Source of the DNA: a virus
Strand: one strand, 5' to 3'
Virus record (IMG/VR): IMGVR_UViG_3300046000_003224
Coordinates: 1 to 24,290 of that record
Length of the DNA: 24,290 nt
Part shown: one piece after another, positions 1 to 24,290 of the stretch
Layout of the letters: every line of letters starts with the position of its first letter
Numbering within the stretch: the stretch's first letter is position 1
Made by a program: the position numbers and the translations under genes
The notes under the pieces: model-generated
Told to the model about the DNA's origin: nothing
Seen by the model: the letters and a program-made list of their open reading frames with translations, nothing else
Database searches by the model: none

Positions 1-235
1 CGCCTTTGGTGGCGTCTGCAGCCGTAACCCAATTAAACGAGGCCGTCATAGCCGTAGCATCGGCGCGGGTGGACCCGGCCGCCGCAGGCTTGGCGACATC
101 TACGGCCAAGTTAGTGATACCGGACGTAGAAACGCCGGCGATAGTGCCTCCACTGATCGTCGCACCCGTGATGGTTGTGCCAGCAACGAGTTCGGGATCA
201 GAGAAGGCAACGCCGACAGCTTTAGTGTTAGGCAT
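1..235 (-). CDS. small phage virion-like protein, 3' end cut by window edge
   Basis: The ATG at 233-235 on the minus strand is preceded by a clear AGGAG ribosome binding site. The frame stays open for 78 codons to the window edge, so the C-terminus is missing. The visible part is rich in Gly, Thr, Ala and Ser, with a short run of TITGATISGGTIAG-like beta turns. It then reads TASFNWVTAADATKG, which resembles the start of a widespread family of short phage structural proteins of unknown role. It lies 15 bp downstream of the 155-aa gene in the late structural operon. A head decoration or tail-accessory role is an inference from position and composition; no catalytic motif is seen. Confidence 0.7.
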   Translation of the reverse strand, partial: MPNTKAVGVAFSDPELVAGTTITGATISGGTIAGVSTSGITNLAVDVAKPAAAGSTRADATAMTASFNWVTAADATKG

Positions 236-250
236 TGCCTTCTCCTATTG

Positions 251-718
251 TTACGCGATGCGATAGAGCGTCCAAGCGCCCGAGCCAGTCTTACGAGCGC
301 GGAAACGCTGCGCAGTGCCGGCCGTAGCAACGACGGTCATAAGACCAACCAACGTCCATCCCGTATTGGTCGTCAGCGTAATGACGCCCGAGCCCGAACC
401 GTCAACATTGACAACCGAGAAGTCAAAGCTCTCCCCAATATTGATAGCCGAGGGGATGCCAGCTTCGAGGGTTGAAACAGTCGGAAGCTGATAAGACGCC
501 GCCGAGCTGCCCGGCGAGCCCAACAGAATACCATTAGTGACCTGATCGGCCGTCAGAGTAGCCGAAGCCGTCGCCGTGGCCGGAACAGCCGTAACGAACA
601 TAAGCGGTTCGCCGCGATTACCTGCACCAACCTGATAGCCGCCAGTGCCAGTAGACAGCGCCGGCGTCGGGCCGAAGGATTCGAGCGGATAAGACGCGCC
701 CTGCGTAGTGATAGCCAT
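251..718 (-). CDS. probable phage virion protein, 155 aa
   Basis: The start ATG has an AAAGGAG site nine bases upstream and lies about 50 bp after the major capsid gene. The protein is rich in Gly, Ser, Thr and Ala and almost free of charged residues until the C-terminus. There it ends in a motif, roughly residues 138-155, that reads RFRARKTGSGAWTLYRI. I know this motif (beta-rich, 'NTGWTLVG' followed by 'FRARKTG') as recurring in small phage structural proteins and at the ends of some tail fibres. No enzyme motif is seen. Position right after the capsid gene suggests head decoration or a head-associated fibre, but this is inference. Confidence 0.75.
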   Translation of the reverse strand: MAITTQGASYPLESFGPTPALSTGTGGYQVGAGNRGEPLMFVTAVPATATASATLTADQVTNGILLGSPGSSAASYQLPTVSTLEAGIPSAINIGESFDFSVVNVDGSGSGVITLTTNTGWTLVGLMTVVATAGTAQRFRARKTGSGAWTLYRIA

Positions 719-748
719 GATTTATTGCTCCTTTGTCTGAGATGAAGA

Positions 749-764
749 TGGGGCCGAAGCCCCA
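749..764 (-). terminator. UUCG-tetraloop hairpin after the major capsid gene
   Basis: Read on the minus strand, TGGGGC-TTCG-GCCCCA forms a 6-bp stem closed by the very stable C(UUCG)G loop. It starts five bases after the capsid stop codon. The downstream tract TCTTCATCTC is only partly T-rich, so it may act as a leaky terminator or as a 3' mRNA stabiliser for the capsid transcript, not as a full stop. Confidence 0.55.
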
Positions 765-769
765 CCTCG

Positions 770-1966
770 TTAGCCCCAAAGACGAACCGCCATCTGCGGA
801 CGAATGACGCTGTAACCATACAGAACGTCAATACGGCAGGGCAGACGGTCGTTGTTGATGTCATACTGACGAACAACACGGAGCGAAATGCCGTTGTGAA
901 CCTGGCGAGAAGCCATGTCGACGCCCTGCGGCATGAGCAAGTCAGCCGTGGCGAACGCAATAGCGTCACGATGGTAGATGAGGTTCTGCGGATACTGAGT
1001 CGACGGCGAGCCGAGGAAGGTAACGGCCTTACCGGAAACCGGCAGAGCGTCAACCGTCGCAAGCGCCTGGCCAGCCGAATACATGGCCGGAACCGTAACA
1101 GTCGCGGTCGTGGAAGCCGTAACGTCCGCCAGAGCGACGAACTGATACAGCGAGCCAGTCGACTCACGGGTCTGCGGGTTGACGGCGTAGCAGTCGGCAA
1201 TCGTAAACACGTCGCCAGCCTTGATGACCGTCGAGCCAAGGCCCGTCAGGACGATGCTGGTCGAGCCTTCCGACGTAACCGAGGTGCTGACGGTGATCGT
1301 GCCCGTGCGCGAGCCGGTCGTAAACTGCTTGATCGACTGCGACATATTCAGCTCGTCATAGCCGAGGATGCCTTCACCGAACATGCCGTTCTTAAACTGC
1401 TTGCTGATGGCCGAAACCGGGTTGAACAGGCCCTTCATGCCTTCGATCAGCGCGGCGTTAGCAGCCGGGTTGACCGTCGCATAGCGCGGCGACATGACAG
1501 CGGCGTTCTCGTTGAGCTTCTGCTGCGCCTGCAACAGAACCAGCGAGGTGGCCGGGGTCGTGCCGGGCGTGCCGACCGAGTTGCCGATATACTTGAAGCT
1601 GTTCGCAACGTCAGCGTCGATAGACGATGCAAGCTGCGAGATACGAGGCTTCAGCACGCGCTCAGCGAAATCGTCGAGCTGCATGGTGAGTTCGGCAGTC
1701 GTGAAGTTCACGCCAATATGCTTCTGGCTGGAAACCGCGAGCGTGGTGTATTGCTCGTTGTCGTCCTGAACCTGAAGCGCAGCGCCGTCCGTGACCAGAG
1801 CGCGGTCGGGCAGACGGATGCGGAGGGTCGAGCCGATCTTAGCGCCTTCAACGGCGAAAGAGTCGTCATACTGACGGTTAACGGTGCGGGTCAGAACAAG
1901 ATTATTCTCAAGGATTTCAAGGGCCTTGCGAGTAATCATGTCAATAGTAAGAAGCGAATTAGACAT
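770..1966 (-). CDS. major capsid protein, P22 coat (gp5) family
   Basis: At 398 aa it is close to the P22 coat protein (430 aa). The N-terminus (SLLTIDMITRKALEILEN) is followed by a stretch around residues 40-110 containing GSTLRIRLPDR and VNFTTAELTMQLDDFAE, typical of the P22-type HK97-fold coat family. A Thr/Ser/Val-rich segment at roughly 220-340 fits the surface insertion domain of that family. The C-terminus returns to the core fold (LRVVRQYDINNDRLPCRIDVLYGYSVIRP). The gene starts three bases after the scaffold stop codon, and its GGAGATAAAGG site lies partly inside the end of the scaffold gene, so translational coupling is likely. The family assignment is strong; domain limits are estimates. 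Confidence 0.95.
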   Translation of the reverse strand: MSNSLLTIDMITRKALEILENNLVLTRTVNRQYDDSFAVEGAKIGSTLRIRLPDRALVTDGAALQVQDDNEQYTTLAVSSQKHIGVNFTTAELTMQLDDFAERVLKPRISQLASSIDADVANSFKYIGNSVGTPGTTPATSLVLLQAQQKLNENAAVMSPRYATVNPAANAALIEGMKGLFNPVSAISKQFKNGMFGEGILGYDELNMSQSIKQFTTGSRTGTITVSTSVTSEGSTSIVLTGLGSTVIKAGDVFTIADCYAVNPQTRESTGSLYQFVALADVTASTTATVTVPAMYSAGQALATVDALPVSGKAVTFLGSPSTQYPQNLIYHRDAIAFATADLLMPQGVDMASRQVHNGISLRVVRQYDINNDRLPCRIDVLYGYSVIRPQMAVRLWG

Positions 1967-1969
1967 CCT

Positions 1970-2752
1970 TTATCTCCGATTCTGCGCTTCCCACTTCCTG
2001 ATCTGCCGCAAGCGTTCCGCTTCAATCCATTCCGAAGTAGACATCTCTTTGACAGACCTAGGGTCCGTAGTGTCTCGTTTCGGGCTCGAACTTGACCGGG
2101 TAGCCGTGACAGGAGCAAGAGGTGCGGGCGCGGTTGAGGTTTTCTTAACCGGCGGATTTGAAGCCAGATTGGCCTCAATTTTTCCGATCTCTTTTGCCTG
2201 CAAGATAGGCGGCAGACGAGAAATGCGTCCAGCTTCTTTCGGATTGGAGCCAAGGTAATAGATCACCTCGGGGCCAATGTCGGAAGCTTGGATCGCCTGA
2301 GCCATATGGTCCGTTACGGGAAGATTTGGATTATACGCGACCTGTTCAAAGTCCTCGTATTTCTCTCTGGCTTCCTCTTCGCGGTCCTTATATGCCTCTA
2401 CGATCTCAGCCTGTTGTCTAGCGGCTTCTCGCTTTGCCAAAAGTTCCTGAGCCTTCTGTTCAGCAAGTACTTCGGCATACTGCTGAGCGGACTCAAAGTC
2501 ATTTGGGTCGGTCGGAGGCGCTACAGGTTTCGTGGCCTGTAACTCCGCTAGGCGCTGGGCCTGCTCTCGTTCCCATTTACGCTGTTCTCTTGCAAGGCGC
2601 TTGCTTACAATGGCGTCCAACTCTTCCTGAGAGAACGTCTTTGTATGCTGCTGTTCCTCCGGCATCGATTCCTGCGGAACGTCCGGCGCTGCCGTAGCTT
2701 CCGGTTCCGGCGCGGGGCTGATCTCCGCTACAGCCTGTTCTTCGTCAGACAT
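1970..2752 (-). CDS. head scaffolding protein
   Basis: This 260-aa, highly charged protein begins with an acidic, Pro/Glu-rich segment (residues 1-35). It continues with a long, probably coiled, helical region rich in Glu, Gln, Arg and Ala (about 40-150). It ends in a basic helix (last ~20 residues, several Arg/Lys and two Trp), where P22 scaffold carries its coat-binding element. P22 scaffold is 303 aa. The position directly upstream of the coat gene is the classic scaffold location. A GGAGA site precedes the ATG. In this family the protein directs procapsid assembly and then leaves the head. No protease motif is visible in the protein or its neighbours. Confidence 0.85.
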   Translation of the reverse strand: MSDEEQAVAEISPAPEPEATAAPDVPQESMPEEQQHTKTFSQEELDAIVSKRLAREQRKWEREQAQRLAELQATKPVAPPTDPNDFESAQQYAEVLAEQKAQELLAKREAARQQAEIVEAYKDREEEAREKYEDFEQVAYNPNLPVTDHMAQAIQASDIGPEVIYYLGSNPKEAGRISRLPPILQAKEIGKIEANLASNPPVKKTSTAPAPLAPVTATRSSSSPKRDTTDPRSVKEMSTSEWIEAERLRQIRKWEAQNRR

Positions 2753-2793
2753 TACGTCTCCTATACCTAGCTATACGGCTAGTCGGCACACAA

Positions 2794-2822
2794 AAAGTAT
2801 TTACTTTGTGTATAAAAGTCAA
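2794..2822 (-). promoter_or_regulatory. possible promoter for scaffold and capsid genes
   Basis: On the minus strand TTGACT (2817-2822) lies 17 bp from TACTTT (2794-2799). The -35-like hexamer overlaps the tailspike stop codon. An imperfect hairpin (ACACAAAGTA / TACTTTTTGTGT, two-base bulge) covers the spacer. The -10 match is poor, so this is a weak call, supported mainly by the AT-rich 66-bp gap in an otherwise tightly packed operon. Confidence 0.35.
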
Positions 2823-4528
2823 TTACCTGTGAGTAGCACGTTAAGAGCTCGAAAAACGCCTGTTCGATTCTCTAGATATATATTGCCGTCCGAGGCAGCA
2901 CTTACCGTAAAATCACCGACGGAACCTGTCGTGCCTGTCAACACACCCGTAGTGACGGCAAAGTTAGCTGCGGGCGACGGCGAAATCGCAACAATAGCCG
3001 ACGCTGGCGTCGCCGTGCAGCGCAGCCAAACATCGCCCGCTGGAGCTGCGCCTGAAGGCGCGGCGGCTGGCACCATAGTCATTATTACCGTTTTCTCCGC
3101 TGTGGGAAGATTAATAGATACTGCCGTGTCATTATTTATTGAAAACCGTCTAGTGAAAATGCCAGTGGGAAGATTAGCGGCGCTAGTAGTGCTGTATCTA
3201 ACCGGAAACAATATAATACCCGACCCAATAGTCTGGTATCTTGTAGCAGGCGATGAGCTAAACGTAGGAATCTGTATTATATTTATGCTCGCAGAGCCAT
3301 CAGCTACGAACGCGCCTACGCCACCGACAGCATTTCTATCCCAATCTTGCACTTTAATCGCGGATACGTTTAGCGTATGTGCCGCACCCGCAGCGCGCAC
3401 AGCGGCGTCATTAGCGCGCGTAACTGCAAGCCCTGAGACTTCTAACTGAGATACGACAGTGCCGCTGAGCGAGATACCATCGCCAGTGACAAAGATAGTT
3501 GCATTCGAATTTGACGTAAAATTCGTGATATTGCCATAAGCGGTATAGTAATCCGAAATTATTTCAATACCGCCGCCGCAGCCATCCGAATAACAGTCTA
3601 TGATACCAAAACTAGCGAACCCCGAGCCCGCCCCGCTAACGTCGCGCGCTAGCAGAAATCTATTATAGTAGATAGAAAAACTGTTGGTTATATACAACCC
3701 GTCTGAGCGTGTTATTCTAAACCCTACAGCATTATTTACGGTGTATGTAATTACATCTAGACTTTGGGACCAGAAAGGCCACCACTGCACTTCATTCCAA
3801 TACTGAACATCAGAACTACGTTCGCATAAGATACCCGTGTAAAGCGGCTGGCCCATTATATGTTGAGCGTTAAGAGTTCCCGCTGACCGCACATAGATAC
3901 CAACATACGGATTGAGTAACACAATATTATATAGCTGAACGTCATACTCAACGCGGATGTCTTCACCGCAAACAAGCGGCGTCCAGCCCGGTGCAGGCAA
4001 CGGTTGATTTGGGCGGTAAGTTCCTATGTTAGTTATATTTACAAATCTTTTTGCCTGACCAACTGATGCGCTGTCACGGCAGAAAAATCCGATGCCTGTG
4101 TGATCTAAATAAAACCAAGTGCCCGTTGTCGGCGGAGTTACTAACGGAATTGGAATTGCGGTCGTAATATTAGGCGCGTCGCCCTCAATAGCCGCGCCTG
4201 CGGAAAAATTTAACTGAGCCGTCATGCGGTATTTACCTGACGGGACGAATAAAGTCTTACCGGTAGAAACAGCATAGTCTATGGCTTTTTGCATATTGAC
4301 GGTATCATCAGTGATGCCGTCACCAACAACGCCAAAATCTTTGGCACTTATTGTGTCTGACAAACGCGACTGAATAGACCTGTCAATTGCCCCAGTGCCG
4401 GGGGGCGAAAAAGGAAGGTTATCTAAGGTTGTCTTTTTAGTGCTTCCCGTTTGAACCAGCGGAATAAGCTCCGTTCCAGTCAAAGGCGTTGAAGCGTCGG
4501 GGAGCTGAGAAATCTTGAGGTTCGGCAT
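2819..4528 (-). CDS. tailspike/tail fibre with pectate-lyase-type beta helix
   Basis: The 569-aa product begins with a short virion-binding type N-terminus (residues 4-28, KISQLPDASTPLTGTELIPL), common in phage tail fibres. Residues 64-102 carry the DFGVVGDGITDDT...PSGKYRM signature of the pectate lyase 3 / right-handed beta-helix fold. The body to about residue 480 is rich in Ile, Asn, Gly and Tyr as expected for stacked beta coils, and the last ~90 residues form a separate Ala/Thr/Ser-rich C-terminal part. Such proteins bind, and often cleave, surface polysaccharide. Catalytic residues cannot be assigned by eye. The gene is visibly more AT-rich than the portal or terminase genes, which suggests exchange of a host-range module. 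An AAGGAT site precedes the ATG. Confidence 0.85.
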   Translation of the reverse strand: MPNLKISQLPDASTPLTGTELIPLVQTGSTKKTTLDNLPFSPPGTGAIDRSIQSRLSDTISAKDFGVVGDGITDDTVNMQKAIDYAVSTGKTLFVPSGKYRMTAQLNFSAGAAIEGDAPNITTAIPIPLVTPPTTGTWFYLDHTGIGFFCRDSASVGQAKRFVNITNIGTYRPNQPLPAPGWTPLVCGEDIRVEYDVQLYNIVLLNPYVGIYVRSAGTLNAQHIMGQPLYTGILCERSSDVQYWNEVQWWPFWSQSLDVITYTVNNAVGFRITRSDGLYITNSFSIYYNRFLLARDVSGAGSGFASFGIIDCYSDGCGGGIEIISDYYTAYGNITNFTSNSNATIFVTGDGISLSGTVVSQLEVSGLAVTRANDAAVRAAGAAHTLNVSAIKVQDWDRNAVGGVGAFVADGSASINIIQIPTFSSSPATRYQTIGSGIILFPVRYSTTSAANLPTGIFTRRFSINNDTAVSINLPTAEKTVIMTMVPAAAPSGAAPAGDVWLRCTATPASAIVAISPSPAANFAVTTGVLTGTTGSVGDFTVSAASDGNIYLENRTGVFRALNVLLTGN

Positions 4529-4542
4529 TCAAGTTATCCTTG

Positions 4543-4848
4543 TCAGACGTAATAACTGACGTTGACTTTTGCGCTGGCCGTCGTCTCAATGAATTTGATA
4601 CGGCTTAAATCGCCATCGTATTGGAATGGCACACCAGCAACTAGAAGCATACCGACGCTTGCAGTCGGGTCCGTGCCATCGTCGCGCCAGCGAACATTCT
4701 GCGTTTCGGCGACAATAATAGCAAAATTAGCCTTAGTGGCTGATCCATTTGGGGTTTGAGTCGGAACAGTGAGCCCTGTAGCTGAAGACAGGCTGGAGAG
4801 CTGCTGGTAGCCCATGCAGGTTGTGATACCCTTCACATTCATCGTCAT
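4543..4848 (-). CDS. small conserved phage protein, 101 aa, probable virion component
   Basis: It starts one base after the 485-aa gene's stop, with its ribosome binding site (GGGAGG) formed by that gene's last codons, so the two are probably translationally coupled. Residues 46-82 read ETQNVRWRDDGTDPTASVGMLLVAGVPFQYDG in outline (seen as VRWRDDG, then TASVGM, then PFQY). I recognise this as a recurring short phage protein with a compact beta fold. The C-terminus KVNVSYYV fits a final beta strand. Function is unknown. Position between the beta-repeat protein and the tailspike suggests a tail or head-surface role (inference). Confidence 0.75.
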   Translation of the reverse strand: MTMNVKGITTCMGYQQLSSLSSATGLTVPTQTPNGSATKANFAIIVAETQNVRWRDDGTDPTASVGMLLVAGVPFQYDGDLSRIKFIETTASAKVNVSYYV

Positions 4849-4849
4849 C

Positions 4850-6307
4850 TCAAAACCTCCCGCGCTGAGCCATAGAGCGCAGCTTTATGCCTGTAGATTG
4901 AGAATAAACGACTGGTATTGCGGTGAAAATCCAGCCTGCATTATTCCCGCCGTTCACATTACCATCTGAAGTTAGCGATTGCCAAACCGCGCCGCCAGTT
5001 ACTACAGAGTCGGTTATGGAACAATAACTTACCGTGTTTACCCCGGTAGAATCGCTCAGTGTGAACTGAGAACCCGGCGTGGCGCTATTCAGCGTCAAAA
5101 TATTGCCCGCCGTGCCCGAACCCGTAAACTGCGCTACCGTCTGCGTCGTGCCTGCGGTAAAAGTGATCGTAGAAGGCAGCGTTGTAGCCGTTATGTTGGC
5201 AAACGTATTGCTGCCGGTTATAGTAAGGGCACCCGCACCGCCTTGATTAAGCGTTGCGGAGTAGGAAAATCCATTTCCCACAAAAGTTTTTGCACTGGCC
5301 GAGGTCATCGTAATAGTGCCAGTGCCGCTGGTCGTAAAATTAGACCCGGACGCATTCCATGCCGTAGCGCCGCTACCCGTTACGTTAATTGTGCCGTTAG
5401 CAAACACAATAGTACGCGTGAATGCACCCGCTGTAATAAACGATGTGGTAGTTAAAGTCTTGCCATTAAGGTTTAACGGCCCTTGTGTCGTTCCAAATGT
5501 TGAACTTGTCGTGTAATTATCTTCAAGCTGCAAGGTTGCGTCGCCGCTATCGGTAAATGCCGATGTAATGGTAACGCCCGCCGTTGTAATCTTTTGGAGC
5601 CCGCTAGACGCAACAAAAGTATTAGCTGCTGATGCAGCATCCCAAGACTGACCACTGTTAAGCGTAAGATCGCCATAAATGTTTCGCGTCAAGGTATTTT
5701 TTATAGTTCCCGTAAAACCACTTGTTAGGGTTAAGTTTTTGATAGTTCTGTATATATCGATTGTATCGGAGCCCGCGGTAACAGTTATATTGACGGCATT
5801 AGCTTCGGTTCCTCCAGTAGAACCAAATAGCACAACACGATTGGTCGTCGTAGCAGCGCCATCAATACTAATATTGCTAGTGCCTGAGTAAGAAAAATTA
5901 GTAACTGTCGCCATAGACAATGGATTGGACGTAGCGGTTGTGCAAGACAACTTGCCCGACGCTCCAAAGGCTATAGATCGGACATTGCTGTTTGACGACG
6001 CAAAAATAGGCGTTGTCATTGTTATATTATTAAGGTCTATAGACCCTGTAGTCAAAGTAATGGTTGAGGCGGCGGTAAATGTATTATTTAATAGCAACGT
6101 GCAATTAACATTATTGATAGTAAGCGTCGAAACGCTTGCTGCTACGTTGACTGTAATAACAAACGCAGAAGCGCCCGAGTTAGAGTCGATCGTTGCGGTG
6201 TCTGCGGACGTAGGGACGCTCGCGCCGCCCGCACCCCCTGAAGTGGCGGACCATTTGGCCGTATCATTCCAATTACCGGTGCCGCCGACCCAAAATCTAG
6301 CCGCCAT
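4850..6307 (-). CDS. beta-repeat, Gly/Ser/Thr/Asn-rich phage surface protein, 485 aa
   Basis: The N-terminus RFWVGGTGNWNDTAKWS is a recognisable leader of phage and bacterial beta-strand-repeat proteins. The rest is a long run of irregular repeats built from short hydrophobic strands alternating with Thr/Ser/Asn/Gly turns (ITLTTGSIDLNN, LTLTSGFTGTIKN, ITMTSASAKTF). This predicts an elongated beta-helix or stacked-sheet shaft. There is no signal peptide or membrane anchor, so it is more likely part of the virion than exported by the host. The last 20 residues (VVYSQSTGIKLRSMAQRGRF region) are basic and could be an attachment tail. The base composition is AT-rich compared with neighbours. A GTGAGGCG site precedes the ATG. 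Function beyond a structural fibre is not visible. Confidence 0.7.
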   Translation of the reverse strand: MAARFWVGGTGNWNDTAKWSATSGGAGGASVPTSADTATIDSNSGASAFVITVNVAASVSTLTINNVNCTLLLNNTFTAASTITLTTGSIDLNNITMTTPIFASSNSNVRSIAFGASGKLSCTTATSNPLSMATVTNFSYSGTSNISIDGAATTTNRVVLFGSTGGTEANAVNITVTAGSDTIDIYRTIKNLTLTSGFTGTIKNTLTRNIYGDLTLNSGQSWDAASAANTFVASSGLQKITTAGVTITSAFTDSGDATLQLEDNYTTSSTFGTTQGPLNLNGKTLTTTSFITAGAFTRTIVFANGTINVTGSGATAWNASGSNFTTSGTGTITMTSASAKTFVGNGFSYSATLNQGGAGALTITGSNTFANITATTLPSTITFTAGTTQTVAQFTGSGTAGNILTLNSATPGSQFTLSDSTGVNTVSYCSITDSVVTGGAVWQSLTSDGNVNGGNNAGWIFTAIPVVYSQSTGIKLRSMAQRGRF

Positions 6308-6314
6308 TTGCGCC

Positions 6315-6677
6315 TCACGCTAAGAATTTGAGCTTATAAAGCGTGCTGAGATACAGACCAACTATCTCATCGATAGTGTTTTGGATGGCCGTATCATCCT
6401 TTTCACAGACTTTATACCGGATATTTTCAATTTCTTTCAGTGAATCTTCAAGAAATTCGACCACATTGGTTGTTTTCTTGGTAGAATGAAGCGTAATCGG
6501 ACCGATTAAGCCGTGACGACCTTGATATTGCTCGGCCAAATCATCAGCCAAATCAATAATCTTGCCATAAAATGAGCCCAAAGCCTTATGTTTGGCGTAA
6601 GAGCGTGTGTTTAAATGCACGGAATGCGTGACATCCCGCGCCAAAAACAAATGCCCGATCAAATCAGCGCAGCTCAT
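6315..6677 (-). CDS. small helical phage protein, resembling DUF5856/ferritin-like family
   Basis: The 120-aa product starts inside the portal stop codon (ATGA overlap), which implies coupled translation. The sequence looks all-helical: LIGHLFLARDVTHSVHLNTRSYAKHKALGSFY is followed by LADDLAEQYQGRHG, then two further helices ending YKLKFLA. The regularly placed His, Asp and Glu (GHLF, RDVTH, HKALG, DLAEQYQGRHG) recall four-helix-bundle, Dps/ferritin-like proteins and the phage family DUF5856. The family match is from memory of the pattern and the function is not established. Its place right after the portal suggests a virion or head-to-tail accessory role, but metal binding or DNA protection is also possible. 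Confidence 0.7.
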   Translation of the reverse strand: MSCADLIGHLFLARDVTHSVHLNTRSYAKHKALGSFYGKIIDLADDLAEQYQGRHGLIGPITLHSTKKTTNVVEFLEDSLKEIENIRYKVCEKDDTAIQNTIDEIVGLYLSTLYKLKFLA

Positions 6678-8806
6678 TGCTCAATCCCCGGTAAAGCCTG
6701 TGCCGACGGCATGTTTGGCACGATGTCGCCCATGTCGATTGCCGCAGCGATGGTTCCCTGCACGATGTCCTGTATCTGTTCAGGCGTCATGGCCGGCTGC
6801 GTGACTTGAATACGCTTCGTCTCGGCTTCGTAAGCCTTGATCTGGCTGTTCTGTTCGTCAATCGCCAGCTTTTGCATGTCATAGGACTGCTGAAGCTGCT
6901 GGATCAGCGCCGTCGTCTGCTCCATCTGGTTCGCCATATCATTCATCTGAGCGCGCATCATCTGCGCTTCCGGCGACTCGTCAGTTTTTTCCAGAACCTT
7001 CGGGTCCAGAATACGAGCGAACCGCGCCGCCATTTCCTGCGCGCCCGGCCAATCCATGTTCTTGATGAACAGATCGCCCGCCACAGACCAGAGCTGCGGA
7101 TTTGACTGCAAGATCATGGACATGCCGTCCATGGCTTCCTGCCGCTTGGTCATGTAGCTAGGGCCGGTCGTGACCATTACATCGTAAAGACCGACGTTCG
7201 GGTTATAAATCTTGTCGATTGTCTCGCCCGTGATCGGGTCCTTAATGACGCGCACGGCTTCCGGTTGCGTCGGATTGATCTTCACCATTCCGATCTCGCC
7301 GTCGATACCTACAATGCGAGCCACCCGCTGTGTGTCGTAAATCTTCGGGATAAGGTCAACCAACTGCCGCGTGATGTATCGAACCGCACGGCTCATGTTG
7401 TCTACATAGTGAAACGTAGACGTGTCGCCTTGCCGCTCCCGTGCCAGAATAGCGCGACCCGTTCGTTCGTTGCTGGTAGCGCCAATAGAACTGTCGTATT
7501 GACCCGTGGTCGCTTTGATGTCTTCGCCTGCGCCCATCTTGGCTTGGATAAGCCCAGTTTGGGCCATCGGCGGCTGAGCGCGTTCCGGTAGTGGGAGAGT
7601 ATTACCAGCCCCGTCGGTGACATCCGGGTTAACCTCCAAATACGGCCAGTTGTTCGTATTGGCCGTTTTCCATTGCATTTCATACCCTTCGAACTGGCCG
7701 CCGTAGCCGATGAAGGGGGCTTTCGGGGCCAGCGCCAGCATTTCTGCCTCTTGGCTAACCCAGTAATTATACATGCGCTGCGCGTCTTTCGCGTTGCGCA
7801 CCAGACCGCTGATGTAGAGCTGCCCGTCTACCTCGAATTCGTTGCCGATGACGCGCACGACCGGTATGTTCTTACCCGCCCAGTCGCGTTCCTCCAGCAC
7901 CTCATAGCCGTTCGTCTTCAGCCACTTGACCTGCCGGCGGTCGCTCTCGCGCGAGCGCAGCGGCTTGCCATAGGCGGCCTTCAGCCGACGGTCCTCGGGC
8001 GTGCCGTCGAACGCCGTGATGTTATCTGGGTAAAGATTAAGCGTGTGCTTCTTCTCTTCAACGTAGAAATATTCAGCGATGCGGATGGTTTCCTGGCTCA
8101 TCCACATACTGAGCATCTGGTCGCCCACGCCCTGCGCCATCATTGTCGAGATGGGCGTCGCGTCGGGGTAAAGCCGCTCATATTCCTTCTTGGGAACGTC
8201 TTCCGTGATGAAGCAATACCGCGCGTCCGAGCCGCACGGATCCTCGATCATCGGGTCCATATAGACCGAGAAGCTGTTACGAACGCGGACGATCTTGATG
8301 TCCTGATCGAAGCTGTCCTCGCGGCAATACTCGGTAATCAGCCGGATATAGCCCTCGCCGTATGTGACTTGGTTGTCGCAGGCCGTATCATAGGCCACGT
8401 CGGCGTCGGACAGATATTCGATGTGCTTGATGATGCCGTCGAACACCTCGGCCACGGCCGGATCGGCGTTCTCGTCAGCCGGGATGACCTTGCCCTGCGG
8501 CCGGTTCTGACGCTGCTCGTTGGTCACGAGCCGAACGTGCTGCGGCAGCTTGTTGATGGTCAGGCACGGCCGCGCGTTGATCGTCTGACCCTGCACTGCG
8601 CCCCTGGTCGCCAGCACGTCAGCCGGCCACTGCCACTGGTTGTCGGGCGAGCCCGCCATAAACCGCAGATCGTCCAGCTCATCTTCACGGGTGTCGCTAT
8701 AGGCGGCTTGAGCCACCGTAAAGCGATGGCGCATGGTGGCAAGCCGTTCGTCGCCTTCATCGGCGCTGGCGACCTTCCCTGCGTCTCTTACGTCACTTGC
8801 AGCCAC
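6674..8806 (-). CDS. portal protein, P22-like
   Basis: At 710 aa it is close to P22 gp1 (725 aa). Early residues carry the P22-type landmarks: FMAGSPDNQWQWP near 48-60, then RPCLTINKLPQHVRLVTNEQRQNRP near 78-102. Further on come the stretch around DNQVTYGEGYIRLI and GATSNERTGRAILARERQGDTSTFHYVDN. The C-terminal ~130 residues are helical and rich in Gln, Met and Ala, like the portal barrel. The protein forms the dodecameric DNA channel at one head vertex and docks terminase. The start is a GTG with an AAAGG site upstream; it overlaps the end of the 51-aa gene by 14 bp. Confidence 0.95.
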   Translation of the reverse strand: MAASDVRDAGKVASADEGDERLATMRHRFTVAQAAYSDTREDELDDLRFMAGSPDNQWQWPADVLATRGAVQGQTINARPCLTINKLPQHVRLVTNEQRQNRPQGKVIPADENADPAVAEVFDGIIKHIEYLSDADVAYDTACDNQVTYGEGYIRLITEYCREDSFDQDIKIVRVRNSFSVYMDPMIEDPCGSDARYCFITEDVPKKEYERLYPDATPISTMMAQGVGDQMLSMWMSQETIRIAEYFYVEEKKHTLNLYPDNITAFDGTPEDRRLKAAYGKPLRSRESDRRQVKWLKTNGYEVLEERDWAGKNIPVVRVIGNEFEVDGQLYISGLVRNAKDAQRMYNYWVSQEAEMLALAPKAPFIGYGGQFEGYEMQWKTANTNNWPYLEVNPDVTDGAGNTLPLPERAQPPMAQTGLIQAKMGAGEDIKATTGQYDSSIGATSNERTGRAILARERQGDTSTFHYVDNMSRAVRYITRQLVDLIPKIYDTQRVARIVGIDGEIGMVKINPTQPEAVRVIKDPITGETIDKIYNPNVGLYDVMVTTGPSYMTKRQEAMDGMSMILQSNPQLWSVAGDLFIKNMDWPGAQEMAARFARILDPKVLEKTDESPEAQMMRAQMNDMANQMEQTTALIQQLQQSYDMQKLAIDEQNSQIKAYEAETKRIQVTQPAMTPEQIQDIVQGTIAAAIDMGDIVPNMPSAQALPGIEQ

Positions 8807-8948
8807 TTGACTTGCCTTTCTTGGCCGCAGCCTTGCGCTTTACGTCGTAGGCGATGGCAAGTGCCTGTTTCTGAGGCTTGCCAGCGGCCATCTCAGCTTT
8901 GATGTTCTTGCGAAACGCGCCCTTGCTGCTGCTCTTGACCAGAGGCAT
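8793..8948 (-). CDS. conserved 51-aa basic phage protein
   Basis: The ATG overlaps the stop of the preceding 56-aa gene (TAATG) and the end overlaps the portal start by 14 bp. The product begins MPLVKSSSKGAFRKNIKAEM, then AAGKPQKQALAIAYDVKRKA, and finishes with a Lys/Ala/Ser/Cys tail. The KAFxxNIxxEMxAGKPQKQALAIAY pattern is one I recognise from many phages, where it lies near the terminase and portal genes. It is very basic and probably helical, so nucleic-acid contact is possible, but no function is established. Its tight packing between terminase and portal genes supports real expression. Confidence 0.85.
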   Translation of the reverse strand: MPLVKSSSKGAFRKNIKAEMAAGKPQKQALAIAYDVKRKAAAKKGKSSGCK

Positions 8949-9118
8949 TACGTCACCTGTGTTACGGTTACAATTATGGATGGCGTCTCAGGCCGCGCCG
9001 GGTTGGTCCCCGCCGCGGCATTATACTTAGCCCGGCCCTTGGCCGTCAGGCCAGCGCCTTGCTTGGTCGGCAGCTTCTCGCCGCGGCCAACCGCGAGGGA
9101 TACGGACTTCTTAACCAT
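8948..9118 (-). CDS. conserved 56-aa phage protein, DUF6321-like
   Basis: The ATG overlaps the terminase stop codon (TAATG). The core reads GEKLPTKQGAGLTAKGRAKYN, split here as LPTKQGAG and LTAKGRAKYNAAAGTNP. It matches the short phage family usually noted as 'LTAKGRAKYN' proteins. Related proteins I recall continue with a Lys/Arg-rich segment and a C-terminal Cys motif. This one instead ends in a hydrophobic tail (SIIVTVTQVT), so the C-terminus may be replaced or shortened. The two TAATG junctions with terminase and with the 51-aa gene indicate translational coupling by re-initiation. Function is unknown. Confidence 0.8.
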   Translation of the reverse strand: MVKKSVSLAVGRGEKLPTKQGAGLTAKGRAKYNAAAGTNPARPETPSIIVTVTQVT

Positions 9119-10644
9119 TAAGAGGCCATCCAGCCAGAGGAAATAGCGCCGCTAGCATACGCCGTGCGCGGCCTATTGTCTACGCGGGCCTCTCTGTGCG
9201 CTACGGGGAAAGCGAAAGTAATGGCTATCGCGTCTGCGGCGTCGGGGCTGGCGAGTCCACGGGCTTTCATATCTTTCTTGCTCTCCAGAAAGATCGTCCC
9301 CTTCGAGTCCGGCTTCATCATCGGTCCCGTCAGGTCGCTCCTCAGAAACCGGTCCTTCGGTATGCTGGCCGTCTTCAGCCATTCCTTCATCGCCCCCCAC
9401 ATCTCAGCGCGCTTGTTCCCATACATCAGCGGCTTGATGCTCTTATTACCGAAGTTGACGCCTCTGATCCTATACCGCTGCTCTTTCAGCCGGTCGACGA
9501 CGCCCGCTCCCAGACCACCTTCATCGATCACCACAAGCTGCGGACTGAACTCAGTTATAACGTCGATTACCCGGCCGACCACTTCCATAGTGTCATCGCC
9601 GCGGAACCGCCGGATGGACAGGATGTCCCTCCCTTGGCGTATAGCGATCACCGTCGCATCCGCCCCGAACCGCGCCGGGTCCACCCCCACGACAATCGGT
9701 GCCGATGGGTCCTTAGACGGCGCTCGCGCCATGGCTTCGTCAACGAGCAAGGTTCCGATGAACTGATCGTCGGAGGCGTTGGGGAACTCACCGTAGACCT
9801 CGACGTGGGCGGCGCTGGAGTCGGGTCCGTATTCGTCAATGATCTGCTGGTAAACGGCCTTGTCAGTTCCTTCCACACTTCGGGCGTCGACAGTCTTGGT
9901 TCGCCAGAACTCTCGCTTGCTGTTGAAGCACTCATAGAAGTAGCCGCTGTTACGGCGAGGGTTGCTGAAAGCAAGCCAAAAACGATTAGGCGTGTTCTCT
10001 GTGAAGAAACCACTAGCCACTGACCATATGCCATCGTCGATACCACTCGCCTCGTCGAACACCAGCATGACGCCGGCGAAGTTGTGGACGCCCGCGTAGG
10101 CGTCGGGGTTCTCGGCCGACCACAAGCGCCCCTCAACGCCCCAGTAGCGCGTGCCCAGCTTCAAGTCGCGCTCTACCAGCTCAGCAATCCACTTGGCCGG
10201 CAGCACGCGGGTGGCTGATACCTCGAACCAATGGCTGTTCAACGCCATGCTCAGCCACTTGGTGATCTCGGCCCAGGTGACGCTGCGGAGCTGCGCCTCG
10301 CTGTTGGCCGACACGATGGTCGTGGACCCGATCCGGGTCGTCAGCATCCAGATGACCAGCCAAGAGACTAAAGCAGACTTACCGATGCCGCGGCCCGAAC
10401 TGGTCGCCATTCGGAACGTATTAAAGTCCACCTGACCGTTGTTCGCCCGTATGTGGTCCCGCAGCTCGGTCAGCACCTCGCGCTGCCACTTGCGCGGCCC
10501 TTGGTGATGCTCCAGCGGCGTGCCGGGCTTACCCCAAGGAAACGCCATCCTCACGAACGTCAGTGGGTCGTCCTTGACCTGCGACGCCCAAAGCGTCGCC
10601 ATGAGCTTCTGTTCGTCCGTCGCTGAGAAGATCGGCGCTTGCAT
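9118..10644 (-). CDS. terL: terminase large subunit
   Basis: The 508-aa protein (P22 gp2 is 499 aa) shows both terminase domains. The ATPase has Walker A GRGIGKS at 84-90 and Walker B MLVFDEA at 193-199. The RNase H-like nuclease has Asp322 in VGVDPARFG, Asp374 in VVIDEGG, and Asp468/Asp471 in the SPDAADA segment. It packages DNA into the procapsid through the portal and cuts the concatemer. The first ~115 bases overlap the end of the small-subunit gene in another frame. The chosen ATG at 10642-10644 has an AAGGGAT site upstream. Met15 is a possible later start, still ahead of the conserved FAFPWG-like region. Confidence 0.96.
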   Translation of the reverse strand: MQAPIFSATDEQKLMATLWASQVKDDPLTFVRMAFPWGKPGTPLEHHQGPRKWQREVLTELRDHIRANNGQVDFNTFRMATSSGRGIGKSALVSWLVIWMLTTRIGSTTIVSANSEAQLRSVTWAEITKWLSMALNSHWFEVSATRVLPAKWIAELVERDLKLGTRYWGVEGRLWSAENPDAYAGVHNFAGVMLVFDEASGIDDGIWSVASGFFTENTPNRFWLAFSNPRRNSGYFYECFNSKREFWRTKTVDARSVEGTDKAVYQQIIDEYGPDSSAAHVEVYGEFPNASDDQFIGTLLVDEAMARAPSKDPSAPIVVGVDPARFGADATVIAIRQGRDILSIRRFRGDDTMEVVGRVIDVITEFSPQLVVIDEGGLGAGVVDRLKEQRYRIRGVNFGNKSIKPLMYGNKRAEMWGAMKEWLKTASIPKDRFLRSDLTGPMMKPDSKGTIFLESKKDMKARGLASPDAADAIAITFAFPVAHREARVDNRPRTAYASGAISSGWMAS

Positions 10645-11035
10645 CCAGAACTATCCCTTCGATCACCCGCTGTTTCGCCTCTTCCAGCGCCGCGGTAATA
10701 GATATGGTCTGATTAACCTCAACCTGCACGGACTGCGGCGCGGTCCATTTATGGGCATACTTCAGCATGTCCATAGCGGCCTTGGTGTCGCCGCTGCGGG
10801 CTGCGTCCATCATAATGCCCGCCAGCTCAGCCTCGCCGTCAGCGCGGCCGCGCTGCTCGAAATGCTCTGCGATAGGGTCGAGCTGCACAAGCGTCCGATA
10901 CTCGTGTGGCGTGAGCCCCGCCGCCAACGCCAGCGAGTCACCCTTCAGACCTTTCTTGGCCGATTCATAGATGCGCGTCAGCACGGCCTCAGTGGCCTTT
11001 ATAACGCGCGGCTCGTAAGGGAGAGAGTCAAACAT
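10529..11035 (-). CDS. terS: terminase small subunit
   Basis: The 168-aa product lies directly upstream of terL and is the first gene of the leftward late operon. Residues 25-65 (ESAKKGLKGDSLALAAGLTPHEYRTLVQLDP in outline) form a helix-turn-helix-like segment as in many phage small terminases. The middle part contains AARSGDTKAAMDMLKYAHKW, a hallmark stretch of this group. The protein would recognise the packaging site and regulate TerL. The last ~38 residues come from DNA that also encodes the TerL N-terminus and look low in secondary structure, so this tail may be an extension beyond the usual end. No good Shine-Dalgarno sequence precedes the ATG; the leader is very AT-rich. Confidence 0.85.
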   Translation of the reverse strand: MFDSLPYEPRVIKATEAVLTRIYESAKKGLKGDSLALAAGLTPHEYRTLVQLDPIAEHFEQRGRADGEAELAGIMMDAARSGDTKAAMDMLKYAHKWTAPQSVQVEVNQTISITAALEEAKQRVIEGIVLDASADLLSDGRTEAHGDALGVAGQGRPTDVREDGVSLG

Positions 11036-11075
11036 ACTTTGTTATAGCACTTTTTTAAAAAATTTCTTGCTGACG

Positions 11076-11125
11076 CTGCGTATTTTTAAAAATAAAAAAT
11101 TTTGCGTAATGCCTGCGTATTTTTA
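11076..11125. repeat. 13-nt direct repeat in AT-rich terS leader
   Basis: CTGCGTATTTTTA occurs at 11076-11088 and again at 11113-11125, 37 bp apart, flanking a tract of A and T runs. Both copies lie in the untranslated leader of the leftward operon. Role unknown. Confidence 0.7.
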
Positions 11126-11218
11126 CAAGGAGATCCCTCGGCCCAGCCCCCCCCGTCATGCGCGACTGCCACGCTTACGCACGGTTGCGTGCGCTGCGGC
11201 TTGGTCCATGCTTGTTAC

Positions 11219-11247
11219 ATTATAACATTACATCACTTGTGCGTAAG
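11219..11247 (-). promoter_or_regulatory. leftward (late operon) promoter candidate
   Basis: On the minus strand there is a perfect TATAAT (11219-11224) preceded by TGT, which gives the extended -10 form TGnTATAAT. A weak -35 (CTTACG, 11242-11247) lies 17 bp upstream. It would give a leader of about 175 nt before terS. The first palindrome (11259-11273) lies just upstream of the -35, a place where an activator or repressor could act. Confidence 0.6.
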
Positions 11248-11258
11248 TGCCCAACCTC

Positions 11259-11273
11259 TTGGTAGTCTACCAA
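11259..11273. promoter_or_regulatory. operator-like palindrome, copy 1
   Basis: TTGGTAG-T-CTACCAA is a perfect 7-bp inverted repeat around one central base; with flanking C and G the arms extend to 8 bp. It is the twin of the palindrome at 11341-11355 and has the size and symmetry of a dimeric helix-turn-helix repressor site. It lies 12 bp upstream of the leftward -35. Confidence 0.65.
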
Positions 11274-11340
11274 GACGCCAACACGGTTGCGTTTTAGGTA
11301 AGCCTCAAATCGCATAACAAACGCGAGCGCAACCATAGTT

Positions 11341-11355
11341 TTGGTAGGCTACCAA
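11341..11355. promoter_or_regulatory. operator-like palindrome, copy 2
   Basis: TTGGTAG-G-CTACCAA has the same arms as copy 1 and differs only at the central base. Flanking T and A extend each arm to 8 bp. Centre-to-centre distance to copy 1 is 82 bp, about eight helical turns, which would place both on the same DNA face. A degenerate relative (TTAGGTAAGCCTCAAA) lies between them near 11295-11310. Confidence 0.65.
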
Positions 11356-11430
11356 AGTGCAAAGATTGCACACCTACCCAAAACCTACCCGCCTACCAGC
11401 GCAAAAGAGGGTGCGGTAGGCGAAAGTAGG
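11343..11430. repeat. cluster of CCTACC/GGTAGG hexamers
   Basis: GGTAGG occurs at 11343-11348 and 11415-11420. Its complement CCTACC occurs at 11373-11378, 11384-11389 and 11392-11397. A one-mismatch copy, AGTAGG, lies at 11425-11430. The group at 11384-11397 and that at 11415-11430 face each other as an imperfect inverted repeat. The hexamer equals the half-site of the two palindromes, so one DNA-binding protein could occupy the whole region. Confidence 0.6.
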
Positions 11431-11481
11431 CGGTTTATGCGGTTTTAGACCGTCTACGAAAACGCGCCACAGTTTTACTAT

Positions 11482-11503
11482 TATATTAGCATATTCTAAT
11501 ATA
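11482..11503. repeat. AT-rich 22-nt palindrome
   Basis: TATATTAG and CTAATATA are perfect 8-bp inverted arms around a 6-nt spacer. The element lies in the most AT-rich part of the intergenic region, followed by T-rich DNA to about 11545. It could be an easily melted element of an origin or a regulator site. It does not resemble an intrinsic terminator, since it has no GC in the stem core. Confidence 0.5.
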
Positions 11504-11604
11504 TTACTTTTCAACCTTTTTTTATTTGTAATACAGCATATTTAGCATAACGCCTTGATATCAGGGCGCCTCCGTTGTTTCTTCCGCCACCTAACAAAAG
11601 CCTA

Positions 11605-11633
11605 TTGACTTGCCTCTTCCTTGTGCCTATACT
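11605..11633 (+). promoter_or_regulatory. rightward early promoter, sigma-70 type
   Basis: TTGACT (11605-11610) and TATACT (11628-11633) are separated by exactly 17 bp, each one mismatch from consensus. Transcription would start near 11640, about 20 nt ahead of the first small gene of the rightward operon. This is the best promoter in the window and probably uses the host RNA polymerase immediately after entry. Confidence 0.85.
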
Positions 11634-11660
11634 ACACAAATCAACAACGGAGACAGTCCA

Positions 11661-11744
11661 ATGCTAACAACCCTCGAAGCCCTGCAAACATTCGCCGCGT
11701 GCGGTCTGATCGCCGCGATCGTCGCCGCTATCGTCACGCCCTGA
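11661..11744 (+). CDS. 27-aa hydrophobic membrane peptide, first gene of early operon
   Basis: ATG at 11661 follows a GGAGA site and lies about 20 nt after the predicted start of transcription. The frame encodes 27 residues. After a short N-terminus (MLTTLEALQTF) it has one continuous hydrophobic segment (AACGLIAAIVAAIVT), long enough to cross a membrane once, and it ends in Pro. The next gene begins one base after its stop. Placement as the first gene behind the strongest promoter, with a proper ribosome binding site, supports a real gene. Its function is unknown; it could also be a leader peptide for the following gene. Confidence 0.6.
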   Translation: MLTTLEALQTFAACGLIAAIVAAIVTP

Positions 11745-11745
11745 C

Positions 11746-12291
11746 ATGCGCGTTCTCATAGCCTGTGAATTCAGCGGCGTTGTCCGTGACGCATTCACAC
11801 AACGCGGGCACGTCGCCCTGTCCTGTGACCTGTTGGCGAGCGAATCGCCGGGATTGCATCATCAAGGCGACGTGCGGGACGTGCTGCATGACGGCTGGGA
11901 TTTGATGATAGCTCACCCGCCATGCACTCACCTAGCGGTATCAGGCGCGCGTTGGTTTAAAGACAAGCAAAAGGAGCAAGAAGAGGCCTTGGCGTTTGTG
12001 CGCCTGCTATTGGATGCGCCGATAAAGCGCATCGCGTTGGAAAACCCTGTGAGCATTATATCCTCGCGAATCCGCAAACCCGATCAAATCATACAACCTT
12101 GGCAATTCGGGCATGGTGAAACGAAAGCGACATGCCTTTGGCTAAAGAACCTGCCGAAGCTGCGGCCGACGAACATCGTCGAGGGGCGCGAAGCGCGAGT
12201 ACACAAAATGCCACCAAGCGAGAATCGGTGGAAAGAACGTAGTCGAACCTATCAGGGCGTCGCGGACGCCATGGCCACACAATGGGGATAG
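11746..12291 (+). CDS. mini DNA cytosine methyltransferase-like protein, 181 aa
   Basis: The N-terminus MRVLIACEFSGVVRDAF resembles the AdoMet-binding motif I of C5-cytosine methyltransferases. HPPC at 57-60 corresponds to the catalytic PC motif IV, and ENP at 99-101 to the ENV-type motif VI. The C-terminus (ERSRTYQGVADAMATQWG) resembles the end of the catalytic fold. A typical C5-methyltransferase has over 300 residues with a target recognition domain; here that domain is missing. Proteins of this length and layout recur in phages and are usually labelled methyltransferase. It may modify DNA with relaxed specificity, act on another substrate, or have lost activity. An early-operon position fits modification against host restriction. 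Confidence 0.75.
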   Translation: MRVLIACEFSGVVRDAFTQRGHVALSCDLLASESPGLHHQGDVRDVLHDGWDLMIAHPPCTHLAVSGARWFKDKQKEQEEALAFVRLLLDAPIKRIALENPVSIISSRIRKPDQIIQPWQFGHGETKATCLWLKNLPKLRPTNIVEGREARVHKMPPSENRWKERSRTYQGVADAMATQWG

Positions 12292-12293
12292 AA

Positions 12294-12611
12294 ATGGAAC
12301 TGGAATACATCATCACGCTACACCGTGACGGCGCGCAAATCTTCCGTGCGCGCGTCCCGGCCAAACAGTGTGGGGACCGCTTGGGCGGTCTGGTGGGCGA
12401 CTACCACAACGGTCTGCCCTATCAGCCCGATCCTGACGTTATCCTGCTAAAGCTCCCGCACGCCTACCGTAAGGCGTTCGAACGCTCGCTAGGATGGTGG
12501 CAGGCTCACTTCCCAGGCTCACGCCCGGTCCCGCTAAAATGCGAGCTGACCAGCACCAAAGGCTACGGGATAGGCGTGCTGTTCGCCACGCCCGACTGGC
12601 CGGTTGTGTAA
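12294..12611 (+). CDS. hypothetical early protein, 105 aa
   Basis: I do not recognise the family. The ATG at 12294 lies three bases after the methyltransferase stop, with GGGGAT just upstream. An in-frame ATG at 12282 inside the preceding gene would add four residues and is less likely. The product has an N-terminal strand region (LEYIITLHRDGAQIFRARVP), a Cys at about 24, and a Trp-Trp pair in GWWQAHFPG. It looks like a small soluble alpha/beta protein with no membrane segment. It lies in the rightward operon, so an early role in host takeover or regulation is plausible, but nothing specific can be claimed. Confidence 0.7.
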   Translation: MELEYIITLHRDGAQIFRARVPAKQCGDRLGGLVGDYHNGLPYQPDPDVILLKLPHAYRKAFERSLGWWQAHFPGSRPVPLKCELTSTKGYGIGVLFATPDWPVV

Positions 12612-12653
12612 TATCGGCATATACTGTAACAAACACACAAAGGAGAAAGTAAA

Positions 12654-13178
12654 ATGGACGATAGATTGAAAGAAACCGGCCGCAGCGCGTATGCGGCTAT
12701 CGAGGAAATGGTTGACGCGCTCAACGTCGACTATGATCGGCTTATGGAGCTTCGAGAGGAGCGCCAAGCGTTGCTCGACATGATTGCGGACGCTGAATCG
12801 CACGAGAAAGCCGACGCGCGCGCCGAGCTTGCCCAGTGGGACGAAGAGAACAAAGACGAACTGGACGAACTAAGCGCCGACGCCGGAGAGTGTGTAAGCT
12901 TGGAAGAGGCGCAAACGCGAATCCAGGAAGACGCGCTATTAATCGAAGTCCGCAGCGGGTGGTGCGCGCTGGGCGACACGCTAGAGGCGGGGGAATTTAG
13001 CATTCTGATAGCCACGGGAGGACCGGCCGTGTGGATTCGCGGCGAGCTAGACGACAACCGCGAGCCTTCCCGCGCATGGTTAGAGGTTCAGGACTGGGGG
13101 ACGCCTTGGACGCGCTACTATGACGCCTCGCAAGAGGTGCTGCTCGCCTATGCGCGTTGTTTCTGTTTCGGAGAGTAA
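12654..13178 (+). CDS. conserved phage hypothetical protein, 174 aa
   Basis: A strong AAAGGAG site precedes the ATG. Residues 1-85 form a charged, likely coiled-coil helix pair (MVDALNVDYDRLMELREERQ, then a Glu/Asp-rich run). From about residue 85 the pattern becomes a compact domain with RIQEDALLIEVRSGW, LIATGGPAVWIRGELDD, and SRAWLEVQDWGTPWTRYY. I recognise the 'IRGELD...WLxxQDWGTPWT' pattern from many phages and prophages, where it is uncharacterised. Those relatives usually also have the acidic helical N-terminus. No catalytic motif is clear. The gene is followed after two bases by the XRE regulator. Confidence 0.8.
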   Translation: MDDRLKETGRSAYAAIEEMVDALNVDYDRLMELREERQALLDMIADAESHEKADARAELAQWDEENKDELDELSADAGECVSLEEAQTRIQEDALLIEVRSGWCALGDTLEAGEFSILIATGGPAVWIRGELDDNREPSRAWLEVQDWGTPWTRYYDASQEVLLAYARCFCFGE

Positions 13179-13180
13179 AC

Positions 13181-13396
13181 GTGACAACATACAAGCCAAT
13201 GCCGATAGCCGTGGCGCTACGCCAGCGCCGCAAGCAGCTACGGCTGTCACAAGCCGTAGTAGCAGAGAAGGCCGGTTACAACGCCAATGCCATATGGGCG
13301 TGGGAAACCGGTTACTGTAAACCGTCAATCCCGCGCCTAGTGGACTGGTGCGGGGCTCTGGGGCTCGAACTAACAGTAAAGGTGAAAGATGGATAA
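13181..13396 (+). CDS. XRE/Cro-type DNA-binding regulator, 71 aa
   Basis: The preferred start is GTG at 13181, two bases after the previous stop, with GGAGAG six bases upstream; a TTG at 13157 inside the previous gene is less convincing. The helix-turn-helix spans about residues 10-50: LRQRRKQLRLSQAVVAEKAG, then NANAIWAWETGYCKPSIPRL, the standard XRE pattern with recognition helix near 33-43. It is Cro-sized and lacks the C-terminal cleavage domain of CI repressors. The matching palindromes at 11259 and 11341 are natural candidates for its operators, which would allow it to switch the leftward promoter. That pairing is inference. Confidence 0.85.
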   Translation: MTTYKPMPIAVALRQRRKQLRLSQAVVAEKAGYNANAIWAWETGYCKPSIPRLVDWCGALGLELTVKVKDG

Positions 13397-13622
13397 CCCC
13401 CGCGAAATCTTGAGCGACTCACTCGTGAAGCAAGTCTCCCGCTTGCGGGCAGACTTGGAAGCAGAACGCGCTTGGAAACGAGCGAACATCATCATCGCAG
13501 AGCAACTGGTCGACATTACGAAAGAGCTAAACGAGCTAAAGCTAAAGTATTACGATGCCGAACGACGCTTGCGGCTTAAAGACGAATTGATTCGCAAGCT
13601 CACGAACGAGGCAACGCAATGA
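13389..13622 (+). CDS. small coiled-coil protein, 77 aa
   Basis: It overlaps the XRE gene by 8 bp (start ATGGATAA) and is preceded by AAAGGTG. After a short N-terminus (MDNPREILSD) the sequence is almost entirely heptad-like: SLVKQVSRLRADLEAERAWK, then LVDITKELNELKLKYYDAERRL, and RLKDELIRKLTNE. This predicts one long coiled-coil helix that would dimerise. It has no recognisable enzymatic or DNA-binding motif. It may be related in architecture to the small helical proteins at 14063-15386, but it lacks their C-terminal signature. It overlaps the next gene by four bases (ATGA). Confidence 0.7.
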   Translation: MDNPREILSDSLVKQVSRLRADLEAERAWKRANIIIAEQLVDITKELNELKLKYYDAERRLRLKDELIRKLTNEATQ

Positions 13623-13780
13623 TCGACCTGGAAATGGACACGCGGGCGCTAGAGGCCCTGCTAGACTATCTGGCGCTACAGCCCCGGCCGGGGCTTGTAG
13701 ACGAAGCCTATATGGCCCTACGCGAGGCGCATGACAACGCCGCGGAGGATTACTGGATAGGAGTGTGGAATGGAAACTGA
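13619..13780 (+). CDS. small early protein, 53 aa
   Basis: The frame starts with ATG at 13619, overlapping the preceding stop as ATGA, and ends at 13780, overlapping the next gene by 11 bp. Both ends are therefore tied into the operon. The product reads MIDLEMDTRALEALLDYLAL, then QPRPGLVDEAYMALREAHDN and AAEDYWIGVWNGN. It is acidic and helical with a Trp-rich C-terminus. The upstream ribosome binding site is weak (GAGGC near 13606), which fits re-initiation after the preceding gene. I do not recognise a family. Confidence 0.6.
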   Translation: MIDLEMDTRALEALLDYLALQPRPGLVDEAYMALREAHDNAAEDYWIGVWNGN

Positions 13781-14063
13781 ATATTTCTTCGACGAATTGC
13801 AAATCCTGCCCGGCGCATGTCTGTTCGCGTCCGGCACGGCAACCGTCGCCTATGAGATAGGCGAGCCCGAGCCTGATGTCGGAATCATGTCGCGCTACGT
13901 TGAGGCTATCGAGGTGCTGTCGATTGAACTGGACCCTTACGAATTTGACGATAAGGGCGTGGTGCTGGCCAAATCCGATCCGCTCTACGGTCTGATAGAG
14001 GCGGCGTTGCACAAGGGCGATAGACTCCGCGAGCATTGTATCCAAGACCAGGAGGCGTGGTGA
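13770..14063 (+). CDS. hypothetical early protein, 97 aa, acidic
   Basis: The ATG follows AGGAG inside the end of the 53-aa gene. The protein is acidic, with GEPEPDVGIMSRYVEAIEVLSIELDPYEFDD forming its centre (alternating strand and loop) and a helical C-terminus (LIEAALHKGDRLREHC). It resembles short phage proteins of unknown function that begin METEYFF/MSEYFF, but I cannot name a family. Its stop TGA (14061-14063) overlaps the first base of the next ATG, so it is directly coupled to the tandem small-gene array that follows. Confidence 0.7.
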   Translation: METEYFFDELQILPGACLFASGTATVAYEIGEPEPDVGIMSRYVEAIEVLSIELDPYEFDDKGVVLAKSDPLYGLIEAALHKGDRLREHCIQDQEAW

Positions 14064-14347
14064 TGAGTAACGACATTGTAGAGCGGCTGCTAATTTGCGC
14101 GAAATACGATCCTTATCAAAAGGAAGCAGCCGACGAAATCACCCGACTCCGCGCCGAACTCGCCGCCGCCAACGCACGCGAGCAGGAAGCGGCGAAGGCG
14201 CTGCAGGAGCATGTATTCCGCGCATTCCAAGAGGGATTCAACTCATCACTAAGTTACATGGGCGCATACGACATGGCAGACGCTTGGGAAATGTCTGACG
14301 CCAAAGCTCGCATCGACACCTTTCTGAAAGGAGGCGGGGGTGAGTGA
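14063..14347 (+). CDS. array gene 1: helical protein with RIDxxLKG C-terminus, 94 aa
   Basis: The start is ATG at 14063, which has GGAGG upstream and overlaps the previous stop; the upstream GTG/ATG options lack a good site. It begins MSNDIVERLLICAKYDP, followed by KEAADEITRLRAELAAANAR and EQEAAKALQEH, a coiled-coil segment. It ends in ARIDTFLKGGGGE. The pattern MSDIVERL...AADEITRLRAELAAA...ARIDAxLKG is familiar from many phages of Proteobacteria and is not characterised there. This is the first of five adjacent genes sharing the C-terminal signature. Its last codons (AAAGGAGGC) form the ribosome binding site of the next gene. Confidence 0.8.
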   Translation: MSNDIVERLLICAKYDPYQKEAADEITRLRAELAAANAREQEAAKALQEHVFRAFQEGFNSSLSYMGAYDMADAWEMSDAKARIDTFLKGGGGE

Positions 14348-14549
14348 CGAACTTCGCGGCGTCAGCTACTACATGCGCAAAGCCTATGACGCAGAGATAG
14401 AGCTAACCGCCGCCCGCGCCGAACTCGCCGCCGCCCGAGAGTTGCTGCGGGAGGCGCGGCCGCGCTGTGACGTTCCTTCGTTCTTGAATGATGACTTGTG
14501 CGCCCGCATCGACGCCGCGCTGAAAGGAGGGGAGGATGCGCAAACCTAA
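14340..14549 (+). CDS. array gene 2: helical protein with RIDAALKG C-terminus, 69 aa
   Basis: It starts with GTG at 14340, eight bases inside the end of array gene 1, behind AAAGGAGGC. The protein begins MSDELRGVSYYMRKAYDAEI and continues ELTAARAELAAARELLREAR, a coiled-coil helix very similar to genes 1 and 4. It then has a short Cys-containing spacer (RCDVPSFLNDDLC) and CARIDAALKGGEDAQT. Of the five array proteins it has the most divergent ending, because the overlap with gene 3 is 14 bp and in a different sequence (ATGCGCAAACCTAA). Function unknown. Confidence 0.75.
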   Translation: MSDELRGVSYYMRKAYDAEIELTAARAELAAARELLREARPRCDVPSFLNDDLCARIDAALKGGEDAQT

Positions 14550-14811
14550 AGCAACCAGCTACAGAGAACTCGCAAAGGAGATTGCCGAAGACAGCATCGT
14601 GACGCACGCATTGTCTCGGCTGATCGAGCAGATTGTCGCGGAGGTTCATATGGTCAAGAAGAAAGAGATTGACGAATTGCGTTCCACACTAAAAGCCGCG
14701 CGCCCATACGTCGAGCAAGTGCAAAACTCGAAGCACGAAGCCGCCGCGCGAGACGCATTTGAACTGGCGAATCGCATCGACGCGCTTGTGAAGGGAGACG
14801 GGGATGAGTGA
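14536..14811 (+). CDS. array gene 3: helical protein with RIDALVKG C-terminus, 91 aa
   Basis: The ATG at 14536 lies just behind AAAGGAGGGGAGG, a very strong site made of the last codons of gene 2. The N-terminus (MRKPKATSYRELAKEIAEDS) is unlike those of genes 1, 2, 4 and 5. The second half follows the array pattern: EIDELRSTLKAARPYVEQVQ, then ARDAFELANRIDALVKGDGDE. The N-terminal part could be an exchanged domain on a shared C-terminal unit. The stop overlaps the next start as ATGAGTGA. It may be a helical adaptor, but no activity can be read from sequence. Confidence 0.75.
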   Translation: MRKPKATSYRELAKEIAEDSIVTHALSRLIEQIVAEVHMVKKKEIDELRSTLKAARPYVEQVQNSKHEAAARDAFELANRIDALVKGDGDE

Positions 14812-15241
14812 CGTTGACCGTAAGTTTTCCAATGGGAGCGATTGGGATAACTCGATTGATTGGGACGATGCGTCGGACGGGTCCCAAGGCGGCTATGACC
14901 GACACGGCAACTTCATCACTGCCAATGCGATGATGGAGATTGTGAAGCTGCGCGTAGAGGTGGACAAAGCCCTCACCGACCTTGCCGCAGCCCGCGCCGA
15001 ACTCGTTGCCGCCAAAGCACGAATAGCGGAAGGCGAGCGTGAGTTTCAACGATACATCAGAGAACTCGACAAATGCACCGAGCGTGCCGAAGCAGCCGAA
15101 GCGCGCGAGCGGGAGGCGGCGGAGTTGCTGAAGGAGGCGCGCGAATATGTGCGCGAGGTTGCGGCTGTCACGCTGGATGAGGAGGATTGCGAATGGCTCG
15201 CCCGCATCGACGCTTTTCTGAAAGGAGACGGGGATGAGTGA
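14804..15241 (+). CDS. array gene 4: long coiled-coil protein with RIDAFLKG C-terminus, 145 aa
   Basis: The longest member of the array starts MSDVDRKFSNGSDWDNSIDW, an acidic, Trp-bearing segment of about 45 residues absent from the others. A long coiled coil follows (TDLAAARAELVAAKARIAEG, then YIRELDKCTERAEAAEARER), then AAELLKEAREYVREVAAV and WLARIDAFLKGDGDE. The upstream site GGGAGACGGGG and the eight-base ATGAGTGA overlap with gene 3 are the same as at the next junction. The Ala/Glu/Arg repeat character means similarity searches need composition filtering. Function unknown. Confidence 0.75.
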   Translation: MSDVDRKFSNGSDWDNSIDWDDASDGSQGGYDRHGNFITANAMMEIVKLRVEVDKALTDLAAARAELVAAKARIAEGEREFQRYIRELDKCTERAEAAEAREREAAELLKEAREYVREVAAVTLDEEDCEWLARIDAFLKGDGDE

Positions 15242-15386
15242 CAACCAATATACAGTCGTTTTCGACGGCGGCATTCGCGAGATCGTTTTGCGGGAGCTTC
15301 TGCTTAAAATTCGCAACGACTATTCGGCGGCGCTGATGCCGGAAGACATTGCCAATATCGACGCGGCACTTAAAGGAAATGAATGA
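15234..15386 (+). CDS. array gene 5: shortened member, 50 aa
   Basis: ATG at 15234 sits in the ATGAGTGA overlap with gene 4, behind AAAGGAGACGGGG. The 50-aa product reads MSDNQYTVVFDGGIREIVLR, ELLLKIRNDYSAALMPEDIA, NIDAALKGNE. It keeps the MSD start and the C-terminal (N)IDAALKG signature but has lost the central coiled coil, so it looks like a reduced array member. It ends in an ATGA overlap with the next gene. The identical junction with gene 4 supports it being translated in spite of its size. Confidence 0.7.
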   Translation: MSDNQYTVVFDGGIREIVLRELLLKIRNDYSAALMPEDIANIDAALKGNE

Positions 15387-15568
15387 TGGGAAAAATGAAA
15401 GTGCTTTGGGAAGAACTATCGAACCTGCGCGATGTTGTGCGCTTGCTGTCAGACGACGCCTTGCAGCTTATGCTAGACGCCGACGCGGACCCATACCGCG
15501 GCGCAGTCATACAGGCTGAGATACAGCGCCGGGAAGAGGAGAGCGCCCGTGTGGAAGGTCACGCCTAG
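15383..15568 (+). CDS. small early protein, 61 aa
   Basis: It starts with ATGATGGGA at 15383, overlapping array gene 5 by four bases, with AAAGGAA nine bases upstream. The protein reads MMGKMKVLWEELSNLRDVVR, then LLSDDALQLMLDADADPYRG and AVIQAEIQRREEESARVEGHA. It is helical and acidic; ADPYRGAVIQAEIQRRE resembles short phage proteins of unknown role. It does not carry the RIDxxLKG ending, so it marks the end of the array. It overlaps the next gene by 20 bp. Confidence 0.7.
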   Translation: MMGKMKVLWEELSNLRDVVRLLSDDALQLMLDADADPYRGAVIQAEIQRREEESARVEGHA

Positions 15569-15980
15569 TCAAGTCACCTGGAATGTAGAGAGCCGGTCTA
15601 TCACTATCCACGGCCTTAATGGCAAGCCGTGGGCGCGCATCCACCTGCCCTTGGCCGATGATCGCGCCATCATAACGGCCGGCTATGCCCTAAACTTTGC
15701 AACGAAAGAGCCCGAAAATGCGAGACGAAACGCCGCCCACCATCCACGCAGAACGGATGGAGCAACAACGCCAGATTCGGAAGATGGTAGAAGAGGCCGC
15801 AAAGGCGCTTCACACGACGCCCGACGCCCTGATCTGTCACGACCGAACGTCGTGGAAAGTGTCAGTGCGAGACGAGATAATGTGGCGCGCCAGGCGGGAG
15901 CTAAAAGCAAGCTATCCGACGATAGCGGGCGTCTTCCGGTACAATCACACGGCGGTCATGGCGGCGGTGAGGCGATATGA
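15549..15980 (+). CDS. hypothetical protein, 143 aa, with doubtful C-terminal half
   Basis: It starts with GTG at 15549 behind GAGGAGAG. Residues 1-58 look like a normal compact protein: MWKVTPSQVTWNVESRSITI, then HGLNGKPWARIHLPLADDRA and IITAGYALNFATKEP, a beta-rich domain. From about residue 58 the composition changes abruptly to Arg, Gly, His, Ser and Asp with no hydrophobic core. This part (15718-15980) is read from DNA that also encodes the DnaA-like protein in another frame. The natural gene probably ended near 15720 and has lost its stop, or a frameshift has extended it. A truly dual-coded extension is possible but less likely. Confidence 0.5.
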   Translation: MWKVTPSQVTWNVESRSITIHGLNGKPWARIHLPLADDRAIITAGYALNFATKEPENARRNAAHHPRRTDGATTPDSEDGRRGRKGASHDARRPDLSRPNVVESVSARRDNVARQAGAKSKLSDDSGRLPVQSHGGHGGGEAI

Positions 15981-15990
15981 AAGACGTTGA
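15718..15990 (+). CDS. DnaA domain IV-like DNA-binding protein, 90 aa
   Basis: The chosen ATG is 15718; an in-frame TTG at 15697 would add seven residues. Residues 1-30 form a helix (ERMEQQRQIRKMVEEAAKAL). The rest matches the C-terminal DNA-binding domain of DnaA: HTTPDALICHDR (counterpart of the 'V..ED' segment), then ARRELKASYPTIAGVFRYNHTAVMAAVRRYE in outline, where YPTIAGVF and NHTAVMAAVRRYE correspond to the DnaA signature helix (DHTTVLHAVRKIE type). The AAA+ domain is absent. Similar stand-alone domains occur in phages and may mark a phage origin or regulate transcription. The repeats at 11259-11430 are candidate sites. Both neighbours overlap it. Confidence 0.75.
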   Translation: MRDETPPTIHAERMEQQRQIRKMVEEAAKALHTTPDALICHDRTSWKVSVRDEIMWRARRELKASYPTIAGVFRYNHTAVMAAVRRYERR

Positions 15991-16045
15991 CATCCTGGCC
16001 GTCGCGGTCATCGTAGTCCTGGAACTGATATTCGGGGTGAAATAA
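15977..16045 (+). CDS. 22-aa single-span membrane peptide
   Basis: ATG at 15977 follows GGTGAGG by six bases and overlaps the ends of the two preceding frames. The stop overlaps the next ATG as TAATG. The product is MKDVDILAVAVIVVLELIFGVK: charged ends (Lys/Asp at the front, Lys at the back) around a ~15-residue hydrophobic core with one Glu. This is the pattern of a minimal membrane-spanning peptide. Ribosome binding site and stop-start overlap make it likely to be translated. Function unknown. Confidence 0.55.
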   Translation: MKDVDILAVAVIVVLELIFGVK

Positions 16046-16257
16046 TGAGCTACTGGGAAACGCAATTAGATGGCTATGGGGCGCTTGTGCCCGACATGCC
16101 TCGCAACGAGCCCTGCTATGAAGTGAATAAGCCGCTCTGGGCCGTGTTCCGCCGCACCAACCCGCACGCGACTGAGCATCCGATCATGACCGAGCAAGAA
16201 ATCGTCCGGCGCTTGGACTGTCTTTATATGTCCGACGGCACTTGCAACGTCGGCTGA
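16045..16257 (+). CDS. small hypothetical protein, last gene of early operon, 70 aa
   Basis: Start ATG overlaps the previous stop (TAATG) and is preceded by GGGGTGA. The protein begins MSYWETQLDGYGALVPDMPR, continues NEPCYEVNKPLWAVFRRTNP, and has a C-terminal TEQEIVRRLDCLYMSDGTCN. It is soluble, with two Trp and three Cys, and no motif I can assign. It is followed 40 bp later by a strong terminator, which makes it the last gene of the rightward operon. Confidence 0.7.
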   Translation: MSYWETQLDGYGALVPDMPRNEPCYEVNKPLWAVFRRTNPHATEHPIMTEQEIVRRLDCLYMSDGTCNVG

Positions 16258-16297
16258 GACGCGCTAAAAAGATGGCGTCCATTCCTTCCCCGACTAG

Positions 16298-16325
16298 GGC
16301 CGGCGCAAGCCGGCCTTTTCTTTTT
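16298..16325 (+). terminator. intrinsic terminator of rightward early operon
   Basis: GGCCGGC (16298-16304), GCAA loop, GCCGGCC (16309-16315), then TTTTCTTTTT (16316-16325). It has a 7-bp GC stem, a stable GNRA-type loop and a long U tract. It lies between convergent operons, and its T tract reaches into the stop codon of the minus-strand gene at 16324. No equally good T tract faces the other direction. Confidence 0.93.
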
Positions 16326-16527
16326 AGGATGGCGTTTCTCCGAACCCGAGCCCCGCCAATAGCTCTTGCGCCGACTCATGCGCCGCGCAGAGGCGATCTA
16401 TAACCGCCTCCGGGCACTCATCATCACCTGGCGTCGCCGCCCAGTCTAAATAGTCGTCGACTGACTCGGTTAGCTCTGCCAGCGTCTCTAGGACGTGCTT
16501 ATACAGATCGATTGATTGGGTAGACAT
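16324..16527 (-). CDS. small acidic protein, last gene of replication operon, 67 aa
   Basis: The product starts inside the end of the primase-helicase gene (29-bp overlap) and ends within the T tract of the terminator on the other strand. It reads MSTQSIDLYKHVLETLAELT, then ESVDDYLDWAATPGDDECPE, and AVIDRLCAAHESAQELLAGL. It is acidic and helical, with no recognised family. GAAAGAT upstream of the ATG is only a weak ribosome binding site, so translation may depend on the preceding gene. Nothing shows whether it is a replication accessory protein or unrelated. Confidence 0.6.
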   Translation of the reverse strand: MSTQSIDLYKHVLETLAELTESVDDYLDWAATPGDDECPEAVIDRLCAAHESAQELLAGLGFGETPS

Positions 16528-18802
16528 TATCTTTCGGCGCTCCTTCTCCGCTTATCCTAGCCCACTCCCGGCGGATGTCAGAATTAGACCATTCCGCCAG
16601 CTCCGGCCGCACGAAACAATGCCGTTTAGTTGGATAATCTTTGGAGTAGATCAGTCCCTTGTCGATCCAACCAGCTTCCTTCAACGCATGAAAAAACGCC
16701 GGCTGCACGATGCGTAGGTTATTCCCCGCGCGGTCATTCAATTCTTTCAGAACTTTGTGCCACGGGCCACCGATAATATCTCTATCAAACGGCGCGACGC
16801 GCTCTTCTATCTCATGGTAGACGTAGCTCTCCGCCTGGCTCATGCCAGTATAAACCAGCTTGCGCTTGTAGTCTGTCATCATCGGCGGCTGTTTCGGGTT
16901 GAACATCGACACGTCACGGGCGTAGAGCCACTGCGCTACAGCTTGGAAACCTCCAGCTTTATACCAGTCCCACATATCTGCGGCTGCATGTTCGCTCATG
17001 CGCGCGGCGGTGGACCATATACAGAACCAGCGCCGATCATCTGAATCAAGCGTAATAGGTGTGTCTTCGTTCGTAAACGCGACCACAAGCAGCCGATTCG
17101 GCATTTCGTAAGGATGCAGACTCTTGCGATTGACGGTCAGCATCTCCGGCGGCGCGGCGATGATGGGTTTCAGCTTGTTCGCCATCGCCCGGCGGTCGCG
17201 CGCCTCGGGCTCTTTCAATTCATTAAGGATGATTACTTCGCTCTGATAGTGATACCCCCAGTCCGAGACGATCTTATCGCCATCGATTATCTTAACATTT
17301 TGTAAACTGTCGCCCGACACGGCCCAAAAGAACGGAGCCCACATAGTATCCTTGCCGGAACCGCCGTGGCCGCCGTGCAGCACGGCATGGTTAATTTTAA
17401 TCTTCGGATTCTTCAGCTTGAACGCCATAACGTCCCAGACGTGCGCAAGCTCTTCCCCGTTAGGAACCAACTTGCGGCAGTGGTCAATCCACCGTTGCGG
17501 ATCGCCGCCGGCGGTTATTGCGGGGCGGAAGTTACGCCAGACATTGCCGTAAACGAGCCCGTCCTTATGCACTTGCCAGTCGTCGCCGGCGGCGTAGGTC
17601 ATGCCGTGCAAGGCGTAGCCGTTGCGTTCCTCGCGGAACATATCGAACCACACGGACGCCTCTAGCCGGCGTTTCTTGCCGTCGGCGGCCTGCGCGTAGC
17701 AGTCGACGTGACGATAGAGCGCGTTGAAGGCTTTGCGGCTCAGTTCCGAACAAGTCTCGCGGTCGAAATAGGCGTCGTCAGTAGCGACGTAAGCGAACCG
17801 CGCGTGCCAGCCGTCGCGCGTCTCGCGCCCAGCCTGCTTGCGCTCTACGGCTGCGATCTGCGGCGTCACGACATCAGGGAATGCCTCCGTCGGTTCGGGC
17901 GGCTGCATCTCGGTCAGCATGTCGGAGAGGATGTCGTCGCGCAGTCCTGGACGGCGACGCGGCCCACCCTGTTCACCCACCCACTCAAGAAAGGCTTCGC
18001 TGGTCAGATGTTCGCAATGGCCGTGAAAACAGAAGAACGCGCGGGACTGCGGCATATACCGCGCCTCGCCTTGACCGTCCGTATGCGCGGCGTGATTCGG
18101 GCATACAACGCCCATCCAGCCTTCGTGATTTACGCGGGACGTAATAAGGTTGTTCTCATTCAGCCACGCCACGACATCATCTTTGCCGCTGTCCGTAAGC
18201 CGTATGTGATGCGTATTCGTCTCGACAGGCTCCAGCGTGACGCCGAACGCTTCGACGATCTGTGCGACGGTAAACTCGCGGGAAGGATCGAACGTCACTT
18301 CGCGGCACACGAAGTCCTCGCGGCCGGGCTTGCGATTTACCGACCCTGGAAGGCGACAGTTGCGCACGGGGTTGGTAGCGCCAGGATCGGTGTAGCCGGC
18401 CTTAGCGAGCGCGGTCAGAAGTGAACAGTGTTCGTCTACGGTAGGCTGGTCGCTGTAAGCATACCAGTATTGAAAATTGCCGGGGCTCGTCTCGACGATA
18501 GCGGTGGGCGCGAGCGGCGGCTCTTTGGACTTGGTGCCGATGTCATCCAGCATCAGGAAAAGAGTGTGCGTGCAATGGTTCCTGGATGCAGATGGCTGGC
18601 CATCCTCAAACCGCTCGCGGATGAAGGATCCCGTATTCAGAAACCAAGACTCGCCCGCGCGGCGCTTGTGCTTGGGATAATACGCCGGCCAAGTGTAGCG
18701 CGGCGAGCCATCCAGATACGTGCGGCCGGTAGCGATTTGCTGCACGATGAGCGCCGTCTCGCCCTCGGGCGCAAGCTGTGTGAAGTATTCAAAGAGTGTC
18801 AT
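16499..18802 (-). CDS. primase-polymerase / SF3 (D5-like) helicase fusion, 767 aa
   Basis: The N-terminal ~200 residues look like an archaeo-eukaryotic primase of the phage/RepB type: LFLMLDDIG (acidic pair near 86-87), ETSPGNFQYWY (104-114), and NCRLPGSVNRKPG (148-160). A central zinc-ribbon-like segment has Cys234, His237, Cys258 and Cys263 (VCPNH ... CFHGHC). The C-terminal part is a superfamily 3 helicase: Walker A GGHGGSGKDT (477-486), Walker B EVIILNE (522-528), and a sensor/arginine region VVAFTNEDTP ... DDRRWF (573-593). It would prime and unwind DNA for the family A polymerase upstream in the operon. It overlaps the HNH gene by four bases (ATGA). Confidence 0.9.
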   Translation of the reverse strand: MTLFEYFTQLAPEGETALIVQQIATGRTYLDGSPRYTWPAYYPKHKRRAGESWFLNTGSFIRERFEDGQPSASRNHCTHTLFLMLDDIGTKSKEPPLAPTAIVETSPGNFQYWYAYSDQPTVDEHCSLLTALAKAGYTDPGATNPVRNCRLPGSVNRKPGREDFVCREVTFDPSREFTVAQIVEAFGVTLEPVETNTHHIRLTDSGKDDVVAWLNENNLITSRVNHEGWMGVVCPNHAAHTDGQGEARYMPQSRAFFCFHGHCEHLTSEAFLEWVGEQGGPRRRPGLRDDILSDMLTEMQPPEPTEAFPDVVTPQIAAVERKQAGRETRDGWHARFAYVATDDAYFDRETCSELSRKAFNALYRHVDCYAQAADGKKRRLEASVWFDMFREERNGYALHGMTYAAGDDWQVHKDGLVYGNVWRNFRPAITAGGDPQRWIDHCRKLVPNGEELAHVWDVMAFKLKNPKIKINHAVLHGGHGGSGKDTMWAPFFWAVSGDSLQNVKIIDGDKIVSDWGYHYQSEVIILNELKEPEARDRRAMANKLKPIIAAPPEMLTVNRKSLHPYEMPNRLLVVAFTNEDTPITLDSDDRRWFCIWSTAARMSEHAAADMWDWYKAGGFQAVAQWLYARDVSMFNPKQPPMMTDYKRKLVYTGMSQAESYVYHEIEERVAPFDRDIIGGPWHKVLKELNDRAGNNLRIVQPAFFHALKEAGWIDKGLIYSKDYPTKRHCFVRPELAEWSNSDIRREWARISGEGAPKDNVYPINRSV

Positions 18803-19293
18803 TTCATAGCCCCGTGGGAGAAATATTGTTTTTCTGCTTTTAATCTTGCTTCTGCGGCGGCTTCTTTGGAGTCAAACAGGCCAAGATGTATCTGTCTATA
18901 ACTATCAAATATATACGCTCGCCATTTGTTTCGCTGAGAGTGCCACGCCACACCCTTATACCCACTGGTGTTGTGTTTGTGCTTTCGCACGTTTTGCATA
19001 TTCTGTTTACGCGTAGCCTCCCGTAAATTTTCTATACGATTGTCCAACTTATCGCCGTTGATGTGGTCTAAATCGCCGCGAGGCCAAACAGCCCATACGT
19101 AAAGCCATGCTAATCGATGCGCCATGTATCGCTTCTTATCTATTGTTATGATACGATAGCCATGGTTTTGAACTGTACCCGCAAGTTCACCCGCACGATG
19201 ACATCCATGACGACCAACAGCAACGCGCCGCGTAAAGTCACCGGATTTTTTGTCGTAAACAAATAACGCTGCCAATCGCTCGCGTGTAATCAC
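18799..19293 (-). CDS. free-standing HNH homing endonuclease with AP2 DNA-binding domain
   Basis: The 164-aa product has an HNH domain with YMAHRLAW (His59) followed by LDHINGDKLDNRIENLR (Asp76-His77, Asn79, Asn85, Asn89). The AP2 domain follows at about 110-158: SGYKGVAWHSQRNKW, then IHLGLFDSKEAAAEARLKAE. This pairing is standard for phage HNH homing endonucleases. It starts at a GTG with AAAGGGG made by the end of the polymerase gene, and ends as ATGA with the primase-helicase, so it is fully built into the operon. The gene is visibly more AT-rich than both flanking genes, consistent with later arrival. No intron or intein boundary is seen. Confidence 0.92.
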   Translation of the reverse strand: MITRERLAALFVYDKKSGDFTRRVAVGRHGCHRAGELAGTVQNHGYRIITIDKKRYMAHRLAWLYVWAVWPRGDLDHINGDKLDNRIENLREATRKQNMQNVRKHKHNTSGYKGVAWHSQRNKWRAYIFDSYRQIHLGLFDSKEAAAEARLKAEKQYFSHGAMK

Positions 19294-19295
19294 CG

Positions 19296-21206
19296 CTACC
19301 CCTTTCCATACCGATCCATAATAGCTGCCTCAACATCCAGCGGCAGACCGGCGCACCATTCTGGAGGCGTACACATAATTTCTTCTAGTTTGTTTTTTGA
19401 GTCAATAGCTTTTTCTGCATCGCACTGCAACACGATTTCATCGTGGCAATGTAAAACAACTTCAAAGCCCAACACATCAAGACGGCGAAGAGCCTCACGT
19501 AAAAGGTCATGGGCGGTCGCCTGTGTGACGTTCTCGCAAGCCAGCCCACGCCAGAGACGCGCACGAGGCCAAGCCTTAGCGTCTGCCGCAGGCTTCCAAG
19601 CCGCCTTCGCATAGGTAATATCGCCGTTCTCTTCAAATCGCGCGAATGGGTAGCAAAGCACGCGACCGGAAGGCAGGCAATACCAAAGATGATTCTTATC
19701 CGCGACGTAAGAAATCTTACCGGCTGTGAACACGCGGCCCTTATTGCGAAGCGCACGGTTGTAAGCCTCTTCAAGATCATTCCAGAACGGCACAGCCCAT
19801 GCGTTAGCGCGCCGCCAGGCGTCCACCATGCTCCGCGCCTGCGCCTCGGGCAGATGCACGCCATAGACGCGGCCCATGGCTGCGAACGCGCCTATACCGC
19901 CGCCGAAGCCGCACGCCAGCTCTTGGACCTTCCCAATCTGGCGCTGGTCCTTCGTGACAGCCTCATAGGTCGTGCGGAACGTCTCAGCGGCGTTGACCTT
20001 GTAAACGTCAAGCCCCTCGCGGAACTGTTTAAGCTTGGCGTCGCCGCGGCCTGAGAGCCACGGGTTGACGCGGCCTTCGATAGCGGACCAGTCAGCCACT
20101 ACGAACGTCTTACCTTCCGCCGGTATCAAGGCGGGCCGAAGCATCCCACGCAATACGTCGGTGACTCGCCGCCCGTGGTGAGGCACGATGGCATGGCCAT
20201 GAACCATTGCACGTCGCACGGCTTCCGGGTGCTCGGCGCACTTACGTGTGAAGTTGTGGACCTGAGCGCCATAGCTCGACGCTCTGCCCGTAGCTGATCC
20301 TCCGGCGAAAACAAAAGCGCCGCGCACACGATCATCGACCCCAGCCAGACGAGCCAGACGATCAAACTTAGCGACGCTGGAAGCCCATAGATCATCAGCG
20401 CATTGGATAACTTCTTTGACATCGGGGGGCACCTCTTCTGGATCGTCAAGCGCGAGCAGGTTGGCGCGCACGGTTTTGTCGGTTGAATACTTGCCGTCGC
20501 GCTCCATCAGTTTAAGCGCCTGCGGGCCTACGCGCTCCATCACCCACTTGCGCATACGCGGGCTGCGCACGCTAAGGACTTCGCCGTTCGTCACCTCGCG
20601 GACGGTCGACTCGATCTCAACGCGCTCATTCTCGGCGTATTGCACGGCGGCTAGGCATAGGTCGCGGTCGATACGCACGCCGCGGTCGTTAATGCGTTCG
20701 TTGACGTGGTAGTCAGCCAGCTCTTCGTCGGTCAGCTCGCGCAGCATCTTGCTGACGGCGCGCATAGTGCGCACGTCCTGCTCGCAATATTCGTAAAGCT
20801 CCGGCAACAGGTCTTGCCGGAACGGCGGCGTGCAGCACTTGCGCACGAGATACGGCCCGCGCGTGTCCTTACGCATGGCCGCGCCGGCGAACCGGCCAAC
20901 GTCTTCTAGCGAGCCTGGCGCACAGTTCGCACGCGCCTGCGCGGCCGTGCAGTAGAACTGTTCCAGCGGTATCGGCATCTTCAGCACGTGCCAAAAGATC
21001 AGCCGCTCGAACGCCGCGTTGTGCGCCCGCACTTGGCCCTTGATCTCCGGCATCGGCTGACCGGGCGTCCAGGTCTGCACGTCGCCATCGTCATAGGCGT
21101 AGGACATGCACAGCACTTTAGTCGTGTGGTCCTGCGCGTAGTTGTAAACACCGCGCTCCCGCAAGTCGCATTCGCTTGCGGTTTCCATATCTACCCACGT
21201 TATCAT
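19296..21206 (-). CDS. family A DNA polymerase with 3'-5' exonuclease
   Basis: The start chosen is ATG at 21204-21206 (MITWVDMETAS), four bases after the zinc-ribbon gene stop. A longer frame to 21335 adds 43 residues that only read across that gene. With this start the product has 636 aa. Exonuclease motifs are WVDMETAS (Asp6, Glu8), AHNAAFER (Asn63, Glu67) and YCEQD (Tyr140, Asp144). Polymerase motifs are A ADWSAIEGR (Asp372), B RQIGKVQELACGFG (Arg422, Lys426), and C HCHDEIV (His588-Asp589-Glu590). No 5'-3' exonuclease domain is present, as usual in phage PolA enzymes. It is probably the replicative polymerase, working with the PrimPol-helicase. Confidence 0.93.
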   Translation of the reverse strand: MITWVDMETASECDLRERGVYNYAQDHTTKVLCMSYAYDDGDVQTWTPGQPMPEIKGQVRAHNAAFERLIFWHVLKMPIPLEQFYCTAAQARANCAPGSLEDVGRFAGAAMRKDTRGPYLVRKCCTPPFRQDLLPELYEYCEQDVRTMRAVSKMLRELTDEELADYHVNERINDRGVRIDRDLCLAAVQYAENERVEIESTVREVTNGEVLSVRSPRMRKWVMERVGPQALKLMERDGKYSTDKTVRANLLALDDPEEVPPDVKEVIQCADDLWASSVAKFDRLARLAGVDDRVRGAFVFAGGSATGRASSYGAQVHNFTRKCAEHPEAVRRAMVHGHAIVPHHGRRVTDVLRGMLRPALIPAEGKTFVVADWSAIEGRVNPWLSGRGDAKLKQFREGLDVYKVNAAETFRTTYEAVTKDQRQIGKVQELACGFGGGIGAFAAMGRVYGVHLPEAQARSMVDAWRRANAWAVPFWNDLEEAYNRALRNKGRVFTAGKISYVADKNHLWYCLPSGRVLCYPFARFEENGDITYAKAAWKPAADAKAWPRARLWRGLACENVTQATAHDLLREALRRLDVLGFEVVLHCHDEIVLQCDAEKAIDSKNKLEEIMCTPPEWCAGLPLDVEAAIMDRYGKG

Positions 21207-21210
21207 GGGC

Positions 21211-21525
21211 TCAGACCTCAATTTCTTTTTTAAGTGTGTGCCCCGGCACGCGCCAAGATATTTCTGTGACGCCTTTATGTTGCGATATTTCCAAATGCAG
21301 ATTTTCGTCTTTAGCCCCGCAAGTTTCACACTCAAAAAATATGCGCAACCAATTACGCCGCGTGGGGGCTAAAACAGCGGCGTCGTCCGTGATGACAACA
21401 CGTTGGGGGGTTATGGATGTGGCGCGTATGGGTTTATCCTCACCCAAAGGGCGCGAAAAATCCATCATTCCAATGTGATGTAAGTTATCGCCGCCGCACA
21501 AAGGGCAACACAAAGACTTAGGCAT
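21211..21525 (-). CDS. zinc-ribbon-like small protein, 104 aa
   Basis: A strong GGGAGGT site precedes the ATG. Two pairs of cysteines, CCPLCGGDNLHH near 6-17 and FECETCGAKDEN near 64-75, would bind one zinc ion as a zinc ribbon. Between them lies a mixed beta segment (ATSITPQRVVITDDAAVLAP) and the C-terminus is beta-rich (LEISQHKGVTEISWRVPG). Zinc ribbons of this type are common in small phage replication or transcription proteins, but I do not recognise a specific family. It sits between the presumed ssDNA-binding gene and the polymerase gene, 69 bp after a hairpin. Confidence 0.75.
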   Translation of the reverse strand: MPKSLCCPLCGGDNLHHIGMMDFSRPLGEDKPIRATSITPQRVVITDDAAVLAPTRRNWLRIFFECETCGAKDENLHLEISQHKGVTEISWRVPGHTLKKEIEV

Positions 21526-21569
21526 TTTTACCTCCCTGACAAATAGCAGCCGATTTATACAGATGAGAA

Positions 21570-21587
21570 CGGGGGCTTTCGCCCCCG
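21570..21587 (-). terminator. GAAA-tetraloop hairpin after the 213-aa gene
   Basis: Minus strand: CGGGGGC-GAAA-GCCCCCG, a perfect 7-bp GC stem with a GNRA loop, starting seven bases after the stop of the 213-aa gene. What follows (TTCTCATCTG) is a weak T tract. It could act as partial terminator or mRNA 3' protector, giving more of the upstream proteins than of the polymerase. Confidence 0.6.
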
Positions 21588-21594
21588 CTTCATG

Positions 21595-22236
21595 TTACGC
21601 CCGCCGACGACGGCCAGTGTCACCCGCAGATGCGGATTCCTCCACCGGTTCGCCATCCATCGTCATCCAGTCGATGATCTCAAAGACAGGATAGAAGATG
21701 CGGCCGTAGGTCTTGTGCTGGTAAGTCGACGACCCCAACTTGCAGACCGCTACAGTAGCCGGCGACTGCGTATTGATGCGCTTCCCGACGTTTACCCCCA
21801 GCTCGGCCACGGCTCGCTTGCCGCCGGCTGAAGTCGTCGCAAAACGCGCCTCGATACCTTCGTCGTCACCACTGAGGCACTTCATGCTGAGCCCGAGCTG
21901 CTGCTCCCATCCGCGCTTCGCAGCAACGGGCGGGGCGTCGAGCTGGTCAACCGTGCGAGGCGCGGCCTTGTCGTAAGCAGAAAAGATACGCTCTGCGAGG
22001 ACTTCGCCTTCACCCCACGCAACCCAACCCTTCACGAACGAAGCGGGGTTAACCGCCCAACGTCCATCGGGATCGATCAAGGTCTGGTCAGCGCCGTAAA
22101 CCCAGTGGCCGGTTTTGTCCATCTTGATGATGACATTACCGCCCACACCGATTTCGTCGCCAAGGCTCATAAGTGCATCGCCAAGGTCAACATCCGCCGG
22201 AAGATTAGCGTTACCGAACTTCGTGATACCAGTCAT
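21595..22236 (-). CDS. conserved phage replication-module protein, possible ssDNA-binding protein, 213 aa
   Basis: The middle of the protein shows a conserved phage pattern: GHWVYGADQTLIDPDGRWAVNP, then ASFVKGWVAWGEGEVLAERI, and near the C-terminus SSTYQHKTYGRIFYPVFEIIDW. I recall this pattern from many phages, where the gene lies beside DUF2800 nuclease and PolA genes and is usually uncharacterised. Its acidic/Ser tail ends in Arg repeats (GDTGRRRRA). Position, size and the following GC hairpin suggest an abundant single-stranded DNA-binding protein, but this is inference; no OB-fold signature can be read directly. AAGGTAAAG precedes the ATG, five bases after the DUF2800 stop. Confidence 0.7.
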   Translation of the reverse strand: MTGITKFGNANLPADVDLGDALMSLGDEIGVGGNVIIKMDKTGHWVYGADQTLIDPDGRWAVNPASFVKGWVAWGEGEVLAERIFSAYDKAAPRTVDQLDAPPVAAKRGWEQQLGLSMKCLSGDDEGIEARFATTSAGGKRAVAELGVNVGKRINTQSPATVAVCKLGSSTYQHKTYGRIFYPVFEIIDWMTMDGEPVEESASAGDTGRRRRA

Positions 22237-22241
22237 TGTCT

Positions 22242-23312
22242 TTACCTTACGTTAGAGAAAGCACGGATAAGATCGTTTCCGTGTGTAAGCACCTCCGGCC
22301 TCGGATCGCTCTCCGGCGCGATGGTGTTACCTGTTGAGATGGCGACCGTCAGGTCTTTAGGAAGCTTGCCCGCAATCTTTTCGACTTGCGCGGGCGACTT
22401 CATCACCATCAAATCCGAATCATCCAATCCCATTTTTGTGAGAGCCGCTCTTGCGGCGTCGGGATCGGCCCATTGTCTAGTTGCTCTCTTAGGGACAAGC
22501 TTCCAGCCCGTGACCGGGGCGTTGCTCTCCAGCATCGTTTGCGCCATTTCACGAACGCTCTTAGCCCATTCTTCCGCAACCTGCGCAAACGCCAAAGCAT
22601 GTCCAATCTTCTCCGGGTCAATAGCGGCGATCTTTGTAGACACCGCGCGCTCAAGCTGTCCAGTCACCTCGGGGCACACGGCCTTGGCCGGGCACCAACG
22701 GCAATGATCGCCCTGCTTCAGCGGCGCGTCGGGCTTAAACGAAGCTTGCACGGCGTCGAACAGCACGCGCTCGAACGCCTTCACGCGACCGGGCGTCGTA
22801 AGCCACCGGCTAACACGCGGCGGCTGCACGATAATCATTTCGATCTCAGTGACGCCTTCAAACGCCCAACGTGTTTCGGCGGTGCGCATAGCAGCAGCAG
22901 CGTAGAAGAGAAGCTGATCGTTCTCTTCAGCATCCACCGCCACCCCATCACCAAACTTCCAATCGAGTAGAATTGCACGATTGCCAATACGGCCAAGCAA
23001 GTCGCATGATCCGAATACGCCAGCAAGAAACCCTCCGAAATGCACCGTGACTTCGGTTTGAAACTCCATGCCGCGGTTAGGGTCGATCTCATTCAAAGAG
23101 TCGAGAGCAAATCTTAACTTTTCGTTGTTGTCAAACGAGTCGATGGTTTCGTCTAGAGACAGGATCGCGTGCATCGCATTGTGCAATCGCGTCCCTTCCT
23201 CGGCGTAACTGCTTGTGGGCTTTGGTGGAACCGTCTCGACAAGCGCCCGTGAGCCCGGACAATTGATAAGACGTTTGGCGGTCGAACCGCCGACTATTTT
23301 GCTGTGTGACAT
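22242..23312 (-). CDS. DUF2800 family nuclease (Cas4-like PD-(D/E)XK), 356 aa
   Basis: The N-terminus has RLINCPGS with Cys18, followed by YAEEGTRLHNAMH (the family's G-T-x-x-H motif at 40-44). The nuclease core is GSCDLLGRI (Asp104), then ILLDWKFG (Asp117, Lys119), and NDQLLFYA (Gln133). The Cys cluster CRWCPAKAVC (204, 207, 213), together with Cys18, could bind an Fe-S cluster as in Cas4/AddB-type enzymes. Such proteins process DNA ends during phage recombination or replication. It is the first gene of the leftward replication operon. AGAGGTT lies upstream of the ATG. A C-terminal helical part (residues 220-300) is probably a DNA or partner contact. Confidence 0.9.
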   Translation of the reverse strand: MSHSKIVGGSTAKRLINCPGSRALVETVPPKPTSSYAEEGTRLHNAMHAILSLDETIDSFDNNEKLRFALDSLNEIDPNRGMEFQTEVTVHFGGFLAGVFGSCDLLGRIGNRAILLDWKFGDGVAVDAEENDQLLFYAAAAMRTAETRWAFEGVTEIEMIIVQPPRVSRWLTTPGRVKAFERVLFDAVQASFKPDAPLKQGDHCRWCPAKAVCPEVTGQLERAVSTKIAAIDPEKIGHALAFAQVAEEWAKSVREMAQTMLESNAPVTGWKLVPKRATRQWADPDAARAALTKMGLDDSDLMVMKSPAQVEKIAGKLPKDLTVAISTGNTIAPESDPRPEVLTHGNDLIRAFSNVR

Positions 23313-23376
23313 TACCGAACCTCTCTGATGATTTGCAGACTAGACAACCGCGCTGCGCTGTGCAACAAATATTTTT
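23313..23376. promoter_or_regulatory. divergent 64-bp gap between two replication operons
   Basis: Both replication operons start from this gap, so promoters for both directions should lie here or within the adjoining coding ends. On the minus strand there is a weak candidate, TTGCAC-17 bp-TAGTCT, between about 23324 and 23352. No good plus-strand promoter or ribosome binding site is visible before the ATG at 23377. Confidence 0.35.
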
Positions 23377-23694
23377 ATGCTGGAGAAAGAAATCGAAGCT
23401 TACTTCGTCAAGTCCGTCAAATCACTTGGCGGAATTGCCTACAAGTTCAACAGCTTGTCGAACCGTGGTGTAAGCGACAGGATCGTGTGCTTGCCGAACG
23501 GCGAGACGTGGTTTGTAGAACTGAAACGCGACGGCGGCAAGCTGTCCGCGTTGCAAAAGCTGTTCGCAGAAGACATGCGGAAGCTGAACCAAAACTATGC
23601 TTGTCTGTGGAATAAAGAGAACGTAGACCGATGGACTTACGACCGTATCAACACGAAGCCGCCGACTTCCTCTTCAGCCGCGACCGCGCCATGA
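23377..23694 (+). CDS. VRR-NUC domain nuclease, 105 aa
   Basis: It shows the VRR-NUC layout: MLEKEIEAYFVKSVKSLGGI (Glu4 or Glu6 in the first helix), KFNSLSNRGVSDRIVCLPNG (Gly31 and Asp34), WFVELKRDGGKLSALQKLF (Glu48 and Lys50, Gln60). Stand-alone copies are common in phages, usually next to the SNF2 helicase gene as here, and are thought to cut branched DNA. The last ~20 residues (YDRINTKPPTSSSAATAP) lie in the 64-bp overlap with the helicase gene and are probably a flexible tail. No Shine-Dalgarno sequence is visible before the ATG. Its AT-rich upstream tract may compensate, or the gene may have a leaderless transcript. Confidence 0.9.
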   Translation: MLEKEIEAYFVKSVKSLGGIAYKFNSLSNRGVSDRIVCLPNGETWFVELKRDGGKLSALQKLFAEDMRKLNQNYACLWNKENVDRWTYDRINTKPPTSSSAATAP

Positions 23695-24290
23695 TCCTCG
23701 CGCCAGTCGGTGCGGGCAAAACGGCGATCACGCTCACAGCCATGGCCGACATGACGCTGCGCGGGCATTGCGACCGTTGGCTTGTGCTTGCGCCCAAGCG
23801 TGTGTGCCTGTCTGTGTGGCCGGTAGAAGTGACGAAGTGGGCGTCGCATCTGTCCATCGCCGTCGCCGTTGGCACGCCCGCGCAACGCAAGAAAGCGTTT
23901 GAGTCGGACGCTGATATTGTTGTGACGAACTACGACAATATACCGTCGATCGATCCGAAAGACTTTGACGGCATCATCTTTGACGAATTGACGCGGCTAA
24001 AAAACCCGAGCGGCAAACGGTTTAAACATCTGATGAAGATATTGGACCAGTTCAAGATCAGATGGGGCTTGACCGGATCGTTTACGTCGAACGGATTAGA
24101 AGACGTATTCGGCCAGTGCAAGGTCATAGATCAGACGTTGCTTGGTCGCTCTAAAGGCGCGTTCCTTCAACAGTATTTCTATTGCACGAACCGCGAGTAT
24201 AACGACTGGACGCCGCTACCGCACGCGCTGCCGAAAGTCATGACCGCTATCAAGCCGGCGACCTATGTGCTGGAGCCTGGCGAGTATAAT
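23631..24290 (+). CDS. SNF2-type superfamily 2 helicase, N-terminal part (cut by window end)
   Basis: ATG at 23631 lies inside the VRR-NUC gene in another frame. The frame is open to the last base, giving 220 aa. It shows the Q-motif-like RPYQHEA (4-10), Walker A APVGAGKT (24-31), motif Ia LVLAPKRVCLSVWPVE (51-66), Walker B IIFDELT (115-121), and motif III in GLTGSFTSNG (146-155). Phage SNF2 helicases normally have TGTPxxN in motif III; here it is TGSFTSN. The C-terminal RecA-like lobe lies outside the window. Its role is probably branch migration or replication-fork remodelling with the VRR-NUC nuclease. Confidence 0.9.
   Translation, partial: MDLRPYQHEAADFLFSRDRAMILAPVGAGKTAITLTAMADMTLRGHCDRWLVLAPKRVCLSVWPVEVTKWASHLSIAVAVGTPAQRKKAFESDADIVVTNYDNIPSIDPKDFDGIIFDELTRLKNPSGKRFKHLMKILDQFKIRWGLTGSFTSNGLEDVFGQCKVIDQTLLGRSKGAFLQQYFYCTNREYNDWTPLPHALPKVMTAIKPATYVLEPGEYN

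Follow-up and report, generated by a model that had tools for sequence, protein, structure and literature searches.

The P4 alpha protein, acting with ori and crr, is a primase-helicase initiator whose short iterons occur in both orientations and lie some way from its gene. In both SaPI Rep and Cch2, short iterons are recognised by the C-terminal domain, which in the case of Cch2 binds 5-nt iterons (AAGTG) specifically even when isolated (PMC7581432). In PICI origins, an AT-rich region is located between two sets of iterons (PMC6092414).

The stretch of DNA analyzed here (the window) is the whole of the 24.3-kb viral record IMGVR_UViG_3300046000_003224 (24,290 nt). It carries P22-like portal and coat genes and a terminase large subunit (TerL) 85% identical to that of MW202483. 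Its other products include a primase-helicase, a DUF2800 exonuclease and a DNA polymerase of family A. The gene of DSL-LC05 that corresponds in position to the small terminase subunit (TerS) of the window is annotated as terminase small subunit. An HNH endonuclease with an AP2-type domain is encoded between the primase and DNA polymerase genes (18799-19293, minus strand). A gap of 625 bp (11036-11660) separates the leftward TerS from a rightward operon. On comparative evidence, the part of this gap from 11259 to about 11604 is probably the iteron replication origin of this P22-like phage, with the phage-encoded primase-helicase as its reader. The features under discussion are listed in Table 1.

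Table 1. Positions in the window of the elements of the proposed origin and of the genes compared with it
Feature	Position	Strand	Remarks
TerS position (small terminase subunit)	10529-11035	-	just upstream of TerL; adjoins proposed origin; control gene
Palindrome 1, TTGGTAG-T-CTACCAA	11259-11273	none	exact copy TTGGTAGTCTACCAA
Palindrome 2, TTGGTAG-G-CTACCAA	11341-11355	none	exact copy TTGGTAGGCTACCAA; core TTGGTA-N3-TACCAA
Iteron hexamer CCTACC	11373-11378	+	
Iteron hexamer CCTACC	11384-11389	+	11 bp after hexamer at 11373
Iteron hexamer CCTACC	11392-11397	+	8 bp after hexamer at 11384
Iteron hexamer (GGTAGG on +)	11415-11420	-	
Degenerate iteron (GTAGGC on +)	11426-11431	-	
AT-rich stretch, candidate DNA unwinding element	11473-11532	none	85% A+T; measured on L169, identical to window
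CACCTAACAAAAGCCTA	11588-11604	+	two CCTA words 11 bp apart, right of AT-rich stretch, abutting -35
Rightward sigma-70-like promoter, TTGACT-17-TATACT	11605-11633	+	promoter scan
XRE-type HTH protein	13157-13396	+	candidate binder in the sequence-only reading; disfavoured
DnaA-domain-IV-like protein, stand-alone	15697-15990	+	PF08299, E 2e-7; disfavoured as general reader
Primase-helicase, 767 aa	16499-18802	-	RepB_primase/AEP N-terminus, DUF5906 helicase, C-terminal winged helix; proposed initiator
Primase-helicase C-terminal region, residues 635-767	16502-16900	-	modelled winged helix; proposed iteron-reading domain

An earlier, sequence-only reading had remarked that TTGGTAG-n-CTACCAA occurs twice, that its half-site recurs as hexamers in both orientations up to about 11430, and that such a density of sites is missing from the rest of the window. 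All three observations are borne out. The two palindromes are exact, lie 82 bp apart (start to start) and differ only at the central base. A search of the whole window with up to three mismatches yielded no copy beyond these two; shuffled sequences contain on average 0.5 sites at three mismatches, while both real copies have none. Five of the seven copies of CCTACC/GGTAGG in the window fall within 11343-11420, the other two being at 12463 and 18440. In the 625-bp gap, the five copies compare with 0.23 expected (0/500 shuffles), and CTACC is found eight times against 1.0 expected. Palindrome 1 consists of two TACCAA iterons placed head to head with an offset of 9 bp, and can be extended to TCTTGGTAG-N-CTACCAAGA. 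The repeat element continues past 11430 with the AT-rich stretch, followed by CCTA words up to the rightward -35. The segment bearing two of these words (11588-11604) is 82% like 11371-11387 and is kept in relatives of the window's clade, including L170.

The rightward promoter is kept as TTGACA-17-TACATT in the alignment of several relatives. The sequence-only reading had also put one copy of the palindrome immediately upstream of a leftward promoter. The promoter scanner reported only the rightward one; by eye, a possible extended -10 (TGTTATAAT) may be seen on the minus strand at 11227-11219. The GC skew tracks gene orientation and provides no mark of an origin. The rightward operon begins with a hydrophobic ORF of 27 codons (11661-11744, plus strand; MLTTLEALQTFAACGLIAAIVAAIVTP), which is 96-100% conserved in close relatives and is duplicated in L117 and L135, with about 500 bp inserted; similar peptides are encoded at the corresponding position in distant relatives such as L193.

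L151 and L169 are nearly identical to the window and were not treated as independent genomes. In the alignment of close relatives, palindrome 1 is perfect in L130, L111, L117, L135 and L119. L130 and L111 have both palindromes at the spacing of the window, and the other three hold palindrome 2 as TTGGTAGGTTACCAA; the conserved core is therefore TTGGTA-N3-TACCAA, that is, inverted TACCAA words 9 bp apart. In contrast, both palindromes are missing from L170/L215, the relative that tells most, where a different sequence fills the middle of the gap. A scan of IMG/VR for TTGGTAGNCTACCAA found 84 stretches, about the number due to chance for 14 fixed bases, and the palindrome pair was confined to close relatives.

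The gap of L170/L215 does contain CCTACC and CACCTA words, has 13 CCTA against 5.1 expected, and includes an AT-rich stretch of its own. Since the words are kept there without the palindromes, the shared unit is the short word and not the palindrome. The same relative has a TerS 99% identical and an XRE protein 93% identical to those of the window, the HTH core being essentially unchanged. When the window is compared with L215, the repeat block cannot be aligned and DNA identity also drops at the 3' end of the primase gene, with about 94% identity on either side. Residues 5-220 of the primase are 99% identical between the two, and residues 680-767 only 77%. Of the primase positions that differ in L215 alone, 33 of 35 lie in residues 400-767, while 18 of the 26 that differ in L130 alone lie in residues 1-400. 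The DnaA-domain-IV-like protein is 91-92% conserved among the window, L130 and L215 despite the replacement of the block.

The wider family was represented by about 80 non-redundant gaps, with TerS 45-100% identical. Arrays of short words, in both orientations and often 9 bp apart, are found in the same gap throughout these relatives, except that a clear array is missing from some of them. Same-strand CCTA pairs at a spacing of 9 bp number 73, against 1.1 expected. The word varies with lineage: CCTACC in the window, and TGACCCAA, TGACYCAC, GTCCACA, TGACCTA, TGCCGAA, CGCCTAA and others elsewhere. In several genomes the lineage word is nearly confined to the gap; for example, L050 has 12 copies in the gap and L082 has 13, with none elsewhere (in 20 kb of L050). 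With each gap divided at its most AT-rich 60 bp, the family-wide counts of word orientation are 193 minus and 43 plus on the left, and 15 minus and 61 plus on the right. The nominal p of 1e-22 for this flip should not be taken literally, because the counts lack phylogenetic independence. The window departs from this pattern in that its words on the left are mixed in orientation, and its right-hand set comprises only 2-3 CCTA words.

Other repeats are also present in these gaps. At 100-200 bp upstream of TerS, relatives show an excess of words of a second family, TGTMAAC/GTTKACA (GTTTACA 89 against 11 expected, GTTGACA 66 against 6). Perfect tandem repeats of 5-12 bp, which show no sequence relation to the iterons, occur in the gap upstream of TerS in L117/L111 (GATCGGCGAGC), L186, L017, L040 and L059. 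HNH or homing endonuclease genes, or their remnants, adjoin TerS beside the proposed origin in L111, L119, L198, L199, L202 and L083.

To find which protein follows the word, all the open frames shared by 11 genomes with three clean words were ranked by how sharply their identity distinguishes pairs of genomes with the same word from pairs with different words. The word classes had been set during exploration, and the ranking covered all shared frames afterwards. One genome (L064) was initially classed as TGACCCA from its most frequent word and was moved to TGACYCAC after the primase comparison; the 8-mers that back this relabelling (four TGACCCAC, two TGACTCAC and no TGACCCAA) were counted after the gene scan. 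The primase-helicase, 91.9% identical within words and 75.2% between them (AUC 0.97), is the only confirmed gene near the top of the ranking; the rows with an AUC of 1.0 are antisense frames over the primase coding region, mostly over its C-terminal end. Other genes gave AUCs of 0.48 (TerS, with 88.5% identity within words and 88.9% between), 0.47 (TerL), 0.38-0.39 (portal) and 0.33 (DNA polymerase). Along the primase, the AUC is 0.66-0.71 in residues 1-300 and 0.92-1.00 in residues 301-767, so that the signal extends over the C-terminal half and is not limited to the winged helix. The repeated word and the C-terminal half of the primase change jointly, while TerS, TerL, portal and DNA polymerase do not change with the word.

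Individual comparisons illustrate this relation. L082 and L075 have primase N-termini 97% identical, different words, and C-terminal ends only 54% identical, while L082 and L069 share the word and have C-terminal ends 91% identical. In the contrast of GTCCACA with TGACCCAA, the word-diagnostic columns make up 16 of the 42 variable ones in residues 600-767 and 4 of 78 in residues 1-400, and several of the diagnostic residues belong to the wing (715-724) of the winged helix. L054/L037 is a counter-example, with nearly the same primase C-terminus and yet the words TGACCTA and TTGCCTA.

Among 49 genomes, nearest neighbours by primase C-terminus share words with a score of 0.45, against 0.20 for those by TerS (p = 0.0002); although TerS adjoins the origin, its nearest neighbours predict the word worst. 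The primase C-terminus also performs better than single N-terminal segments of 100 residues (p 0.007-0.04), but no better than residues 6-300 joined (p = 0.24). A global partial Mantel test (32 genomes, 6-mer cosine similarity) showed no peak at the primase C-terminus; among distant genomes, unrelated words dominate this measure, but the result still counts as negative. Physical linkage partly confounds these comparisons, since of the two ends of the primase gene it is the C-terminal one that lies nearer to the gap. The genes between the gap and the primase have intermediate AUCs (0.77-0.80), below that of the primase, and linked recombination therefore explains part of the signal.

These results may be set against other readings of the sites. 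An operator array, in which the XRE protein or another small early regulator would bind the sites and control the divergent promoters, is unlikely. The sites do lie between divergent transcription units with CCTA words abutting the rightward -35, palindromes suit a dimer, and the XRE protein, which is found only in the small clade of the window, shares this clade with the palindromes. However, L170/L215 retains the XRE protein with its HTH core essentially unchanged and lacks the palindromes, and relatives with stronger arrays have no detectable homologue of the protein; that is, the sites are not kept alongside this regulator. Moreover, operators would not usually comprise 12-15 sites spread along about 500 bp on both sides of an AT-rich stretch, and the word is followed by the primase and not by a regulator. 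The repeats of the P1 pac site are hexamers too, terminase sites are often near the small terminase gene, and in every relative examined the gap lies immediately upstream of TerS. Nevertheless, a packaging (pac/cos-like) site with repeats read by the adjoining TerS is quite improbable, considering that the site does not change together with TerS in either the 11 or the 49 genomes, and that the window and L215 have nearly the same TerS despite the replaced block.

There is very little probability that the region is a DnaA-like origin, with the 9-bp-spaced words bound by the DnaA-domain-IV-like protein or by host DnaA. For the phage-encoded protein, PF08299 is not detected in the near-full-length L050 (36.5 kb) and L082 (37.1 kb), both with strong arrays of 12-13 iterons, and its conservation among the window, L130 and L215 does not reflect the exchange of the block. 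The idea draws on DnaA boxes being 9-mers, which recalls the 9-bp spacing, and on the wide occurrence of the protein in the clade (found in 18 of 36 records, of which many are short). Both the conservation of the half-sites and the family-wide arrays give good support to the proposal of the sequence-only reading that one protein reads them, whereas the two binders which that reading put forward, the XRE and DnaA-like proteins, are disfavoured.

The structure of the primase-helicase is consistent with its being the reader of the iterons. Its profile matches are to RepB_primase (E 2.1e-11), DUF5906 (E 1.5e-10) and the NrS-1 primase-polymerase (E 8.8e-10). The C-terminal 133 residues are modelled as a winged helix (mean pLDDT 80, core 86-91). 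With this domain alone, Foldseek gave no significant match (best E 0.11), and many of the rows from VIA-align are winged helices, which are weak (top Z 6.6) and suggestive only. The full model matches the C-terminal region of the NrS-1 primase (6k9c, Z 25.6), the SaPI5 primase-helicase (7ola, Z 18.2) and PriRep1 with dsDNA (Z 14.1), and its N-terminus matches AEP primases. As modelled, primase, SF3/D5-type helicase and C-terminal winged helix would be joined in a single initiator, as in SaPIs and PICIs.

For the iteron origin favoured here, the analysis shows the sequence features, their arrangement throughout the family, the orientation flip, a model of the protein fold and the joint change of word and primase C-terminal half; from these we infer origin function, binding of the primase to the iterons, the residues that read the word, ring loading and melting. 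The iterons (TACCAA/CCTACC, as two head-to-head pairs and a hexamer run) would stand to the left of the AT-rich unwinding element and a few CCTA words to its right; the primase-helicase would dock on them through its C-terminal winged helix, load as a ring at the AT-rich stretch and start replication, like SaPI Rep. Since the site is between divergent promoters, it may couple replication with early transcription, and since CCTA words abut the rightward -35, transcriptional control is possible as a second role. It may also be, although we consider this rather doubtful, that in this widespread environmental phage family the origin word and the C-terminal half of the initiator form a two-part specificity module, swapped or co-evolving as a pair 5 kb apart. 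If so, the origins of close relatives that share a cell would be private to each of them, and origin-level competition or parasitism could select such diversity. With about ten natural iteron words, for each of which the matching initiator sequences are available, the family forms a ready data set on how a primase-helicase reads its origin and how origin specificity changes.

Compared with the SaPI/PICI replicons (SaPI5, SaPIbov1, EcCICFT073), the likeness is in a Rep or primase-Rep combined with an iteron origin, and SaPI5 has a primase-helicase of the same fold. A cluster of short iterons in a non-coding region is likewise present, and family-wide the iteron sets flank an AT-rich region and are inverted between its sides, with the left set mixed in the window. 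In contrast to the SaPI/PICI origin, which is directly 3' of the initiator gene, the proposed origin is about 5 kb from that gene and beside TerS, with the rightward operon in between, and its left-hand words are partly head-to-head palindromes. The window also has its own P22-like portal, coat and TerL, unlike a PICI satellite. Being a phage with its own structural genes, and with an origin that is not next to the initiator gene, it is not filed as a PICI. Cch2/CCPol-MP of SCCmec is similar in its D5/Primase_Cterm-type helicase, and differs in having only three iterons, directly downstream of the gene, and separate helicase and primase. The helicase and C-terminal part have their closest structural match in the NrS-1 primase-polymerase; as to differences, the window phage also encodes a family A DNA polymerase. 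The primase-helicase of the window is likened by description to P4 alpha (cf. PMC6092414). The same origin layout in P22-like phages would extend the SaPI/PICI-type layout to free-living phages.

Follow-up and report, generated by a model that had tools for sequence, protein, structure and literature searches.

A probable hypervariable cassette array of small coiled-coil protein genes in a podovirus-like contig, with repeated seams that encode protein ends and putative ribosome binding sites

The DNA analysed here, hereafter the window, is a stretch of 24,290 bases from an IMG/VR viral record that encodes a P22-type portal, a family A DNA polymerase, a primase and a DUF2800 nuclease of the PD-(D/E)XK type; by its portal, the contig is podovirus-like. 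On its forward strand, five small genes lie in a chain between two conserved neighbours. Gene A (13770-14063, 97 aa) forms the left edge of this slot; it ends in QDQEAW and has its own ribosome site at its end, without a KG tail. Gene B (15383-15568, 60-61 aa) forms the right edge. Between them, g1 (14063-14347, 94 aa) consists of a DIVERL head, an AADEI coil and the tail ARIDTFL followed by KGGGGE; g2 (14340-14549, 69 aa) has a coil and the tail ARIDAAL with KGGEDAQT; g3 (14536-14811, 91 aa) has a different body and the tail NRIDALV with KGDGDE; g4 (14804-15241, 145 aa) combines an acidic head and a long coil with the tail ARIDAFL and KGDGDE; and g5 (15234-15386, 50 aa), the shortest cassette, ends with the tail ANIDAAL and KGNE. 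An earlier note, made from the sequence, had described these five adjacent genes, and their positions and sizes are confirmed; all five are called by a simple gene caller trained on the large genes of the window. Since it is the whole slot between the flanking genes that varies among phages, the interval is better read as 13770-15568.

Several neighbouring genes deserve mention in their own right. At 15697-15987 lies a gene for a 97-aa protein resembling the DnaA C-terminal helix-turn-helix (31.4 bits against a Pfam cut-off of 31.5), and a gene of this kind adjoins the array in related loci too. An HNH endonuclease gene with a weak AP2 match (18799-19293), probably a homing endonuclease, sits between primase and polymerase. 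The closest named relative of the primase, at 49.5% identity, is that of Podoviridae sp. ctNMl277 (L230, MW202483.1), where a gene annotated as a cytosine DNA methyltransferase lies beyond the DnaA-type gene.

The C-terminal ends of g1 to g4 read, in order, ARIDTFLKGGGGE, ARIDAALKGGEDAQT, NRIDALVKGDGDE and ARIDAFLKGDGDE, and that of g5 ANIDAALKGNE, so that the shared ending (A/N)(R/N)IDxxxKG proposed in the earlier note is present in all five proteins. The Lys-Gly codons read AAAGGA in four genes and AAGGGA in one, approximately 5-9 nt before the next start. Successive genes are linked by stop/start overlaps of 8, 14, 8, 8 and 4 or 1 nt: GTGAGTGA at g1/g2, 14 nt at g2/g3, ATGAGTGA at both g3/g4 and g4/g5, and 4 or 1 nt between g5 and the next gene depending on the choice of ATG. 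The three 8-nt overlaps had been described correctly, as had the 19 nt common to the third and fourth junctions (GGAGACGGGGATGAGTGAC). Each junction forms a seam comprising tail codons, a putative ribosome site and a start: 14306-14348 at g1/g2 (site AAAGGAGG, 14327-14334), 14502-14544 at g2/g3 (again AAAGGAGG, 14523-14530), 14770-14812 at g3/g4 (AAGGGAG, 14791-14797), 15200-15242 at g4/g5 (AAAGGAG, 15221-15227) and 15351-15388 at g5/B (AAAGGA, 15372-15377), all on the forward strand.

A repeat finder resolves the junction into four copies of a 43-nt unit, of which the second to fourth are 72-88% identical to the first, and the coil DNA into four copies of a 36-nt unit, located at 14135-14170 in g1, 14400-14435 in g2 and 14957-15013 in g4 on the same strand. 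Within the record, g4 matches g3 at E = 0.001. Over the eight codons that precede Lys-Gly in the five tails, identical codons are used at shared residues in 34 of 46 pairs, whereas codon usage predicts 18.6 (simulated P = 0.0006). Together, the 43-nt repeat, the g4-g3 match and the shared codons indicate that the likeness of the tails exceeds chance. The five genes are not plain duplicates: g1, g2 and g4 have coil and tail in common, and g3 and g5 share little except the tail. At the Lys-Gly itself codon choice favours the site: among nine tails, three of them with one shared body, glycine is GGA in all nine and lysine AAA in seven, while in six control genes GGA supplies 8.4% of glycine codons and AAA 26% of lysine codons.

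Structural models locate the boundary between these two parts of the tail. The g1 model (42 sequences, mean pLDDT 91.7, pTM 0.59) is a short and a long helix, spanning residues 4-12 and 17-88; that of g4 (14 sequences, mean pLDDT 82.0, pTM 0.52) has a disordered head, a long helix (33-123) and a tail helix (126-139). Neither has a folded C-terminal domain, and in both the last six residues, from the lysine onward, fall outside the predicted helix. The tail up to the Leu or Val before Lys-Gly is thus, in the models, part of the helical protein, and the last six residues of g1 and g4 encode what reads as the putative ribosome site of the next gene. The question of whether the signature is a protein tag or a translational signal is answered as both, split at one residue. 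The earlier proposal that the tag may simply reflect selection on the ribosome site applies to the last residues only; RID precedes the site, which does not account for it.

We gathered 25 related loci by a primase search and marked the slot in each by genes A and B. Arrays are present in four, 16 have only 8-80 nt, one carries an unrelated insert and four do not cover both sides. In the array loci L020, L021, L022 and L023 the matched stretches are 1,325, 1,658, 1,861 and 759 nt apart; L020 is identical to the window from A to B, and the other three arrays differ. Primase identity is 93-100% in the four array loci and 63-67% in all 17 other loci that cover the slot. The slot encodes proteins of 126, 249, 95 and 79 aa in L021, of 126, 140, 86, 69 (g2), 91 (g3) and 120 aa in L022, and of 75, 95 and 79 aa in L023, the tail being missing from the 126-, 140- and 95-aa genes. 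The slot of L040 holds 617 nt with a 179-aa ORF (reverse complement, 3661-4200) that has no Pfam match; by eye it is methyltransferase-like, with a DPPY motif. In L023 (reverse complement, 4172-4609), a cassette-like gene (MSEDYARR...EAELKGKT) continues in frame, with no stop, into the conserved MDNPREIL gene, in which AAAGGA precedes an internal ATG; this is possibly a fusion with an internal start.

Comparison of these arrays bears out the earlier idea of a modular family in which unlike heads share one tail. In L021 a different head precedes the same last 68 residues as in g4, and the g4 head continues in L022 into a different coil and a tail, IIDAALKG, with which the 75- and 79-aa genes of L023 end as well. 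Further afield, a single tail closes three proteins with differing upstream parts, of which two have related heads (the 64-kb contig L052 and the fragments L058 and L059), and L058 and L060 have one head with two tails. The contigs L053 (136 kb) and L057 (108 kb) contain DNA like the g1 body (79-80% over 86 nt) and like the g5 tail (90% over 49 nt), and L023 has a 100-nt tail in two copies that are 95% identical.

To locate where identity switches, we counted matching bases at twelve joints in three stretches: the 60 nt ahead of the seam, 28 nt of the seam itself and the 60 nt that follow. Identity switches on, with matches before, in and after the seam respectively, in L052/L060 (15, 28, 60), L058/L060 (16, 28, 60), L021/L023 (15, 24, 60), g5/B against L021 (12, 25, 58) and g1/g2 against the third and fourth cassettes of L022 (18, 19, 59). 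It switches off at g4/g5 against L021 (60, 28, 20), between the first two cassettes of L021 and L022 (54, 27, 18), and at gene A and the first cassette against L021 (55, 23, 22) and L023 (54, 27, 31). Where the same genes lie on both sides the values are 60, 28, 60 (g3/g4), 59, 28, 60 (L052/L058) and 60, 21, 59 (the sixth cassette and B of L022 against the fourth and B of L021); in the last case, a seam only 21/28 alike between the same genes means that the seam itself has changed there. Among the four distinct arrays, 20 of 35 block edges fall from -30 to +12 of a start (5.9 expected; maximum 18 in 20,000 simulation runs) and 28 of 35 in this junction zone or the coil DNA, which is a second place of homology breaks (10.0 expected; maximum 22), although the edges are interdependent and we chose the zones after inspection.

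Substitution patterns suggest that some of the cassettes have different histories from their surroundings. The gene A protein is 100% identical in the other array-bearing loci, with zero amino-acid change, while 28-37% of its synonymous sites differ between arrays. Against this, all 91 codons of g3 match its L022 copy, L021 and L023 have the 95-aa cassette without any difference, no change separates the last 12 codons of g4 from those in L021, and g2 differs from its near-identical L022 copy by two synonymous changes and one other. Unchanged cassettes beside a diverged gene A indicate that some cassettes moved after the genomes parted. Not all did so. The 126-aa gene of L021 and L022 has diverged at 28% of its synonymous and 16% of its non-synonymous positions, and the synonymous difference in gene B is 12-27%; that not every cassette moved recently counts against the general explanation we favour below.

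Beyond these loci, g1 belongs to a wider family, having the head (MxxDIVERL), coil (AADEIERLRA) and tail (ARxAL or RIDxxL) that delimit it. It aligns with 41 others, among which D, I, V, R and L of the head and A, A, E, I and L of the coil are invariant; g2 to g5 share with it coil and tail, or the tail only. This DIVERLR family occurs in at least 120 viral stretches, and two or three DIVERLR-type heads lie within 700 nt in 14 of 80 loci. Across 84,980 bacterial and archaeal genomes the head pattern is found in nine stretches, four of which (L103, L104, L107 and L108; two Rhizobium, one Hyphomicrobiaceae and one Rhizobiales genome) are member-like by eye, and a genome scan with the family alignment confirmed none of 143 pattern stretches. 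In separate observations, L113 has three consecutive genes with unlike heads that end in ARAALGEK(Q/E) or TRAALGEKQ (6431-7121), and an end domain, HVWRGDWDKLKPETR...GEK, follows two different heads in L113 and L187 (5355-5573).

The dependence of the tail on the next gene was surveyed with a pattern blind to the C-terminus (MxDIVERLR). This gave 102 ORFs; removal of nine bacterial ones and one running off a contig end left 92 viral ORFs, of which 78 were unique. Sixteen of these failed the coil pattern, L128 and L154 among them being member-like by eye, and 62 were kept; both the coil pattern and the tail motif were fixed after inspection. A site core lies in the last 24 nt of 36 of the 49 members whose next start adjoins and of 3 of the 13 for which none does (P = 0.002). 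The tail motif is present in 20/49 and 3/13 respectively (P = 0.34, the sample with no next gene being small), or in 20/45 and 3/17 under a stricter definition of 'adjoining' (P = 0.08). Hence, of the signature that the earlier note asked to see without a downstream gene, the site core declines and the drop in the tail motif is not significant. The family has this motif more often than the other genes at its loci do (23/62 against 77/628; P = 3e-6).

Where a start adjoins and the Leu is recognisable, the site begins at or after the tail Leu codon in 25 of 28 members, and the residues that follow track the overlap: KETGHE, GEVSRD and KGDGDE at 8 nt, GEKE and EPKP at 4 nt. Across adjacent gene pairs of the loci analysed, KG occurs in the last nine residues in 10/60 pairs at 8-nt overlap, 14/279 at 4 nt and 35/596 distant pairs; GDE ends 9/60 pairs at 8 nt and EKE 12/279 at 4 nt. 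Natural examples that lack a following gene are scarce and point both ways: the L057 gene stops at ARIDAFLD, without KG, and L164 retains RAALKGEGG, directly after which, by eye, there is an apparent convergent primase-like gene end.

Database searches place the five proteins in no established family. Against PHROGs, Pfam, NCBIfam and PADLOC, g1 to g5 gave only weak matches (best E approximately 0.0004-0.002), mostly to coiled-coil proteins, and no Pfam, PHROG or NCBIfam family fits them. PADLOC, which covers defence and not counter-defence, had no match at E up to 0.01 for nine of ten proteins; the five matches of g4 are to coil-rich or large proteins (best E 4e-4), and we regard these as coiled-coil cross-matches. 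A tblastn search of named phages returned nothing for g4 and two family members, although low-complexity filtering may hide coils, and 19 records at E of about 1-8 for a third member. Rfam gave nothing at the gathering threshold, and the best Foldseek match of the g1 model in the PDB had E = 6.8.

What we observe directly is the anatomy of the array, a codon choice favouring the site, the exchange of cassettes and half-cassettes, and breaks clustered at seams and coils. We consider it likely that these genes form a hypervariable cassette array encoding small coiled-coil proteins, probably early ones, and that its seam has three roles. Each protein would consist of head, coil and tail, the tail DNA being a seam of about 30-45 nt. 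The first seam codons (ARIDxxL, or ARAAL in relatives) would form the last turns of the helical protein; the last codons (KG, then GGGE, DGDE or NE) would supply the Shine-Dalgarno sequence and start of the next gene, which would consequently dictate the final residues; and the seam would act as a join. Because it is alike in otherwise unrelated cassettes, recombination could join them and the product would still be translated. The GC-rich coil DNA would be a second exchange point, swapping heads against tails. The helix end, the hidden ribosome site and cassette exchange are well supported. Further steps are conditional: ribosomes would use the putative site, exchange would pass through the seam itself as a recombination linker, and the variable heads may act on targets in the host or in rival phages, the hypervariable content and the empty slot in relatives being consistent with candidate host-takeover or counter-defence genes.

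The main rival to the seam as a recombination point is ordinary phage mosaicism, in which joining is random, only joints that leave genes intact survive, and the seam is kept for translation and is no recombination site. Breaks at gene borders are expected from ordinary mosaicism as well; some exchanged joints have seams only 19/28 or 24/28 alike, the former (g1/g2 against L022) also counting against our reading; and a site and start codon alone would hold much of the seam alike. We nevertheless find this account somewhat doubtful, since identity at several joints starts within the seam and not at scattered positions, the synonymous tail codons before the site are too alike, and other breaks form a second class, inside genes and in the coil DNA repeats. 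A model of simple tandem duplication, in which copies of a single ancestral gene diverged and phages exchanged nothing, would account for the coil and tail DNA common to g1, g2 and g4 and for the doubled tail of L023, but close relatives carry different cassettes in the same slot and identical cassettes occur in phages with diverged flanks. As the sole explanation it is contradicted by cassette exchange and highly improbable, although duplication may still add copies.

Two further alternatives concern the tail alone. Were the whole signature a translational signal only, convergent at each junction, the site core should depend on an adjoining gene and the last residues should follow the overlap class, as both do, and KG is missing where no gene adjoins in the L057 gene and in the Ea22 genes of SE1 and mEpX1 (see below). 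However, RID and ARAAL precede the site, codons there are shared beyond codon usage, and whole cassettes are shared with their tails by descent, so that this reading is already unlikely. We think it very unlikely that the entire tail, including KG(D)GDE, is a docking tag bringing different heads to one partner. The RID..L residues are common to unlike heads and the motif is enriched in the family, but in g1 and g4 the predicted helix stops short of the last six residues, and these are encoded by ribosome-site codons and vary with the overlap; a docking partner for the helical part alone is conceivable. Returning to the three-role seam, further observations count against it: the seam between the same genes of L021 and L022 is alike at only 21/28 positions, a site-like core also lies in the last 24 nt of many other genes at these loci (326/628), KG can persist without a next gene (L164; lambda Ea22), and members lacking an adjoining gene have the tail motif less often, a difference short of significance.

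A comparable ending has been described in enterobacterial phages: all Ea22 proteins compared by Dydecka et al. (PMC7093339) end in K/R-G-E, the significance of which is given there as unknown. After the window analysis we surveyed 22 phages chosen by hand among the matches listed (60 of 156), leaving out Shiga-toxin phages, dropping L251 (a broken gene) and adding lambda; in HK022 the next ORF is unannotated, and in MG40 the ATG after the stop was used in place of the annotated start 41 nt upstream. Ea22-like genes end in KGE in 14 of the 22, and all 19 phages with an adjoining ORF have a ribosome-site-like stretch of at least 4 nt before it, a typical junction being ATCAAAGGAGAG TGA n ATG. 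In these 19 there are 15 distinct strings in the stretch preceding the ending and again 15 at the start of the next protein, some of them related. Where no ORF adjoins, lambda Ea22 has KGE (L232:1048-1100, the other phages being L233-L254; no ORF of at least 25 codons starts there) and SE1 and mEpX1 do not. Eae-type neighbours end in (L/I)RKG and three residues in 10 of 10 cases, the DNA reading AAAGGAG in nine of them and AAAGGGG in the tenth. In the phages examined, the +GE ending of Ea22 overlaps the putative ribosome site of the adjoining gene, as read from the DNA. We did not find this link in the open-licence literature, nor by a term search of PMC7093339 and PMC10834534.

It is possible, and we suggest it only tentatively, that phages possess a general, integrase-free cassette system for small early genes built on a seam of about 30 nt. 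If so, the seam would serve simultaneously as protein end, ribosome site, start codon and recombination site; a head of any kind could be inserted before any gene and be immediately expressed, and homologous recombination would make arrays grow, shrink and reshuffle. The endings LKGDGDE, ALKETGHE, ALGEKE and ALEPKP would then be parallel forms of a single device, along with AGIRIKGE and LRKGGxQ from enterobacterial phages, and many of the C-terminal motifs conserved in uncharacterised phage proteins would be ribosome sites in disguise. A simple rule for such motifs in small phage proteins is to check for the ribosome site of the next gene before anything else. The +GE end of Ea22, a published open point, gains a directly testable answer, and a previously unlisted phage protein family is now delimited. 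Protein sequence, translation and recombination would here be bound together in one short stretch of DNA.

The array has partial analogues among known phage systems. The boundary or linker sequences of lambdoid phages are short, shared, situated at gene borders and proposed as recombination points; unlike them, the array seam encodes a protein end and a ribosome site and recurs within one genome. The interlinked genes of the lambdoid nin region (PMC8022706, citing Kroger and Hobom 1982 and Cheng et al. 1995) are likewise tightly packed, small and early, with ATGA-type overlaps, but the portion of that paper available to us describes no shared protein tail or repeated seam, the array overlaps are mostly 8 nt, and no PHROG or Pfam match of g1 to g5 points to nin genes. 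Domain mosaicism as described in PMC10684548 similarly involves recent exchange and fragments common to unrelated proteins, but concerns fragments of at least 50 aa in named functional classes, whereas the array consists of very small unnamed proteins and its exchange seam doubles as a putative ribosome site. A further likeness is to Ead/Ea22 of lambdoid and other enterobacterial phages (PMC7093339 and PMC10834534), which are also mosaic genes, lie in the early region and have a conserved K-G-E end; the array may follow their plan of N-terminal part, coiled coil and variable part, its g1 and g4 models having no folded C-terminal domain. Ead/Ea22 proteins bear the Ead_Ea22 signature, which g1 to g5 lack (Pfam, E up to 1), and the two systems vary at opposite ends: Ead/Ea22 keeps head and coil and varies the C-terminal domain, whereas the array keeps tail and coil and varies its heads, in tandem.
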